Source: Calditrichales bacterium MX18-03 (GTDB taxonomy: Bacteria > Bacillota > Clostridia > Lutisporales > Lutisporaceae). From it: a stretch of DNA of 64,000 nt. Of this stretch, positions 1 through 64,000 are shown one piece after another. Below the pieces are notes generated by a model, which saw only the letters and a program-made list of their open reading frames with translations, made no database searches and had not been told where the DNA came from. The translations under genes and the position numbers were made by a program. The stretch lies in the NCBI GenBank assembly GCA_021083345.1, contig JAJGRE010000001.1:992001-1056000 (forward strand), written 5' to 3'. The number at the start of each line of letters is the position of its first letter. The first letter of the stretch is position 1.

Positions 1-194
1 TTCAGGCATTCCAAAAGCTGCTCAGAACCTTCGTTCAAACGCCCGATATAGACCGAAAGCTTTTCAGCCATCGCCTTTACCTTCTGGTAGTCCTCTTCCC
101 ATAAAGCATCGGTAGAATAGATATCTTCCAGCCTCCATTTGCATTCCGCCGGTATTTCATTCCGCTTAGGAACTCCGCTGCTGTTGTTATTCAT
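1..194 (-). CDS. pepF: Oligoendopeptidase F (M3 family), N-terminal part only
   Basis: Only the first 64 codons are inside the window; the gene runs off the left edge. The protein starts MNNNSSGVPKRNEIP and then has KWRLEDIYSTDALWEEDY, the conserved opening of oligoendopeptidase F proteins, which are zinc metallopeptidases cutting short peptides. The start ATG (complement of 192-194) is preceded by a GGTGGGG-type ribosome site at about 201-208. There is no signal peptide, so this is the cytoplasmic form. A secreted paralog with the same KWRLEDLY opening lies at 25727-27625. The zinc site HEXXH is outside the window, so catalytic competence cannot be checked. Confidence 0.85.
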   Translation of the reverse strand, partial: MNNNSSGVPKRNEIPAECKWRLEDIYSTDALWEEDYQKVKAMAEKLSVYIGRLNEGSEQLLECL

Positions 195-332
195 CGGAAA
201 ACCCCACCTTTCAATCTATTGAAATATAACCACCGTTCACCCCATTATTGTATCTCTTTTTGCCAGTTTTTACTACATCGGATTTCAACTGTCCGGATGT
301 ATTATCTTCCAGCCGGGTGCAATACTTATACT

Positions 333-362
333 TTGACTTACTGCGTCTCTTTCCGTTAAAAT
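333..362 (+). promoter_or_regulatory. Candidate sigma-A promoter of the sigma-54 activator gene
   Basis: TTGACT (333-338) and TAAAAT (357-362) are separated by 18 bases and lie about 40 bases before the ATG at 405. The pair matches a housekeeping promoter with one mismatch in each box. Confidence 0.45.
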
Positions 363-404
363 GAGGTTAAACGGAACTTTGAAGCGATTGCAGGAGGTAT
401 CCCT

Positions 405-2471
405 ATGATCAGCACACCCAAGCGAGTCGCCCTGATAACAGGCACCGAATCTACACGAATCGAACTCTTGAGGCAGCTGGAACCCCTGTTGAAGGATTAT
501 GTGGAAGTTGTCAGCTTTGCCAGTGATGAAGGCATTCCTGAAAAGATCAATACCGACCTGGCCGTTATTTCCTCCAGACTTATCATGGACGAAGTCAGAC
601 CGTTCCTTTACCCCGGCTGCCCCACCATTCTTGCCAGAAGGGCACTTAATATTTCCAATATCGACAAGCTTTTCTCCATTCCTGAAGGCACAAAAGCGCT
701 GCTGGTCAACGATACGCCGGAAACAGCCCATGAAGTCATCGGACTCTTAAAGGAAATCGGCATTGACCATATACGTTTTATACCCTATTTCCCAGGCTGC
801 AGGGCGGATTCCGGCGCCAAGCTGGCTGTTACGCCGGGAGAAACGGAGCTGGTTCCTTCCCACATCGATACGGTGATCAACATCGGTCCGCGAATCATTG
901 ATCTGACAACCATTGTTGAGATACTGGAAAAGCTCGCTCTGTTGGATGAGCGGGCAAATTTCGTATCGGCTAAATATATGGAGACCATCGTACGGCTGGG
1001 CAAGCAGCTCAGCCAGTCCATCAACGACTCCAACCGAATCAATGACTACCTGGTCAAGGTGCTGAACGGGATCAATGACGGCATTCTGGCTTTCGGCAAG
1101 GACGGCCGCATCACGGTATTCAACCAGAAGAGCGAAGCGCTGCTAAAGCTGCGGCAGGCTTATGTCCTGGGAAAAAACATCTCCCAGATCATAAAGGATA
1201 AGGAGATCCTGAACTTCCTTCAGAAATCCCATCCAAACAGCGACAAGCTTTGTAAAATCAATGACTGTGAAATCATGATCAGCAAATTTCCTGTGGAAAA
1301 AATGGATTCGGTGGTCTGCACATTGAAAAGCACCAGGGAAATGGCTGAAATGGAGCACAAAGTGCGAATGGGTCTGATAAAAAAAGGCTTTATCGGCAAG
1401 TACTGCTTTGAAGACATCGTAGGCAGCTCCAGAACTATCACCGGTACCATCCACACTGCAAAGAAAATAGCCGGAACCGATTTAAGCATTCTGATTCACG
1501 GCGAAAGCGGCACTGGTAAGGAGCTGTTTGCCAGCGCCATTCATAATGAATCACCCCGGCGCAGCGGCCCGTTCCTGGCCGTCAATTTCAGCGCGCTGCC
1601 GGAGGATCTGGTTGAAAGCGAGCTTTTCGGCTATGAGGAGGGCGCCTTTACCGGAGCAAAAAAAGGCGGGAAAGTCGGGCTTTTTGAGCAGGCTCAGAAC
1701 GGTACCATCTTTCTGGACGAAATCGGCGACACCTCCCCCAAGATACAGGCTCGGCTGCTGCGGGTCCTGCAGGAGAAAGAGCTGATGCGGGTAGGGGGTG
1801 CGGAAATCGTACCCGTGAACGTTCGGGTTATCGCCGCTACCAACAAGGACCTTTTCAGAATGTGCACCGAAGGAAAATTCAGAGAAGACCTCTATTACCG
1901 CTTGAGACGGCTGTATCTCAAGACGCCGCCCCTTCGGGAGCGTTACGAGGACCTGGAGGGCCTGGTACAGCATTTCCTTCAGAAGAACAACCGTCAGGAC
2001 TTGATACTGTCGGAGGCGGTCCGGAAAGTGCTGCTTTCTCACAGCTGGCCGGGAAATGTACGGGAACTGGAGAGCGCCATCGAATACATGGTTGCGGTGG
2101 CGGATGGGGATACTGTTACACTGGAGCACCTTCCCCAGGACTTCTTCCTGGCAGGCCGGCCCCCTCACGATGAAAACCATCTGATGCTGGAAAAGCTTTG
2201 TGCTGCGGGAAACCCGGATGAATACCTCTTCATCCTTGCCGCGGTACAGCGCTGCAACAAAGATAGAGTACCTGCCGGCAGAAAAGCCATCTCCGCTGGT
2301 TCCCGGCACTTGCCCTTCCCCATGACGGAGGAACAGGTCAGGAGCAGGACCGATACACTGAGCCAGCTGGGCTTGCTGGTAAAACCAAAAGGCAGAAGCG
2401 GCATGCATCTGACAAGAAAAGGCGCAGCCTTGCTTCAAACACACGGTCATCTGGCATTTGCATCGTTTTAG
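405..2471 (+). CDS. Sigma-54-dependent activator (PrpR-N-like, PAS, AAA+), winged-helix-like tail
   Basis: A 688-residue enhancer-binding protein. The N-terminal ~200 residues look like the PrpR-type sensory domain that opens several sigma-54 regulators, followed by a PAS-like segment (about 210-310; GKDGRITVFNQKSEALL). The AAA+ core has Walker A GESGTGKE near residue 366, the sigma-54-contacting GAFTGA loop near 413, and Walker B-like FLDEIGD near 440. The C-terminus lacks the usual Fis-type helix-turn-helix; it ends in MTEEQVRSRTDTLSQLGLL followed by a basic wing-like stretch and LTRKGAALL, which reads like a winged helix. The ribosome site CAGGAGGTATCCCT fixes the start. The downstream carrier gene has a sigma-54 promoter, so local control of the carrier and M20 genes is the obvious inference. 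The effector is unknown. Confidence 0.9.
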   Translation: MISTPKRVALITGTESTRIELLRQLEPLLKDYVEVVSFASDEGIPEKINTDLAVISSRLIMDEVRPFLYPGCPTILARRALNISNIDKLFSIPEGTKALLVNDTPETAHEVIGLLKEIGIDHIRFIPYFPGCRADSGAKLAVTPGETELVPSHIDTVINIGPRIIDLTTIVEILEKLALLDERANFVSAKYMETIVRLGKQLSQSINDSNRINDYLVKVLNGINDGILAFGKDGRITVFNQKSEALLKLRQAYVLGKNISQIIKDKEILNFLQKSHPNSDKLCKINDCEIMISKFPVEKMDSVVCTLKSTREMAEMEHKVRMGLIKKGFIGKYCFEDIVGSSRTITGTIHTAKKIAGTDLSILIHGESGTGKELFASAIHNESPRRSGPFLAVNFSALPEDLVESELFGYEEGAFTGAKKGGKVGLFEQAQNGTIFLDEIGDTSPKIQARLLRVLQEKELMRVGGAEIVPVNVRVIAATNKDLFRMCTEGKFREDLYYRLRRLYLKTPPLRERYEDLEGLVQHFLQKNNRQDLILSEAVRKVLLSHSWPGNVRELESAIEYMVAVADGDTVTLEHLPQDFFLAGRPPHDENHLMLEKLCAAGNPDEYLFILAAVQRCNKDRVPAGRKAISAGSRHLPFPMTEEQVRSRTDTLSQLGLLVKPKGRSGMHLTRKGAALLQTHGHLAFASF

Positions 2472-2480
2472 TGGGTCTTT

Positions 2481-2534
2481 ATGGGTTTTATTTTTACCCA
2501 TTTATACCCGTTATGCCAAGCGCGACGGCCGTCG
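2481..2534. promoter_or_regulatory. Possible upstream activator sites for the sigma-54 regulator
   Basis: Between the activator gene and the -24/-12 promoter there is an inverted repeat ATGGGT (2481-2486) / ACCCAT (2496-2501) and a perfect palindrome CGACGGCCGTCG (2523-2534). They lie 70-125 bases before the promoter, the usual distance for enhancer sites. Assignment to this regulator is inference. Confidence 0.35.
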
Positions 2535-2606
2535 TTTTTTCCGCATCAGGCCCTGCAGGCATCAAAGCACCCGGTTTTTCCTTATGTCGGAACGTTTCGT
2601 AAAACA

Positions 2607-2622
2607 TGGCACAGCACTTGCA
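2607..2622 (+). promoter_or_regulatory. Sigma-54 (-24/-12) promoter
   Basis: TGGCACAGCACTTGCA matches the sigma-54 consensus TGGCAC-N5-TTGCA exactly. It lies 38 bases before the ATG of the YfcC-family carrier and directly downstream of a sigma-54 activator gene, so it should drive the carrier and the M20 hydrolase as one transcript. Confidence 0.9.
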
Positions 2623-2659
2623 TAATTAGTCGGCAAAACAACATAAGGGGGAATATAGT

Positions 2660-4216
2660 ATGGCCACAAAACCTCAGCCTGAGGAAAGGCTCAACAAACA
2701 GATCAAGGTGCCTCATACCTACGTCATTATCTTTTTCGTCATCCTGTTTGCTGCTTTGCTGACTTATATGGTTCCGGTAGGACAGTATGAAACCCACGAA
2801 GTCAAGTACATGCAGGGCACTAAGGAAAAGACCAAAACCGTGCTGATGCCCGAAACCTTCAAAATTGTGACGGACGAAAGCGGTGCACCTGTCAAGAACG
2901 GCGTAAACCTGTTCGGCACTGAAGATTTCGGCGGTGTACTGGGCAAGGGAGATCCGGGCCAGGGTGTACTGAACTACATGTTCGAGGGCCTGACAAAAGG
3001 AGACAAGTGGGGCTCTGCGGTAGGCATCGTCGCTTTCATTCTGGTGATCGGGGGCGCCTTCGGCATCATTCTCAGGACCGGCGCCGTTGATGCCGGCATC
3101 TATAACGTCATCAACAAAACAAAAGGTGCGGAATATGTTTTGTTCCCGGTACTGTTCTTCCTCTTCTCCGCCGGCGGTGCCATCTTCGGTATGGGCGAAG
3201 AAGCCATTCCTTTTGCCATGATCATCGTCCCCCTGGTTATTGCCATGGGCTATGATGCCATCGTGGGCATACTTCTTACTTACGGAGCTACACAGATCGG
3301 CTTCGCTACCTCCTGGATGAACCCTTTCAGTGTAGCGGTAGCCCAGGGCGTCTCCGGCATACCGGTATTCTCCGGTGCACCCTTCCGAATGGTCATGTGG
3401 TTTGTTTTCACCGTTTTCGCACTGGGTTATACCATGCTCTATGCAATGAAGATCAAAAAAGACCCCACAAAATCGCCTGCTTATCTGTCCGATAAATATT
3501 ACCGCGAGGAATTCAAAGCAGATGAAACCAAGAAAGCGGTATTCCAGACGGGCCATATGCTGGTGCTCCTGACCATCCTTTTGGGCGTTATCTGGGTGGT
3601 TTACGGCGTTGTCAAGCAGGGCTTCTATATTCCGGAAATCGCTTCCCAGTTCTTTGTCATGGGCCTGGTGGCAGGTGTAATCGGCGTAATTTTCAAGCTT
3701 AACAATATGAAGGTCGACGATATTGCAGACTCTTTCCAGAAAGGTGCTGCGGACCTGGTCGGTGCTGCACTGGTGGTGGGCATGGCACAGGGAATCATTA
3801 TCGTTCTCGGCGGTACAAGCGCCGACAGTCCCACAGTCCTGAACACCATCCTCCACGGCATGGGCGAAGTGGTAAAAGGCATGCCCCCGGCGGTCTCAGC
3901 CTGGTTCATGTACGTATTCCAATCCTGCTTCAACTTCCTGGTGGTATCCGGCTCCGGCCAGGCAGCACTGACCATGCCTCTGATGGCGCCTCTGGCGGAC
4001 ATTATCGGCGTTACCAGGCAGGTTGCCGTTGTGGCCTTCCAGTTGGGGGACGGCTTGACCAACATCATCGTTCCTACCTCCGGCTGTCTGATGGGTGTTC
4101 TGGGCGTTGCCAGACTCAGCTGGACCGATTGGGCAAAATTCCAGCTTAAGATGCAGGGCTTCCTCTTCCTTCTCGGCAGCATATTCGTCATTTTAGGTGT
4201 GTTAATAGGCTTCTAA
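2660..4216 (+). CDS. YfcC-family membrane carrier (DcuC/ArsB superfamily)
   Basis: A 518-residue polytopic membrane protein with about a dozen hydrophobic segments. The first segment VIIFFVILFAALLTYMVPVGQYE and the later stretches FSAGGAIFGMGEEAIPFAM, FNFLVVSGSGQAALTMPLM and GDGLTNIIVPTSG are the conserved core of YfcC/DcuC-like carriers, which move dicarboxylates, basic amino acids or related anions. The ribosome site AAGGGGG sits 8 bases before ATG. It is the first gene behind the sigma-54 promoter and is followed after 16 bases by an M20 amidohydrolase, so import of an N-acylated or peptide-like amino acid for intracellular hydrolysis is likely. The substrate cannot be named from sequence. 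Confidence 0.85.
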   Translation: MATKPQPEERLNKQIKVPHTYVIIFFVILFAALLTYMVPVGQYETHEVKYMQGTKEKTKTVLMPETFKIVTDESGAPVKNGVNLFGTEDFGGVLGKGDPGQGVLNYMFEGLTKGDKWGSAVGIVAFILVIGGAFGIILRTGAVDAGIYNVINKTKGAEYVLFPVLFFLFSAGGAIFGMGEEAIPFAMIIVPLVIAMGYDAIVGILLTYGATQIGFATSWMNPFSVAVAQGVSGIPVFSGAPFRMVMWFVFTVFALGYTMLYAMKIKKDPTKSPAYLSDKYYREEFKADETKKAVFQTGHMLVLLTILLGVIWVVYGVVKQGFYIPEIASQFFVMGLVAGVIGVIFKLNNMKVDDIADSFQKGAADLVGAALVVGMAQGIIIVLGGTSADSPTVLNTILHGMGEVVKGMPPAVSAWFMYVFQSCFNFLVVSGSGQAALTMPLMAPLADIIGVTRQVAVVAFQLGDGLTNIIVPTSGCLMGVLGVARLSWTDWAKFQLKMQGFLFLLGSIFVILGVLIGF

Positions 4217-4232
4217 ATTTCTGGAGGAATAT

Positions 4233-5396
4233 ATGAAAGACATCATTATCAAGGAGATTCAAGAACTAAAGCAGCAGCTCTGCCATATCAGCGACTATAT
4301 CTGCAGCAACCCGGAGCTGGGTAATGAGGAGTTCAAGGCGGTAGAGCAGCTGACCGGTTTTCTGGCAGCGCAGGGCTTCAGCATCGAAACGGGCATCATC
4401 GGAAAGCCCACTGCCTTCAGAGCGGTGTATGACAGCGGCATACCCGGACCCAGCATCGCATACCTGTGCGAATACGATGCGCTTCCTGAAATAGGCCACG
4501 GCTGCGCCCACAATATGATTGGTGTCATGAGCGCGGGTGCTGCTGCCGGTTTAAGCCGCGTTCTGAATGGGCTGGGAGGACGGATCGTAGTGCTGGGTAC
4601 CCCTGCAGAGGAAACCGACGGGGCTAAGGTGGAGATGGCCGCAAAAGGCATCTTTGACGGCATCGACGCTGCCATGATGCTGCATCCGGACGACAAGACC
4701 CACTCAAGCGGCAGTTCCCTGGCCATGGATGCCATACAGATGGACTTCAAAGGCAAGGCCAGCCATGCAGCCTCCTCGCCTCACGAAGGCATCAATGCAC
4801 TGGACGCTGTTATCATGACCTTCAACGGGATCAATGCGCTCAGGCAGCATGTTACAACTGATGTCAGAATCCACGGCATTATAAAGGAAGGCGGCGTTGC
4901 TGCCAATATCATACCGGAGCGGGCCGTTGCACAGTTCTATGTCAGAGCTGGGAAAAAGAAAGTGCTGGCGGAGGTTGCCGAAAAGGTAAAGAATATCGCC
5001 AGGGGCGCCGCCCTGATGACAGGCGCCGGCCTTGAGATCAGCAATTATGAGATATCCTATGACGATATGAATACCAATAAACAGCTGTCCGACGCCTTTA
5101 ACCGCAATCTGCAGTACCTGGGTGAGGCGGAGATCCATCCTGCACGCGCCGGCACCGGCTCAATCGACATGGGAAATGTCAGCAATGTGGTTCCTGCCAT
5201 CCATCCGTACATCGGCATTTCAACTTCCGAGTTGGTGGGGCACACGACGGCTTTTCGCGATGCCACACTGACGGAGCAGGCTCATGATGCATTGGTTTTG
5301 GGTGCTTGCGCACTTGCGTTGACCGGCTGCGATGTTCTAACGGATCCTCAGCTTTTGTCAAGAATAAAAAAGGAATTTGAATCCATAGCAAAATAA
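4233..5396 (+). CDS. M20-family amidohydrolase (AbgA/AbgB-like)
   Basis: A 387-residue zinc peptidase of the M20 family. CEYDALPEIGHGCAHN (about residues 75-90) is the signature of the AbgA/AbgB-like amidohydrolase branch, and GTPAEETDGAK carries the catalytic Glu pair. The KASHAASSPHEGINALDAV stretch begins the dimerization insert. Such enzymes cleave N-acyl or aminobenzoyl amino acids or dipeptides in the cytoplasm. The ribosome site CTGGAGGAATAT fixes the ATG. The 16-base gap from the carrier and the hairpin right after the stop make this a two-gene sigma-54 operon. Confidence 0.88.
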   Translation: MKDIIIKEIQELKQQLCHISDYICSNPELGNEEFKAVEQLTGFLAAQGFSIETGIIGKPTAFRAVYDSGIPGPSIAYLCEYDALPEIGHGCAHNMIGVMSAGAAAGLSRVLNGLGGRIVVLGTPAEETDGAKVEMAAKGIFDGIDAAMMLHPDDKTHSSGSSLAMDAIQMDFKGKASHAASSPHEGINALDAVIMTFNGINALRQHVTTDVRIHGIIKEGGVAANIIPERAVAQFYVRAGKKKVLAEVAEKVKNIARGAALMTGAGLEISNYEISYDDMNTNKQLSDAFNRNLQYLGEAEIHPARAGTGSIDMGNVSNVVPAIHPYIGISTSELVGHTTAFRDATLTEQAHDALVLGACALALTGCDVLTDPQLLSRIKKEFESIAK

Positions 5397-5403
5397 GGAC
5401 TCC

Positions 5404-5436
5404 GAAAACGGCGGCGATACAGCTGCCGTTTTCTTA
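5404..5436 (+). terminator. Rho-independent terminator after the M20 gene
   Basis: GAAAACGGC (5404-5412) pairs with GCCGTTTTC (5425-5433), followed by a short T-rich tail. It closes the sigma-54 operon. Confidence 0.7.
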
Positions 5437-5480
5437 TCGATAATGTTACAATTTGTATACATCTGTCGTTTCTAAAGCAA

Positions 5481-5509
5481 TTCTTAAGCCTGCTCATTTG
5501 TGGTATAAT
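5481..5509 (+). promoter_or_regulatory. Promoter of the two-component operon
   Basis: A perfect -10 TATAAT (5504-5509) lies 17 bases after a weak -35 TTCTTA. Transcription would begin near 5516, which makes the ATG at 5515 unlikely to be the start of the response regulator. Confidence 0.55.
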
Positions 5510-5574
5510 GAATCATGTCATGTGACACACAAGTTTATTCCTATTTTTACGCTAAAGATAGGCAGGTGAAGGAT

Positions 5575-6240
5575 TTGAAGGTATTGATCGTTGACGACGA
5601 ACCGGCTATCGTTGATCTTATAAAAATAAACCTGGATCTGGAGGGCTTTGAAACCAAGGCCTGTTACTCGGGGCTGCAGGCTGTGAAGCTTGCTCCTGTA
5701 TTCAATCCCGACCTCATCATTCTGGACATCATGCTGCCGGACCTGAACGGCTTTGAGGTCTGCAAGAGCCTCCAGAGCCTCAGCATCCCCATTATCATGC
5801 TGACCGCCAAGAATGACATCAAGGATAAGCTGTACGGGCTTGAGTTGGGTGCCGACGATTACATTACAAAACCTTTCGACAGCCGGGAACTGATGGCCAG
5901 AATCAAAACAGTCCTCAGGAGGATCGACAAATACGCCTCCAAGGATGAGACCACTCTGACTGCCGGATCACTTACCATCAACATGGTGGAAAGAAGAGCC
6001 TTTCTGGGCGATGAAGAAGTGATACTGACACCCAAGGAATTCGACCTGCTGCAGCTGTTCTGCGAGAACCAGAGAAAGGTATACTCCCGTGAGAACCTGC
6101 TTGAGGTTGTCTGGAAATTCGAATATATAGGCGACAGCCGCACCGTCGACATGCATGTCCAGCGGCTTCGAAAGAAGCTAGGGGATTGCAGCCATTACAT
6201 CAAGACCGTATTCGGCATTGGCTACAAATTCGAGGTATAA
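5575..6240 (+). CDS. OmpR/PhoB-family response regulator
   Basis: The receiver domain opens KVLIVDDEPAIVD; the phosphoacceptor is Asp51 counted from the TTG start (LIILDIMLPDLNG), and the switch Lys is in DDYITKPF. The C-terminal winged helix runs LTPKEFDLLQLF to DSRTVDMHVQRLRKKLG, typical of the OmpR/PhoB class. An in-frame ATG exists at 5515 but coincides with the predicted transcription start. The TTG at 5575, 6 bases after GGCAGGTG, matches the family's usual length better; GTG at 5566 is a second option. The kinase gene follows after 2 bases. Its own operon is the likely target. Confidence 0.9.
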   Translation: MKVLIVDDEPAIVDLIKINLDLEGFETKACYSGLQAVKLAPVFNPDLIILDIMLPDLNGFEVCKSLQSLSIPIIMLTAKNDIKDKLYGLELGADDYITKPFDSRELMARIKTVLRRIDKYASKDETTLTAGSLTINMVERRAFLGDEEVILTPKEFDLLQLFCENQRKVYSRENLLEVVWKFEYIGDSRTVDMHVQRLRKKLGDCSHYIKTVFGIGYKFEV

Positions 6241-6242
6241 CC

Positions 6243-7646
6243 ATGAAGCTGAAGCAAAAGATCATTGCCCTGAACGTCAGCACCCTCTTTATCATGCTGA
6301 TTGCGCTGGGTACCATCATTACCGCCATTACCGACAACTACAACCTGCAGACCGTGCTCCGGTATCTGGAGAGCCAAGGTGATTATGCAGCTGTTTATAT
6401 TGAGCAATACTCCATCAACAAGGCACCCAATTTTTTTGAGGTGCCTAATGTCATGCGCACCAATGCCAATTTTCTGTCTGCGGTCCTCAAGGAAACCGCC
6501 AAATGCCGGGTTCAGATATTTTACGGCAGTGAACGGCTGGGCGACTCAGACCCAGATATCGGCACCGACATCGCTATCCGGCCGGAAATAAAAGAAGCCT
6601 TTGACAATAACAGAGCCTACTTCATCAAAGAAGGAAAGAGCCGTGTTTTCTATTATGCCGTCCCCGTCAGCATTGGGGACAAGTTCCTCTATTCTGTCGG
6701 CTTCATCTATCCCTTAACGGAAGCCGATAATATGAAGGCCAATACCATCAACATGTTTCTGATCACCGGCCTTCTGTCCGCTCTGCTTGTTACCCTGGGC
6801 AGCACCTTCATTTCCAATAAAATGACGGATCCCATCAAGAGTCTGAATGAAGCAACCAAGCGCTTCTCCAAGGGCGACCTTGAATGCAGGTCCGCTGCCA
6901 ATACCCGGGATGAGGTCGGGGAGCTTTCTTCCACCTTCAATGCCATGGCGGACAATATACAGGATCAAATCAGCAAACTCAATTACGAGAAGGAAAAGCA
7001 AAAGTACTTTTTTGATAACTTCACCCATGAGATCCGTACGCCGCTGACCACCATCATCGGTTATGCAGAACTGCTATGGAAAACCGATGACAGCGAGGTG
7101 AGGGACAAGAGCCTTTTCTATATCACCTCAGAAGGAAAGCGGATGCTCAAAATGATGGAGCGTCTTCTGGAGCTGTCCAAGCTTAAAAATTACAGCTTCG
7201 AAGTGCACCGCGCCTCCACCGATCTGAAGAAGCTGATAGAGGATGTCTGCGAGTCCTTGCAGTATAAGGCCAAGCGCTACAATACCGCATTCCGGCTGGA
7301 TCTGCAGCACGTCACGCATTCCATTGATCCTGACCTGGTCAAGCAGCTGATCATCAACGTCATTGACAACAGCATCAAATATAGCAAATCGTCTGTTATC
7401 GATATTGTGCTGAAGAAGCAGAAGACTGTAGAACTGGTGATCCGGGATTACGGCTGCGGCATCGATGCGAAAAACCTTGAAAACATCTTCGACCCCTACT
7501 ACAAGGTGGATAAATCCAGAAACAGCCAGATTGAGGGCTGGGGGCTGGGGTTATCCATTGCCAAAGAGATAGTTGAAAAGCATAATGGTTCTATCCGCAT
7601 CGAAAGCGCTGTGGACAAGGGTACCAGTGTCATCGTAACACTCTAA
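6243..7646 (+). CDS. Membrane sensor histidine kinase
   Basis: A 467-residue kinase with TM1 at about residues 6-30, an extracytoplasmic sensor of about 135 residues, TM2 at about 168-192, then HAMP (DPIKSLNEATKRFSKGDLE). The phosphorylated His262 is in FFDNFTHEIRTPLTTIIGY. The ATPase domain has INVIDNSIKYS (N box), DYGCGID (G1) and GWGLGLSIAKEI (G2). The start ATG 2 bases after the response-regulator stop gives translational coupling. The sensor has no family I can name; the partner lipoprotein encoded next may modulate it. Confidence 0.93.
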   Translation: MKLKQKIIALNVSTLFIMLIALGTIITAITDNYNLQTVLRYLESQGDYAAVYIEQYSINKAPNFFEVPNVMRTNANFLSAVLKETAKCRVQIFYGSERLGDSDPDIGTDIAIRPEIKEAFDNNRAYFIKEGKSRVFYYAVPVSIGDKFLYSVGFIYPLTEADNMKANTINMFLITGLLSALLVTLGSTFISNKMTDPIKSLNEATKRFSKGDLECRSAANTRDEVGELSSTFNAMADNIQDQISKLNYEKEKQKYFFDNFTHEIRTPLTTIIGYAELLWKTDDSEVRDKSLFYITSEGKRMLKMMERLLELSKLKNYSFEVHRASTDLKKLIEDVCESLQYKAKRYNTAFRLDLQHVTHSIDPDLVKQLIINVIDNSIKYSKSSVIDIVLKKQKTVELVIRDYGCGIDAKNLENIFDPYYKVDKSRNSQIEGWGLGLSIAKEIVEKHNGSIRIESAVDKGTSVIVTL

Positions 7647-7662
7647 CGATGGGAGGCGCACC

Positions 7663-9516
7663 ATGAGACGAAGGCTATTTTCAATCCTGGCAGTCATTTT
7701 GCTGCTGACCGGCTGCAGCATCAGGCAAGGGCAGCTGGTTGTGATACAGGATCAAAAACACGAAGAAACCTCGGCCAAAAGCCTGGCCTATGATTATCTC
7801 GGAGCATCCACACAGGATTTTCCGGTGGAAAAGTACGCCGAAGCCATTGCAAAAACAGGGACCCCTCTTCTCCCGATCGCTGTGTCCCCGGATTTCAGCA
7901 AGGTTTTTGCTTATGAGCCGGTGATCAACGGGCAGTTGGATGAAGCCAACAGCCGAACCATATCGGGCAATATGCTGCAGGAAATGGATCTGTATGTCAT
8001 CGGGGTTGAAAACCGGGAGGCTGTGAATCTGGGCCGGTTCGTCACTATCAAGGACTTCAGATTCGATGAAAGCGGCAATTACCTGGCTTTCATTGACGGC
8101 AGCAGCACCATTTATATGTACAACCTGCACTCCGGCCAGCTGCAAAAGCTCATCTCCGACCCAAAGCCCAATGCCTATAAGACCCTTAGCTGGTCCAAGG
8201 ATTCCAAGCGTCTGATCATCAATACGCGGATGGAATTCGACCTGCTGTCGAAGCAGTTTATCTCCATCGCGCTGGACAGCTATACGCCCTGTATCATGAG
8301 GAAGTACAACAGCAACAGCTACATTGTCCAGATGAAAAACAACGAATACAACGATATGATCGCTTTTTATGATTTCGATGACCGGAGCTATACCAGCATT
8401 GCCGGGGGTACCTATATCGATTCCGATAATACAAACGTCATCTATACCAAGGATGAAATGTACGGCTTGAATATCGTCAACCTGAGTACGCTGGAAAGCA
8501 AAACCATCGAAAACGGTCCGGTTTATGCCGCTTATGTGATGAAATCCACCGGCGAGATTCTGTACAGCACCCTTAATCCCGACTTGGAAAGTGCTTTCCG
8601 CTACCAGCTGGTGAAGCTGAATCCGGCTGATCTCAGCAAAGCCAGCATCAAGCTGAATTCTCCCACCTTCTATGTCAGTCCGGCCGAAGACAGGCTATAT
8701 TTCATCAGCAATTACGGGGAGAATAAGACAGAAGTGGATATTACAGGATTCAGGCAGAAAATGACCGAGCTTCGCTCCGATCCTCAGGACTTGTACAAAA
8801 TCAAGGCCACGATACTCAAAATGTACCAGTTGGACTATAAATACAGCGGCACCTATGAGAAATATGAGGAAAGATGCAAGGAGCTGTATGCCAATACCCC
8901 CCTGCCTGTGCCGCAGGAAGCCCTGGAAAACAAGCTGGTGGATTTCAAACGCTTCAATATGCCGCTGCCCATTGTGCATATGGAGAACCATATTCCGCCC
9001 AATATCCGGCTGGATAAGATCGTTATTTCGGAGAACATTGCCTCCGTCAACCTGGGCTTCTTCTATCTGAATGCCATGGAACTTGTGAAGGTAAACGACA
9101 ACTGGTATATCACCGGCTTCTCGACCCATCCCGATTCACAGCAGGTTAAGGATATTTTCTCGGTGGTCCGGGAGCATCTCAATGCCATCCGCGGAAGACG
9201 CTACGACGATGCCTTGAATCACTGGTATACAAAGGAAGACACCGACTTCTTGCTGAACCAGAGAAAAATCGTCAGTGAGCTTTTAAACAACGCAGAAAAG
9301 TACCGTTTCGAAATCGGTGAAATCGAGCTTTGGTCCAGCAGTCTCAATCATCGGGCGGAAACACCCGAGACTGCCGACGCCGCTAAAGTAAAAATCATCA
9401 TCAAGGAAGGTGCTAAGACTACCAAATATAAGCTGCTCCTGACCAGGGACTACGAAACAGGCTATAAGATATTGAGCTGGAATACCGATCCGTTGAGTAT
9501 ATCACAGTTGTTCTAA
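7663..9516 (+). CDS. Lipoprotein encoded with the two-component system, function unknown
   Basis: 617 residues with a lipoprotein signal peptide, RLFSILAVILLLTGC, with the lipidated Cys at residue 18. The first half has repeated short strands (SPDFSKVFAYEP, FDESGNYLAFIDG, SWSKDSKRLIIN, SPAEDRLYFISN) that read like a WD40/TolB-type beta-propeller. The last ~200 residues look like a separate alpha/beta domain. The ribosome site GGGAGGCGCACC precedes the ATG, 16 bases after the kinase stop, so it is the third gene of the operon. A role as an extracellular sensor partner or as the regulon's effector is inference; I do not recognise a named family. Confidence 0.8.
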   Translation: MRRRLFSILAVILLLTGCSIRQGQLVVIQDQKHEETSAKSLAYDYLGASTQDFPVEKYAEAIAKTGTPLLPIAVSPDFSKVFAYEPVINGQLDEANSRTISGNMLQEMDLYVIGVENREAVNLGRFVTIKDFRFDESGNYLAFIDGSSTIYMYNLHSGQLQKLISDPKPNAYKTLSWSKDSKRLIINTRMEFDLLSKQFISIALDSYTPCIMRKYNSNSYIVQMKNNEYNDMIAFYDFDDRSYTSIAGGTYIDSDNTNVIYTKDEMYGLNIVNLSTLESKTIENGPVYAAYVMKSTGEILYSTLNPDLESAFRYQLVKLNPADLSKASIKLNSPTFYVSPAEDRLYFISNYGENKTEVDITGFRQKMTELRSDPQDLYKIKATILKMYQLDYKYSGTYEKYEERCKELYANTPLPVPQEALENKLVDFKRFNMPLPIVHMENHIPPNIRLDKIVISENIASVNLGFFYLNAMELVKVNDNWYITGFSTHPDSQQVKDIFSVVREHLNAIRGRRYDDALNHWYTKEDTDFLLNQRKIVSELLNNAEKYRFEIGEIELWSSSLNHRAETPETADAAKVKIIIKEGAKTTKYKLLLTRDYETGYKILSWNTDPLSISQLF

Positions 9517-9524
9517 AAAAAGTT

Positions 9525-9552
9525 ATGCGCCCGTTGCAGGGCGCATTTTTAT
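9525..9552. terminator. Bidirectional terminator between convergent genes
   Basis: ATGCGCCC (9525-9532) and GGGCGCAT (9539-9546) form an 8-bp stem with a 6-base loop, with T-rich sequence on the right and AAAAAAA on the left, so it can end transcription from both sides. Confidence 0.8.
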
Positions 9553-10382
9553 TTGTTTATGGCTTTTTTCGGAATATCATAAGGCAACGGTATATACTGA
9601 ACCGACGGACGGCGCTGCTCAGGCTGCGGATACAATTCCATCAGCTCGTAAATCGCCTCCGGTATCTGGCAATTGATGTTCAGTCCCATTCCACCCAGTT
9701 CCTCGCAGGTAATGGGATAATCATGGGTCCACCTTCCCTCTGTAAAAATTCTGGACAACTCCAGCGCTTTTTCATGGGAATGGTTCTCCTTGAGGATCTT
9801 GTAGACCTCCTGCTGCACCTGCTTCATGGCTTTTTCTGCAATATCCGCCAGGATCAGCGTCCTGTCGTCGATCTCATTCCGGTCCTTCTGCTCCAGCACC
9901 TTCAGGATGGAGGCAGCCGGATACTCGCCCAGCTGCGGATCCACCGGACCCAATACCGCGTTTTCATCCATATGGATCTCATCCGCCGCCAGCGCCAGCA
10001 TGGTCCCACCGGACATGGCATAATGGGGTACAAAAACGCTGACCTTGCCCGGGTGCTTGGAGATGGCGTTGGCGATCTGCTCGGCTGCCAGCACCAGCCC
10101 GCCCGGCGTATGCAGGATGATATCGATAGGCATATCATCCGGTGTAAAGCGGATGGCCCGCAGGATCTGCTCCGAATCCTCTATGTTAATGTATTTTGAG
10201 ATAGGCAGCCCAAAAAGGCTGAGGGACTCCTGCCGGTGAATCAGAACAATGACGCGTGAACCCCGTTTCTCTTCTATCTCTCTAATTTTTCGCAGCCTGC
10301 TTGTCAGGACCCCTTTTTGTTTCATAAAGGGAATCAGCATATTCAGTAAAATAATGACCCATATGATAAAGCTGTAATCCAT
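9549..10382 (-). CDS. Membrane-anchored ClpP-fold serine protease (SDH proteinase family)
   Basis: 277 residues with one N-terminal membrane segment (SFIIWVIILLNMLIPFM) and a crotonase/ClpP-like core. IDIILHTPGGLVLAAEQIA forms the oxyanion region and HYAMSGGTMLALAADEI carries the likely nucleophile Ser, as in the serine dehydrogenase proteinase family (SppA/NfeD relatives). It probably degrades membrane-associated peptides at the cytoplasmic face. The start at 10382 is set by AAAGGAGGAAGAGT; a longer reading to 10412 lacks a ribosome site. It stands alone, convergent with the lipoprotein gene. Confidence 0.85.
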   Translation of the reverse strand: MDYSFIIWVIILLNMLIPFMKQKGVLTSRLRKIREIEEKRGSRVIVLIHRQESLSLFGLPISKYINIEDSEQILRAIRFTPDDMPIDIILHTPGGLVLAAEQIANAISKHPGKVSVFVPHYAMSGGTMLALAADEIHMDENAVLGPVDPQLGEYPAASILKVLEQKDRNEIDDRTLILADIAEKAMKQVQQEVYKILKENHSHEKALELSRIFTEGRWTHDYPITCEELGGMGLNINCQIPEAIYELMELYPQPEQRRPSVQYIPLPYDIPKKAINK

Positions 10383-10449
10383 ACTCTTCCTCCTTTGCCT
10401 GCGTTCTTTCAATCATTATAGCATGCAGCGGGCACTGGGATAAAGGATT

Positions 10450-10872
10450 TCATGAGTATCAACCGATCGATAACCGTCGGTATCCCAAGCATTCTCATAC
10501 CTCCGTCAGGCTTTGGTATCTCTACTCGCCTGACTGCCTGTGGTTTGTAAATCCCCGTAAGAATAGCTTGCTTGAGGGCTTCGCCATTTTGCTTCAGGAG
10601 GGCAGAAGTTCATCCACCTGCATTCCATTCAAGCCGTGGCTTCCACCATTGGACTTGACTCGTTTGAATGCTCCGTTCAGATTGTCTTTGTCAAGTATCC
10701 GATCAAGCAATCCACTCCCACTTTCCTGCATGCCGGTTTCTCCATTTTCAGGTGCCGGATGAACACTCTGCACTCCCTCAGTATCTTGGGCTTCTATCCC
10801 TACCTTCTGAGGCCAGTCTCCATATCCATATGAAGTTGTCTGCGTTCCTTGTGTCCTTCTCGAACCTTTCAT
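10450..10872 (-). pseudogene. ltrA: Group II intron reverse transcriptase/maturase, truncated and frameshifted
   Basis: From the ATG at 10872 (ribosome site AGGAGG) the reading gives SGLLDRILDKDNLNGAFKRV and NGGSHGLNGMQVDELLP, the N-terminal part of LtrA-like maturases. A one-base loss near 10602 brings in a stop, but the next frame continues LLKQNGEALKQAILTGIYKP and VRRVEIPKPDGGMRMLGIPT up to VIDRLI. There the match ends, at about 10450. The palm with the YADD catalytic pair, the X domain and any endonuclease domain are missing, so it cannot work. Confidence 0.88.
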
Positions 10873-11288
10873 ATTTCAAAACCTCCTGATGTTAAGCCCT
10901 TCCCAGCACGTTCATGACCGGCTGGTACTATGGCCTCTGTTGACTTCTGACAGTTCAAACATACATCACTGCCTGGGTTGCTGCTTAGAAATTCATCACT
11001 GCAGCTTATCTGCCAGACCTCCGCGGGTAAGCTCGCGCGCCTTCATCCCATATACCTGCTGCATTTTCACCGTAGGCCTCGGATAGCATTGGACTTCATT
11101 TTGGTTTGCAAACTCGTCCGGCTTACATATGCCTTATATGCAGTTTCTGTTCGTCAGGCCGGGACTTTGCCTCCGGCTTCCTTCAAATTCCACCTCACGG
11201 TGGACACCCTTGCCCTTGACTAGTGGTTGGTGCTATCAACCCCCACAACGGACTTTCACCGCCAAGCTCGCGCGCATGCCGCGCGCAC
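10450..11288 (-). mobile_element. Truncated group II intron (class C-like), 5' portion
   Basis: Read on the minus strand, the intron begins GTGCGCGCGG at 11288, matching the GUGYG 5' end of group II introns. About 400 bases of structured RNA (domain I region) lead to the maturase ATG, including GAAGTCAACAGAGGCCATAG just ahead of the open reading frame, a familiar segment of bacterial introns. The 3' half (rest of the maturase, domains V and VI) is deleted. Its 5' end sits 8 bases after a terminator stem-loop, the characteristic target of bacterial class C introns. The class assignment is inference from this context. Confidence 0.8.
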
Positions 11289-11296
11289 AAACCGAG

Positions 11297-11326
11297 ACAG
11301 ACGGCTATCGCATGATAACCGTCTGT
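11297..11326 (-). terminator. Terminator hairpin used as group II intron target
   Basis: ACAGACGG (11297-11304) pairs with CCGTCTGT (11319-11326); the stem extends inward by four pairs after one mismatch, with a GCAT loop. It ends the small gene stopping at 11338. The usual T-run is cut short (CTCGGTTT) by the intron's 5' end at 11288. Confidence 0.75.
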
Positions 11327-11337
11327 TTTATATCCAC

Positions 11338-11981
11338 CTATTTTTGCTCAAGAATCTGTTTTGCAAAAGCTTGCATTTCTTCTTTTGTAATTCCACTATC
11401 CTTGTTCATCTCAAGCTCTTCCTGTAGAAATTGTCCGGATGCATACCTTTGAAGAGTGTACTTCATGTCATTGTCTCCGGCTTTCAAAAGAAAACTTCCG
11501 CAAGCCTTTATCCATTTCCATTCGTTCTCTTTTACTAGAGCTTTTGCTATATCAACTAATGTATCATTATTTTTTGTTTCAGTAAACGCTACTGCGTCCT
11601 CATCTATCCCCACAAAATTACTATTCTTGTTTTTATAGATTAATAAAGTATTATTTAACAAGTAGCATCTTAATTCATTAGTTACAATAAGTGTTACTAT
11701 TTGTGGTTCTCTAAAATCTGACTCTACACCGTAATACCCAATATTATTTTTTGTAGGGACATCTACAATTTTTACCCATGTTTCATAATCTGGAAAATTC
11801 TTTGTCTCATACAGTAGAATAAACTCGTCTCCATGGTTTGTTACAATTTTTTTTCACCTTTTGCAACTATGTTATTAGAAGATCTAAGCATGTCTAAAGT
11901 CTTAATCATGCCATATACGTTCAATACTATGAAAACTGCAAACAATATAAGTAGTAACATTATAATCCTTTTTACTTTCAT
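11338..11981 (-). pseudogene. Small membrane-anchored protein of unknown function, frameshifted at an A8 run
   Basis: The ATG at 11981 (ribosome site AAGGAGTGTTTT) starts MKVKRIIMLLLILFAVFIVL, a membrane anchor or signal sequence, and runs to a stop right after a run of eight A on the coding strand (complement of 11847-11854). With one extra base the frame continues without interruption as KKIVTNHGDEFILLYETKN through to QAFAKQILEQK at 11338, about 214 residues in all. So this is one gene with a homopolymer frameshift: a real mutation, a base-calling error, or transcriptional slippage. The codons are AT-rich compared with the flanking housekeeping genes. I do not recognise the family. Confidence 0.7.
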
Positions 11982-12000
11982 AAAACACTCCTTAATAGCC

Positions 12001-12177
12001 TCACTCTACCTTATTCCATATGTAATCTGATAATGCATGAGCAATAGCCTCAGTTTGATTTGTTATTGGATTAATATCTTCAAGTATTGGCCATTTAAAA
12101 AGTTCTGTTTCAAAGCCAGCAAAATAAGGATATGTATATTTGTATGCCTCAAGATATAGATTTTCTTTGTTGGAATG
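12001..12177 (-). pseudogene. C-terminal fragment of an unknown gene interrupted by the IS3 element
   Basis: An open frame entering from the IS edge reads GHSNKENLYLEAYKYTYPYF, then ETELFKWPILEDINPIT and ends SDYIWNKVE with a stop at 12001. It is followed after 19 bases by the frameshifted gene at 11981, so the two were probably one operon. The 5' part may be on the other side of the IS, where an ATG at 13499 with a GGAG site starts MSKTGGVYLNGLP and runs straight into the IS end. Family not recognised. Confidence 0.55.
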
Positions 12178-12243
12178 CCCTAAAAAAAGTAGAGTCTCCT
12201 AGAAATAGTAAATAGTCACTTGAATACAATTATATCAACACAC

Positions 12244-13113
12244 TTAAGCACTTGCAAATTTCTGCCAGTACTCGTGTGGGGTTTGATATCCTAGTGCAGA
12301 ATGCAGACGCTGCCTATTATAAAAAACCTCGATATACTCAAATATTTTGTTCTTAGCCTCATTCCTTGTTTTAAAGCGTTCTGAATATATTAGTTCCTTT
12401 TTTATTGTCGCATGGAAGCTCTCTGCCGGTGCGTTATCGTAGCAGTTACCCCTGCGACTCATGCTGCCTCTTATTTTAAATCTTCTCAGCAATTCCCGGT
12501 ATTCTTCGCTGGCGTACTGTACACCCTGATCGGAATGGCAAATAAGACCTTCGCCTGGCTTTCGGTCTGTTACAGCTCTATTCAATGATTTAATAACTAT
12601 GTCTCTCTTTAAGCTTTCTGACATCGCCATTCCAACAACCTTGCGGTCAAACAGGTCAATATGGGTAGCAAGATATAACCACCCCTCATCCGTCGCTACA
12701 TATGTAATGTCAGAAACCCACACCTGATTCGGCACTGTAGCACAAAAGTCTTGCTGCAGAAGATTCTCATAGACTGGTAGCCCATGCCTTGAATTCGTTG
12801 TGGCTGCTTACTTGCGCTTGCCTTTAGCATAAATGCCATACTTTTGCTTTATCCTGCCAATCCTTCCTTCGCTTACCTCTTTACCTTCCCGCGCCAGCGC
12901 CTCTTTTATACGCCTTGTGCCATAGCTCTCCCTTGATTTCTTGTGAATTCTTTTAATGTCTCTAAGAAGCTCGACTTCAGCTTTAGCCCTTTTGCTCTCG
13001 CCTCTGTCTCTCCATTTGTAAAATCCACTTTCGGACACCTTCAAAACTTGGCACATCTTCTTGATCCGAAAGATGCTCTTATGTTGTTCGATGAACTCAT
13101 ACTTCAGCTGTTT
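12244..13113 (-). pseudogene. IS3-family transposase orfB (DDE integrase), nonsense mutation
   Basis: The frame begins in the orfA overlap, passes MCQVLKVSESGFYKWRDRG and SRESYGTRRIKEAL, meets a TAA at 12808-12810, and then continues in the same frame: [65 protein letters not shown]. The three catalytic acids (D of SDITYV, D of HSDQG, E of AESFHA) are intact. Only the single stop, replacing a sense codon before AATTNS, breaks it. In intact relatives orfA and orfB are joined by -1 frameshifting. Confidence 0.87.
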
Positions 13114-13406
13114 TCTATTTTTGAGAAGATGTGCACCGCTTTTTTTAGTATCGCAATCTCTTCCTCCTTATCCTTAAGAAGCTTCTCCAATTCATGGATT
13201 CTCGACTTATCTTCTTTATTGACTGCTGGTTTAGGAGAAGATAAGATCGGGATACCCCTCCTCTTTTTATACTGGCTGATCCACTTATATACGCTGTTTT
13301 TGTTAATTCCCAGTTCGGCTGCAATCTGGTTGCCACTTTTCCCACCCTCGGTAGACATCCTTGCTATTTGCTCCTGTTGCTCCAAATCATATCTTTTGGC
13401 TGACAT
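13104..13406 (-). CDS. IS3-family transposase orfA (helix-turn-helix subunit)
   Basis: 100 residues starting MSAKRYDLEQQEQIARMS, with a helix-turn-helix (SGNQIAAELGINKNSVYKWI) and a C-terminal leucine-zipper-like coiled coil (IHELEKLLKDKEEEIAILKK). This is the DNA-binding half of IS3-type transposases. The ribosome site AAGGGG 8 bases before the ATG supports 13406. It overlaps the orfB frame at its 3' end. Confidence 0.88.
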   Translation of the reverse strand: MSAKRYDLEQQEQIARMSTEGGKSGNQIAAELGINKNSVYKWISQYKKRRGIPILSSPKPAVNKEDKSRIHELEKLLKDKEEEIAILKKAVHIFSKIENS

Positions 13407-13673
13407 AAAAACAACCCCTTTCAAATAGTATAGTTGCCATTTTGGACTCTACTTTTTCAGGGGTAGTCCATTCAAATATACCCCTCCTGTTTTCGACATA
13501 CTATCTCCATTTTGTCGAGTTTCCTTTATAACAGCAATGCATGTTATTTAAATTGTATGTCTTCTTGTGTAAACTGCATCTTGGAGCTTATTTATGCCAT
13601 TCATGTACAAATTGATACCATTCACATGGTTCATTTTCATTTTCCGGGGCATTCTAATTCCGAGGTGAAGAAA

Positions 13674-13841
13674 ATGTATCATGAAGAGAATAGGAAGCCC
13701 ACGGACTACACCGTTATTCCTATGGCCAGCATGATCAACGCGGGCAGTGTCATTTTTTTTGGTGAAGACCCCGGTGTCATCGGCAACTTGTCGGATGAAT
13801 ACGATGAAAGGGAAGAAACCATACGCAAGCTGTCGCGCTAG
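13674..13841 (+). CDS. Small hypothetical protein (55 residues)
   Basis: Starts MYHEENRKPTDYTVIPM at 13674 with the ribosome site GAGGTG 6 bases upstream. The frame is open further upstream but without a site. The sequence is acidic at the end (SDEYDEREETIRKLSR) and has no Cys, membrane segment or signal. It stands alone between the IS element and a bidirectional terminator, convergent with the ABC exporter operon. I do not recognise it. Confidence 0.6.
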   Translation: MYHEENRKPTDYTVIPMASMINAGSVIFFGEDPGVIGNLSDEYDEREETIRKLSR

Positions 13842-13886
13842 CTGATTCAACGGATGAAAAGCACTTTTCCGCTGTAAAGCCGCCTC

Positions 13887-13940
13887 AAAAAAAAGTCCGG
13901 GATGTGCTGCCTCTTCAGGCCGCACATCCCGGATCTCTTT
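13887..13940. terminator. Strong terminator ending the ABC exporter operon
   Basis: TCCGGGATGTGC (13896-13907) pairs with GCACATCCCGGA (13922-13933). On the minus strand the stem is followed by a run of eight T; on the plus strand by TCTCTTT. It can serve both convergent units. Confidence 0.85.
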
Positions 13941-15072
13941 AATCCAGCGTCTTTTTAAATTTTTTCATGGTGATCAGAATGATGGCTGCAATGATGATGA
14001 CCAGCATCACCGTAGCATTGGACAAATGCGCCAGCCCCACACCCTTTACGATGATCCCCCGAAGGATGACCAGGAAGTAAGTAATGGGAAAGGTGCTGCT
14101 AATGGCATATACGATGTCGGGCATGGCTTCCCTTGGGAACATGAAACCGGACAGCAGCACGCTGGGCAGCAGAAAAAGCATGGCAGCCTGCATGGCCTGC
14201 AGCTGGCTTCTGGCAACGGTTGAAATCAGCATGCCCATTGCAAGGGCGCCTATCAGGAAGAAGAAGCCCAAAAGGATCAGAAGTACCAGGCTGCCCTTCA
14301 CCACAACGCCAAACAGGAAGTAACTCAGGATCAATATGATAAGGTAATCATACATACCGATGAACACATAGGGGATCAGTTTTCCAATAATCAGCTCCAA
14401 TGAGGTAACCGGTGTCATGATCAGCTGCTCGATGGTTCCCCGCTCCCTTTCCCTGACCATGGCAAAGGCAGTCAGGATAATGGTAATGTTCTGCAGAATC
14501 AGTCCCATGACGCCCGGCACATTGAATTTGCTGCTTTCCAGGGTGGGGTTGTACAGCACCAACGGTTTGGCGCTGACTCCCGGGGCTGATGCCGCCAGCC
14601 TTCCGGATTTTTCTGCACTCAGCTCCTTGATCTTAATGGAATAGTTGTTGGCCAATATCACGGAGTAGGACATGGCCGTCCTGGCGATGGTGGGATCGGA
14701 CCCGTCCACCAACACCTGGATTTCTGCTGTTTTCCCCTTTTTCAGCTCCTTCAAATAATCCGGCGGTATCACCAGTCCCACCTTGACAACGCCTTGGTCG
14801 ATATATGCCTCGACATGGTCAGGGGACGCAAGCATTTCGGACACTTTGAAATAGCTGGAGTTGTCGAACTTCCTGATCAATTCCCGGCTTTCGTAGGTCA
14901 TGCTGCCGTCGTAGACAGCCAGCTTCACCTGATTGACATCGGTATTGACTGCAAAGCCGAACAGGAGCAGCATCATGATCGGCGCCACGAATGCCATGAT
15001 CAGGCTGGCCTTGTCCCGGCGGATATGGATGATTTCTTTTTTGGTAACGGTCAAGAGCCGTCTCAGCTTCAT
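13939..15072 (-). CDS. ABC-2 type exporter permease (YbhR/YhhJ-like)
   Basis: About 377 residues: a cytoplasmic start (MKLRRLLTVTKKEIIHIRRD), TM1 (LIMAFVAPIMMLLLFGFAV), a large extracytoplasmic domain of about 150 residues, then five membrane segments including the EQLIMTPVTSLELIIGKLIPY motif of ABC-2 permeases. It is the membrane channel of the drug-export operon with the ATPase and HlyD-type protein upstream. The start at 15072 (GGGAG 8 bases upstream) is preferred over GTG at 15081 and lies next to the ATPase stop. Confidence 0.87.
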   Translation of the reverse strand: MKLRRLLTVTKKEIIHIRRDKASLIMAFVAPIMMLLLFGFAVNTDVNQVKLAVYDGSMTYESRELIRKFDNSSYFKVSEMLASPDHVEAYIDQGVVKVGLVIPPDYLKELKKGKTAEIQVLVDGSDPTIARTAMSYSVILANNYSIKIKELSAEKSGRLAASAPGVSAKPLVLYNPTLESSKFNVPGVMGLILQNITIILTAFAMVRERERGTIEQLIMTPVTSLELIIGKLIPYVFIGMYDYLIILILSYFLFGVVVKGSLVLLILLGFFFLIGALAMGMLISTVARSQLQAMQAAMLFLLPSVLLSGFMFPREAMPDIVYAISSTFPITYFLVILRGIIVKGVGLAHLSNATVMLVIIIAAIILITMKKFKKTLD

Positions 15073-15073
15073 C

Positions 15074-15865
15074 TCAATCACTCCCGCCTTCCCGCCTGTG
15101 GCGCTTCATTTCTTTGAAGGAGGTCACAACCTCCTTGTTGCTCAGCTGCTTGACATAGTCTATGAAGATATCCTCCAGGTTCTGTGTATGATGCTTTCTG
15201 TAAAGCTCCTGGGGCGTATCGATGGTAATCAGGTCGCCGTTATAAATGAAGCCGATGATGTCGCATACCGATGCTTCATCCATATAGTGCGTCGTTACCA
15301 GTACAGTGATCCCTCCGCTCACCAGCTGTGTGATGGAGCTCCAGAACTCGCGTCTGGATACCGGGTCCACCCCTGCTGTGGGTTCATCCAATATCAGCAA
15401 GCTGGGATTGTGGATCAGGGAGCAGCCCAGTGCCAGCCGCTGCTTCCAGCCTCCGGACAGTGTCCCGGCCAGGCTTTTTTCCTTGCCCTTCAGATTTGCC
15501 ATTTCGATGAGCTGCCGCTTCCTTTCCGCCAGCTCCGCCTTGCCCATCAGATAGATGTTTCCGTAAAAATCCAGGTTCTCCTCAACGGTCAGATCCTCAT
15601 ATAAACTGAACTTCTGCGACATATAACCAATGTTCTGCTTTATTTTCTCCGTATCCTTAACAAGATCGCAGCCCATCACCCGGCCTTCTCCCGAAGTAGG
15701 CCTTAGTACGCCGCATATCATCCGGATGGTGGTAGATTTGCCTGAACCGTTGGGACCCAGGAAACCAAAGATCTTCCCCTTGGGTATGTCAAAGGAAATA
15801 CCGTTGACGGCCGTAAAGCTGCCGAATTTCTTGGTCAGGTTTTTGATTGAAATTGCCATCTCCAT
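15074..15865 (-). CDS. ABC exporter ATP-binding protein (YbhF-like)
   Basis: Walker A GFLGPNGSGKSTTIR, signature LSGGWKQRLALGCSLIHNP, Walker B LLILDEPTAGVDP and the switch His in LVTTHYMDEAS are all present. The ATG at 15865, 6 bases after GGGTG, gives MEMAISIKNLTKKFG; a GTG at 15874 is also possible. It lies 12 bases from the HlyD gene and next to the permease gene, so the three form one exporter. The order regulator-HlyD-ATPase-permease resembles E. coli ybiH-ybhGFSR, here with a single permease gene. Confidence 0.9.
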   Translation of the reverse strand: MEMAISIKNLTKKFGSFTAVNGISFDIPKGKIFGFLGPNGSGKSTTIRMICGVLRPTSGEGRVMGCDLVKDTEKIKQNIGYMSQKFSLYEDLTVEENLDFYGNIYLMGKAELAERKRQLIEMANLKGKEKSLAGTLSGGWKQRLALGCSLIHNPSLLILDEPTAGVDPVSRREFWSSITQLVSGGITVLVTTHYMDEASVCDIIGFIYNGDLITIDTPQELYRKHHTQNLEDIFIDYVKQLSNKEVVTSFKEMKRHRREGGSD

Positions 15866-15877
15866 CGCACTCACCCG

Positions 15878-17032
15878 CTATTCCATATTGACATCAAGCA
15901 GCATGCCGGGCTTGATCTCATCCAAGTGCTCCAGCAGCTTGACCTTGACTGCAAATACCAGCTTCATCCTATCCTGCTTGGTTACGATATTCATGGGGGT
16001 AAATTCTGCCTCAGGAGAAATGTATATGATTTTCCCTTTTATCACGGTGTCCTTCAGGAAATCGCTCCGGACCTTGACCGCCTTGTTTACTTGCAGCTTT
16101 GGAAGCATTTCTTCCGGTATATAGACCTTGACCCAAAGGTTGTTCTTTTCCCTGATGGTCGCTATGGGGCTTCCGGCATTGACAAATTCCCCTTCATTGA
16201 AATTGACAGATTCCACGACCCCTTCCGACAAGGCGACCACATTCCGCTTATCCAGCAGCAGCTTTGTCAGCTGATAGTTTGTTTCGGCTTGTTCGATGCC
16301 GTATTGTGCAGCAGTTATAGTACGGTCAGTGGCGCCATTTACCAGCAATTTTAACTTTTCCTTGGCGGCCTCCAGCTGGGCGTTGGCACTTTCCACTTGT
16401 GCTGCAGCCGTATTTTTCTGTATGTTTGCATTCTCCAGTGAATGCCTGGTATTGTTCAAGGCTGTCTGAGCCTGTTCCAGTGCATACTGGGCATTTTCCA
16501 GCTCCTGCTTGGTCGCAGCACTGCCTTCGTACAAAGCTTTAGTATCCTCATAGTTATCTTTCTTGAAGGAGTAAGTATCTTCCGCTGCGCTGACATTCAC
16601 TTCAGCCTGTTTGACCAGGACCTCTGCTTGTTTGACGGCAGTTTCTGCCTGCCTGACCTGGGCCTCTATCTGTTTCACGACAGCTCTTTGAGCGTTGATC
16701 TCTTCCTTACGGCTGCCTTCTTCAACCTTTCCCAGCTCATTTTTTGCGCTTTCAATGGAGATCTGCGATTGCTGTGCTTTGAGTTCATTCTCAGGTGAGT
16801 CGATAACGGCAATCAGGCTGCCGGCCTGAACGTTCTGACCTTCCTCCACCTTGATTTCCATCAGGCGCCCGCTGATTTCCGCACTGATATCGATTTGCTC
16901 CGCCTCAGCCGTACCATAGTAGACAGATTCGTCAACATCGCTGCCTGCAAAGGTTTTCCAAGCTGTGTAACCGCCCGCAGCCAATACAGCTAAAATTAAA
17001 ACAATGATTGCCACCTTTCTTTTTTCATGCAT
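15878..17032 (-). CDS. HlyD/RND-type periplasmic adaptor homolog (YbhG-like)
   Basis: 384 residues: N-terminal membrane anchor (VAIIVLILAVLAAGGYTAW), a barrel-sandwich half (ISAEISGRLMEIKVEEGQNV), a long coiled coil at about residues 85-240 rich in Gln and Ala (QIEAQVRQAETAVKQAEVLV), then the second lipoyl half (GVVESVNFNEGEFVNAG) and beta-barrel. In a Gram-positive cell it would sit on the outer face of the membrane with the exporter. The start ATG is 9 bases from GAGGGG. Confidence 0.87.
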   Translation of the reverse strand: MHEKRKVAIIVLILAVLAAGGYTAWKTFAGSDVDESVYYGTAEAEQIDISAEISGRLMEIKVEEGQNVQAGSLIAVIDSPENELKAQQSQISIESAKNELGKVEEGSRKEEINAQRAVVKQIEAQVRQAETAVKQAEVLVKQAEVNVSAAEDTYSFKKDNYEDTKALYEGSAATKQELENAQYALEQAQTALNNTRHSLENANIQKNTAAAQVESANAQLEAAKEKLKLLVNGATDRTITAAQYGIEQAETNYQLTKLLLDKRNVVALSEGVVESVNFNEGEFVNAGSPIATIREKNNLWVKVYIPEEMLPKLQVNKAVKVRSDFLKDTVIKGKIIYISPEAEFTPMNIVTKQDRMKLVFAVKVKLLEHLDEIKPGMLLDVNME

Positions 17033-17038
17033 CTACAA

Positions 17039-17671
17039 TTACCCCTCTTTCACTATACCGGCATCCTGAACAGCCTGCGTGCCCACACCGTTTAAGTAAA
17101 TATCAATAATAACTTCCAATTCTGCTTCAACATCCAAGTCCCTATTCAATACATTTTTGTCCAATACCATCATGTTAACGGCACCAATGAAGCTTCTCAC
17201 TGCAATATGTGGGTTGATATCCCGAAAAAAGCCCTGCAGCCTGCCTGCGTTATAGAAGCCTTCCACCATTTTGATAACACCAGGTACCAAAACGCTGAAG
17301 TATTCGTTTTTGATATCCTCATGGTACTGCAGTTCATTGATCAGTATTTTGAATGCGCTGAAGTTCTCGCTGATCCTTTTTACCTTTGCTTTCAGAAATG
17401 CTTTGGCCGCTTCAGCGTCATGGGCAGCCACCAACTTCTGCACCTCTCCCTCGGGCTGAAGAATCAGCCCGGGTATGATTTCATGAATGATCTTGCTCAA
17501 TACATTCCTCAAGAGTTCCATTTTTGTGCTGTAATACTTGAAGACAGTGCCTTCCGCAACGCCACAATCCTTTGCTATTTCAATTGTTTTGGTACCGTGG
17601 TACCCCTTTTGTGCAAACAGCTTGATGGCGGATTGTATAATCCTCTCCTGAGTCTCAACACTATCGCCCAT
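17039..17671 (-). CDS. TetR-family repressor of the ABC exporter operon
   Basis: 210 residues; the N-terminal helix-turn-helix is IIQSAIKLFAQKGYHGTKTI followed by KDCGVAEGTVFKYYSTKMELL. The remaining two thirds is the helical ligand domain. It is the first gene of the operon and its promoter carries a perfect inverted repeat just after the -10 box, so it should repress itself and the three exporter genes until a ligand, likely a pumped drug, binds. AAGGAGG 7 bases before the ATG fixes the start. Confidence 0.9.
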   Translation of the reverse strand: MGDSVETQERIIQSAIKLFAQKGYHGTKTIEIAKDCGVAEGTVFKYYSTKMELLRNVLSKIIHEIIPGLILQPEGEVQKLVAAHDAEAAKAFLKAKVKRISENFSAFKILINELQYHEDIKNEYFSVLVPGVIKMVEGFYNAGRLQGFFRDINPHIAVRSFIGAVNMMVLDKNVLNRDLDVEAELEVIIDIYLNGVGTQAVQDAGIVKEG

Positions 17672-17686
17672 TCTGCATCCTCCTTT

Positions 17687-17702
17687 GTGAGTGATTACTC
17701 AC
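17687..17702 (-). promoter_or_regulatory. TetR operator
   Basis: GTGAGTGATTACTCAC is an inverted repeat of GTGAGT with a 4-base centre. It covers the predicted transcription start between the -10 box and the ribosome site of the TetR gene, the expected place for an autorepressor. Confidence 0.75.
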
Positions 17703-17707
17703 TTATT

Positions 17708-17736
17708 AGTATAATACGGCGGAATAGGCGCGTCAA
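17708..17736 (-). promoter_or_regulatory. Sigma-A promoter of the ABC exporter operon
   Basis: On the minus strand TTGACG (complement of 17731-17736), a 17-base spacer and TATACT (complement of 17708-17713). Confidence 0.75.
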
Positions 17737-17944
17737 AGGCAATATATTCGAATTTTGGGGAATAAAATTGATTCCTTGAAGAATGGGTTTACGGATTTGC
17801 ATCTTCCGCAGGTTTTCAAAAAATGATGGGATTTTGTGAAATTTTCTTTAGGCTACGGACGATGGGCAATAGGTATTAGGCAATAGGATAACGGTAACAC
17901 AGAACACAGGTCTGATGGCACGGAATGACACATAGCGCGCCCTA

Positions 17945-18958
17945 TCATTTCAGCGGCGCGCAGGAGTCCCTAATGACCAGTTCCGTCCTAATAAAACTGG
18001 CTTTCCCCTTATTCTCCTGCCGGATGCGTGCCAGAAGCAGCCGGATGGCTTCCTTGCCGATTTCAGCAGCATTCTGGCCGATGGTGGTAAGGGCAGGGTC
18101 ACAGTCCTCGCTGTTGGCGATGTTGTCAAACCCGATGAGGGAAATATCCTGGGGAATCCGGTATCCTTTTCCCTTGAAGACTTTGAGGGCACCCAATGCC
18201 ATCAGGTCATTGGCAGCAAAAAGGGCAGTCGGACGGTCCTGGCTTTTCATGATGGTCTCCACTGCTGCAGCACCGCTCTCCCTTGTGAAGTCTCCTGGGT
18301 AAACATACGCTTCATTGAAGCTGTTCCTTTCAGTCAGATAGTGTCTGAAGCCCTCATAACGTTCTCTCGATGCGAATTCCCTTTCGCTCCCTTTAATAAT
18401 GCCTATTCTCCGGTGTCCCAACCCCCACAGGTAGTCCACGGCAGCAGCCGCTCCTGCTCTGTTGTCCGATGCCACCATACTGACATTTTGTCCTCTGGCT
18501 TCTGCATCGATAACCGAGGCGGGTAAAGGGGACCGTATAATATCTTCCAAATACGGGTCATCAGACCGCAGTCCGATAAAAACGGCGCCCTCCACTCTTC
18601 TTTCAAGACATAGGCTGATATAGGACTTCTGATATGCCAGGTCCTTTGTGATGGAGAAAAGCAAAATGTCATAATGGTGCAGGTCGGACTCTTTAATGAT
18701 GCCGTCCAGAAACTGAAAACCATAGTTCTCTCTCAGGCTCAGCTCGTGCCGGTCCAGAATGAAAACGCCGATGGTATTGCTCCGGTTGGTAACCAGCCTT
18801 CTGGCAATGGGGTTGGGTACATAACCCAGCTCTATCGCTGCAGCCCTGATTTTCACCTTCATGTCGGCACCAATGTCCGGCTTGTCATTCAGTGCCTTTG
18901 ATATGGTCCCAGGCGTAACGCCCAGTGCTCTTGCTATATCCTTGATGGTAACGCCCAT
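17945..18958 (-). CDS. LacI-family transcriptional regulator, orphan
   Basis: 337 residues: N-terminal helix-turn-helix and hinge (VTIKDIARALGVTPGTISKA to ELGYVPNPIARRLVT), then a periplasmic-binding-protein-like effector domain (TIGVFILDR to ELVIRDSC). No sugar genes are adjacent, so the effector cannot be guessed. The ribosome site TAAGGAGATGGAGT supports the ATG. A LacI-type operator lies in its own leader, suggesting autoregulation. Confidence 0.9.
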   Translation of the reverse strand: MGVTIKDIARALGVTPGTISKALNDKPDIGADMKVKIRAAAIELGYVPNPIARRLVTNRSNTIGVFILDRHELSLRENYGFQFLDGIIKESDLHHYDILLFSITKDLAYQKSYISLCLERRVEGAVFIGLRSDDPYLEDIIRSPLPASVIDAEARGQNVSMVASDNRAGAAAAVDYLWGLGHRRIGIIKGSEREFASRERYEGFRHYLTERNSFNEAYVYPGDFTRESGAAAVETIMKSQDRPTALFAANDLMALGALKVFKGKGYRIPQDISLIGFDNIANSEDCDPALTTIGQNAAEIGKEAIRLLLARIRQENKGKASFIRTELVIRDSCAPLK

Positions 18959-18972
18959 ACTCCATCTCCTTA

Positions 18973-18986
18973 CGAAATCGTTTGCG
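18973..18986. promoter_or_regulatory. LacI-type operator in the leader of the orphan LacI gene
   Basis: CGAAATCGTTTGCG is a partial palindrome (CGNAANCGNTTNCG) centred on CG, the hallmark of LacI-family sites. It lies between the promoter and the ribosome site. Confidence 0.55.
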
Positions 18987-18996
18987 GTTTATCTAC

Positions 18997-19025
18997 AGTA
19001 TAGCCACCTTCGTCTGTTCCATCAA
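18997..19025 (-). promoter_or_regulatory. Promoter of the orphan LacI gene
   Basis: TTGATG (complement of 19020-19025), 17-base spacer, TATACT (complement of 18997-19002). Confidence 0.6.
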
Positions 19026-19056
19026 GTATATTCTGCCGGAACATATCCGCTTCAAA

Positions 19057-20313
19057 TCAGATGATAGCCAGCTCCCTGCCCACTTCCTCCAGTGCATTGA
19101 GCGCTTTGTCCAAATGAGCTTTGGTATGGGTCGACATAAGGCTCATCCTGATTCTGGCGAGCTTTTTGGGCACTGCCGGATAAAGCACCGGATTGACGTA
19201 GACATCCATCTCGTGGAGCCTGCTGCATGCATCCCGCACTTTCATATCATCGCCGACAATAACCGGAAAGATTGCCGTCTCAGAGTTTCCGATATCAAAG
19301 CCCAGCTTTTGCAGGTGATCTCTGAAGTACCTGATATTTTCCCACAACCTTTCACGGTGCTCAGGCTCCTCTTCAATGATATCTATTGCTGCAAGCAGTG
19401 ACCCTGCCACCTGCGGCGTCATGGCAGTGGAGAACATATATGGCCGTGAGTAATAGTGGAGCAGCTCGATCAATTCATTACTGCCGGCAATGAAGCCTCC
19501 GACACCCCCCAGCGCTTTGGAAAGCGTACCGGCCACAATGTCTACCTTGCCCTCGATGTTGTGATGCTGCGGCGTCCCTCTGCCGGTACAACCGATTACC
19601 CCTGTAGCATGGGCTTCGTCTACCATGACATAGGCACCGTGAGCCCTTGCCAGCTCAACGATCCTGTCCAACGGGGCGATATCGCCGTCCATTGAATATA
19701 CCCCGTCCACCACCACCAGCTTGGTCCTATACTTATCCTTTACCCGCTGCAGTGCTTTTTCCAGAGAATCGGTGTCATTATGCCTGAAGTACCTGGTATT
19801 GGTATTTTTGCAGCCGTCAATGATGCTGGCATGGACCAGCATATCCAGAACGGCTACATCCTCTTCCTGAAGCAGCGACAGCAGTGTGCCGCAGTTTGAG
19901 CCGAAGCCGGAGGTATAGATGATAGCATCCTCGCAGCCTTTGAACTTGGCTATTTTTTTCTCCAGCTCCACATGCACATCCAGGGTACCTCCAAGCAGAG
20001 GGACGCTGCCCGCACCGGCACCGTATTTATCCAGGGCTTCCCTGCCGGCTGCGATCGTCTTGGGGTGCTTGGTCAGGTTGAGATAATCATTGGAAGCCAG
20101 GTATACCATTTCCCGTATCTTTCCGCTATACCGGTCCCGGACCCGCATCACGGGGCCTGACCCGTCGGTGGAAACCCTCCTGTACTGAAGGTGCTTCCTG
20201 TCTTCCACATCCTTCAGATACTCCCTGAAGTGCTTTGCCCTTCCCATAATATCGGTGTCCGGGACCGTCATGAAATCTGCCAGGCTGTAATTTCTTGAAT
20301 CCATCTGTTCCAC
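19057..20313 (-). CDS. Alpha-oxoamine synthase family PLP enzyme (KBL/BioF/SPT-like)
   Basis: 418 residues. VYLASNDYLNLTKHP, YGAGAGSVPLLGGTLDVHVE, VDEAHATGVIG and the PLP-lysine motif GTLSKALGGVGGF are the conserved blocks of the family that condenses an amino acid with an acyl-CoA (glycine C-acetyltransferase, 8-amino-7-oxononanoate synthase, serine palmitoyltransferase). An N-terminal extension of about 25 residues (SLADFMTVPDTDIMGRAKHF) makes it longer than KBL or BioF. No biotin or threonine genes are next to it, so the exact reaction is open. AAGGAGTGGAACAG precedes the ATG. Confidence 0.85.
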   Translation of the reverse strand: MEQMDSRNYSLADFMTVPDTDIMGRAKHFREYLKDVEDRKHLQYRRVSTDGSGPVMRVRDRYSGKIREMVYLASNDYLNLTKHPKTIAAGREALDKYGAGAGSVPLLGGTLDVHVELEKKIAKFKGCEDAIIYTSGFGSNCGTLLSLLQEEDVAVLDMLVHASIIDGCKNTNTRYFRHNDTDSLEKALQRVKDKYRTKLVVVDGVYSMDGDIAPLDRIVELARAHGAYVMVDEAHATGVIGCTGRGTPQHHNIEGKVDIVAGTLSKALGGVGGFIAGSNELIELLHYYSRPYMFSTAMTPQVAGSLLAAIDIIEEEPEHRERLWENIRYFRDHLQKLGFDIGNSETAIFPVIVGDDMKVRDACSRLHEMDVYVNPVLYPAVPKKLARIRMSLMSTHTKAHLDKALNALEEVGRELAII

Positions 20314-20476
20314 TCCTTATCGTTGTATGGGTATATGCTTTTCTGATGCGCCAGTTGTGTACGGTTCTGTGCACATTACTATCCTTTAGTGTGTCCAAAA
20401 TTTCATTTATTAGGATTAAGGAACAAATAAATCCATGCTTTTTCTTATTTTTCTTTTCATGCAGCATCACGAAAAG

Positions 20477-20505
20477 TTGACGTTACCCATGGCCTGCCTC
20501 ATAAT
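20477..20505 (+). promoter_or_regulatory. Promoter of the GH3 lipoprotein gene
   Basis: TTGACG (20477-20482), 17-base spacer, CATAAT (20500-20505), about 35 bases before the TTG start. Confidence 0.6.
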
Positions 20506-20540
20506 AAAGCTAGAGCAACGTGAACAAAGGAGGTAAGTCC

Positions 20541-21866
20541 TTGAAAAAATCATACTTGATCATCCTACTCTCCATTCTGCTTTTATCGGCAGCTGGCTGT
20601 CTCACCACAACTGTTGCAGGCAAGCAGGCTTTGAATAGCATATCCGCAATACCTCCAACACAAAGCAGTACCGGACAGGATCCTAAAGCTTCCCCGACGC
20701 CGGTAAGTCCTGAGATCGAACTGAATAGGAAGGCAGAGGCCCTACTTCATAGTCTCTCCACAGAGGAGAAAGTCGGTCAGCTGCTGGTGGTTGGCTTTCC
20801 TGCCGGAACAAAGCCTGAAACGGTTCAAAGCTACCTGACCCGGTACAAGGTAGGGGGCTTTATTCTTTTCAAACGCAACTACGCCGATTTTGATGCCCTA
20901 TACCGGCTGAGCAGCCAGCTGAAGGCATGGAACAGCGCAAACCCGCTGCCCTTGTTCCTTTCCGTGGATGAGGAAGGCGGCACGGTATCCCGGCTGCCGC
21001 AAGGCGGGACAAAATTCCCTCCCGCAAGAAAGATTGGGGATGCGAAGGATCCCAGGCTGACCGCCCTGTCCGGCCAGACTATCGGCAAGGAGTTGAAAGC
21101 AGCTGGAGTCAATATGAACTTTGCACCTGTCCTGGATGTTGTGTCAGACACCGGGAGCTTCCTCCACAGCCGCTCTTACGGCAGCGAACCGGGTATTGCC
21201 GCCCTCCACGGCGGTGCTTTTATTGAAGCGCTGCAGGCTGAGGGCGTCATCGCCGTGCCAAAGCACTTCCCCGGGCATGGGGCAACCTCGGTGGATTCCC
21301 ACGGCAGGCTGCCAATCATAAAGCTGGATGAAAAAACCCTGGAAACCAGAGATTTGGAGGCCTTCAGAGCCGCCGGCATCACTAAAATGGATGCGGTTAT
21401 GGTGGGTCATTTATCCTTCCCGGATATCGATCCCTCCAAGCTGCCTGCCACCATGTCGGACTACTTCCTCAAGGAGGTGCTGCGGAACAGGCTGGGCTTC
21501 CCAGGCATTGCCGTATCAGATGAAATAGAGATGTACGGCTTCAGCAATGAGGAAAAAACACTGGAAGAGAATTCGATCATAGCATTTAATGCAGGGTTGG
21601 ACCTGTTTGTTATTGGGCATACGTTGAAAATTCAGGACCGGGTTTATGAAGCATTGAAAAAAGGGGTATCGGCAGGTGTGATTTCCCATAAACGGCTTGA
21701 TGAAGCAGTGCTTCGCATCATCAAGGTCAAGCTGAAATACGGATTGAGCAACCAGATGCCTTATCCCTTGGAAGAGGCTAAGCTTGTATTCGGTTCACCG
21801 GAGAATAAAAAGGCGCTGGAGCAGGTCAAGGCGGCTGTAAATAATAAGGGACTGCCTCAAAAGTAG
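20541..21866 (+). CDS. nagZ: Beta-N-acetylhexosaminidase-type GH3 lipoprotein (NagZ-like)
   Basis: 441 residues from a TTG start 7 bases after AAAGGAGG. The lipoprotein signal is MKKSYLIILLSILLLSAAGC. The GH3 domain has LFLSVDEEGGTVSRLP, the NagZ-type KHFPGHG with following D-x-H (near residue 241) that supplies the acid/base in this group, and AVSDEIEMYGF with the nucleophile Asp near 327. Anchored outside, it would trim N-acetylglucosamine from peptidoglycan fragments, as YbbD/NagZ of Bacillus does. Only the N-terminal TIM-barrel module is present. It has its own promoter and terminator. Confidence 0.88.
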   Translation: MKKSYLIILLSILLLSAAGCLTTTVAGKQALNSISAIPPTQSSTGQDPKASPTPVSPEIELNRKAEALLHSLSTEEKVGQLLVVGFPAGTKPETVQSYLTRYKVGGFILFKRNYADFDALYRLSSQLKAWNSANPLPLFLSVDEEGGTVSRLPQGGTKFPPARKIGDAKDPRLTALSGQTIGKELKAAGVNMNFAPVLDVVSDTGSFLHSRSYGSEPGIAALHGGAFIEALQAEGVIAVPKHFPGHGATSVDSHGRLPIIKLDEKTLETRDLEAFRAAGITKMDAVMVGHLSFPDIDPSKLPATMSDYFLKEVLRNRLGFPGIAVSDEIEMYGFSNEEKTLEENSIIAFNAGLDLFVIGHTLKIQDRVYEALKKGVSAGVISHKRLDEAVLRIIKVKLKYGLSNQMPYPLEEAKLVFGSPENKKALEQVKAAVNNKGLPQK

Positions 21867-21889
21867 AATTTTGAGATAGTCCCTTTTTT
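21848..21889 (+). terminator. Terminator of the GH3 gene
   Basis: GGGACT (21848-21853) with AGTCCC (21878-21883) and an inner CTCAAAA/TTTTGAG stem, followed by six T. The left arm overlaps the last codons of the gene. Confidence 0.85.
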
Positions 21890-21896
21890 GTAGCCT

Positions 21897-22874
21897 TTAT
21901 CCGTCCAAATACTGAAATATATCCATGGGTATTCGTTCCAACTGCATGGTTTTCAGTAAATAATACATGTAATTGCCTTTCCGCTGCTTGTATAAGAGAT
22001 CTGCTTCATGAAGAATCTTCAGATGCTTTGAGATGCAAGCTTCCGTAAGCTTCAGTTCTTCGGCAAGGCTTTGTGTCGAGGATTGCTTGCGGTGAATAAT
22101 TCTCAGCATCTTCAGCCGCGTCTCATCACCTAAAGCCCGCATGGCCTTGTACAGATCCAGGGGCACCTCCGGCGCAGCCTCCTGCAGGTGCGCTCTGATG
22201 GTCAGCTGGATATGGCTTGCGTCATTCATTCCAACCAGTAGATGCGGATCTATGAAGCTGCTGATTTTTACTGTGATTTTCCTTATTTTTTCAAAGTCAA
22301 AGGCAAAGGTCCTGTACTTATGGAATACCAGCTTGTCTTCTGTGACCTCGATCCTGTTATGAATCGTACCTACATATTCCCTGATACCGGCTTCATCGCA
22401 GGCCGCTGCCTGCTTTTTCAGTATCCGGATCAATAAAGGCTCAATATACTTCAACTCGTTTTCAAAGAAGAGAAAATAATACGCTTTCAAGCAAGCATCG
22501 AAGCGCCTTCTTAGACGCTCCCAATCCAGGGGAGCTGCAGCTGACCCATTGCCATTGGACAGCACATTGAAAAACTTCTCCGTGTCCATAGCCGAGACAG
22601 CATCCAATACGGCAATGACGTTCAGGTCTACGATTTCGTCCGATATATCGCACAAGTCCATGGCACCGCACCACTCATCACTATACTTCCCGAAATACGC
22701 CAATTCTTCGTACAGCGCTTCAGGCATCCTGGCTTTCATATCCTGCGCCCAATCCAGATGTTCCAGATGATGCTCCGGTTTGAAAAGAACATGAAGACTG
22801 CAAAGCATCTCGAAAAAAGGAGAGTATGCAAATTCCAAAGTCAGATGCTCATCCTGCCTGACGGATAATATCAT
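21897..22874 (-). CDS. ArsR-family regulator with N-terminal DUF5937-like domain
   Basis: About 325 residues. The C-terminal third is an ArsR winged helix: MRALGDETRLKMLRIIHRKQ, LAEELKLTEACISKHLKILH, ADLLYKQRKGNYMYYLL. The N-terminal ~220 residues (LEFAYSPFFEMLCSLHVLFK) resemble the DUF5937-type extension of some large ArsR proteins. It has no metal-binding Cys cluster, so it is probably not a metal sensor. The ATG at 22874, 6 bases after AGGG, is preferred; an ATG at 22889 lies too close to the predicted transcription start. It is the last gene after an ABC permease-ATPase-permease set and likely regulates it. Confidence 0.8.
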   Translation of the reverse strand: MILSVRQDEHLTLEFAYSPFFEMLCSLHVLFKPEHHLEHLDWAQDMKARMPEALYEELAYFGKYSDEWCGAMDLCDISDEIVDLNVIAVLDAVSAMDTEKFFNVLSNGNGSAAAPLDWERLRRRFDACLKAYYFLFFENELKYIEPLLIRILKKQAAACDEAGIREYVGTIHNRIEVTEDKLVFHKYRTFAFDFEKIRKITVKISSFIDPHLLVGMNDASHIQLTIRAHLQEAAPEVPLDLYKAMRALGDETRLKMLRIIHRKQSSTQSLAEELKLTEACISKHLKILHEADLLYKQRKGNYMYYLLKTMQLERIPMDIFQYLDG

Positions 22875-22906
22875 ATACATCCCTGCCATTTACCAATATT
22901 GACATC

Positions 22907-22915
22907 ATTATAGCA
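22907..22915 (-). promoter_or_regulatory. Extended -10 promoter of the ArsR gene
   Basis: TGCTATAAT on the minus strand, just before the ArsR start, gives it a possible own transcript in addition to the operon. Confidence 0.5.
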
Positions 22916-22921
22916 TTTCCA

Positions 22922-23737
22922 TCAGAACAATGCCATGCTGCCGGTCTTTTTTGCATGCCGCTCACCCAGTTTGAGACACAGGATCGTGATGGACAGAATG
23001 GCGAAACCGATCAGGATGCTGATCAGCACAAAGCCTTTTATCTGGACTAACCCATCCCCTTTGATGAAAATTCTTCTCAGCATCTCAGCAATATAGGTTA
23101 AGGGAAAAACAGCACTGATTGCTTTTGCCCAGATTGGAAACACGGCAGCAGGCACCTTGATGCCGGCAAATATCTCCATGGGTTCTTCCAGCACAGTAAA
23201 CAGAAACGAGGAATCCCTCGAAAAAAGAAATAGCGCATTCAACAGCATGCCCCACAGTATGGAGAGCACGATAAGCAATATGATGCCTAGCATGGCACTC
23301 AACATATCGATGTTATATGCTGAAGCATTCAGCACAAAGATGCCTGATGCAAAGACCACAAACAGCCATATGCTCTCAAACAGAGATGAGACCGCGTTTC
23401 CCATGATGAAGGCCAGTCTGTTTGCAGGGGTAAGATAGATCAGCTCCAGGGTACCGAAGGTCCTTTCCATTGAAAAGCGCCAGGCTGACTGGACAAAACA
23501 CCGGAAAAACACCAGGCTCAAGTAGCCGATTAGCACGAATACGACAAGATTGCTTTCATTTACATAATCCAACCCTCCCACGATCTTATCCAGACGAAAG
23601 GGTTTATAGCAGTAATAGGCCGAGATAAAAGTAAGCAGCGGCCAGATGAAAAGTGTTATATAGATACTTTTGTTGAAAAAATAGTTCTTATGCTGTTTTC
23701 TCATCTCTGCCTTCAGTACCTTCATAAAAGAACCCAT
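22922..23737 (-). CDS. ABC-2 type transporter permease
   Basis: 271 residues with six hydrophobic segments (YITLFIWPLLTFISAYYC, VVFVLIGYLSLVFFRCFV, AMLGIILLIVLSILWGMLL and others) and the typical ERTFGTLELIYLTPANRLAF segment of ABC-2 permeases. AGGAGGG 7 bases before the ATG puts the start at 23737, so it overlaps the end of the ATPase gene by 50 bases and is probably translationally coupled. It forms a heterodimeric channel with the permease at 24730-25542. Confidence 0.85.
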   Translation of the reverse strand: MGSFMKVLKAEMRKQHKNYFFNKSIYITLFIWPLLTFISAYYCYKPFRLDKIVGGLDYVNESNLVVFVLIGYLSLVFFRCFVQSAWRFSMERTFGTLELIYLTPANRLAFIMGNAVSSLFESIWLFVVFASGIFVLNASAYNIDMLSAMLGIILLIVLSILWGMLLNALFLFSRDSSFLFTVLEEPMEIFAGIKVPAAVFPIWAKAISAVFPLTYIAEMLRRIFIKGDGLVQIKGFVLISILIGFAILSITILCLKLGERHAKKTGSMALF

Positions 23738-24716
23738 CCTTATCCCTCCTTGACAGTTTTATGATGGCATCCTCCAAACCGGGCTCCTGACCATAGAATT
23801 TTTTGAAGACTGCCTGCTGCTCCAGGAGCACCTTTGCAACCGTACTGCTCAAGTCTTTGCTTGAAGTGATGGTATAAGCCATATTCTTGCCATCCCAAAT
23901 AATACTGCAATTCCTTTCAGCTGACTGGCATGCTTCCGTAAGACTCCGATGCAGCCGCTCATGATTCTCATGCAGCTCAACACAAAGCACCTTATTTTCC
24001 ATTCCCAAGAGAGCCAGCTCTTTGGGTGTGCCCTGGGCGATAACGGTCCCTTTATCCATGACATAGACATATTCACACAGCTCCTCCACCTCCTGTATGT
24101 AATGTGTCGTGAGCAGTATGGATTTCCCTTCCTTACAAGCAAGATCCTTTACATAGCCTCGCAGTTCTTTTGCGATAGCAGCGTCCAAGCCTAAGGTAGG
24201 CTCATCCATGAATATATAGCCAGGATCATTGATCAGTCCCCTGGCAATCTGCAGCCTTTGCTTCATGCCCTTGGAGAACCTCTCAACCGGTATATCCTGC
24301 TTTTCGGCGAGGCCAACCATGCCAAGCAGCCTTTCTATCCGCTGCGCCAGCTGCTTATTATCTATACCGTAAAGCTGCCCGTAGTACCAGAGATTTTCCC
24401 GGGCTGTCAGCCGCCAATATATCATCCGCTCACCGCCGGCTATCATGTTGATTCTTTTTTTTATTTCTATGGCATCCCTCACTCCATCCAACCCATCGAC
24501 ATCAATGCTGCCAGATGTCGGCTGCAGCAGGGTGGAAAGCATTTTTATCGTCGTGGTTTTGCCTGCTCCGTTGATGCCCAGCAGCCCAATGATCTGCCCC
24601 CCGCGCATTTCGAGGCTTACATCCCTGACAGCCTCCACCTTGCTTTTCTTCCGCTTCAAGAATCCTGACCAATCCGTCGTTACATAGGTCTTGCTCAAAT
24701 GCTCCGCTCTTAACAT
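23688..24716 (-). CDS. ABC transporter ATP-binding protein
   Basis: 342 residues. Walker A GLLGINGAGKTTTIKML, signature RFSKGMKQRLQIARGLINDP (the LSGGQ slot reads FSKGM), Walker B YIFMDEPTLGLDA and switch His in LLTTHYIQEVEEL. The C-terminal ~100 residues are the accessory domain seen in DrrA/NatA-like exporters. It is placed between two permease genes, all on one transcript. The substrate is unknown. Confidence 0.9.
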   Translation of the reverse strand: MLRAEHLSKTYVTTDWSGFLKRKKSKVEAVRDVSLEMRGGQIIGLLGINGAGKTTTIKMLSTLLQPTSGSIDVDGLDGVRDAIEIKKRINMIAGGERMIYWRLTARENLWYYGQLYGIDNKQLAQRIERLLGMVGLAEKQDIPVERFSKGMKQRLQIARGLINDPGYIFMDEPTLGLDAAIAKELRGYVKDLACKEGKSILLTTHYIQEVEELCEYVYVMDKGTVIAQGTPKELALLGMENKVLCVELHENHERLHRSLTEACQSAERNCSIIWDGKNMAYTITSSKDLSSTVAKVLLEQQAVFKKFYGQEPGLEDAIIKLSRRDKDGFFYEGTEGRDEKTA

Positions 24717-24729
24717 AACACTACCTCCA

Positions 24730-25542
24730 TCAACCGAATATTTTCTCTAGAGCTGCCGATTCGACTTTTTTTATCATTAAAAAACCCGCAATGCAATAAA
24801 CGGCACTCAGTGCAGCAATCCTGACATAGCTTCCTATCTGGGCAGCTGCTGTCATTCCGCCCAGTGTGCTGTTTCTAATGATATCCAGGGAAATCGTGAC
24901 CGGTATCCCTTGAGAAAGCCACTGCACTGGTCCCGGCAAATACTGCACTGGAAAGGTTACGCCGCAGATCAGAAACAGTATCGCAAATAGGGTGTTTTGT
25001 GAAATGTATGTATCCCGGGTGTAAAGCATCAGTGCCGCTAACAGGAGCGACAATGAAAAATACGAAACCAGGGCAAGCGCCAGCCCTATAAGTGCAGCCA
25101 GCCCGTTAAAGCCGCTGAACCTTACCCCGAAGGGCAGGCACACCAGCAGCATGACCGCCACTTCCCCAGAAGTGGTGACCGTCTGCTGCAGCATATTTCC
25201 CAGAAAGTACTGCACTCTCCTGAAGGGCGCCAGCATCAGGCTCTCCAGTGTCCCTTCCCTCAGCTCGGTAATCAGGCTGCGGCTAACATTCAGAAGCGTC
25301 CTGACCATGAAAAGATACATACAGTTTCCGATAATGACATAGCTGATGTAGTCTCCTGTTCCGGCATAACCGGCAAAAGAGTCCTTCATCTGACCGTTGA
25401 ACAGCAAGTGATACATGAAGAATGCCGAAACGGCCGTATAAATGGCGGACAGCACATTTCCAATAAAAAAATCCTTTGGGTAAGCCCTCAGCTGGATGAT
25501 GAAATTCCTTCTGAAGGTGGCATAGAGTGTTCTACAATGCAA
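24730..25542 (-). CDS. ABC-2 type transporter permease
   Basis: 270 residues with about six membrane segments and the conserved TELREGTLESLMLAPFRRVQ stretch. The TTG at 25542 follows AAGGAGGGG by 4-5 bases; an ATG at 25563 lies upstream of that ribosome site and is therefore unlikely. It is the first gene of the permease-ATPase-permease-ArsR operon, behind a consensus promoter. Confidence 0.85.
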   Translation of the reverse strand: MHCRTLYATFRRNFIIQLRAYPKDFFIGNVLSAIYTAVSAFFMYHLLFNGQMKDSFAGYAGTGDYISYVIIGNCMYLFMVRTLLNVSRSLITELREGTLESLMLAPFRRVQYFLGNMLQQTVTTSGEVAVMLLVCLPFGVRFSGFNGLAALIGLALALVSYFSLSLLLAALMLYTRDTYISQNTLFAILFLICGVTFPVQYLPGPVQWLSQGIPVTISLDIIRNSTLGGMTAAAQIGSYVRIAALSAVYCIAGFLMIKKVESAALEKIFG

Positions 25543-25564
25543 GCTACCCCTCCTTATGCTCATT

Positions 25565-25595
25565 TTGATTAGCTGATTGTTTAATCAAATCAATC
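25565..25595. promoter_or_regulatory. Candidate ArsR operator in the operon leader
   Basis: Nested inverted repeats: TTGATT (25565-25570)/AATCAA (25583-25588) and GATTG (25575-25579)/CAATC (25591-25595). They lie between the promoter and the first gene, where the operon-encoded ArsR protein could block transcription. Confidence 0.5.
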
Positions 25596-25614
25596 GTCTC
25601 CTTAAGGCAGGTGT

Positions 25615-25643
25615 ATTATAGTGAGCGGCGGGCGTTCTGTCAA
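25615..25643 (-). promoter_or_regulatory. Perfect consensus sigma-A promoter of the ABC/ArsR operon
   Basis: TTGACA, 17-base spacer, TATAAT, read on the minus strand. A promoter this strong implies tight repression. Confidence 0.85.
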
Positions 25644-25681
25644 TATGTTTCTGCAGTTTTTTTGTGTTCCCCAAGCAATAT

Positions 25682-25711
25682 AAAAGCCGGCAGTCCGATT
25701 TGACTGCCGGC
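25682..25711 (-). terminator. Terminator of the secreted M3 peptidase gene
   Basis: GCCGGCAGTC (25686-25695) pairs with GACTGCCGGC (25702-25711); on the minus strand it is followed by TTTTA. Confidence 0.8.
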
Positions 25712-25726
25712 CGATAAATGAATAAG

Positions 25727-27625
25727 TTATTGGATTTTCCCTTCTTCCTTCAGGATCTTCTCCATCTGGTCCACCAGGCTGTTGAATACTGCCAGCACAT
25801 CGTCCACCGGCATTGTGGTTGTCATATCCACCCCGGCTTTTCTGAGTATCTCGACCGGGTAGTCGGAGCCGCCTGCTTTCAGGAAGTCCATGTATTTATC
25901 AAATGCGCCCGCTTCTCCCTTTGACAGGCCCTGGCTGAGCGGATAGGCAGCCGCTATGGCGGTTGCATAGTTGAAGACATAGAAATTCATGTAGAAATGC
26001 GGGATTCTGGCCCACCACAGCTTGACCAGCGGGTCAACCTCGAAATCGGCACCATAGTATTTTTGCATCAGGTTGCCCCACATCTCATTCATGGTTTCGG
26101 CGGAAAGCGCCTCACCCTTTTCCACTCTCTCATGAATGGCTTTTTCGAATTCCGCATACATGACCTGCGTATACAGGCTGCCTCTTATATTTTCCAAGAG
26201 GCTGTTGATCAGATAGAGCTTTTCCTGATTGTTTTTGGCGCGGTCCAGAAGGTATTGCGTCATGATCAGCTCGTTGGTTGTCGACGCTACTTCAGCGGTG
26301 AAGGTGGAGTAATTGGCATTTCTGTATGCCTGGTTCGCATTGGCATAGAAAGAGTGCATGGTATGTCCCAACTCATGCGCTGTCGTCAGCATATCGTCGG
26401 AAGTACCGGAGTAATTCAGCATAATAAAGGGATGGGAGCCGTAGATGCCGTAGCTGTATGCGCCGGTTTCCTTGCTTTCCGTTTCGTATACGTCAATCCA
26501 GCTGCTGTCAAAGGCAGTCTGAATGCCCTTCAGATATTCCGGTCCAAGGGGTTTCAAACCGTCCAGGATCATTTTTTTCGCATCCTCATAGGGGATTTGC
26601 ATTTCATAGTCATCCACCAGCGTACAATACATATCATAATAATGAACCTTGTCGATGTTCAGTACTTTCTTCCTCAGCCCTACATACTTGTGCAGGTAGC
26701 CGATATTGTTGTTGACGGATTTCAGAAGGTTGTCGTATACGCTGGTGGGGACATTGAAGGTGCTGTGCAGCGCAGACGCCAATGCAGAGTCATATTTTCT
26801 CGCTTTGGCATAGAAAATGTTTTTCTTCACTTCGGCATTCAGAGCAGAGGCAACGGAATTCTTGACCTTGTCGAAGGTCCCGAAATGCTTTTCAAAGGCT
26901 TCCTTTCTCAAATCCCTGTTCTTGTTGTCAAGATAGGCTGAGAACCTGCCCCGGGTCAGCTTGATTTCCTTTCCTTCTTCATCCTTGATGACCGGTATCT
27001 CGATATCGGCAGTGGAGATCTTGGTGTAGATGTCATTGGGCGAAGACGCCATATCCCCTGTCATGGCCAGAAGTTCCTCCTCGCTCTTCGTCAGGACATG
27101 TGCCTTCTTATCCAGCAAGGTGGTGAAATAGTACTTGTATACCTTGAATGCGGGATTGTTCAGATAGTATTGCTTCAACGTCGCCTCAGGCTTTGCAAGC
27201 AGCTCCGGCTCAATGAACGAAACCGCTGCCGTCATATCCGCATACAGGGTATCCGCCTTTGAAAGCGCTTCGGAAGCAGCGCTGTCGGCAGTATTCTCGC
27301 TTTGCTTCATATAGGCATAGGCATAGACTTTTTCCAGCACCATCCCGATTTCATCCGCCAGCTTCAGACACGCCAGCACTGCTTTCGTACTGGTCAGCTT
27401 CCCTTTATATTTCTGGATATTTGGGCTCAGCTCCTTCTGAAGCTTTGCAACATCCTTTTCCCATGCGGCCTGGTCCTTGTAAAGGTCCTCCAGCCGCCAT
27501 TTGTATTTCCCCTCAATATCCTGCCGCTGTGGTATGCCTGTTTCTTCCGCGTATACCAGGCAGACAGAAAAAAGCATCACCAGAGCTAATACCACTGCTA
27601 CCGTTCTTAGAAAACGCTTCTTCAT
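25727..27625 (-). CDS. Secreted oligoendopeptidase F-type M3 metallopeptidase
   Basis: 632 residues with a Sec signal peptide (MKKRFLRTVAVVLALVMLFS, ending CLVYA-EE) and the PepF opening KYKWRLEDLYKDQAAWEKD. The zinc site is TAHELGHTMHS (His417, Glu418, His421), with the third ligand Glu expected in FTAEVASTTNEL. PepF enzymes are usually cytoplasmic, so an exported copy points to digestion of peptides outside the membrane. The ATG lies 11 bases after GGGAGG. It is monocistronic, with a terminator after the stop. The other M3 gene starts at 194. Confidence 0.9.
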   Translation of the reverse strand: MKKRFLRTVAVVLALVMLFSVCLVYAEETGIPQRQDIEGKYKWRLEDLYKDQAAWEKDVAKLQKELSPNIQKYKGKLTSTKAVLACLKLADEIGMVLEKVYAYAYMKQSENTADSAASEALSKADTLYADMTAAVSFIEPELLAKPEATLKQYYLNNPAFKVYKYYFTTLLDKKAHVLTKSEEELLAMTGDMASSPNDIYTKISTADIEIPVIKDEEGKEIKLTRGRFSAYLDNKNRDLRKEAFEKHFGTFDKVKNSVASALNAEVKKNIFYAKARKYDSALASALHSTFNVPTSVYDNLLKSVNNNIGYLHKYVGLRKKVLNIDKVHYYDMYCTLVDDYEMQIPYEDAKKMILDGLKPLGPEYLKGIQTAFDSSWIDVYETESKETGAYSYGIYGSHPFIMLNYSGTSDDMLTTAHELGHTMHSFYANANQAYRNANYSTFTAEVASTTNELIMTQYLLDRAKNNQEKLYLINSLLENIRGSLYTQVMYAEFEKAIHERVEKGEALSAETMNEMWGNLMQKYYGADFEVDPLVKLWWARIPHFYMNFYVFNYATAIAAAYPLSQGLSKGEAGAFDKYMDFLKAGGSDYPVEILRKAGVDMTTTMPVDDVLAVFNSLVDQMEKILKEEGKIQ

Positions 27626-27829
27626 TCTTAACCCTACCTCCCGTAAAATATTGGCCGGCCTTACTACCCTCCTCCCCTTTGATTATTCAACAGTTATAAA
27701 ATTATATATGTTTGAAAGTTATAGAAGTATTCTACATAGGCTTTTCAATTCCTTCCTCAATTTCCATTATCATCTAAATATTTCAGAAAACCTGTATAAT
27801 AAGGGGTTGATATTGCCATGCTAAAAATA

Positions 27830-27843
27830 CGAACATATGTTTG
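27830..27843. promoter_or_regulatory. SOS box (LexA/DinR site)
   Basis: CGAACATATGTTTG differs from the Gram-positive LexA consensus CGAAC-N4-GTTCG at one base. It overlaps the -35 box of the promoter for the radical SAM/DUF4130 genes, the usual position for LexA repression. Confidence 0.75.
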
Positions 27844-27868
27844 CATATCACGGGAAATATGGTATAAT
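27841..27868 (+). promoter_or_regulatory. Promoter of the radical SAM / DUF4130 operon
   Basis: TTGCAT (27841-27846), 16-base spacer, TATAAT (27863-27868), about 20 bases before the ATG. Confidence 0.65.
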
Positions 27869-27888
27869 TTTCATATGGAGATGATAAA

Positions 27889-29070
27889 ATGGACACCAGG
27901 AAACTAACGATCCTAGGAGAGGCTGCCAAATACGACATATGCTCTTCCACCGCCTCAACCAAGCAATTTGGCAAAGCCTCAATCGGCAATACCCTCCCCT
28001 CCGGCATCTGTCATTCCTTCACTCCGGACGGCAGGTGCGTATCCATGCTGAAGGTGCTGATGAGCAACGAGTGTGAAAAGGATTGCAACTACTGCCCCAA
28101 CAGGGTCCAGCGGGATGTACTCCGCACCACCTTTGCGCCGGAGGAACTGGCAAGGCTGTTTATGGATATGTATGAGCGCAATTACATAGAGGGGCTCTTT
28201 CTGAGTTCAGGCGTGCGTCATAATGCCGCTTCCACCATCGAAAACATGCTGAAAACACTGGAGATCATCCGCTTCCGCTACCGTTTCGGAGGCTACATCC
28301 ACCTGAAGATCCTGCCCGGTACTGAAGAGCAGTTCATTGAGCGTGCTGCTGAGCTATCCAACAGGATCTCCATCAATCTGGAGGCGCCCAACCGAGACCG
28401 GCTTTCCATCCTGAGCCGGACCAAGGATTTTGACAAAGAGCTGGTACAACCCCTCCGCAGCATATCGAAAATACTGAAGCGGCATCCCGGCACCACGCAC
28501 TCCACCCAGTTTATCGTAGGGGCTGCCCAAGAAAGCGACAAGGAGATCCTGACTGCGGTCAACAGGCTTTACAGCGGCTTTGACCTGAAGCGGGCTTACT
28601 TCAGCGCTTTCTATCCGGTAGCCGGTACGCCGCTGCAGCATATGCCCCCCGCCTCCCAGCTCAGGGAGCACCGGCTCTATCAGTCTGATTTTCTCATGCG
28701 CTTTTATCAGTTCCGCTTCCAGGACTTTATATTCGACGAGAGCAGCAATCTGGATCTGAGCCTGGATCCCAAGCTGATGTATGCGATTAAGAATCCCCAG
28801 CTCTTTCCGGTGGAGATCAATCGGGCGACTCTGGATCAGCTGCTTCGTGTTCCGGGCATCGGCCCCAAATCCGCCCGCAAAATTCTGCAGGTCAGGCGGC
28901 AGTACAAGCTGCGGAGTCCTATGGAGCTTAAGAATATGGGCATCAGCCTGAAAAGAGCTCAGAAATTCATAACCTTTGACGGCAAATGTTTTGACAGCAG
29001 CCGCTGGCTGCTTGATCCCAACCGATATCAATACGAGCAGCTCAGCTTTTTTAAGGAGGTCAGCCTATGA
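27889..29070 (+). CDS. Putative DNA modification/repair radical SAM protein (TIGR03916 type)
   Basis: 393 residues. The cluster motif is CEKDCNYCPNR (CxxxCxxC) near residues 61-71, followed by a radical SAM barrel. Near the C-terminus LLRVPGIGPKSARKILQVRR is a helix-hairpin-helix, the non-specific DNA-binding motif of repair enzymes. This architecture, next to a DUF4130 protein, matches the family annotated as putative DNA modification/repair radical SAM protein. The reaction is not known to me. An SOS box over the promoter supports a damage-response role. GGAG 8 bases before the ATG; the stop overlaps the next start by 4 bases (ATGA). Confidence 0.9.
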   Translation: MDTRKLTILGEAAKYDICSSTASTKQFGKASIGNTLPSGICHSFTPDGRCVSMLKVLMSNECEKDCNYCPNRVQRDVLRTTFAPEELARLFMDMYERNYIEGLFLSSGVRHNAASTIENMLKTLEIIRFRYRFGGYIHLKILPGTEEQFIERAAELSNRISINLEAPNRDRLSILSRTKDFDKELVQPLRSISKILKRHPGTTHSTQFIVGAAQESDKEILTAVNRLYSGFDLKRAYFSAFYPVAGTPLQHMPPASQLREHRLYQSDFLMRFYQFRFQDFIFDESSNLDLSLDPKLMYAIKNPQLFPVEINRATLDQLLRVPGIGPKSARKILQVRRQYKLRSPMELKNMGISLKRAQKFITFDGKCFDSSRWLLDPNRYQYEQLSFFKEVSL

Positions 29071-29825
29071 TCCGTTTTTCTTCAAATTGCGATTCCTTGC
29101 TGAAGGCCTATCTATTGTCCAAACTGACAGGAGACCAGATCCTGACAGAAGGAGGAGACTCCCTTTTATTCTTCAGGGAGGACGCTGTCATTGATACAGA
29201 GAACTATATATTGGAGGACTTGATCACGCAGTACCAGGACTATTTCCTTAGAAATATACGCTGGCTTTCCTCTTTCAAAGGCAACGAGCTTAAGTACAGG
29301 ATCAGCACAGCGCTGCGGCACACGTCGCAGCACAAGCATACCGTCGTTTTCAAGGCACTGGAGGATGCTTTTTCCAAGGGAATCCACTATTGCCTGGAAG
29401 GTGCTTCGGAGCATGGGAAGCAGCTGCGCCACCTGTGCAGCGAGGTCCAGCATGAGGTCTACCGCATGATGGGCTTCATCCGCTTCAGACCGGCAGGCGA
29501 AAAGTGCCTGGTAGCCTCCCCGAAGCTGTATTATGATACCATCGATCTAATACTAAGGGAGTTTCAGAACCGTTACCCCTATCACCGCATTGTGCTTGTT
29601 ACGGAGGCTGGTGCCAGGGCAATCGAAGACAAGCGGCTTTTTTCTGTGGATCCGGTTTTCTATGAAAAATTCCTTGCTGATGATTCCTTTGACCAGGTTT
29701 GGGAAGAATATTACCAGTCGCAATATATACCAGCCCGGAAGAACCTCCGTCTGACCGCGTCAAAAATACCGAAAAAATACTGGGATTGGATGCAGGAAGG
29801 AAAAATCCTTCGCAATGAAGAATAA
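29067..29825 (+). CDS. DUF4130 / TIGR03915-type DNA metabolism protein
   Basis: 252 residues, translationally coupled to the radical SAM gene. HEVYRMMGFIRFRPAG in the middle and WEEYYQSQYIPARKNLRLTA near the end are the conserved blocks of the DUF4130 family, which in other bacteria is also fused to a uracil-DNA-glycosylase-like domain. No membrane segment or signal. With its partner it probably acts on damaged or modified bases; the chemistry is inference. A pair of hairpins follows the stop. Confidence 0.87.
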   Translation: MIRFSSNCDSLLKAYLLSKLTGDQILTEGGDSLLFFREDAVIDTENYILEDLITQYQDYFLRNIRWLSSFKGNELKYRISTALRHTSQHKHTVVFKALEDAFSKGIHYCLEGASEHGKQLRHLCSEVQHEVYRMMGFIRFRPAGEKCLVASPKLYYDTIDLILREFQNRYPYHRIVLVTEAGARAIEDKRLFSVDPVFYEKFLADDSFDQVWEEYYQSQYIPARKNLRLTASKIPKKYWDWMQEGKILRNEE

Positions 29826-29878
29826 ATCATAAGGTCTATGACCTGATGATTTATTCTTGGAGTTTTCTTGAAAACTCC
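29818..29878 (+). other. Two adjacent hairpins between the DUF4130 and iadA genes
   Basis: First stem: AAGAATAAATCAT pairs with ATGATTTATTCTT (29818-29858), with inner AGGTC/GACCT. Second: GGAGTTTTC (29859-29867) and GAAAACTCC (29870-29878) with a 2-base loop. Neither has a clean T-run, so they may be a weak terminator or mRNA-end structure, or leader structure for iadA. Confidence 0.55.
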
Positions 29879-29924
29879 ACAACACGGTATATCCGAGAAT
29901 TTATTGCATGTTATGAGGTGTTTT

Positions 29925-31100
29925 ATGCTGAAGCTGATCAAAAACGGTGAAATCTATGATCCAAGATACATAGGCAAGGGCGATGTCCTCCTTTGCGGGG
30001 ACAAGGTAGCCCTTATTGAACAGCACATTGAGCCTTTCAGCAGCCCCCTGGCGCTGGAAGTGATTGATGCCGCGGGAATGAAAGTTGTACCGGGCTTCAT
30101 CGACCAGCATGTCCATTTTACGGGGGGCGGCGGAGAAGGCGGCCCGGTCACAAGAACCCCGGAAATCATGCTGAGCGACCTGACCTCAGCAGGTGTCACC
30201 ACGGCTTTGGGCCTGCTGGGAACCGACGGCATTACCAGAAGCCCTGAAGCCTTGCTGTCCAAAGCCCGTGCTTTGGAGGAGGAAGGTATCACCACTTATA
30301 TCTATACCGGCAGCTATAATTATCCCTTCCGCACCATCAGCGGCAGCACCCGCTCCGATATTGTCCTGATTGACAAGATCATCGGCAGCGGCGAGGTTGC
30401 CCTCTCCGACCACCGCTCCTCCCAGCCGACTCTGGAGGACTTGAAGAAGCTGGCTGCTGAAACAAGAGTCGGCGGCATCCTTTCCGGCAAGTGCGGCATC
30501 GTGCATCTGCACATGGGCGACGGTCCGGCAGGCCTTACCCCTTTGCTTGACCTGATCAGGACCACCGAGATCCCTGCCAAGCAGTTTATGCCTACCCATA
30601 TCAATCGCAATGTCCGGCTGGTGGAGCAAAGCCTCGAGCTGCTCAAGCTGGGTGGTTATGTGGATCTGACCTCCGATATCAGCAAATCCGAGAAAACGCC
30701 CCATGCCATGAACATCGCCGATACATTGAAATTCTATGTGGAAAGCAACGCTCCATTGGATCATGTCTGTGCCAGTTCGGACGGCAACGGAAGCCTACCG
30801 GTTTTTGACGCGCATGATGAGCTGCTGAGCATTGGTGTAGGCTCCCCAAGCTCCTTATTCAGAGATATCCGGGAAGGCGTTATCCATGACATCGTCAGCC
30901 TTGAGCAGGCGTTGGGCCTGCTTACCGCCAACCCGGCTAAAGCGCTTAAGCTGTATCCCAGAAAGGGGACACTGCGCAACGGCTCCGATGCCGACCTTGT
31001 CCTCTTGGATAAAACCCTTGCCATCCATACCGTCATAGCAAAGGGCAATATTCTGGTCAAGGACAGGACTCCTATCAGGAAAGGCTTTTTTGAAAAATAG
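29925..31100 (+). CDS. iadA: Beta-aspartyl (isoaspartyl) dipeptidase
   Basis: 391 residues, the same length as E. coli IadA, an M38 amidohydrolase. VPGFIDQHVHFTGGGGEGGP carries the metal-binding HxH and the substrate loop; FMPTHINRN and SSDGNGS hold further ligands. It cleaves isoaspartyl dipeptides left from damaged proteins or cyanophycin. The ATG at 29925 is 5 bases after GAGGTG; an upstream in-frame ATG at 29868 lies inside the hairpin region and lacks a ribosome site. Confidence 0.92.
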   Translation: MLKLIKNGEIYDPRYIGKGDVLLCGDKVALIEQHIEPFSSPLALEVIDAAGMKVVPGFIDQHVHFTGGGGEGGPVTRTPEIMLSDLTSAGVTTALGLLGTDGITRSPEALLSKARALEEEGITTYIYTGSYNYPFRTISGSTRSDIVLIDKIIGSGEVALSDHRSSQPTLEDLKKLAAETRVGGILSGKCGIVHLHMGDGPAGLTPLLDLIRTTEIPAKQFMPTHINRNVRLVEQSLELLKLGGYVDLTSDISKSEKTPHAMNIADTLKFYVESNAPLDHVCASSDGNGSLPVFDAHDELLSIGVGSPSSLFRDIREGVIHDIVSLEQALGLLTANPAKALKLYPRKGTLRNGSDADLVLLDKTLAIHTVIAKGNILVKDRTPIRKGFFEK

Positions 31101-31171
31101 TGAAGCAAGCAACGTCTCCGTGCCTCTTGCATATATATAAATGATCTGCGATTTTATAGGAGGTGCTGATT

Positions 31172-31759
31172 TTGCCAGTTCAAATCAAAGCTTACGAATA
31201 TCCCTATGAGAACATCACGGCTGTCTCAGAAAAGCAGTTTGATGTGCATCAGGAGCTGTACAAAGGCTATGTCAATAAGGTCAATGAGGTTTGGAGCAAA
31301 CTGGACGGCGATGCAAAACGGGAAGAAGCGAATGCAACTTATAGCTATTACAGAGGTTTGAAGCTGGGTGAGACCTATGCTTTGGATGGTGTCATACTGC
31401 ATGAGCTGTACTTCTCCAATCTGGGAGGCAGAAATAATACCCCTCACGGAAAGGCATTGGAAATGATCGAAGAACGCTTCGGCAGCTATGAGGCCTGGGC
31501 AAAGGATTTCATTGCTTGCGGAAAAGCAGCACGGGGCTGGGCCATATTGGCCTATGACCAGCGCAGCTGTGCTTTGCACAATTTTATGTCCGATGCCCAT
31601 GATGTGGGTGCCATATGGACAGCATACCCCATCCTGATCATGGATGTGTATGAGCATGCATACTTTATTGATTATGCCAACAAAAAAGCAGACTACATTG
31701 ACCGTTTCATGCAGGACATTAACTGGGACATCATTGATCAACGGGTAAACCAGTTATAG
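31172..31759 (+). CDS. sodA: Fe/Mn-family superoxide dismutase
   Basis: 195 residues from a TTG start 6 bases after TAGGAGGTG. Metal ligands fit the family: His26 (FDVHQELYKGYVNK), a His in LHELYFSNLGG, and the MDVYEHAYFIDYANKKADYI block with Asp and His. It dismutates superoxide in the cytoplasm. The sequence is divergent: the usual HH pair and NHxxFW block are changed to VHQELYKGY and LHELYF, and GWAILAYD replaces GWxWL. Metal choice cannot be told. Confidence 0.85.
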   Translation: MPVQIKAYEYPYENITAVSEKQFDVHQELYKGYVNKVNEVWSKLDGDAKREEANATYSYYRGLKLGETYALDGVILHELYFSNLGGRNNTPHGKALEMIEERFGSYEAWAKDFIACGKAARGWAILAYDQRSCALHNFMSDAHDVGAIWTAYPILIMDVYEHAYFIDYANKKADYIDRFMQDINWDIIDQRVNQL

Positions 31760-31761
31760 CT

Positions 31762-31807
31762 AAGAAATAATAACCGGGCTCGCAAACGAGCCCGGTTATT
31801 ATTTCTT
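31762..31807. terminator. Long bidirectional terminator
   Basis: A perfect 21-bp stem (31762-31782 with 31787-31807) with a CAAA loop, GC core CCGGGCTCG and A/T-rich flanks, between the convergent sod and ltaS genes. It contains the last codons of ltaS. Confidence 0.92.
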
Positions 31808-33706
31808 TGTATATTGCCGCAAGAATTCAGTCATTTCTTCCACCAGATCATTCTTAATAATCAGGTCGGAGTAGCCCAGGCTTTTCTGCATCATCGCCTT
31901 TTCCTTCTTCAGCTTTTCAATGTCATAGGGCTTGCCGTCCGCTGCTTCGAATGCCAAGCCATCCGCTGTCAGCGACAGGTATTCATCCGTGCGGAAATAA
32001 CCGTGACGCATCACCACCAGGCCATCTTGTGAATTCAGTAGATCCCGTCCCAGCATAGGCATGGCACTGCTGTCAACCCCCATGATGTTCAAAAGCGTCG
32101 GCATTACATCCACACCGCCGCCTGCCGTGTGCCGGACCTCAGCCGGCTTGCCGCCGGGCAGGCGGATTAGGAAAGGCATTTTCTGATGGTTCACCCATTC
32201 AAAATCGTTCATGTCCTTGATGTCCAAAACCCTGGCCAGCTCTTCCTTCTTATCCTTCGGTATCGCATAATGGTCTCCATACAGTGCAATAACCACATCA
32301 TCCAGCATACCTTCTCTCTCCAGCTCGTCTAGAAAGTCTCCTAATGCTTCATCTGCATAATGGACTGCTTCCAGGTAATTGCCCAAAAAAGTATTCTTAT
32401 ATGCCCCTACATCAAAGGGACTATACAGTGACTTGTCATTATCGAAGGGATAATGACTGGTCAGAGTGATCATAAAGGCGTAATAGGGCTGGGGCAGCTG
32501 TTTCAGCCGCTCTAGCGACTGCCGGAAGAAGGATTTGTCCGAAAGGCCCATTCCGATGATCTCATCCTGCTCCATATGGTTTTTGTTATAAAACGCATCA
32601 AAGCCCAGCGAGGGATACATGACGCTCCGATTCCAGAACCCAGGCTTGTAAGCATGCATGACAATCGAGTTGTAGCCTTCCTCCTTCAAACGCCGCGGCA
32701 TACTGTAGTACTTGTTGCCAGAAAACCTAATGTAGGCGGATCCGTCCTTCACGGGGAAGAGGGATACATTTGCCATGAATTCCGCATCAGAGGTTCCTCC
32801 GCCTGCCGTTTCACAATAGAAATTTTCAAAGTACAGGCTTTGCCTTGCCAGACGGTTCAGGTTGGGGGTGATCTCCTGGCCCTGCACTTTCCGGTTGATT
32901 ACAAATTCCTGCAGCGCTTCAACCTGTATAACAATCAGATTTTTGCCCTGACCGATACCGTGGTATTTTGGCTGAAGTGCTTGCTCCTTCTTTTTATTCA
33001 AAAGGAAATCCTTTATTTTCTGCTTTTCTTCTTCTGCCAAGGGTTCCTTGTCATTGTAGCCGGACTTGTAGAATTGATAAGCGTCGATTCCGTGGAAACT
33101 TAGCAAGCCGATATTCTGCACGATAAAAACACGGTCATAAAAAGAAGTCAGGATGTAAGGCTGGCTCTTCAGCAGCTGCCCGATGCCATACCAGCTGAAA
33201 AAGATACCCAGTAACAATGCCGCCGAAAAGCTTCCAAGCCGCATCCATACGCTGCTGGCCTGCCGCTTCACCTTCCTGACCCACAAAAACATAGGCAGGC
33301 ACAACAAGTCCAGTATAAACAGCAGGTCATAACCATGCAGCAAGCTTAATACGCTGCTCTTGACAGAGCCGACGTTGGATGCCTGGGTCAGCAGGGGAAC
33401 CGATATCACATCGTTGAAATACCTGAAAAAAATCATGTCCGCTATGATGACGAATGTGATCCCGCAGTTGATCAAATAAAGTAAGGCTGTGCTGAAAGGC
33501 CTGGGTACAAATGCAACCCAGGAAACGACAATCAGCACCGTTCCCAGGACTGAGGCAAACAAAGCCAGCGATGTCCTGCTGCCGTCCACCAACCTGTTGA
33601 AGAATAACAGCTTGAACAAGATCATGGCAATGAACAACACAACATCCCATTCAAAAAAAAGTCTGGCACTTTCATTAATATTCCGTGTAAAAAAGGTAAT
33701 TTTCAT
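31799..33706 (-). CDS. ltaS: LtaS-family sulfatase-fold membrane enzyme (lipoteichoic acid synthase type)
   Basis: 635 residues: five N-terminal membrane segments, then an extracellular alkaline-phosphatase-fold domain. The catalytic Thr305 is in AGGGTSDAEFMANVSLFP; other metal-site motifs are LIVIQVEALQEF and VIALYGDHYAIP. LtaS enzymes transfer glycerol phosphate from phosphatidylglycerol to build lipoteichoic acid. The ATG at 33706 follows GGAGAGAAGCAA; a longer frame upstream lies in the promoter/leader. It is monocistronic. Confidence 0.9.
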   Translation of the reverse strand: MKITFFTRNINESARLFFEWDVVLFIAMILFKLLFFNRLVDGSRTSLALFASVLGTVLIVVSWVAFVPRPFSTALLYLINCGITFVIIADMIFFRYFNDVISVPLLTQASNVGSVKSSVLSLLHGYDLLFILDLLCLPMFLWVRKVKRQASSVWMRLGSFSAALLLGIFFSWYGIGQLLKSQPYILTSFYDRVFIVQNIGLLSFHGIDAYQFYKSGYNDKEPLAEEEKQKIKDFLLNKKKEQALQPKYHGIGQGKNLIVIQVEALQEFVINRKVQGQEITPNLNRLARQSLYFENFYCETAGGGTSDAEFMANVSLFPVKDGSAYIRFSGNKYYSMPRRLKEEGYNSIVMHAYKPGFWNRSVMYPSLGFDAFYNKNHMEQDEIIGMGLSDKSFFRQSLERLKQLPQPYYAFMITLTSHYPFDNDKSLYSPFDVGAYKNTFLGNYLEAVHYADEALGDFLDELEREGMLDDVVIALYGDHYAIPKDKKEELARVLDIKDMNDFEWVNHQKMPFLIRLPGGKPAEVRHTAGGGVDVMPTLLNIMGVDSSAMPMLGRDLLNSQDGLVVMRHGYFRTDEYLSLTADGLAFEAADGKPYDIEKLKKEKAMMQKSLGYSDLIIKNDLVEEMTEFLRQYTKK

Positions 33707-33739
33707 TTGCTTCTCTCCGAGTCTTCGTTCATTATAATA

Positions 33740-33765
33740 GGCTGCGATCTTATTCTTTCGCAGCC
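33740..33765 (-). other. Hairpin in the ltaS leader
   Basis: GGCTGCGA (33740-33747) pairs with TCGCAGCC (33758-33765) between the promoter and the ribosome site; no T-run follows, so a message-stability or control element is more likely than a terminator. Confidence 0.45.
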
Positions 33766-33771
33766 CATTAT

Positions 33772-33800
33772 ATTTTACACCATTATCCGGTTTTTCACAA
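33772..33800 (-). promoter_or_regulatory. Promoter of ltaS
   Basis: TTGTGA (complement of 33795-33800), 17-base spacer, TAAAAT (complement of 33772-33777). It lies directly behind the citrate synthase stop. Confidence 0.6.
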
Positions 33801-33809
33801 TCCCTTTCA

Positions 33810-35174
33810 TCAAAGGGCACGGTCCTTCAATGGAACATATTCCATACTGGGACTGACGTTACGGTACGCTGGCCGTATGATCTTGTTGTCGCTGACAATG
33901 GTCTCGATCCGATGGGCACACCATCCGGCTATCCGGGATGCTGCAAAAAGCGGCGTATACAACTCACAGGGTATGCCCAGCTTGTCATACACAAAACCCG
34001 AATACAGGTCGACATTGGCAGATAGAATGTAGTCTGCTCCCTTCAGTTCCTTGAAAAGTTCAATGGTCAGTTCTTCGATGTTCTGATACAGCTTGAATTC
34101 CTCCACTGCATCCTTTTCCAAAGCCAGCTCATAGGCCTTCCCTTTAAGCAGCAGCGCCCGCGGATCGGACTTGGTATATACCGCATGCCCCATACCATAA
34201 ATCAAGCCTTCTTTATTGTACACTTCCTTTTTTATGATTCTGAGCAGGTAGTCCTTGAGCTTTCCGCGGTCTTTCCAGTCGGCTGCATTGGCGCGGATAT
34301 TGTTTATCATATCCCGTACCATGATATTGGCACCGCCGTGCTTGGGACCTTTGAGGCATCCCACTGCTGCAGCGATGGCTGAATAAGAATCCGTTCCATT
34401 GGAGGAAACCACATGGGTAGCAAAGCTGGAATTGTCTCCCCCCCCGTGGTCCGCATGGATGGCCATGCAAAGGTCCAGCGTTTCTGCTTCCACCTGGGTA
34501 TAGGCATTATCCGGTCTGGTCATATGGAGTATGTTCTCCGCAGTGCCTATCCCAGGCTTCGGCGGATGGATAAAGAGGCTCTTGCCGTCAAAATAATGGG
34601 CTTTTGCCTGGTAGCCGTATGAAATAATGGTTGGGAACCTAGCCAACAGCTCGATACTCTGCCTTAGGACATTCTTAACCGATATGTCATCGGGGTTTTC
34701 ATCGTGGGAATAGAGCACCAGGATGCTCCTCTGCAGCTTGTTCATGATATCCTTGCTGGGAATTTTCAGGATCATGTTCTCAGTGAAACCCTTGGGCAAA
34801 TCCCTGCCGGCGTCCAGCATATCATTGAATTTCTGCAGTTCCTGTGCTGTCGGCAGCTCTCCGAACATGAGCAGGTAAGCTGTCTCCTCAAACCCCCTGC
34901 GTTTTTCCATCTGAAAGCCTGATACCAGGTCGGCAATATTGATCCCTCTGAAGTACAGCTCCCCCTCACAGGGTACCTTCTCATTGTTTTCCAGTCGGTA
35001 GCCGATGACGGAGCCAACTCGGGTCAAGCCTACCAATACCCCGGTGCCGTTTTCGTTCCGCAGCCCCCGCTTCACATTATACATGTCATAGTATTTAGGC
35101 TCAATATAATCGTTGGCTTCGATTTTGCCTGCCAGGCCGTCAAAAAAATCATTATTATCAAATCCTATAGCCAT
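33810..35174 (-). CDS. gltA: Citrate synthase (Si type, GltA family)
   Basis: 454 residues, somewhat longer than Bacillus CitZ. Active-site blocks are CLKGPKHGGANIMVRDMI (His), YGMGHAVYTKSDPRA (His) and LYSGFVYDKLGIP (Asp). It condenses oxaloacetate and acetyl-CoA. It is the third gene of acn-icd-gltA, with only 2 bases after icd; the ATG follows GGAGG by 7 bases. With no other TCA genes here, the operon serves 2-oxoglutarate and glutamate synthesis. Confidence 0.93.
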   Translation of the reverse strand: MAIGFDNNDFFDGLAGKIEANDYIEPKYYDMYNVKRGLRNENGTGVLVGLTRVGSVIGYRLENNEKVPCEGELYFRGINIADLVSGFQMEKRRGFEETAYLLMFGELPTAQELQKFNDMLDAGRDLPKGFTENMILKIPSKDIMNKLQRSILVLYSHDENPDDISVKNVLRQSIELLARFPTIISYGYQAKAHYFDGKSLFIHPPKPGIGTAENILHMTRPDNAYTQVEAETLDLCMAIHADHGGGDNSSFATHVVSSNGTDSYSAIAAAVGCLKGPKHGGANIMVRDMINNIRANAADWKDRGKLKDYLLRIIKKEVYNKEGLIYGMGHAVYTKSDPRALLLKGKAYELALEKDAVEEFKLYQNIEELTIELFKELKGADYILSANVDLYSGFVYDKLGIPCELYTPLFAASRIAGWCAHRIETIVSDNKIIRPAYRNVSPSMEYVPLKDRAL

Positions 35175-35176
35175 GC

Positions 35177-36196
35177 CTATGCCTCCTCGCCGGATAAACT
35201 CAAAAGATTTCGGATCATTTCCGCTGTGAATGCAGCCGTGGTTGCGTGTCCGCCCAAATCTCCCGTCAGAACCGTGCCGCTTTCTATTGTCATCATTACT
35301 GCTTTCCTGATTTTACAGGCAGCTGTATGCTCACCCAGGTAGTCCAGCATCATGGCGCCTGAGAGAATCAGCGCAGTTGGATTTGCCATTCCCTTGCCTG
35401 CGATATCCGGTGCACTGCCGTGTACTGCTTCAAATATTGCCATGCTATCTCCGATGTTGGCCCCCGGTACAATGCCCAAGCCGCCGACCAAGCCGGCGCA
35501 GAGATCTGACAGGATGTCCCCGTATAGATTCATTGTGACGATGACATCATAACGGTCCGGTTTTGTCACCAGCTGCATGCACATATTATCAACAATCACG
35601 TCCTCAAATTCAATCCCGGGATAGGCTTGAGACACACGTCTGGCCGTATCCAGGAAAAGTCCGTCCGTCAGCTTGAGAATATTGGCTTTATGAACCGCCG
35701 TTACCTTTTTCCTTCCTTGCCTTGCGGCATAGTCAAAAGCGCGCCTCACAATACGCTCTGACGCATGCTCCGTGATGATTTTCAAGGCTTCTGCCTTGCC
35801 CGGCTCGATAACCTTCTCAATGCCGCAATACAGGTCCTCGGTATTCTCTCTGAAAATGACCAGATCCAACCCTTTGAAGGGCGTTATGATTCCGGGAATG
35901 GATATGACAGGCCGCAAATTGGTATATAGGTCATATTTGTTGCGCAGCATCACATTGATACTGCGGAAGCCTTTTCCTACAGGTGTTGTGATGGGGCCCT
36001 TCAGTGCCACCCGGTTGCGCTCCAGGCTTTGGAATACGGCATCCGGAACCAGGCTTCCTGTTTGCTCCCACACTGCTTCACCTGCGTTAACCATTTCCCA
36101 TTCCACTGGGACGCCGGTGGCATCGATCACACGGCTGGCTGCTTGTGCCACCTCCGGTCCTATTCCGTCACCCGGTATCAGCGTAATCTTATACAT
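35177..36196 (-). CDS. icd: Isocitrate dehydrogenase (NAD-type family)
   Basis: 339 residues of the isocitrate/isopropylmalate dehydrogenase family: LIPGDGIGPEV at the start, FRENTEDLYCGIE (substrate-binding Ser/Thr-Glu block), MNLYGDILSDLCAGLVGGLG (metal Asp) and VHGSAPDIAGKGMANPTA. Short length and the ENTEDLY block favour the NAD-dependent isocitrate branch over LeuB, and the neighbours aconitase and citrate synthase agree. It overlaps the acn gene by 8 bases. Confidence 0.92.
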   Translation of the reverse strand: MYKITLIPGDGIGPEVAQAASRVIDATGVPVEWEMVNAGEAVWEQTGSLVPDAVFQSLERNRVALKGPITTPVGKGFRSINVMLRNKYDLYTNLRPVISIPGIITPFKGLDLVIFRENTEDLYCGIEKVIEPGKAEALKIITEHASERIVRRAFDYAARQGRKKVTAVHKANILKLTDGLFLDTARRVSQAYPGIEFEDVIVDNMCMQLVTKPDRYDVIVTMNLYGDILSDLCAGLVGGLGIVPGANIGDSMAIFEAVHGSAPDIAGKGMANPTALILSGAMMLDYLGEHTAACKIRKAVMMTIESGTVLTGDLGGHATTAAFTAEMIRNLLSLSGEEA

Positions 36197-38138
36197 CCTT
36201 CCCCGCTCCTTCCTGCTGCATTTTCAGGTAATTCAGATAACCGCCTGCCAGCAGAACGGCAGCATCGGTCTTTGAGCCCTCAAAGCGGCATTGTACCGCA
36301 AAATCCTGTGTTTTATTGATGACACGGACCATACCGTCCCCATCCAAGGTCTCTGCCGCATTCTCCAGCTCAAGCACGTCGAATTCTTCAAACCGGTCAT
36401 AGTCTTCCTTGCGGGCAAATACCAAAGGCAGGATACCGGAGTTGATGAGATTGGCCTTATGAATCCTGGCAAAGGACTTAGCCAATACGGCTTTGACCCC
36501 CAGATACAGCGGCACCAGTGCCGCATGCTCCCGGCTGGAGCCCTGGCCGTAGTTTTCACCGCCCATCACGAAGCCGCCGCCGTTTTCCTGAGCCTTTTGC
36601 CTGAAATCCTTTGACAAGGTTCCGAAGCAATACTGCGAAAGCACCGGTATATTGGAACGGTAAGGCAGCAGCTTGGCATCCGAGGGCATGATATCATCCG
36701 TCGTGATATTGTCCCGCACTTTGAGGAGCAGCTTGCCCTTCAGGACGGCTGCCATGGGTGCGTTGACAGGAAAGGGCTTTATGTTGGGACCCATTATCAA
36801 TTCCAGGTTATTTCTGTTCTCAGGCGGATAGACAAAATAACCGTCATGCACCGCAAACTTATGAGGCAGCGGGATAGCCGGCAGGTCCAGCCCTGCAGAA
36901 TCAGGACTGGTCAGGCTGCCAATCAAGGCTGATACAGCAGCTGTTTCCGGACTGACCAGGAAAACCTCTGCCGAATCGGTACCGCAGCGTCCTTTGAAAT
37001 TCCTGTTGAAGGTCCTCAAGGAGATCGCGTTGGACTTTGGCGCTTGTCCCATGCCGATACAGGGTCCGCATGAGGCTTCGATTATCCTTGCCCCGGCAGC
37101 AATCAAATCCCCCAAGGCGCCGTTTTCGGCCATCATGCTCAAGATGTTGCTGGAGCCTGGGGCGATAATCAGACTGACATCGGCGTGAACCTTTTTGCCC
37201 TTCAAGATCGCCGCCACCTTCATCAGATCTGTATAAGACGCATTAGTACAGGATCCAATAGCAACCTGGTCTACTTTAACTCTTCCAAGCGACTCAACCG
37301 CTGCTACGTTATCCGGGCTGTGGGGTTTTGCCGCCAAAGGCCGGATTTCTTCAAGATGGATGGCAATCTTCTTATCATACACGGCACCGCTTTCTGCGCA
37401 CAATGGAATATAGTCCGCTTCCCGGCCTTGCCTGCTCAGGAAAGCCTTAGTGCCTTCGTCACTGGGGAATATGGAGGTGGTAGCACCAAGCTCTGCACCC
37501 ATATTGGTTATGGTGGCACGGTCAGTTGCGGAAAGATGCTGAACACCCTCTCCGGAGTATTCAATGATATAGCCTACTCCCCCTTTGACGGTCAGAAGCT
37601 TCAGAACATGGAGGATGACATCCTTTGCGGATACCCAGGGCCTCAGTTTTCCACACAACTCAATATTCATAACTTTAGGTACCGTGAAGGTGTATGTTCC
37701 GTTTGCCATCGCAGCAGCTACATCCAGCCCTCCTGCACCAATGGCCAGCATCCCCAGTCCGCCTCCTGTAGGCGTATGGCTGTCGGAGCCCAGCAGGATG
37801 TCCCCTGGCTTGCCAAAACGCTCCAGATGCAGCTGATGGCATATGCCGTTGCCCGGTTTTGAAAAAATCAGGCCGTATTTGGCTGCTGCGCTTTGTATGA
37901 AGGCGTGATCATCCGCGTTTTCGAATCCCGTCTGAAGGGTGTTATGATCGATATAGGCAACCGATAGCTCGGTTTTGATTTCATTTATATTCATGGCTTC
38001 CATTTGCAGGTATACCATGGTGCCGGTGGAATCCTGGGTCAATGTTTGGTTGACCTTGACCGTCACTTCACTGCCGGGGGTCAGCTCTCCCGATACGAGG
38101 TTTTTTTCGATGATTTTGTAAGCTAATGAATTTTTCAT
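36189..38138 (-). CDS. acn: Aconitate hydratase
   Basis: 649 residues. HQLHLERFGKPGDILLGSDS with SHTPTGGGLGMLAIGAGGLD, AIGSCTNASYTDL and ASCGPCIGMGQAP give the three Cys ligands of the 4Fe-4S cluster; the swivel domain has GGENYGQGSSREHAALVP. It is the compact mitochondrial-like class seen in Clostridia and converts citrate to isocitrate. The ATG at 38138 is set by GCAGGAGGACGTT. First gene of the operon, behind a perfect consensus promoter. Confidence 0.92.
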   Translation of the reverse strand: MKNSLAYKIIEKNLVSGELTPGSEVTVKVNQTLTQDSTGTMVYLQMEAMNINEIKTELSVAYIDHNTLQTGFENADDHAFIQSAAAKYGLIFSKPGNGICHQLHLERFGKPGDILLGSDSHTPTGGGLGMLAIGAGGLDVAAAMANGTYTFTVPKVMNIELCGKLRPWVSAKDVILHVLKLLTVKGGVGYIIEYSGEGVQHLSATDRATITNMGAELGATTSIFPSDEGTKAFLSRQGREADYIPLCAESGAVYDKKIAIHLEEIRPLAAKPHSPDNVAAVESLGRVKVDQVAIGSCTNASYTDLMKVAAILKGKKVHADVSLIIAPGSSNILSMMAENGALGDLIAAGARIIEASCGPCIGMGQAPKSNAISLRTFNRNFKGRCGTDSAEVFLVSPETAAVSALIGSLTSPDSAGLDLPAIPLPHKFAVHDGYFVYPPENRNNLELIMGPNIKPFPVNAPMAAVLKGKLLLKVRDNITTDDIMPSDAKLLPYRSNIPVLSQYCFGTLSKDFRQKAQENGGGFVMGGENYGQGSSREHAALVPLYLGVKAVLAKSFARIHKANLINSGILPLVFARKEDYDRFEEFDVLELENAAETLDGDGMVRVINKTQDFAVQCRFEGSKTDAAVLLAGGYLNYLKMQQEGAGKDV

Positions 38139-38178
38139 AACGTCCTCCTGCAATTTTCAAAAAACATTATTTCTCCCT

Positions 38179-38207
38179 ATTATATTGGATTCCATCCCCA
38201 ATGTCAA
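38179..38207 (-). promoter_or_regulatory. Perfect consensus promoter of acn-icd-gltA
   Basis: TTGACA (complement of 38202-38207), 17-base spacer, TATAAT (complement of 38179-38184). Confidence 0.85.
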
Positions 38208-38380
38208 TAATGCATATACAGAATATATAATATTTATGAATGCATTTATCGCAGTGTTACTTCTGGTAATATGGCATGCATCCAATCATTTTGGCGTTTC
38301 TGAATATTTTAACGAAGGAATGTTATAATTCATTATGCATATTTATGCTTGCATATTCATAATTATTGGCATCAATTGTA
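38208..38380. promoter_or_regulatory. A/T-rich region with repeated TGCATA-type dyads upstream of acn
   Basis: The 437-base gap 38139-38575 has no gene. Upstream of the acn promoter it holds several related half-sites: TAATGCATATAC (38208-), TTATGAATGCATTTATC (from 38235), GGCATGCATCC (from 38273), and CATTATGCATATTTATGC followed by TTGCATATTCATAAT (38331-38373). They look like a cluster of regulator sites for the citrate genes; which regulator is not known. Confidence 0.4.
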
Positions 38381-38529
38381 TGTAAACTCAAAAAAATAAT
38401 TAAAGCACCTTGACCCTATCCGTCAATTCGCTTTAACCTTGAAGCATTATTTTGAAGCCTCTCACAAGAAAATTGCATCCCACATCAGGAATTATTGCAA
38501 TCATCCCTCTGCTAACAAAGTAAAAACAA

Positions 38530-38555
38530 AGGCGCCTGATTTAAATCAGACGCCT
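38530..38555 (-). terminator. Terminator of the serine operon
   Basis: AGGCGCCTGATTT and AAATCAGACGCCT form a 13-bp stem with one mismatch; on the minus strand it is followed by TTGTTTTT, just after the DUF1015 gene. Confidence 0.8.
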
Positions 38556-38575
38556 GAATTCTGCTTAGATGCAGA

Positions 38576-39820
38576 TTATAGCTCGTGTATGAACAAACCG
38601 CTGCGGAGCTTCGGCTCAAACCAGGTGGATTTTGGCGGCATCACCTGTCCTGCATCCGCAATGGACATCAAATCATCGATGGTGGTCGGGAACATGGAGA
38701 AGGCAACCTTCATTCCGCCGTCGACGCGCTTCTCAAGCTCTTTGAGGCCTCTGATCCCGCCGACAAAGTCGATCCTCTTGTCCGTCCTGGGGTCCTGTAT
38801 TCCCAATATCGGCCTCAAGAGATTGTTCTGCATGATAGAGACATCCAGTCTGTCAACCGGATCGTTCTCATCATAGGTGCCGGCTTTCGCCGTCAGCTTA
38901 TACCACTTGCCATCCATGTACATGCCGAAGGCATGCTTGGCTTCCGGCTTGTACTGACCCTCGCCCTGATAAGGCTCTATCGCAAACTTCTCCGCCACCT
39001 TATCCATAAAGGACGCTTCCGAATTGCCGTTCAGATCCTTCACAACACGGTTATAGTCCATGATATAAAGCTGCTCATCCGGGAACAGGACCGAGAGGAA
39101 GAAATTAAATTCCTCGTCTCCTTTATAGCTGGGGAACTGTTCTCTCCTCTTGATGCCCACCTTGACTGCCGAAGCAGAACGATGGTGTCCGTCAGCTATG
39201 TAGAGGTAATCAATGGATGCAAATTCCGCTTCCAGCTTTTCTACCACTGCCTGATCGTCAATAACCCATACCGTATGACCTATACTGTCATCGGAAACAA
39301 AATCATATACCGGCTTATGAACGTCCATCCATCCATTGATCAGATTGTTGATCTCACTCTTGGCCTTGTAAGTCAGGAATATCGGTCCGGTATTGGCATT
39401 GGTGTAATCCACATGGTTGATCCTGTCCTGCTCTTTATCAGCACGGGTATGCTCATGCTTCTTGATGATGTTGTTCATATAGTCGTCAATGGAGGTGCAG
39501 CCCACAAGGCCGATCTGCGCCCGGCCGTTCATAACCTGCTTGTAAATATACAGGCATCCCTTCTGGTCCTGTATGAAGGTTCCTTCTTGGATCATCTGCT
39601 GCATATTGTCCCTGGCCTTTTCATAAACCCGCTTATCATAGAGGTCTATGGAAGGATCCAGGTCGATTTCCGCCTTGTCAACGTGCAGGAAGGAATAGGG
39701 GTTCCCCTTTACCATTTCCCTTGCCTCGTTGCTGTCCATGACATCGTAAGGGAGTGCTGCGACCTTGTCAGCCAGTGCCGGCGTCGGTCTGATGGCTTTG
39801 AATGCTCGTACTACTGCCAT
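38576..39820 (-). CDS. DUF1015-family protein, possible serine kinase
   Basis: 414 residues. YLYIADGHHRSASAVKVGIK near residue 200 is the DGHHR motif shared with ParB-like serine kinases (SerK/SbnI), and the N-terminus MAVVRAFKAIRPTPALADKV with VAALPYDVMD is the DUF1015 opening. It sits directly downstream of serA with the class V aminotransferase, a recurrent arrangement in Clostridia. A role in serine or phosphoserine handling is therefore likely; kinase activity is inference. No membrane segment. It is followed by a terminator. Confidence 0.82.
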   Translation of the reverse strand: MAVVRAFKAIRPTPALADKVAALPYDVMDSNEAREMVKGNPYSFLHVDKAEIDLDPSIDLYDKRVYEKARDNMQQMIQEGTFIQDQKGCLYIYKQVMNGRAQIGLVGCTSIDDYMNNIIKKHEHTRADKEQDRINHVDYTNANTGPIFLTYKAKSEINNLINGWMDVHKPVYDFVSDDSIGHTVWVIDDQAVVEKLEAEFASIDYLYIADGHHRSASAVKVGIKRREQFPSYKGDEEFNFFLSVLFPDEQLYIMDYNRVVKDLNGNSEASFMDKVAEKFAIEPYQGEGQYKPEAKHAFGMYMDGKWYKLTAKAGTYDENDPVDRLDVSIMQNNLLRPILGIQDPRTDKRIDFVGGIRGLKELEKRVDGGMKVAFSMFPTTIDDLMSIADAGQVMPPKSTWFEPKLRSGLFIHEL

Positions 39821-39848
39821 TCGTTTCTCTCCTATTCAAGTTTCTTAT

Positions 39849-40766
39849 TTAGTTGTTCCTAAAGTGGTTCAATACAATGGACACCACTTCTTCTCCGATC
39901 CGCTCCTGCGCTTCAAGCGTGGAAGCCCCGATATGCGGTGTCAGCGATATTTTCTCGTGGGTATAGATTCTTTCATTCTTTGTGGGCTCTTCTGCAAAAA
40001 CGTCCAGTGCAGCAGCCGCAACTTTGCCGGAATCCAGGGCTGCTACCAGCGCATCCTCGCAAACGACGCCGCCTCTTGCCGTATTGATGATGAACACGCC
40101 GTCCTTCATTTTTGCAAACTGTGCTTCACCGATCAGAGGCGTCTTATCCTTGGAGCCTGGGATGTGCAAGGAAATGAAATCCGAGATACTCAAAAGCTCA
40201 TCAAGGGTCACGTACTTGTACTCGCTGCAGCCTTCATGAGCGCCGCTTCTGTTGGTGTAGACCACCTTCATGCCCAAGGCCAAGGCTCTCTTGCCGGTTT
40301 CTCTGGCAATTCTTCCGAAGCCGATGAGGCCCAAGGTTTTGCCTGCCAACTCGATGCCCTCATAGTTTTTCTTGTTCCACTTGCCCAATCTCATGGTATG
40401 ATTTGCAATATGTATGTACCTGGCCAGGCAGAACATATGGCCGATTGCAAGCTCTGCAACCGATGCGCTGCTGGCATTGGGCGTATTGGCTACCGTGATG
40501 CCGTTCATTTTTGCATACTCGACGTCGATGTTGTCGACGCCTACACCGCCCCGGATAACAAGTTTCAGCTTTCCTGTTTCCAATGCTGCATCGATGATGG
40601 GCTGTCTGACCTTCGTTGCGGATCTGACGATCAAAGCATCAAAATGCTTGACCTGTTCCTTCAGTTCCTCCGGCTCAAAATACTGCTCTACTACTTCAAA
40701 TCCGCTGTTCTTCAGCTTCTCAACTCCCGATTTTTCCATTCCGTCAGTGACAAGTATTTTCTTCAT
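39849..40766 (-). CDS. serA: D-3-phosphoglycerate dehydrogenase, short form
   Basis: 305 residues of the D-2-hydroxyacid dehydrogenase family: NAD fold GKTLGLIGFGRIARETGKRA, catalytic Arg in VRGGVGVDNIDVEYA, Glu region and His in LTPHIGASTLEAQERIG. It lacks the C-terminal ACT domain, so serine feedback through that domain is absent. The ATG at 40766 lies 8 bases after AGGGG; an ATG at 40784 has no site. It has its own promoter in the gap after the aminotransferase gene. Confidence 0.9.
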   Translation of the reverse strand: MKKILVTDGMEKSGVEKLKNSGFEVVEQYFEPEELKEQVKHFDALIVRSATKVRQPIIDAALETGKLKLVIRGGVGVDNIDVEYAKMNGITVANTPNASSASVAELAIGHMFCLARYIHIANHTMRLGKWNKKNYEGIELAGKTLGLIGFGRIARETGKRALALGMKVVYTNRSGAHEGCSEYKYVTLDELLSISDFISLHIPGSKDKTPLIGEAQFAKMKDGVFIINTARGGVVCEDALVAALDSGKVAAAALDVFAEEPTKNERIYTHEKISLTPHIGASTLEAQERIGEEVVSIVLNHFRNN

Positions 40767-40804
40767 TTTTTCAACCCCTACCATTAATTTTTGAATTCAC
40801 TTTC

Positions 40805-40833
40805 ATTATAAGGAATTGTATAGCATAATTCAA
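40805..40833 (-). promoter_or_regulatory. Promoter of serA-DUF1015
   Basis: TTGAAT (complement of 40828-40833), 17-base spacer, TATAAT (complement of 40805-40810). Confidence 0.7.
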
Positions 40834-40960
40834 ACCTTTTGTCACAAGATTTTACAAATGGCATTGAAAATTGTGCGCTATTCGCGTACTATCTATTATT
40901 TTTGTACATAGATACAAAAACAGAATCATGACACAAGTGAAATAGTATAGCTTAATGAAT

Positions 40961-40990
40961 GCGTCTCACGCATGATGATACGTGAGACGC
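40961..40990 (-). terminator. Hairpin after the class V aminotransferase gene
   Basis: GCGTCTCACG (40961-40970) pairs with CGTGAGACGC (40981-40990) with a 10-base loop. The tail on the minus strand (ATTCATT) is only partly T-rich, so it may be an incomplete terminator that lets some transcript reach serA. Confidence 0.55.
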
Positions 40991-41005
40991 AAAAGAGTCG
41001 GTCTA

Positions 41006-42085
41006 TTATTCCAGTCCCAATATTTCGTCGATGTTTCTCAAAAGTTCTTTGACTTCATCCAGTGTATAATCGGCCATATGGGATATTCTGAAGGTCTTGT
41101 CCTTCAGGTCGCCGTATCCATTGGATATCTCAAAGCCTCTTTCCGCCAGTTTCTTGTTGAGGTCGCCTACGCTGATTTCTTTTGTATTCTTCATGGTTGT
41201 CAAGGTATTGGAAAGATACTTCTCATCCTCAACAAACAATGCAAAATGCTTCTTTCCCCATGCACGAACGTATTCCGCCATCTCGATATGTCTGGCAAAT
41301 CTCTTTTCAAGGCCTTCAGCCAGCATCTTATCCAACTGGTAATCCAATGCAAACATATGTGAAAGGGATGGGGTAGAGGGATACTGGTGGTCCTTTGACT
41401 GTATGTAATCGTAAAGCTCAACCAGGTCGAAATACAAGCCTCTGTTTTCTACCTGTCTGGCAGCTGCAATGGCTCTTTCGGACACCGAGCAGATCGCCAT
41501 GCCTGCCGGTAAACCAAGGCACTTCTGAGTGGAAGTGATGCAGACATCGATTCCCCACTGGTCAACCTTGATATCCGCGCCTCCCATTGAGCTGACTGTG
41601 TCAACCAGGTAAAGAACCTCCGGATATTTTGTCTTGAGAAGTTCACCAATCTCTCCGCAGGGGTTCATGATACCTGCTGAGGTTTCGTTATGGGTAACCG
41701 TGATGACATCGTACTTGCCTGTTGCCAGTGCTTCATCAACCATAGCAACAGTAGTGGGCTGTCCTGGTACGGAGGAAATCTTGTCTGCAGGTACGCCGTT
41801 GGCTTTAGCCATTTTGTACCATCTGTCCCCGAAAGCACCTACTGAGAATACAGCTGCTCTTTTCCTCGTGCAGCACCGGATGCCAGCTTCCATCAAGCCG
41901 CTGCCTGATGATGTAGAGAGGATGATTGTGTTTTCCGTCTGGAATACCTTCTTCATTTTTTCGGAAATACCCCTCTGCAAAGCAGAAGCAGCCTTCCCTC
42001 TGTGTCCGATCTGAGGTGTAGCCATTTTAAGCAGTACATCCTCACGGACATCTACCGGACCCGGAATAAACAATTTCTTATGCAT
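41006..42085 (-). CDS. serC: Class V aminotransferase (phosphoserine / alanine-glyoxylate type)
   Basis: 359 residues. KLFIPGPVDVREDVLLKM opens the fold; HNETSAGIMNP, LVDTVSSMGGADIKVDQWG and the PLP-lysine motif ITSTQKCLGLPAG follow. The sequence resembles the alanine-glyoxylate/serine-pyruvate branch more than classical SerC, but position ahead of serA makes a phosphoserine aminotransferase role most likely, as found in several Clostridia. AGGAGGAGTAAG precedes the ATG. Confidence 0.82.
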   Translation of the reverse strand: MHKKLFIPGPVDVREDVLLKMATPQIGHRGKAASALQRGISEKMKKVFQTENTIILSTSSGSGLMEAGIRCCTRKRAAVFSVGAFGDRWYKMAKANGVPADKISSVPGQPTTVAMVDEALATGKYDVITVTHNETSAGIMNPCGEIGELLKTKYPEVLYLVDTVSSMGGADIKVDQWGIDVCITSTQKCLGLPAGMAICSVSERAIAAARQVENRGLYFDLVELYDYIQSKDHQYPSTPSLSHMFALDYQLDKMLAEGLEKRFARHIEMAEYVRAWGKKHFALFVEDEKYLSNTLTTMKNTKEISVGDLNKKLAERGFEISNGYGDLKDKTFRISHMADYTLDEVKELLRNIDEILGLE

Positions 42086-42360
42086 CTTACTCCTCCTTAA
42101 TTCTTTGTGCTATTCAAATTTACTATGTGCTACGCTTTATCAAAATATCTTTACAAACTCATCATAACATTTACAAAATTATGACTCAATATCTAAATAT
42201 TAAAAAACGGTCTCAACTTGATTATTCATAATAATTAGAAAATATGCAGCGTAACAAGCAAATCCTCCATATTTATTCATTCAAGTTCAAAAATGCAAGA
42301 AATTTTGGTATACTGAAATTGTTAGCAAAATGGCAGCAGTCTATACATGACTGAGCTATG

Positions 42361-42391
42361 GCGAGGTAGATTTGCGAGGTAGATTTGCGAG
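42361..42391 (+). repeat. 13-bp tandem repeat carrying the ribosome-site region
   Basis: GCGAGGTAGATTT is repeated at 42361-42373 and 42374-42386 and begins a third time (GCGAG) before the ATG. The remaining part of the 306-base gap (42086-42360) is A/T-rich and holds no gene I can support. Confidence 0.8.
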
Positions 42392-43003
42392 ATGAGCATG
42401 AAATATGATTTGGTTTCTTTAAAGCACCGTAAAGCGACGCTTTGCGATATTGAGAATTACAGAACCTTTTCGGTGCTGGCGCCTATTATCCGTTTGGCAG
42501 GCGAAAATTACCTGCTGTTTGAAATCCGGTCTGAGACCCTGGATAAGCAGCCCAATGAAATCTGCTTTCCCGGCGGTAAGATCGAGAACGGAGAAGATGA
42601 GGCAAGGGCAGCGGTCAGAGAGACGGCAGAAGAGCTCATGATTCCTGAACAGGATATAGAGATTCTGGGTGAACTGGATACTGTCGTAACACCCTTCAAC
42701 AGCATCATATATCCTTTTGCGGGGTTAATCAAAGACTATAACGGCACCTTCAGCAGAAGCGAAGTGCAGGACACCTTTTATGTACCGGTCCGTTTCTTTC
42801 TGGAGACGCAGCCTCTGGTTCATTATATTGACGTTGGGACCACCCCCCGCGAGGACTTCCCCTACCACATGGTCCAGGAGGGCAGGAACTACCCCTGGGC
42901 AAGAGGGCGTTATCCCGTCTATTTCTACACATACGCCAGCAAGATCATTTGGGGGATCACTGCCCGGATCGTTCATAATTTTGCCAGGATTATCGAAAAA
43001 TAA
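42392..43003 (+). CDS. Nudix hydrolase, CoA pyrophosphatase type
   Basis: 203 residues. The Nudix box is intact: GGKIENGEDEARAAV then RETAEELMI (GX5EX7REUXEEXXU). FPGGK and the following VVTPFNSIIYPFAGLI resemble the CoA pyrophosphatase (NudL/YeaB) group, which cuts CoA to 4'-phosphopantetheine and 3',5'-ADP. Start codon chosen at 42392, directly after the tandem repeat; ATG at 42398 is possible. It stands alone with its own terminator. Confidence 0.85.
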   Translation: MSMKYDLVSLKHRKATLCDIENYRTFSVLAPIIRLAGENYLLFEIRSETLDKQPNEICFPGGKIENGEDEARAAVRETAEELMIPEQDIEILGELDTVVTPFNSIIYPFAGLIKDYNGTFSRSEVQDTFYVPVRFFLETQPLVHYIDVGTTPREDFPYHMVQEGRNYPWARGRYPVYFYTYASKIIWGITARIVHNFARIIEK

Positions 43004-43017
43004 TATGGGTGTCTTCA

Positions 43018-43043
43018 ATGCAGCATCCTGCTGTATTTTTTTT
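43018..43043 (+). terminator. Terminator of the Nudix gene
   Basis: ATGCAGCA (43018-43025) and TGCTGTAT (43029-43036) with a 3-base loop and a run of T. Confidence 0.8.
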
Positions 43044-43165
43044 GAGTCAATTGTATGGCATCCTTACAAATTGTTGCTTGTTATTCTATCGAATAAATGA
43101 TAAAATTTTTATAATATTTAAAATTTTTACATTTTTCAACAAATTTTTTATTAGGGGGTACTAAA

Positions 43166-45295
43166 ATGAAGTCTATTCAGGCTAAAATTACCGTCACCCT
43201 GATACTGGTCATCGCTTCAATCATTATTCTTAGCAGCACATCTACCGAATACATGTTATCCAGGATTTACAGCTATACGTCCACACTATTGGAAAAACAA
43301 ATCAGTGAAAGGGAAATAACCGTTGAAAAGGTGGTAAAAAGCAAAGTGGAGGACATCGTGAAATCGTCCGTTCTTTTTGCTACCCAGCTTTCCCTCGAGC
43401 CTAGCGTGATTGAAGGTGTAATGACTAACAATAAGGACATCATCCACCAGTCCCTTGCAAAGCATACTGAAATCGCCATGAAAGAAGCCGGTATCGATTT
43501 AATCTGGATTACCCGGCTGCAGGACAGAACCCCTGAAGGCAACACCCCTATACTGGCATGTCCAAGCAATCCGGCATTTGACGGCTTTGATAAACTAAAC
43601 TACCAGTCAACCAACGAGGCACTTAACAGCGGAAAAACCGTGGCATCCTGGGAGACCAATGAAGAAGACGGCAAGCTGCAGGTAACCGTTCCAATTATGA
43701 ATGAAGGACAGGTTATAGGCGCTGTAGTCGTCGGAAAGCAGACCTACCAAGGCTTTATCAAGCAAATCGCTGAAGCGTCGGGTACAGGCAGCACACTTTT
43801 TCTTGTCGCAGGAGATAATGACTATTATGTGATGACAGATTCACAAACGGATGAAATCGGCAGTCTTTTTTTCCAGGACTCACATGAAAGCTTAAAGGAT
43901 AAAGCTGTGAACCTTTCGATTCTGATGAAGGAAAAAAGCGTTTATACAGAATTGAAGCTGCTGTTGGATGAAACCCAATCCACTCGGAAAGCCTTTACAA
44001 AGACGATTGTTTTAAACAATGAACCCTATATCATCTATTCCGAACCATTGTTGACTTTCAACAACAAAGTAGCCGGCGTCATGCTGTATCGCTTTCCCGG
44101 GATCATATCCTCCAAGAACAGCTTTAATGAAGTTGTCCGCTCCATCAAAACAACTTATTATTTGATAGCCGTCCTCCTTTTTCTGGCCTGTGTCTCAATA
44201 AGCTACTTTTCAGCCCGGAAAATCTCAAATCCCATCAAGAAGCTTCATTCCATATCAAAGCAAATTGCTAAGGGGGATCTGACCAAGGAATCCGATGTTC
44301 AGTCAAAGGATGAGATCGGTCAGCTTTCGGGGGCCTTCAACGAAATGATCCACAATCTCCGGGGCCTGGTGTCCAACATTGTTCAAAGCTCCGGAGAAAT
44401 AACCAGTACTTCCTTCGACTTGAGCACAAGTACGGAGCAGAACTCAAAGGCAACGGAGCAAATTGCTTCGACAATACAGAGCATTTCGGAAGATGCTTCA
44501 GCACAGGCTAATATGGTATATGAAAGTTCATCAGTAAACAGCCAATTATTTACTTCCATCCAGCAGGTTTCTAAAAACGCACAGTTTGTCTCCGATGCTT
44601 CAAAGCAAGCTTCCTGGTTCGCCCGGGAAGGAAATAAGCAAATTCATGAGACCATTAGCCAGATGAATACCATCAATCGTGTTGTGCAGGATACTTCCGG
44701 CGTTATCTCGGAGCTTGGTGAAAAATCGAAGCAAATTGGTCAGATTGTTGATGTCATAAACAATATTTCGGGACAGACCAATCTGCTGGCCTTAAATGCC
44801 GCAATAGAAGCTGCAAGAGCTGGCGACCAGGGAAAAGGATTCGCAGTTGTGGCTAACGAAGTCAGAAAACTGGCTGAGCAGTCTGAAGAAGCGACAAAGA
44901 GCATTGCTGCTATTGTAACAGAAATCCAAAATGATTCCAGAAGAGCCATTGACAGTATGAAAAAAGGAACGGAAGCAGTAGGAAGCGGAATAAATGTTGT
45001 AAATGATGCGGGAAACGCATTTGCCAAAATACTGAGCGCCATCGAAGAAGTATCGGATAAGATCCAGCAGGTATCGCTTTCACTTCTTTCCATGACCGAT
45101 GACAGCAAGCTGGTTGTAGAAAATATGAATCAAGTTCTGGAGATTTCAAAAAAATCATCTACAAACATCAGCACGATTGCATCGGCAACAGAGGAGCAAA
45201 CAGCGTCAATGGAAGAAATCGCTTCACTGTCAAATACGCTGTCCTCCATGTCGGATGAACTGAATAAGCTGGTAGAGCGATTCCGGCTGGCATAA
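43166..45295 (+). CDS. Methyl-accepting chemotaxis protein with Cache-type sensor
   Basis: 709 residues: TM1 at about 6-28, an extracellular Cache-like sensor to about 325 (with [20 protein letters not shown]), TM2 at about 330-350 ([18 protein letters not shown]), HAMP ([19 protein letters not shown]), and a long coiled-coil signalling domain with the hairpin tip [20 protein letters not shown] then [17 protein letters not shown]. It signals to CheA/CheW and implies motility. The ribosome site TTAGGGGGTACTAAA precedes the ATG. The ligand is unknown. Confidence 0.93.
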
Positions 45296-45387
45296 TCCAG
45301 GAATGCCTTGCAGCGCAATACTTAGACTTGCCTTTATCCTTTTGATATGTAATAATATAACCAGTCTATTGACCATAGGAGATGATC

Positions 45388-47394
45388 ATGATGCGGAACA
45401 GAAGAACATATCGTATCAGAAGCATTGCAGCAAAGACTGCCATTGTATATGCAATAGTCGGGTGCCTGTGGATTTTATTTTCAGACAGGCTGCTCGAGAA
45501 GGTCGTATCCAGTATGGACCAGGTGATGCTTCTGCAGACTTATAAAGGCTGGTTTTATGTTGCTATCACAGCATTTCTCATTTATATGCTGGTTCTGAAG
45601 GATTTGCGAAAGCTGGACAGTACCAATACAGCACTGAAAGAGAGTTATTTCAAGTTGGAAGAAACCAATGAGAAGCTGGTGCAGGTCGAAAACAGCCTCA
45701 TCCTCAGTGAAGAGCGCTACAGGATTGCCATTGAAGGCTCCAGCGACGGGATTTGGGACTGGGACATAAAAAGCAACAGGCTCTATCTTTCTCTTCGAGT
45801 AAACAGAATCCTGGAGATCTCAGCCGATGTGCCACCGGAAAGCATGGAAACCGTTAATGAGCTATCTGACCCCAATGACATCCGCACCATTCTGTGGCGT
45901 TATAAAAAGTGCTTGGAGGGCAGTAGTAACCACTGCACATCACGTTTCCGAATCAGAACATCGGACAATACATTCAAATGGCTGTCAGTCAGAGGCAAGC
46001 TTATCTACGATGCTGACGGCATCCCTGTCAGGATGACAGGCGCTTTAACGGATATAACAGAGAGTATTGCAGCTGAAGAAAGAATAAGGCAATTGGCGTA
46101 TTACGATGTCCTTACCGGACTGCCGAACCGGCAGTTCTTTATCGAGCAGCTCAATACGGCTTTGTTGCAGCCGGATGCCGCTTCCCGGAAGCCTGCCGTC
46201 CTATACCTGGATTTGGATGATTTCAAATCCATAAACGATACCCTGGGTCATGATCTGGGAGATAAGTTGATTCAGGCAGTCGGCAGCAGACTCATCTCTA
46301 TTCTGCCGCCTGATTGTCTGATTTCCAGATTGGGCGGTGATGATTTCCTGATGCTGCTGCAGCAGACGGACAGCAAGGAACATGCATGGTCAGTGGCCGA
46401 CAATCTGCTGAGTGAGTTGAAAAAAGCTTTCTACGTGGAATACCATGAATTATATATCACGGCAAGCATCGGGATCGCAGCCTTTCCTGATGACGGCAAG
46501 GACTCCAAGACATTGATCCGTAATGTGGATACGGCTTTGAATGCGGCAAAAGAGAAAGGGAGAAACGGCTGTCAGACCTATATTGATGAAATGAATCAGC
46601 GTGTACAAGAGCGCATGGAGGTTGAAAACAGTTTGCGGAACGCGTTGCTCAACAATGAGTTCCGGCTTCATTACCAGCCTCAGGTGGATATCCATACCGG
46701 AAACATCATTGGGATGGAAGCACTTATCCGCTGGCAGCATTCGAAAAAAGGCCTGGTGCCGCCCCTCAAGTTCCTGCCGGTTGCAGAGGACACAGGGCTC
46801 ATCGTGCCGATAGGCGAGTGGGTGCTACATACTGCCTGCATCCAGGGAAAAAAATGGTCAGACCGGTCCGACACCCGGATAAAAATGTCGGTGAACCTCT
46901 CGGCCAACCAGTTTCGTACAAAAGAACTGTTGGATACCGTCATTCACGTTCTGGACAGTACGGGAATAGATCCCCTATGCTTGAATGTGGAGATAACTGA
47001 AAGCATTGCCATGGAGGATTTGGAATACACCACGGAATTACTTCGGAAGCTCAAACAACTGGGTATCACCATTTCACTGGACGACTTCGGAACCGGGTAT
47101 TCTTCCCTCAGCTATCTGATGCAGCTCCCTATCGATGTATTAAAAATGGATAAGGCTTTTATCGACAATATTACAAAGGATAAACGGGTTCAAGCCATTG
47201 CCAAAAGCATCATAAAAATGGCGCACAGTCTCGATATACTGGTCACTGCCGAAGGCGTCGAAACCCAGGAGCAGCTGGAATTCCTAAGGCAGCATGACTG
47301 TGATGCCTATCAGGGCTATTACTACAGCAGGCCTCTGCCTGAGCATGAAATTGAAAGGTTACTTCAAAGTGAAACCGGGACCTGGTATAGATAG
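45388..47394 (+). CDS. Membrane PAS-GGDEF-EAL protein (cyclic di-GMP turnover)
   Basis: 668 residues: two membrane segments (AIVYAIVGCLWILFSD and YVAITAFLIYMLVL), coiled coil, PAS (YRIAIEGSSDGIWDWDIKS), GGDEF domain and EAL domain. The cyclase motif reads GGDDF instead of GGDEF. The EAL part keeps MEALIRW, NVEITES, DDFGTGYSSLSYL and TAEGVETQEQLE, so phosphodiesterase activity is likely. The start at 45388 is 6 bases after AGGAG; ATGs at 45382 and 45391 are alternatives. The terminator overlaps the stop. Confidence 0.9.
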   Translation: MMRNRRTYRIRSIAAKTAIVYAIVGCLWILFSDRLLEKVVSSMDQVMLLQTYKGWFYVAITAFLIYMLVLKDLRKLDSTNTALKESYFKLEETNEKLVQVENSLILSEERYRIAIEGSSDGIWDWDIKSNRLYLSLRVNRILEISADVPPESMETVNELSDPNDIRTILWRYKKCLEGSSNHCTSRFRIRTSDNTFKWLSVRGKLIYDADGIPVRMTGALTDITESIAAEERIRQLAYYDVLTGLPNRQFFIEQLNTALLQPDAASRKPAVLYLDLDDFKSINDTLGHDLGDKLIQAVGSRLISILPPDCLISRLGGDDFLMLLQQTDSKEHAWSVADNLLSELKKAFYVEYHELYITASIGIAAFPDDGKDSKTLIRNVDTALNAAKEKGRNGCQTYIDEMNQRVQERMEVENSLRNALLNNEFRLHYQPQVDIHTGNIIGMEALIRWQHSKKGLVPPLKFLPVAEDTGLIVPIGEWVLHTACIQGKKWSDRSDTRIKMSVNLSANQFRTKELLDTVIHVLDSTGIDPLCLNVEITESIAMEDLEYTTELLRKLKQLGITISLDDFGTGYSSLSYLMQLPIDVLKMDKAFIDNITKDKRVQAIAKSIIKMAHSLDILVTAEGVETQEQLEFLRQHDCDAYQGYYYSRPLPEHEIERLLQSETGTWYR

Positions 47395-47412
47395 GTCCCG
47401 GTTTCACTTTTC
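47369..47412 (+). terminator. Terminator of the GGDEF/EAL gene
   Basis: A 15-bp perfect stem (GTGAAACCGGGACCT at 47369-47383 with 47393-47407) followed by TTTTCT; the stop codon lies in the loop/right arm. Confidence 0.88.
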
Positions 47413-47416
47413 TATC

Positions 47417-49487
47417 CTAATTACCTGCTATGATTCTTTCAAGCTCCCGGGAGTCTGTTATGGGTTCCCGGCAGGCATGGTTTTCACATACATATGCTGT
47501 TGCATGATCCGCAATCATGTGCTGTGCCTCGATATACGGAACAAGCTCAAGAATATCCCGGTCTGACCCAGCAGTATTCTTGAATATGAATACTAAGAAA
47601 GGCAAAAAGTTTCGGTTTATGGCCTGGAACATTTTGCTGATGTCCGCCATTTCTTTGGAGCCGACTATAACAACTTCACTTCCTTTATTTTGAGCATAAA
47701 GAACAGCCATCAGCATGTGGGTATACCCCATGGGATATTTGTCGATATCAGCCGAAAACGCTTTGAAAATTTCTTCAGCTCTAACCTCCAGCTCTGTGTT
47801 TCCCGTGATGCGCGAAAGCCGGAGCAGATTCAGAGCAGCTGCAGAATTCCCCGAGGGAGTGGCACCGTCATATACCTCCTTAGGCCGTGTAATGAGCTGC
47901 TCACTGTCGCTTCCATAGAGGTATAAGCCGCCTTTCTCATAATCATAAAAAAACTTCAGCATTTCATCTGTCAAATCAATGGCAAGCCTCAGGTAATGCG
48001 GCTTAAAGGTCGCTTCATAAAGCTCTGTCAAACCCCATATCAGAAATGCATAATCGTCAAGATACGCGGAATATGCCGCCTCACCGTCTCTATATCTGGC
48101 CAGCAGCCTACCATCGCTTCTTCTCAAATGCTTCTCTATGAAACCCACTGCATTTTCTGCCGAACGGACAAATGCAGCATCGCCCAGAACCCGGTACCCC
48201 ATAGCCATTGCTGCAATCATCAGCCCATTCCACGAAGTCAGGATCTTATCATCCTTGTATGGGTGAATCCTTTGTTTTCTGGCTTCGAAAATCTTTGTTC
48301 TTTCAGAAGCCATTGTGCTGCGGTCTATTCCAGCGAAGCCCGCCTTGTTTTGCAGCAGATTAGGTATGCTGCTGCCCTCAAAATTTCCTTCAGGAACAAT
48401 GCCATAGTAGCCGCAGAACTGCCTTCCGGCTTCCTCGCCAAGTACTGCAAGGATTTCATCCTGCTTCCAGACATAGAACTTGCCCTCCACCCCCTCTGAA
48501 TCCGCATCTTCGGCCGAATAGAATCCGCCATCGGCGGAGGTCATATCGCGCAGGACATAGGTCAGGATCTGCCGGGCTGCCTCTGAATAAGCTTTTTTCT
48601 GCGTTGCCTGGAACGCCTCCAGGTATGCTATCGCCAGCTGGGCATTGTCATAGAGCATTTTTTCAAAATGGGGCACCAGCCACTTCCGGTCGGTGGAATA
48701 ACGGGAAAAGCCAAAGCCGACATGATCATATATGCCGCCCCGATACATGTGCTCCAGTGTTTTTTCCACCATGGACAGGGCATCCTGGTCCTTTGTCATC
48801 TTCCAATACCGCAGCAGGAAGGAGAGATTGTGCGGCGTCGGAAATTTAGGTGCACTGCCGAAGCCGCCGAATTCATGGTCAAAGCTTCGCAGAAAACCCT
48901 GAAAAGCTCGATGGGCAGTTTCCATGGAAAGCACTTCCATGGAGTGCCCATCCCCCTCACCGTTAATATGCTGTATAATAGATTCTGCGGACTCTATAAG
49001 GGTCTGCCGGTCATTTTCCCATAGTGCACTAATTTTTTGCAGCACCTCTATGATACCCGGCGAGCCCATACGTGAATGCTTTGGAAAGTAAGTACCGGCG
49101 TAAAAGGGTTTTTTCTCTGAAGTCATGATAATGGTCAGCGGCCATCCCCCATGACCAGTCAGAAGCTGGCAGACATTCATGTAGATGTGGTCCACATCCG
49201 GCCTTTCCTCCCGGTCCACCTTTATCGATATATATTTTTCGTTCAAGAGCTGCGCTACCTCTTCATCTTCGAAGGATTCGCGCTCCATGACATGGCACCA
49301 ATGACAAGTTGGTTTCTTGCCCCAACTATGAATACCCAATAGATAGAAAGACAGGTTTTCCCTCCCGTTGTGCCTTTCTAAAAGCTTCTTCTCCCCAAGG
49401 AAACCAATCTACAGGATTCATCTTGTGCTGAAGGAGATAAGGGCTCTTTTCTTTTGCTAATCTATTGGGTACTTTATTATTAGGCAT
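47417..49487 (-). pseudogene. yyaL: Thioredoxin-fold YyaL (DUF255) family protein, frameshifted before CHWC
   Basis: The ATG at 49487 (AAGGTG 5 bases upstream) gives [39 protein letters not shown] and [10 protein letters not shown], the conserved start of the YyaL/SPATA20 family, and then hits TAG. In another frame the rest follows: TCHWCHVMERESFEDEEVAQ, the CxxC-bearing thioredoxin fold, then a six-hairpin glycosidase-like domain to 47417. The family joins GYS directly to TCHWCH; here 19 extra bases (49310-49328) lie between, causing the frameshift. The 5' 150 bases are AT-rich, while the body from 49309 has the GC and codon use of the host. A decayed copy of the same 5' end is at 52427-52495. 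Confidence 0.85.
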
Positions 49488-49598
49488 TATATCACCTTCT
49501 TTCATATGAAATTTACAATAATAATTAGTGTTTTTAGTATTATGCCCGAAATAAAGAAAGATACCATAGTGGCTACGGTATCTATTTATTGTCAATTT

Positions 49599-49880
49599 CT
49601 ACTTAATATCTTTATCAACTCTTGTGTACTGAATATAGTTGATTATCGTTTTATACAGCTGGTTTTGCTCTTCCCATGTCAGTTTTGAATTATTTTTTAC
49701 ATTATGAAAATCCTGCAAAATATTCAATTTCTCCTTGCTGTTTTTACTTCGTAGTAATTCATACCCAGCTTCAAGTGTCTTTATGTCTTCTTCCAATTTT
49801 TGTTTTTCTGTCTTTAACTCCTCTCTAATCTCTTTATGCTCATCAGTTGTATTAACCTTACAACAAATTTTGTACCACAC
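49599..49880 (-). pseudogene. Coiled-coil fragment, possible C-terminal remnant of a large serine recombinase
   Basis: 93 residues without a convincing start (GTG at 49880, no ribosome site). It has a charged coiled coil (IREELKTEKQKLEEDIKTLE) and ends LYKTIINYIQYTRVDKDIK, which recalls the tail of large serine recombinases after their zinc ribbon and coiled coil. The catalytic domain is absent nearby. The position beside a duplicated gene end fits an old integrative element, but the family call is a guess from pattern. Confidence 0.35.
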
Positions 49881-50089
49881 TCAATGTTAGCCCAGCCGAA
49901 AGTGAGGGTCCCCTTGACATCTTTAACAAGCATTATCTCATTTTGTGTTATTTATTTTTACTATTTATGGATAAAAAACTGGAAATCGTAAAAACCAATT
50001 GAATAGCTGGTGTAGTCATTAATCAGTTTTTCTCATAAAGTCTGTCCGAATAGGATTAACCTCATGGGATTTATAAATTAGCAAAACAA

Positions 50090-50110
50090 GTTAATACTAA
50101 TCGTATTAAC
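50090..50110. promoter_or_regulatory. Perfect inverted repeat before the DUF3231 pair
   Basis: GTTAATAC (50090-50097) and GTATTAAC (50103-50110) around TAATC, 12 bases before the ribosome site of the first DUF3231 gene; a likely operator. The rest of the gap 49881-50089 shows no gene. Confidence 0.55.
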
Positions 50111-50135
50111 CTATTTATAAAGGAGGTTCATATTT

Positions 50136-51140
50136 ATGAGCGATATAAAGAAAATACCATTAACTACTTCAGAGATATCAGGCTTATGGAATTCATACAT
50201 GGGTGATACGTTGATAGTATGCGTGTTAAAACATTGTTTAACCCAAGTAGACGATGAAGAAATTCGTGCTTTGATGCAGCAAACCTCTGATTTGTCAACA
50301 CAACATATTCAAGAAGTAACTAATTTATTTAACGCTGAGGGACTGCCTGAACCAGATGGATATACAGACAACGATGTTAATATAAATGCGCCACGCTTAT
50401 TTAGTGATAGTTTTTATCTTCAATATTTGGGATTTATGTCAAGAGCCGGAATGCATAATTACACTCTAATTTTAAATGAGTTAACACGCGCTGACATTAG
50501 AGATTTCTTTTCAAGACGTATCTATGAGTACATTGACCTTTATAACAGTTCAGCAGAGCTTCGGTTGTCAAAGGGTATATTTATTAGAGCACCAAGAGTA
50601 GAAGTAGTTAAAGAGATTCAATTTATAAAAAGTCAAGATTTCATGTCTGATTTGTTTGGGGAAAAAAGGTCTATGCTTGCAGTAGAGTTAACTCACGTTT
50701 TTGGCATTCTTTTTGCGGATATAGTTGGCAGGGCAATGACAACAGGCTTTGGTCAGGTTTCTAACGATAAAAAGCATTCTAATTATTTTTTTGATGGTAA
50801 AACGCTCATATCGAAACAAATGGAAGATTTAACTTCACTTTTACCAAAAGAAAATATACCTATTCCTTCGAGCTCTGATTCATATGTAACTGATTCCACA
50901 ATTGCACCATTTTCAGAGAAATTGATGCTGAATCATTCATTACTTCTAATTACATCAGGGTTGAGTAGTTTAGGCATGGCAATTGCAGATACTATGAGGA
51001 AAGACTTACAGACTAAGTATATGAAATTTACTGCTGAAGGTAAGCTGTATGCTAAAGAAGGAACAGATATTCTAATTGATAATAGGTGGCTTGAGCAGCC
51101 CCCGCAAGCTGTAAAGCATGAGAATTTAGTGGGAGACTAA
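50136..51140 (+). CDS. DUF3231-family protein, first of two tandem paralogs
   Basis: 334 residues built from two repeats of about 165 residues: LTTSEISGLWNSYMGDTLIV opens the first and LAVELTHVFGILFADIVGRA the second. This two-domain form is the DUF3231 family common in Bacillus and Clostridium spore formers; helical, perhaps ferritin-like, function unknown. AAAGGAGG 9 bases before the ATG. Base composition is clearly more A/T-rich than in the flanking genes. The next gene, 30 bases on, is its close paralog. Confidence 0.85.
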   Translation: MSDIKKIPLTTSEISGLWNSYMGDTLIVCVLKHCLTQVDDEEIRALMQQTSDLSTQHIQEVTNLFNAEGLPEPDGYTDNDVNINAPRLFSDSFYLQYLGFMSRAGMHNYTLILNELTRADIRDFFSRRIYEYIDLYNSSAELRLSKGIFIRAPRVEVVKEIQFIKSQDFMSDLFGEKRSMLAVELTHVFGILFADIVGRAMTTGFGQVSNDKKHSNYFFDGKTLISKQMEDLTSLLPKENIPIPSSSDSYVTDSTIAPFSEKLMLNHSLLLITSGLSSLGMAIADTMRKDLQTKYMKFTAEGKLYAKEGTDILIDNRWLEQPPQAVKHENLVGD

Positions 51141-51170
51141 TAACACTATTTATACAGGAGGGATATACTT

Positions 51171-52175
51171 ATGAGAGATATAAAGAAAATACCATTCGCT
51201 TCATCAGAAATAGCGGGCTTATGGAATTCGTACATGAGTGACACTATGACAGTATGTGTGCTAAAACATTTTTTAACTCATGTAGAATGTGAAGAAACTC
51301 GGGCTTTAATGCAGCAAACCTCTGATTTGTTAAAGCAACATATTCAAGAAGTAACTAATTTACTTAATGAAGAGGAATTACCTATACCAGTTGGATATAC
51401 AGATAAAGATGTCAATATAAATGCGCCACGCTTATTTACTGACGCTTTCTATTTACACTATTTATCGTTTATGTCAAGGATTGCAATGCATAATTACACT
51501 TTAATTTTAAATCAGATAGCCCGCATAGACATTAGAGACTTCTTTTCAAAGCGTATCCATGAGTACATTGACCTTTTTAATCGTTCAACCGAACTTAAGT
51601 TATCAAAAGGTATTACGGTTCGTGCTCCAATGGTAGAGGTACCTAAAGAGGTTCAATATGTAAAAAGCCAAAGCTTTCTATTAGATTGGTTTGGAGAAAA
51701 ACGACCTTTGCTTGCAATAGAGGTAACTCAAATTTCCTCAATTATTAGTCAAAATCTGATTGGAAGAGCAATCTCAACAGCATTTGCTCAGGTTTCCAAA
51801 ATGGAAGAGAGTTCTGATTGTTTTTTCCACGGTCAAGATATTGAATCGAAACATATTGAGAAGCTAACTTCACTCTTAACGGATGAAGGTATTCCCATTC
51901 CTTCTGCTTCTGATTTATTTGTAACTGATTCTACCGTTGCACCTTTTTCAGAAAAATTGATGCTAAATCATGCTATGATACTATCTGCATCAAGGATAAG
52001 CAGCTTGGGCATAGCTATGGCAAATATTATGCGAAGTGACTTACAAACTATGCTTGCAAAATATCTTTACGAAGATTTGAGTTATAGTAAAGATGGATCA
52101 GATATTCTAATTGATAATGGGTGGTTCGAACAACCCCCACAAGTTGTAAAACATGAGAAGTTAGTTATGGTCTAA
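51171..52175 (+). CDS. DUF3231-family protein, second tandem paralog
   Basis: 334 residues, exactly the same length as its neighbour and alignable end to end without gaps (MRDIKKIPFASSEIAGLWNS against MSDIKKIPLTTSEISGLWNS; both end near EQPPQ-VVKHEKLV). It was made by tandem duplication of the whole gene and has since diverged. CAGGAGG 9 bases before the ATG. A terminator follows after about 110 bases. Function unknown. Confidence 0.85.
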   Translation: MRDIKKIPFASSEIAGLWNSYMSDTMTVCVLKHFLTHVECEETRALMQQTSDLLKQHIQEVTNLLNEEELPIPVGYTDKDVNINAPRLFTDAFYLHYLSFMSRIAMHNYTLILNQIARIDIRDFFSKRIHEYIDLFNRSTELKLSKGITVRAPMVEVPKEVQYVKSQSFLLDWFGEKRPLLAIEVTQISSIISQNLIGRAISTAFAQVSKMEESSDCFFHGQDIESKHIEKLTSLLTDEGIPIPSASDLFVTDSTVAPFSEKLMLNHAMILSASRISSLGIAMANIMRSDLQTMLAKYLYEDLSYSKDGSDILIDNGWFEQPPQVVKHEKLVMV

Positions 52176-52287
52176 ATTTAAGAAGGTTTCTAATATTTAT
52201 AAAGAATCGACCCTATGTGACAACAAAACAATGATATTCTCTCTAAAAGTAAAATTTTAACTTTTAGACAATTAATGCTATATTGCC

Positions 52288-52329
52288 AAACAACCTTCTC
52301 AAAGCTTGCGACGAGAGGGTTGTTTCTTT
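52288..52329 (+). terminator. Terminator of the DUF3231 pair
   Basis: AAACAACC-TTCTC (52288-52300) pairs with GAGAGGGTTGTTT (52313-52325), followed by CTTTA. Confidence 0.75.
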
Positions 52330-52344
52330 ATCAAATTTGCAGGT

Positions 52345-52415
52345 AATAGATTACATAGCACTAGCGGCAGCATGGTTATAGTAACAGGATTGCCACCAGT
52401 GGCATGTAGTCTATT
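52345..52415. repeat. 71-base extended imperfect hairpin
   Basis: The left arm, AATAGATTACATAGCACTAG and on, pairs with the right arm ending GTGGCATGTAGTCTATT over about 27 positions with about 21 matches, capped by GTTA-TAG-TAAC. It lies between the DUF3231 terminator and the decayed yyaL copy, whose T-C-H-W-like codons fall in the right arm. Confidence 0.65.
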
Positions 52416-52426
52416 CACTGCACTCA

Positions 52427-52495
52427 GCTATTCCCAATCGAAAGGAAGGTAGGCTTGCCTTCTCTCTGAGTCTTGCGATGTGTCATAATATCACC
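52427..52495 (-). pseudogene. Decayed second copy of the yyaL 5' end
   Basis: On the minus strand GAAAGAAGGTGATATTATG repeats the ribosome site and start of the yyaL gene at 49487 almost exactly. The reading MTHRKTQREGKPTFLSIGNS aligns with [16 protein letters not shown] of yyaL, with about 30 codons deleted in between, and stops (TGA) after the same Ser codon. 19 bases further on, codons for T-C-H-W can be read (52396-52407). Confidence 0.7.
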
Positions 52496-52545
52496 TTCTT
52501 TCTTAAATTAATATATTTAGTGTATCCCAAAAAAATAGAATCTTT

Positions 52546-53256
52546 TTATACAGGAAGATCAATTTCTTTATTGTTAATATCCAATACATGCATTTCGCCA
52601 ATACCTCCAAGGTTCCTAGCTATCAAATCAAATAAATCAGCAAGTGCCAAATTGAATTCATCCACTCTGGATTCATCAACCAATTCGATGCAAAGGAATG
52701 CGTTTTTTGTGCTTTCTGTCAGCATCGTTCGTAAGGCTTCTCTCCAATTCCAGCATCGGCATATAGCTCCTTCATCATCTTTATAGACAATTTCTCCTTC
52801 ATATGGCGAAGCATTTTCATCACTCCCCAAAGGGATGAATTCTTCGCCTCCAGTTGCCTTAGTTAGCCTAACATCACCTGCAAAAGTATCGATATCTTCT
52901 CCCCCACAAGGAAGCCCATATCTTAATGAAATTGAGTTATAGATATCCACAAGCGGGTTTATTGTTCCTATGTGATTGCCATTATGCACCCTTTTTAGCA
53001 AAGCTTCTATTGAAGCTCTTGCACCCTTCTTTGTCTTAAACTTCTGAAAAGCATTTCTCCAAACTGAAATCACCGGATTATTGCTGAATTCTTGTTCTCC
53101 AAAGTATTTATTTGCTTCTTTCTCAGCTTTCAGCAGCATCTCTTCGTATTTAGAAACATCCCTAGATGTGTTGTCAATCCCTTGGCAAATCACGATTCCT
53201 ATTTTTGCATTGGGAAATAAAGACCAGAAATCATCTTCAATAATAAACTTTTTCAT
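52546..53256 (-). CDS. B3/B4 tRNA-binding-domain protein
   Basis: 236 residues. VWRNAFQKFKTKKGARASIE, NPLVDIYNSISLRYGLPCGG and DDEGAICRCWNWREALRTML are the core of stand-alone B3/B4 domain proteins, relatives of the editing domain of the phenylalanyl-tRNA synthetase beta chain. It may bind or deacylate mischarged tRNA, but the role of free B3/B4 proteins is not settled. No partner domain is present. The TetR gene ends 48 bases upstream in the same direction, so the two may share a transcript. Confidence 0.82.
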   Translation of the reverse strand: MKKFIIEDDFWSLFPNAKIGIVICQGIDNTSRDVSKYEEMLLKAEKEANKYFGEQEFSNNPVISVWRNAFQKFKTKKGARASIEALLKRVHNGNHIGTINPLVDIYNSISLRYGLPCGGEDIDTFAGDVRLTKATGGEEFIPLGSDENASPYEGEIVYKDDEGAICRCWNWREALRTMLTESTKNAFLCIELVDESRVDEFNLALADLFDLIARNLGGIGEMHVLDINNKEIDLPV

Positions 53257-53303
53257 CTGTTTTTCTTCCTCTCAGCTATTTGTTATATGGAACAATATGA
53301 ATC

Positions 53304-53921
53304 TTAATTCTTTAACGCGTTAACCATCAATTCAATCAATGGCTTTAAATACTCATCAAGGTTATACAGATCGGGGTTAATCAGCCATGTATCCTCTATA
53401 CCATTTAAGTAGCTGAGAATCGCTATCGAAACCACTCCCGCATCAAGGTTATTCTTGACTTCGCCTTTTTCCTTCCCTAGCTCGATAAGTCTGATCACTT
53501 TGTTTTTGAATGTTATATCAATTTCGATTTGCAGTTCCAGAATCTCTTGCTGGTTGCTTTTTATTTCTGTCTTGTGTCGAGCTATTTCAATCAGCTTTCT
53601 CATCCGTTGATTGTCTCTCAGTATCATGATCCGATTATTCATGAGATCCGTTAATGACCTTAATGGGCTTCTGGCATCCCCTTCCTCTGGTGAAATCAGC
53701 CTATATAATTCTTGATAGCATTCCTTCAATGAGATTAAATATATGTCATCCTTATTCTTAAAGTTCCAATAGATTGGACCCCGTGATACGCCAGCCCTTT
53801 CAGCAATATCATCCAAGGTAGTCTTTGAATACCCTTTCTCATAGAATACATCTAACGCTGACTCCAGAATCTTTTTTCTTGTTTCTAAAGCATCCTCTTT
53901 AGTTCTTCTGATACCGAGCAC
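53304..53921 (-). CDS. TetR/AcrR-family regulator
   Basis: 205 residues with a clear N-terminal helix-turn-helix: KKILESALDVFYEKGYSKTT then IAERAGVSRGPIYWNFKNKD, the AcrR/TtgR type. The C-terminal domain is helical. A perfect operator covers the -10 box of its promoter, so it represses itself and probably the B3/B4 gene. The start is unusual: GTG at 53921 touches its own ribosome site, while ATC at 53912 has ideal spacing from GGGAGG and would match the common MARRTKE-like beginning. Confidence 0.87.
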   Translation of the reverse strand: MLGIRRTKEDALETRKKILESALDVFYEKGYSKTTLDDIAERAGVSRGPIYWNFKNKDDIYLISLKECYQELYRLISPEEGDARSPLRSLTDLMNNRIMILRDNQRMRKLIEIARHKTEIKSNQQEILELQIEIDITFKNKVIRLIELGKEKGEVKNNLDAGVVSIAILSYLNGIEDTWLINPDLYNLDEYLKPLIELMVNALKN

Positions 53922-53928
53922 CTCCCTT

Positions 53929-53948
53929 TATATACATCCATGTATATA
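53929..53948. promoter_or_regulatory. TetR/AcrR operator
   Basis: A perfect inverted repeat of TATATACAT / ATGTATATA around CC, next to the -10 box. Confidence 0.75.
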
Positions 53949-53976
53949 TATTAAAATAGTGTTATCCTCCTGTCAA
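53948..53976 (-). promoter_or_regulatory. Promoter of the TetR / B3/B4 transcript
   Basis: TTGACA (complement of 53971-53976), 17-base spacer, TAATAT (complement of 53948-53953). Confidence 0.75.
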
Positions 53977-54323
53977 GTAATATGTAGTATTTTATACTTC
54001 CATTATTGTAAGCCCTGACATTTCGGTTTTTTTAGTAAAAGCTGCGTAACCTACCCTTATTATGGACCATTGAATGATTCATACTGAAAGTTTACCAAAA
54101 GTAAGCAATGATCAACAGGAGAGGTTTAAATGAACAATTAGCTCTATTTTTTCCTGGTAAGCGTCATGGTTCTCCTGTTTTTGATAGATTGGAAGGCCTT
54201 CAGCCGATATCCATCACAACTACTTATTGAGCCTTATCGACAACGTTCTCGTCCTTGCCACCCTTGCATGGACAAAAAGCCTGGTCTTGTCCGTCTGTCA
54301 TTCAAAGAGGAGGAAGCGGGAGA
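53977..54323 (+). other. Region without an intact gene; remnant of a small membrane-protein frame
   Basis: A ribosome site ACAGGAGAGG precedes ATG AAC AAT TAG at 54130; past the stop the same frame reads LYFFLVSVMVLLFLIDWKAF, a membrane-like segment, and later frames are broken. It looks like a decayed small membrane-protein gene. Nothing else is supported here. Confidence 0.35.
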
Positions 54324-54419
54324 ATGCTGACTTACGTACTAGCCATAACAATTGAAGGCATCGCAATATGCATATGGTGCAAGCTCATTCAGAAGCTGGA
54401 TGAAAAATACTCAAGGTAG
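54324..54419 (+). CDS. Very small single-span membrane protein (31 residues)
   Basis: MLTYVLAITIEGIAICIWCK followed by LIQKLDEKYSR. One hydrophobic helix and a charged tail, with a GGAGGAAGCGGGAGA stretch before the ATG. It could also be the end of the decayed frame upstream. Confidence 0.4.
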   Translation: MLTYVLAITIEGIAICIWCKLIQKLDEKYSR

Positions 54420-54483
54420 AGTGGAACATATTATACGAATATACATATAATGATATACGTAAAAAGTTTGAATGGGGATATGA

Positions 54484-55350
54484 ATGATGAGACAGTTCTG
54501 TAACCCTTATCATGAGCTTGTTGGTTTTCCGCCTCAGCACCAGCCTCAACAACCAGGCATTGAAGCGATAATGGTTCCGAGACCCATCTCCGAACCTCCT
54601 TCACCCGTGAAGCCTGGTGAAAAATTGTTGAATAAGGTAGCCGTCATAACTGGCGGAGACAGTGGCATCGGTAGGGCTGTTGCATATGCCTTTGCAAAAG
54701 AGGGGGCTGATATTGTCATCATTTATTTGAACGAGTACATCGATGCAGCGGAAACCATAACCAGAATACAACAGCTGGGTAGAAGGTGTATCGCCATTGC
54801 TGCCGATATCAGTTCCGAAGAAAACTGCGGGCTTATCGTGCAGCAGATTATTCGCAGCTTTGGTAGATTGGACATTCTGGTGAATAACGCTGCTGTGCTT
54901 TTTCAGAGCAATCAATTGGAAAACATCACAAAATACCAATTGGAACTGACCTTTGGTATTAACGTTTTTTCATTTTTTTACTTAACCAAAGCAGCCTTGC
55001 CTTATATGAGACCTGGCAGCTCCATCATAAACACATCCTCCATAGCTGCTTTTGAGCCATACGGGCTTGCCGTTGATTATGAAGCCTCAAAAGGTGCTAT
55101 CGTGGCATTTACCGGATCTTTATCCAGAACATTGCTTCCACGAGGTATCCGAGTAAATTGCATAGCCCCGGGCGAAACCTGGACACCTATCGTTCCTGCA
55201 GCTTTTAGCCCTGAGATTGTCGCTGCATGGGGGACCCGGACACCTATGGGAAGAGCCGCTCAGCCTTATGAAATGGCATCGAGCTATGTGTTTCTGGCCT
55301 CCGATGATTCAAGCTATATGACAGGTCAAACGCTCCGCATCTATCCTTAA
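54484..55350 (+). CDS. Short-chain dehydrogenase/reductase (general stress YhxC/YhdF-like)
   Basis: 288 residues. The NAD(P) motif is VAVITGGDSGIGRAVAYAFA near residues 52-71, LVNNAAV the structural NNA, and VDYEASKGAIVAFT the catalytic YxxxK. The N-terminal ~45 residues (Pro/Gln-rich, ending PRPISEPPSPVKPGEKLLNK) are typical of the Bacillus YhdF/YhxC stress dehydrogenase branch. Substrate unknown. The ATG at 54484 follows GGGGATATGA; 54487 is also possible. Confidence 0.87.
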   Translation: MMRQFCNPYHELVGFPPQHQPQQPGIEAIMVPRPISEPPSPVKPGEKLLNKVAVITGGDSGIGRAVAYAFAKEGADIVIIYLNEYIDAAETITRIQQLGRRCIAIAADISSEENCGLIVQQIIRSFGRLDILVNNAAVLFQSNQLENITKYQLELTFGINVFSFFYLTKAALPYMRPGSSIINTSSIAAFEPYGLAVDYEASKGAIVAFTGSLSRTLLPRGIRVNCIAPGETWTPIVPAAFSPEIVAAWGTRTPMGRAAQPYEMASSYVFLASDDSSYMTGQTLRIYP

Positions 55351-55481
55351 AGAGTCCGGTTCCCATATCCAGATCCTTTCTTCCCATCACCGAATGCGAC
55401 CCTTCCATTTTGATCATATAATACTGTCAAATAAAGCCCTTCTGCATAGTATGTACTAAACAGGATAAAGGAGGGTTCTAT

Positions 55482-55718
55482 ATGAGCAAGCACCACCATC
55501 ACCATCACGACAGATGCCCCAAACGGGATAGAGATATAGTCCAACGTCTCCTGAAGGCTTGCTGCTGTGAAGAAAAAAAGGATGTATGCTGCAAATGCGA
55601 ATGCAAGTGTGATTGTACTTGCGGCTGCGAATGTGGCTGTGCACGGATCAGCCTATGCGGCTGCTCCTGCGGACGCCATGATGAAAAGAAGCATGACTGC
55701 TGCTGCAAGAAAAGATAA
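55482..55718 (+). CDS. Cysteine-rich metal-binding-like small protein with natural His6
   Basis: 78 residues with 20 Cys and 8 His. It begins MSKHHHHHHDRCPKRDRD, has an amphipathic stretch IVQRLLKACCCEEKKDVCC, then KCECKCDCTCGCECGCA in which every second residue is Cys, CGCSCGRH, and ends HDCCCKKR. The strong ribosome site AAAGGAGGGTTCTAT and intact frame argue for expression. The alternating Cys and poly-His suggest a zinc- or copper-binding metallothionein-like protein, or a cross-linked spore-coat component; no family is recognised. It stands alone with a weak hairpin after it. Confidence 0.8.
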   Translation: MSKHHHHHHDRCPKRDRDIVQRLLKACCCEEKKDVCCKCECKCDCTCGCECGCARISLCGCSCGRHDEKKHDCCCKKR

Positions 55719-55748
55719 AGTCGTTCAGCAAATAGAATGCGCTTGTAT

Positions 55749-55790
55749 AAGAGGCACCTGCGTCGCTGCAGTTGCCTCTTCATAGCTTTT
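55749..55790 (+). terminator. Hairpin after the Cys-rich gene
   Basis: AAGAGGCA (55749-55756) pairs with TGCCTCTT (55773-55780); a short T-rich stretch follows a few bases later. Confidence 0.6.
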
Positions 55791-55915
55791 TGAAACGACT
55801 ATCCTTAGTGCTTCCAGAATATTTGAAAGCGGCACAGCAAATAATACTATTTATTCAGGCACCTTTTTCCGTTTTTACTTATGATGTGCAAAAATACGAT
55901 TATAGAAGGTATGCT

Positions 55916-56767
55916 ATGTCAAATGTAATATGGTATATGGGCCTGGCTGCCATCTGTGTGGGGATTGCAGCCTATACCATATACATGAAAAAAGATACTA
56001 TCAAAGTCTCAACCTTTATAGTGTTCTATTTGTTTTCAGCCTCCATTACTTGGATTGGTGAATTTGTTGCCCTTGGGCTTTTTGATTCTTATGCCTATAA
56101 GACGGGTTTGTTCCAAAGCCCCTGGGCACAGAATCTTATCGGCCATTTATTTCTCAATACGTCCATGTTCCCAGCAGCAGCCATCGTGACAGTAGGGTAT
56201 TCTTTGCGCTTTCTTGGGCATGCTATCATCGCCCTTTTGTTTGTATTCTCAGAGTATATTTTTACCATGCTCGGTTTGTATGAACATCATTGGTGGCGGT
56301 ACTACATGTCAGTTATCAATATTGCCGTATTCCTTGTTATTGCAAAAAAATGGTTTTATAAAATGAACCGGGAACGCCGCGGGGCAACCAGAGCCATAGT
56401 CTTTTACTTTGTTGCGTTTTTACTGGTGCATCTGGCGACTCCTATCCTTCTGCTTACAGGTAAACAGCATTACCAGTTAGGCATTGTCAACAATTTGTTT
56501 GTTGATTATTATCTTTCAAGCACCATCATTGCTTTCATCTATCACCTGATCCTTTGTGCCGTATTCGCATACTTTGTCTGCATCCTCAAGAAATGGTATT
56601 GGAAAGCTGCGCCTTTTCTTATTTCTCTTACAGTTCTTACTATTTTCGAAAGAATGAACATACTGGTAATCCATGATGGCTGGAAACTCATATACTATTT
56701 GCTTATACAGCAAATCAGCATCGCAGCATTCATTCTGCTAGAAAAATACACCTTAAGGCCAAATTAG
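55916..56767 (+). CDS. Multi-pass membrane protein, CBO0543-like
   Basis: 283 residues with about eight hydrophobic segments (VIWYMGLAAICVGIAAYTIY, FIVFYLFSASITWIGEFVAL, AIIALLFVFSEYIFTMLGLY, AFLLVHLATPILLLTG and others). The layout and the QNLIGHLFLNTSMFPAAAIV block resemble the CBO0543 family of Firmicute membrane proteins, whose role is unknown. The ATG at 55916, 5 bases after GAAGGT, is chosen; a longer frame from 55772 lies in the terminator of the gene before. It has its own terminator. Confidence 0.72.
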   Translation: MSNVIWYMGLAAICVGIAAYTIYMKKDTIKVSTFIVFYLFSASITWIGEFVALGLFDSYAYKTGLFQSPWAQNLIGHLFLNTSMFPAAAIVTVGYSLRFLGHAIIALLFVFSEYIFTMLGLYEHHWWRYYMSVINIAVFLVIAKKWFYKMNRERRGATRAIVFYFVAFLLVHLATPILLLTGKQHYQLGIVNNLFVDYYLSSTIIAFIYHLILCAVFAYFVCILKKWYWKAAPFLISLTVLTIFERMNILVIHDGWKLIYYLLIQQISIAAFILLEKYTLRPN

Positions 56768-56786
56768 TTAAATCCGTGCAAAAAAG

Positions 56787-56814
56787 GCATCTGCATCAAA
56801 GCAGATGCTTTTTT
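56787..56814 (+). terminator. Terminator of the CBO0543-like gene
   Basis: GCATCTGC (56787-56794), loop ATCAAA, GCAGATGC (56801-56808) and six T. Confidence 0.9.
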
Positions 56815-56894
56815 GCTGAAGCACCGGATATAACTTACTCTCTACCGCTTACCGCTTGACACGAGCCCTTATAACAAATAATATTAATATATCA

Positions 56895-56908
56895 TGTGAT
56901 ATATCACA
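56895..56908. promoter_or_regulatory. Palindromic operator before the GntR gene
   Basis: TGTGATATATCACA is a perfect 14-base palindrome 19 bases before the TTG start; a likely GntR autoregulation site. Confidence 0.6.
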
Positions 56909-56926
56909 AAATCGGAGGCTATCACT

Positions 56927-57547
56927 TTGAATAAATCATTATCCCAGGAAGTCTATGACCAGCTGCTGAGCAGACTGCTGTCCAATCAGCTGATGCCGGG
57001 GGAGATCATGAACCGCAGGCAGATTGCCGGAGAGCTGAACGTCAGCGTTGCGCCGGTATTGGAGGCTATGCTGCAGCTGGAGGCCCAGGGATTTCTAGAA
57101 ACCCTTCCCCGCAAAGGGACCCGTGTCAAGCTGCTGAGAAAAGAGGATATCGTGGGCCAGCTGATCTTGCGAGAGGCTCTGGAATGCCAGGCAGCCCGCA
57201 TGTATTGCGGGAAGGCAGTATCAGAGAATCTTGACGCCCTTATGCCCCTTGCCGAAGCTGTAGACAAGGCACGGGAAGAAAACCTGGAGGACTGGCAAAC
57301 AGAAATCCTCTTTCACCGGCGGTTGGTTGTGCTGGCCGGGTGCCCCGCTCTGACGAAGGAGTTCGAGAGGGTCATGAAGCTCTATGTGTTCTATGGCATG
57401 AACAAGCTGATTCCGTCCACTGAGAAAACAAAGCGGGATAACCATGTACGACTGCTGCAGGACCTGACTGTAATGGATCCCTTAACGGGAGATGCAGTCA
57501 TGCGAAAGCATCTGATGGTGGGAAAAGGATATCTTTTTAAAGAATAA
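56927..57547 (+). CDS. GntR-family (FadR/FCD) regulator
   Basis: 206 residues. The N-terminal winged helix has SQEVYDQLLSRLLSNQLMPG then RRQIAGELNVSVAPVLEAML and GFLETLPRKGTRV; the C-terminal helical FCD domain has LILREALECQAARMY and the metal/ligand His in HRRLVVLAG and KRDNHVRLLQD. The TTG start follows CGGAGG by 8-9 bases. The glycerate kinase gene is 28 bases downstream, so it probably regulates glycerate or sugar-acid use. Confidence 0.87.
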   Translation: MNKSLSQEVYDQLLSRLLSNQLMPGEIMNRRQIAGELNVSVAPVLEAMLQLEAQGFLETLPRKGTRVKLLRKEDIVGQLILREALECQAARMYCGKAVSENLDALMPLAEAVDKAREENLEDWQTEILFHRRLVVLAGCPALTKEFERVMKLYVFYGMNKLIPSTEKTKRDNHVRLLQDLTVMDPLTGDAVMRKHLMVGKGYLFKE

Positions 57548-57575
57548 TGGAAAATAAATTGCGGAAGGTGAAAAA

Positions 57576-58727
57576 ATGAGAATCGTTATTACACCGGATT
57601 CCTTCAAAGGCTCGCTTTCATCTATAAAAGCGGCTGATGCGATTGAAGCGGGCATCCGAAAAGTCTTTGCTGGTGCTGAGATATTGAAAGTGCCCATGGC
57701 GGACGGCGGCGAGGGCACCGTAGAAGCTATGGTTCAGGCCACAGGCGGCAGCATTGTGGCAGTCGACGTGATGGGTCCCCTGGGTAACCCGGTCCCTTCC
57801 TTTTACGGCTTACTGGGAGACGGCAGGACGGCTGTCATTGAAATGGCTGCCGCATCCGGACTCCCGCTTGTCCCTGTTGAAAAACGAAATCCCCTTGACA
57901 CCACCACCTATGGGACAGGTGAACTGATCAGGCATGCCCTCGGCAACGGATGCAACAGGCTCATGATCGGCATAGGCGGCAGCGCCACCAACGATGGCGG
58001 CTTGGGGATGGCTCAGGCCTTGGGTGTCAGGTTCTTTGGCAAGGACGGCAGCCTGCTGGGTATAGGCGGAAAACAGCTGGAAAGGATCCACCGCATTGAT
58101 ATGACGGGCCTGGATCCCGCTGTAAGCCGCACCGAAATTCTGGTCGCCTGCGATGTAACGAATCCGCTGTGTGGAGAGCAAGGTGCAGCCTATGTCTTTG
58201 GCCCGCAGAAGGGTGCGACGCCGGAGATGGTGGAGCGGCTGGATCTGGGCCTTGACAACCTGTCCAAGGTGATCCGGGAGCAATTGGGCAAGGATATCCG
58301 GGACCTGCCGGGTGCAGGGGCCGCCGGAGGGCTGGGCGGTGGACTTGTCGCTTTTCTCGGTGCCAGGCTTGAGAAGGGGATACAAATTGTCATCAAAGCC
58401 AGCGGATTGGAAGAAAAGATTATGAACGCCGATCTCGTGATCACAGGCGAAGGCAAGACTGACGAACAGACGGTGTACGGCAAGGTACCCTACGGTATCG
58501 CGCAGGTTGCAAAGCAATATGCTGTCCCGGTTGTCTGCCTTTCAGGGGCATTGGCGGAGGGCTCTGAAAAGCTGTATGATCACGGCATTACAGCGCTTTT
58601 CAGCATTATCAACAAGAACATGAGCCTGGAAGAGGCAATGGCAAACACCTATGTACTGGTTGAGAGCGCTTCGGAAAACATCGCCAGGCTTTTTGCTGCT
58701 GCCCATTCAATAAAGAATCGGGGCTAA
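57576..58727 (+). CDS. glxK: Glycerate kinase (GlxK/GarK type)
   Basis: 383 residues. MRIVITPDSFKGSLSSIKAA and VPMADGGEGTVEAMVQATGG open the family; MIGIGGSATNDGGLGMAQAL is the nucleotide/substrate loop and GAAGGLGGGLVAFLGARLEKG and ITGEGKTDEQTVYGKVP complete it. It phosphorylates D-glycerate to 2-phosphoglycerate. AGGTGAAAAA precedes the ATG. In one operon with the GntR regulator; a terminator follows. Confidence 0.94.
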   Translation: MRIVITPDSFKGSLSSIKAADAIEAGIRKVFAGAEILKVPMADGGEGTVEAMVQATGGSIVAVDVMGPLGNPVPSFYGLLGDGRTAVIEMAAASGLPLVPVEKRNPLDTTTYGTGELIRHALGNGCNRLMIGIGGSATNDGGLGMAQALGVRFFGKDGSLLGIGGKQLERIHRIDMTGLDPAVSRTEILVACDVTNPLCGEQGAAYVFGPQKGATPEMVERLDLGLDNLSKVIREQLGKDIRDLPGAGAAGGLGGGLVAFLGARLEKGIQIVIKASGLEEKIMNADLVITGEGKTDEQTVYGKVPYGIAQVAKQYAVPVVCLSGALAEGSEKLYDHGITALFSIINKNMSLEEAMANTYVLVESASENIARLFAAAHSIKNRG

Positions 58728-58742
58728 GGATCGGTCCACAGG

Positions 58743-58782
58743 AGTTTCCTGTTTCAAGCATTTGAGGCAGGAAACTTTTTTT
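58743..58782 (+). terminator. Terminator of the GntR-glycerate kinase operon
   Basis: AGTTTCCTG (58743-58751) pairs with CAGGAAACT (58768-58776), followed by a run of T. Confidence 0.88.
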
Positions 58783-58790
58783 CTACAGTC

Positions 58791-58819
58791 TTGACAAAAT
58801 ATGTCTGACATCATAAAAT
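58791..58819 (+). promoter_or_regulatory. Promoter of the URO-D family gene
   Basis: TTGACA (58791-58796), 17-base spacer, TAAAAT (58814-58819). Confidence 0.75.
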
Positions 58820-58820
58820 A

Positions 58821-58838
58821 TATATAATCGATTACATA
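58821..58838. promoter_or_regulatory. LacI-type operator O1
   Basis: TATATAATCGATTACATA, with the AATCGATT core of LacI-family sites, lies right after the -10 box over the transcription start. Confidence 0.65.
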
Positions 58839-58888
58839 TCCGTTCCTTCCGATTTATTAATAGTTATTTCAGACCATTATTCAGATAT

Positions 58889-58906
58889 TATGTAATCAAT
58901 TATATA
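58889..58906. promoter_or_regulatory. LacI-type operator O2, inverted copy
   Basis: TATGTAATCAATTATATA is the reverse complement of O1 with one mismatch (17 of 18), centred 68 bases away, in the leader just before the ribosome site. Confidence 0.65.
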
Positions 58907-58923
58907 TTGTGGAGGGGTCCGAA

Positions 58924-60045
58924 ATGAATAGTCGCGAAAGAGTCAACACCATTTTGAGTCACAAGTGTGCGGACAGGGTGCCTATCAGTCTTGGCAGCAA
59001 CATCGTAGACGGCTTCACCCGATTCGCCAAAGAAAACTATGAGCGGTATCTCGGCTTGGAAGTATCACAGGACATCATAACCCACAAGCCGATGGGCACC
59101 GTAGTAACGCCTGACATTTTACTGGAAAGATACCAGTCTGATTTCAGGACAGTGCGGCTTAAGGCGCCTTGGAACAATCCGTCTGTGGTATATGAAGACG
59201 GTTCCTATCTGGATGACTACGGCGTCGTCATGAAGCCTTCCCAATATTATTTTGACCCGTTTGTACGTCCTCTGGAAGGATCTATCACATCGGATGATAT
59301 AAAAAAGGGCTCCTGGCCTGACCCCTATGCTCCCGGCAGGACCGACGGCTTGAGGGAAGAGGCGGAGCAGCTGTACAAAACCACGGACTTTGCCATTGTC
59401 GCCGATATCATGTGCGGCGGTCCCTTTGAGCAGGCCATATGGATGCGGGGTTTTGAAGATTTTTTATGCGATCTGTACACCGAGCCTCAAGTGGCAGAAG
59501 CACTCATGGATCGAATAACAGAGGTTGACCTGGGACTATGGGATGTCTTTCTCACTGCCGTCGGGGATTATGTGGACATCGTCTGCCAGGGTGACGATCT
59601 GGCCATGCAGGATCGGGCTTTTGTACCTTTGGACGTCTATAACAAATACATAAAAAAGTACCATAAGCGGATCTATGACTTTATAAAAACCAAGACCAAG
59701 GCAAAGATTTTCCATCACTGCTGCGGCTCTGTATATGAACTGATCCCTGGTTTGATCGACGCCGGTGTTGAGGTGCTGAACCCCATACAAACCTCTGCTA
59801 AAAACATGGAGCCTGAGCGGTTGAAAAGGGAGTATGGAAAGTACCTTACCTTCTGGGGCGGAATCGACACACAGAAGCTTCTGCCCTTCGGAACTCCCCA
59901 GGAGATAGAAAATGAAGTAAAACATGTTATCGAAGTGATGAGCAAGGACGGCGGATATGTTTTCGCACCGGGTCATAACATCCAGGCCTTGGTACCCCCG
60001 CAAAACATAGAGGCTATGCTGAATGCCGCCTTAAAGTACCGATAA
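58924..60045 (+). CDS. Uroporphyrinogen-decarboxylase-family protein (corrinoid methyltransferase-like)
   Basis: 373 residues of the URO-D/MtaA/CmuA superfamily. MNSRERVNTILSHKCADRVP opens it; IFHHCCGSVYELIPGLIDAG with VEVLNPIQTSAKNM contains the His-x-Cys-type zinc site of the methylcobalamin-dependent methyltransferase branch, and GYVFAPGHNIQALVPPQNIE closes the barrel. No haem genes are near, so porphyrin decarboxylation is unlikely; methyl transfer or breakdown of an O-methylated or sugar-acid compound is more plausible. ATG 6 bases after GGAGGGG. Controlled by twin LacI-type operators; the LacI gene follows. Confidence 0.85.
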   Translation: MNSRERVNTILSHKCADRVPISLGSNIVDGFTRFAKENYERYLGLEVSQDIITHKPMGTVVTPDILLERYQSDFRTVRLKAPWNNPSVVYEDGSYLDDYGVVMKPSQYYFDPFVRPLEGSITSDDIKKGSWPDPYAPGRTDGLREEAEQLYKTTDFAIVADIMCGGPFEQAIWMRGFEDFLCDLYTEPQVAEALMDRITEVDLGLWDVFLTAVGDYVDIVCQGDDLAMQDRAFVPLDVYNKYIKKYHKRIYDFIKTKTKAKIFHHCCGSVYELIPGLIDAGVEVLNPIQTSAKNMEPERLKREYGKYLTFWGGIDTQKLLPFGTPQEIENEVKHVIEVMSKDGGYVFAPGHNIQALVPPQNIEAMLNAALKYR

Positions 60046-60074
60046 GGGCTGTGATAGGCACCGAAATAATCTTG

Positions 60075-60083
60075 TGCTATACT
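60075..60083 (+). promoter_or_regulatory. Extended -10 promoter of the LacI gene
   Basis: TGCTATACT, about 37 bases before the ATG; no good -35 box. Confidence 0.5.
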
Positions 60084-60120
60084 ATATCAAGATATGACTG
60101 TATAGAATGGAGTCTTACAT

Positions 60121-61158
60121 ATGAAAAAGACACGGAATGAAAAGCCTGCAACCATCTATGACATTGCAAAGCTTACGGGCTTGACGGGCGCTACAGTATC
60201 CAGAGTACTAAACGACAGAGGTTATATTGCCGAGGGTACAAGAGCCAAGGTCATGGCTGCCGCCAAGCAGTTGAATTATGTCCCGAATCCTGCAGCCAGG
60301 ACGCTGAAGACCCGCAGGACCAACCAGATCATGCTTTCGGTTCCCGATATTCAGAATGAATTCTACTTTGAAATGATATCCGCTATCCAGGCGGTTGCCA
60401 GGAAGCATGACTGCTCGCTGCTTCTTACCTCTACCGAAAGCAGTGTGAAGGAAGAGCTGAATATCCTGAAAAAAGCCAGGGAGAACCTGGTCGACGGGTT
60501 GATATTCGTTTCGATGAATATTTCAGAAAACCATCTCAAAGAGATTGCCGCCATTCAAAGACCAATCGTCGTCAGTACCATGAGCGCCAATAAAATAGAG
60601 GGCGGCGAAGGCCTCTTCGACTTTGTCGGCATTGATACAAGGCAAGGGATCTATCTGGCAGCCAAATATTTGATCAATCAAGGGCATAAGCAGATCGGCT
60701 ATGCGGGGCTTCCGCTCGGTACCCAGACCGGTGAAGAACGCTATGCAGGCTTTTGTCTTGCCATGAAGGAATCAGGCCTGGAAATCAATCAGGCTTTTCA
60801 ATTCACGGGAAGTTACTCGGAAGCCTTCGGATATGATACGGGTATAAGGATTGCCTCAATGTCACAGCGTCCTACCGCTGTATGCTCAGGCTGTGACGCC
60901 ATAGCGCTTGGCCTGTACCGGGCCTTTGAGCAGGCGGATCTCTCGGTGCCGCTGGATATCAGCATATCCGGCATGGACAATACCTATATCGCCTCTCGTG
61001 TCACACCAAAAATGACAACGGTTTCGCTGTCTCAGGATCGGATCGGGAAATCGGCTGCCGAGATTATTTTTGAGCGATTGGCTGGTACTGAAGCACCTCA
61101 CAGAACCCTGCTCTACAGTCCTGAACTGATCGTCCGGGATTCTGTTTCAAAACTCTAG
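60121..61158 (+). CDS. LacI-family regulator of the URO-D/glycerate kinase locus
   Basis: 345 residues: helix-turn-helix and hinge ATIYDIAKLTGLTGATVSRV to LNYVPNPAARTLKT, then a sugar-binding-protein-like domain (QIMLSVPDIQNEFYFEMISA to RDSVSKL). GGAG lies 8 bases before the ATG. It follows the URO-D gene by 75 bases and has its own promoter. The two AATCGATT-type operators around the URO-D promoter are its likely targets. The ligand is unknown. Confidence 0.9.
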   Translation: MKKTRNEKPATIYDIAKLTGLTGATVSRVLNDRGYIAEGTRAKVMAAAKQLNYVPNPAARTLKTRRTNQIMLSVPDIQNEFYFEMISAIQAVARKHDCSLLLTSTESSVKEELNILKKARENLVDGLIFVSMNISENHLKEIAAIQRPIVVSTMSANKIEGGEGLFDFVGIDTRQGIYLAAKYLINQGHKQIGYAGLPLGTQTGEERYAGFCLAMKESGLEINQAFQFTGSYSEAFGYDTGIRIASMSQRPTAVCSGCDAIALGLYRAFEQADLSVPLDISISGMDNTYIASRVTPKMTTVSLSQDRIGKSAAEIIFERLAGTEAPHRTLLYSPELIVRDSVSKL

Positions 61159-61221
61159 GAAGCAAAGACCAGAACGCTTCTGTAAGGACAAACCTTTCAC
61201 TTTCTGTTCCTTCAACAAAAT

Positions 61222-61247
61222 ACAAAAGCTCTGAAAACTCAGAGCTT
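61222..61247 (-). terminator. Terminator of the bacteriohemerythrin gene
   Basis: AAGCTCTGA (61226-61234) pairs with TCAGAGCTT (61239-61247); followed on the minus strand by TTGTATTTTG. Confidence 0.78.
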
Positions 61248-61252
61248 CCTGG

Positions 61253-61669
61253 CTAGCTGTTCATTGCCTTTAAAAATGCAGCAAATTTTAGATCGGTGTC
61301 CAGGATATGCTGCTCCACCCATTTGGCGGCAAACAGGACTACCTCCATTGAAATGCCCCTTTGGTTTTCATCTACCTTATCCAAATCAATTTCCGATACT
61401 TTGTTGATAAAGCTCTTATGCTCCAGCTTGTGCAGCTTGGTGTTGATAGGATCGTAGCCGTGCTTCTCGAACAACCCTTCCTCATGACCGAAGTGATATA
61501 CCGTATAATCGCTGAGCTCCCGGAAAATATCCACAATTTCATCGTAGCGGTCATGTCCGTCTTTAACCTTGACGAAGCCGTAAAGATCGTTGATCAATTC
61601 AAACAACCGCTTATGCTGCTTGTCGATATCCTCGTTGTTGCATGTAAACTCATCTCTCCAATTAAGCAT
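61253..61669 (-). CDS. Bacteriohemerythrin
   Basis: 138 residues with all ligands of the diiron oxygen carrier: His19 (DIDKQHKRLFELIN), then HFGHEEGLFEKHGYD, HKLEHKSF and HILDTD. It stores or senses oxygen, often beside chemotaxis or oxidative-stress systems; here it is next to the MsrAB gene. GAGGTGAGGAT precedes the ATG. Confidence 0.93.
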   Translation of the reverse strand: MLNWRDEFTCNNEDIDKQHKRLFELINDLYGFVKVKDGHDRYDEIVDIFRELSDYTVYHFGHEEGLFEKHGYDPINTKLHKLEHKSFINKVSEIDLDKVDENQRGISMEVVLFAAKWVEQHILDTDLKFAAFLKAMNS

Positions 61670-61758
61670 ATCCTCACCTCTTTATTTATATTTCATTGCC
61701 GTTAACGATGCATATAAATCATAATTCGCCATTTTTTAACAATATCCTCTATATAATA

Positions 61759-62730
61759 CTAATTTTCTATTCGGAATAAGCCTGCGTATTCTCCATAGCC
61801 CTCCTTGTCCAGGTCTTCCTTGGGTATGAACCGGAGTGCTGCGGAGTTGATGCAGTAGCGCAATCCGGTAGGCTTCGGTCCATCCTCAAATACATGGCCA
61901 AGGTGAGAATCGGCTTGATGACTTCTGACCTCTGTCCGGACCATATTAAAGCTTTTGTCTGTCTCCTCCTCAATATTCTCCTTATGCAGTGGTTTTGTGA
62001 AGCTGGGCCAGCCGCAGCCAGAGTCAAATTTATCCCGGGAGCTGAACAGGGGCTCCCCGGAGACAATATCCACATAAATGCCTTCCCGTTGATTGTCCCA
62101 AAACTCATTTTCGAAAGGCGGCTCTGTCTTATTATTCTGAGTCACTTCATACTGAAGCTTGGTCAGCCGCTCCTGCAATGTCTGATCATCTTTCTTCATT
62201 TTCCAGTTTTCCTTTATAAATGCTTCTCGCCCGGAGCCCTTCCGGTACCGCTTGTAATGGTAAGGGTTCTTTCTATAGTACCTTTGATGGTATTCCTCTG
62301 CCGGATAAAAGGGAGCCGCAGGAAGAATTTCAGTAACAATGGGCTTATCGAACCGGCCGCTTTCCATCAGTTCTTTTTTAGATGCCTCCGCCAGCTTTTT
62401 CTGTTCATCGGAGTGATAGAAAATCGCGGTTTTGTATGGGGTCCCCCTGTCATGGAACTGACCTCCGGGATCCGTGGGATCAATTTGCTGCCAGAACAGC
62501 TTCAGTAGCCTTTCATAAGGAAATACAGCCGGATCATACTTTATCCGGACTGCCTCATAATGCCCTGTCTTATGCGTACATACTTCTTCGTAGGTCGGGC
62601 TTTCCGTATGCCCTCCAGTATAGCCGGAAACGACTTCAAGGATCCCCGGCTGCTCATCAAAAGGGGATACCATGCACCAGAAGCAGCCTCCGGCAAAGGT
62701 TGCCCATCCATATGCCTGTTCCTTGTCCAT
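61759..62730 (-). CDS. msrAB: Bifunctional peptide methionine sulfoxide reductase MsrA-MsrB
   Basis: 323 residues. MsrA comes first: [15 protein letters not shown] with the catalytic Cys16, and [12 protein letters not shown]. MsrB runs from about residue 180 ([20 protein letters not shown]) with [10 protein letters not shown] and the catalytic Cys in [14 protein letters not shown]. The Cys pairs that hold structural zinc in many MsrB proteins are absent. It repairs oxidised methionines of both stereochemistries. No signal peptide, so cytoplasmic. AGGAGGAATTCTGGC precedes the ATG. Confidence 0.95.
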
Positions 62731-62804
62731 GCCAGAATTCCTCCTTTGTATATCATGCTTGATACTTCTACATCGTTTATGATTTCCCTGCTTTGGGGGC
62801 TTAT

Positions 62805-62846
62805 ACTTAAAAAGAAAGAAAGCAATCGCTTTCTTTCTTTTTAAGT
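62805..62846 (-). terminator. Terminator of the 119-residue hypothetical gene
   Basis: ACTTAAAAAGAAAGAAAGC (62805-62823) forms a perfect 19-bp stem with 62828-62846 around AATC, with A/T-rich arms usable in both directions. Confidence 0.8.
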
Positions 62847-62854
62847 CCTTTCTG

Positions 62855-63214
62855 TTATGATTCCCAGGCCTTCTTCATAAGCGCTTTTAGCTTATTCATA
62901 TACTCCGGAGCTCTCTGCATTGGATAAAGTGCAGCCTGCTCCAAAAACACCGCCTTCCGCATAAGCAGAAAATCCAACGGCATTTCCTTTTTTAGCTGCT
63001 GCATGGAATAAGCAGCTACGGCTTGCGGCTCTTTTGCCGCTGCCGGAGTATCAATGACTTCGCTGTTCCCTTCTTCGAAATAAGATTCCAGGGCATCAAC
63101 TTCATCACCTGTTATTTCAAACATTTCAGCGTAGTCACAAGCCGTCAGCCGCGTATCCGTACCTTCTGCATGTGAACAAGGTCCAATCGCCTGAGTATTG
63201 CATCCGTTGGACAT
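62855..63214 (-). CDS. Hypothetical protein, 119 residues
   Basis: Starts [20 protein letters not shown] with a Cys pair, followed by an acidic segment ([20 protein letters not shown]) and a helical, Met-rich, basic end ([20 protein letters not shown] to [11 protein letters not shown]). No membrane segment. AGGAGG precedes the ATG. It lies between the cysteine-synthase-like gene and msrAB, all in one direction, so a link to sulfur or redox metabolism is possible but unproven. Not recognised. Confidence 0.7.
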
Positions 63215-63345
63215 ATTAGCATCCTCCTAAATTTAATCTTTCTTGCAATACATACTATGTTGCATGTCCCACAAGGTGACAGGCAGAAAAAAACACCCCT
63301 CTGCAGTCAAGTGCAAACAGGTGCTTGTTTCAATATCGTGCCGGC

Positions 63346-64000
63346 TTATACCTCGTACAAATCGGTACTCAGATATTTCAGCCCCGAATCATTGATGGTC
63401 AAGGCTATGGATTTGTTTCTTTCAATACCCTTCAAAAGTTTGACCGCCGCCACAACATTCGCTCCGGATGAAAAACCTGCAAATATGCCTTCGTATTTTG
63501 CCAGGCTTCTTGCCATCTGAATCGCTTCCTCATCGGAAACACCTACATAGCCGGCTACCAGCTCCTTTTCCACAAATCCCAATTCCATAGCGTATCCGCC
63601 GCCTTGTATCTTATGGCTGGGGTTTGTCACCGGCTCTCCGGCCAGAACGGCAGCAGCTGTCGGTTCAACCACATAGCACCGGATATCCTCCCTGTGCTTT
63701 TTCAATGCCTTGGCACAACCTGCATAAGTCCCCCCTGTTCCCACAAAATCCACATAGGCATCGATGTCGCCGCTGCACTGTTCCCACATTTCCTCTCCGG
63801 TATGGTATTCATGGGAATGAACATTGCCGGGATGGTGAAACTGGTCTGCCCTAAAGGCTTTCAGTTCATTGACGATTCTTCTTGCCTCTTCCTCCACCAG
63901 TGCCAGGTCCTCACCCGACACCTGTCCGATTTGGGAGTCCGGCGCTTGATCTACAAGCACCACTTTTGCGCCTAAGGCACGCATCATTCGGGCACGCTCA
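63346..64000 (-). CDS. Cysteine synthase family PLP enzyme, C-terminal part
   Basis: About 218 codons are in the window; the gene enters at the right edge (ERARMMRALGAKVVLVDQAP). VDFVGTGGTYAGCAKALKKH is the phosphate-binding GTGGT loop of the CysK/cystathionine-beta-synthase group, KIQGGGYAMELGF the conserved GxGxG-like block, and IFAGFSSGANVVAAVKL the cofactor-side Ser loop. The Lys that binds PLP is beyond the edge. The reaction (O-acetylserine sulfhydrylase or a relative) cannot be fixed from this half. Confidence 0.85.
   Translation of the reverse strand, partial: ERARMMRALGAKVVLVDQAPDSQIGQVSGEDLALVEEEARRIVNELKAFRADQFHHPGNVHSHEYHTGEEMWEQCSGDIDAYVDFVGTGGTYAGCAKALKKHREDIRCYVVEPTAAAVLAGEPVTNPSHKIQGGGYAMELGFVEKELVAGYVGVSDEEAIQMARSLAKYEGIFAGFSSGANVVAAVKLLKGIERNKSIALTINDSGLKYLSTDLYEV

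Follow-up and report, generated by a model that had tools for sequence, protein, structure and literature searches.

The stretch of DNA analysed here (the window, 64 kb) carries a two-gene operon with an apparent LexA operator in its promoter, which raises the question of whether the operon belongs to the SOS response and what its two proteins would then do. The putative operator (SOS box), CGAACATATGTTTG, lies at 27830 to 27843 on the plus strand. It covers the first four bases of the −35 hexamer of a promoter at 27840 to 27868 on the same strand (TTTGCA-N17-TATAAT), which is predicted from its consensus match alone (10 of 12 positions) and has an extended −10, a TG preceding this hexamer. 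The first gene (27889 to 29070, plus strand) encodes a radical SAM protein of 393 aa with a C-terminal helix-hairpin-helix (HhH), and its reading frame shares four bases, ATGA, with that of the second gene (29067 to 29825, plus strand), which encodes a DUF4130 partner of 252 aa. Directly 3′ of the latter, a strong double hairpin (29818 to 29878, plus strand; −32.1 kcal/mol, z of −6.95) is the probable end of transcription, and the next gene beyond it is a beta-aspartyl-peptidase homologue. A preliminary description had read the locus as a coupled two-gene operon with a box on the −35 that is one base off the LexA consensus, a first protein combining CxxxCxxC with an HhH, and DUF4130 as the second protein. 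These features were all recovered: the box has one mismatch to CGAACN4GTTCG and none to the degenerate Gram-positive LexA consensus CGAACRNRYGTTYG, and the domain assignments are given below.

The radical SAM protein belongs to TIGR03916 (423 bits against a curated cut-off of 343.5) and matches Radical_SAM and, C-terminally, HHH_3 in Pfam. Its CxxxCxxC motif is C62/C66/C69. These cysteines and three more, C18, C41 and C50, are invariant in our alignment A3, and the window protein keeps every residue that is invariant there. It scores about 420 bits, compared with 550 to 700 for most members of the class. In the tree, it and the copy of a related genome, G109 (72% identical), make up a clade that a long branch separates from every ordinary copy; only a Gemmatirosa sequence, itself very divergent, falls loosely next to this clade. 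Other members of the family to which the window and G109 genomes belong carry an ordinary copy. An AlphaFold model of the protein has a pLDDT of 84, and residues 17 to 39, the auxiliary-cluster region, fall below 50.

The partner protein matches PF13566 (DUF4130) with 83.6 bits (gathering cut-off 27). Against TIGR03915 it reaches 87.9 bits (91.8 for the close relative in G109), which is below the curated cut-off of 112.25, and we therefore call it divergent. At the positions of D5, G10, H165 and D179, which are near-invariant elsewhere, it has S, S, E and T, suggesting that it may not act like ordinary copies. It might thus be a noncatalytic scaffold or a DNA-binding relic, with the radical SAM protein of this clade acting alone, a reading to which these losses, the TIGR03915 score and the long branch bearing the radical SAM proteins of the window and G109 all lend weight. 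However, the partner retains E130, R139, F140, R169, N226 and E244. Furthermore, comparing the window and G109 genomes shows purifying selection on each of the two genes, the DUF4130 genes differing by 0.59 at third positions versus 0.27 at first and second positions. We consider the scaffold or relic reading a real possibility, but not the probable one.

The predicted fold of DUF4130 would suit a module that contacts DNA or nucleotides. Its AlphaFold model (pLDDT of 86, pTM of 0.81) resembles RecJ, Cdc45 and archaeal RecJ with Z scores of 8 to 10, the best match to RecJ-like structures having a Z of 10.3 over 193 residues with an rmsd of 3.9. Every chain at a Z of at least 8 belongs to the DHH superfamily, either by its title or, in the case of a PAP phosphatase, as a protein that we take to be a member. 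The best TM-score in Foldseek was only about 0.48. Unlike the members of the RecJ/Cdc45 superfamily, the window protein lacks a DHH motif, as does the family consensus, and sequence profiles gave no support: the hhalign score between DUF4130 and RecJ, 16.2, fell within a column-shuffled null reaching up to 22.9, so that the link to RecJ rests on structure comparison alone. No relative of DUF4130 was found in a sequence search of the PDB, and a Pfam scan of 41 DUF4130 proteins detected no second family. A RecJ/Cdc45-like fold devoid of RecJ catalysis is, on the basis of this model, probable but unproven.

The composition of the pair in other phyla offers another view of its function. In nearly all loci, the DUF4130 gene follows the radical SAM gene, often overlapping it. 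The partner in Bacillota and Bacteroidota is usually about 240 to 290 aa long and has no UDG domain. It is annotated as UdgX family in three annotated alphaproteobacterial copies, and in both of the two copies scanned from this group it is TIGR03915 fused to TIGR03914. This fusion would place the pair in base repair. The window pair has both families and the gene order in common with this UdgX-linked system of TIGR03916, TIGR03915 and TIGR03914, from which it differs in having no UDG domain in the operon and a TIGR03915 score under the cut-off. Considering the fusion to a UdgX-family domain, and that UdgX crosslinks to abasic DNA (PMC10359453), the pair might support base excision by a UDG, acting on uracil or abasic intermediates; the task of the radical enzyme would be to resolve abasic sites or DNA-protein crosslinks of the UdgX type. 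However, the usual lack of UDG in the partners of Bacillota and Bacteroidota implies that a fused UDG is not needed, and the window operon has none; we regard this role as rather improbable.

It is also conceivable that the pair modifies instead of repairs, with sulfur or some other group being inserted into bases of DNA or RNA under stress. The radical SAM model is closest to lipoyl synthases (LIAS/LipA) and HydE, with a best Z of 18.8, and BioB and RlmN are also listed; weak NCBIfam matches to LipS1/LipS2 and the invariance of the three extra cysteines in A3 would fit such chemistry as well. However, C18, C41 and C50 are not universal, as their equivalents are missing in the Gemmatirosa homologue, and the SOS control, the HhH domain and the UDG fusion point to damaged DNA. 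We therefore consider modification unlikely. Spore photoproduct lyase (SplB), whose substrate is 5-thyminyl-5,6-dihydrothymine, is likewise a radical SAM enzyme acting on DNA, which resembles the role predicted for the window enzyme. In contrast to SplB, the nearest folds of the latter are LIAS, HydE and BioB, and the SplB model was not among its NCBIfam matches at an E of 0.001 or less.

With respect to regulation, the host genome (4.69 Mb) encodes a clear LexA (TIGR00498, 249.6 bits), and the operator of its lexA gene is the same 14-mer as at the operon. In pattern searches of the whole genome, on which all genome-wide counts are based, this 14-mer occurred exactly in two places only, the operon promoter and lexA. 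The exact pattern GAACRTAYGTTY occurred in nine places, five of which are at lexA, yneA, dinB, a rarA-like ATPase gene and the operon, with a sixth preceding a tyrosine recombinase; near-identical boxes precede recA, dinB, uvrB, ruvC, yneA and the rarA-like gene. Because boxes of the same type stand at these SOS genes, the window box is an ordinary member of that set. In the G109 relative, the leader DNA has diverged, yet a 21-bp block including the box, ATACGAACATATGTTTGCATA, is identical to that of the window. Within the window, the box is the sole site with at most one mismatch to CGAACN4GTTCG. Loose matches (at most two mismatches) number 12 versus 15.7 expected and are thus not above chance, so the significance of the box lies in its position, its rarity in the genome and its conservation.

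Several other sites of this genome were observed in passing. A YneA-like cell division suppressor gene (L002:1706-2002; G000 C7; NF010723, 66.9 bits) is divergent from the adjoining lexA and has two SOS boxes upstream, an arrangement shared with Bacillus. A tyrosine recombinase or integron-integrase-like gene (L290:357-1463; G000 C9:87208) directly behind AGAACATATGTTTG is possibly an SOS-controlled recombinase. The sole perfect CGAACN4GTTCG of the genome (L001:1501; G000 C7:879491) precedes a TetR-like gene, which is not an obvious SOS gene, and is perhaps the operator of this TetR-like regulator itself rather than of LexA.

The preliminary description had suggested that SOS boxes be sought in the promoters of clostridial orthologues. 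Of the 391 genomes of the class, 185 have TIGR03916 (146 of them above the cut-off), and 111 of its loci were surveyed for CGAAC-N4-GTTCG with at most two mismatches between −250 and +10 of the start. A box was found in 95 of the 111. In the remainder of these loci, 61 of 1,271 windows have one, and shuffling the upstream windows gave a mean of 4.7 and a maximum of 10. Counting by the start position of the box raises the figure to 97 loci, as this takes in boxes running past the window edge. Among 49 genomes checked for LexA, all 35 with a standard box have it, whereas it is absent in 6 of the 14 without (Fisher p of 2e-4, only a guide, since the genomes are related and not independent). One might take the box for a chance match and the operon for one outside LexA control, given that the number of loose matches in the window does not exceed expectation, but such a coincidence is extremely improbable for a box that is identical to the lexA operator, overlaps the −35, is kept in most orthologues and is absent where LexA is absent, and on the comparative evidence we reject this reading along with that of another regulator. 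The LexA control proposed in the preliminary description is thus strongly supported by all computations, as firmly as can be expected from sequence analysis, and we are, on a rough estimate, nearly certain that the window operon would prove to be controlled in this way.

One family of the class, f31, provides what at the sequence level is a natural control, in which the operator has drifted with LexA and the box is missing where LexA was lost. Five of its members have LexA and three have none; AAAC-N4-GTTT or AAAC-N4-GTTC precedes the pair in four of the five and in none of the three. The loci concerned (L113, L116, L121, L122 and L158) give the appearance of a LexA operator drifted to AAAC-N4-GTTT/C in one family. 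In the f31 member G264, the leader of lexA contains AAACAAATGTTT and the pair has no clear site; G385 and G148 similarly keep LexA and have no recognisable operator at the pair, and G175 is ambiguous. An operator with a changed spacer, shared by G175, was considered and dropped because the two spacings differ. Genomes without LexA still keep the pair, which, together with those that have LexA and no operator, indicates that the pair can function without SOS control.

Copies of other kinds were also noted. A second, more distant TIGR03916-like group (L053, L054, L055 and L056; about 316 to 325 bits) had no DUF4130 neighbour in the loci examined, and boxes are present at L054 and L055 and absent at L053 and L056. 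In Pusillibacter faecalis, the pair lies on plasmid pMM59_01, which is typed as conjugative, with several GAAC-N4-GTTC-like sites upstream (L167), and a further TIGR03916 homologue is on an IMG/VR viral contig (L250). Searching the genome contigs with the single window protein returned no relatives, and they were found with an alignment as the query.

Outside the class, the pair stands behind other operators. In four alphaproteobacterial plasmid copies, an exact GAAC-N7-GAAC, which we take to be the alphaproteobacterial SOS box, lies 29 to 118 bases upstream. In six Sphingobacteria, the pair is preceded by CTAA-N5-TTAG, a motif reported for the SOS regulators of Bacteroidetes (PMC8565304). Three types of operator at the same pair suggest repeated selection keeping it under SOS control.

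LexA control of the pair is not new, and the present work extends earlier predictions. COG4277 is presumably the same family as TIGR03916. The preliminary description, which called the pair poorly described and its annotation only putative, was partly wrong, since the LexA or SOS link is already in the literature (PMC3828012, PMC3765255, PMC8565304); our literature search found no paper describing an activity of the pair. In 2013, LexA control was predicted for CAC3343-CAC3344 of Clostridium acetobutylicum (PMC3828012), a prediction for one species only; judging from other clostridial copies, the window pair is probably a more divergent relative. In the same year, the SOS link was drawn for DUF4130, radical SAM and UDG, and the DUF4130-linked radical SAM enzymes were termed SplB-like (PMC3765255). 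SOS control of a COG1573-COG4277 operon, in which COG1573 is the UDG, has been reported in Bacteroidetes, and Verrucomicrobia and Alphaproteobacteria are cited alongside (PMC8565304). The Bacteroidetes operon, like the pair, consists of two genes under the phylum's own SOS operator, but its LexA-like regulators and motifs are different from those of the window. An Acinetobacter homologue is reported to rise during desiccation (PMC13130816). The pair is not in the LexA list of C. difficile (PMC4234289), and no operon or SOS context was found in the UdgX papers. What is added here is the breadth of SOS operators at the pair across the class and phyla, the divergent variant of two genomes (window and G109) whose DUF4130 lacks otherwise near-invariant residues, and the model that gives DUF4130 a RecJ/Cdc45-like fold from which the catalytic DHH motif is absent.

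We suggest that the locus is probably a LexA-repressed, damage-induced operon whose two proteins act jointly on DNA. LexA at the box would block RNA polymerase, and RecA on single-stranded DNA would trigger the self-cleavage of LexA, so that the pair is made. C62/C66/C69 would hold the [4Fe-4S] cluster of the radical SAM protein, possibly with a second cluster held via C18/C41/C50, and the HhH would dock the protein on DNA. The 5′-deoxyadenosyl radical could then abstract hydrogen from a damaged base or sugar, by which the lesion would be reversed or made removable, while DUF4130, with its RecJ/Cdc45-like fold and no DHH motif, may be a DNA- or nucleotide-binding subunit holding the substrate. 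As rough estimates, action of the pair on DNA as repair is quite probable, and a radical reaction directly on the lesion falls a little short of probable. Radical chemistry on damaged DNA is plausible, and radical repair, as the predicted role, is consistent with the domains and the regulation. A bolder proposal, which we put forward tentatively and think unlikely to hold as a whole, is that DUF4130 represents a DNA-binding module of the RecJ/Cdc45-like type, lacking DHH and so far unrecognised, which forms with an auxiliary-cluster radical SAM enzyme a widespread LexA-controlled radical repair machine for a new class of lesion, the window clade having a remodelled partner site.

Nearly half of the genomes sampled from the class carry the pair, which also occurs in many phyla, and its operators track changes in LexA specificity. 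Its SOS regulation points to which stress to try first. If the predicted role is true, the SOS repair response would gain a branch based on radical chemistry.
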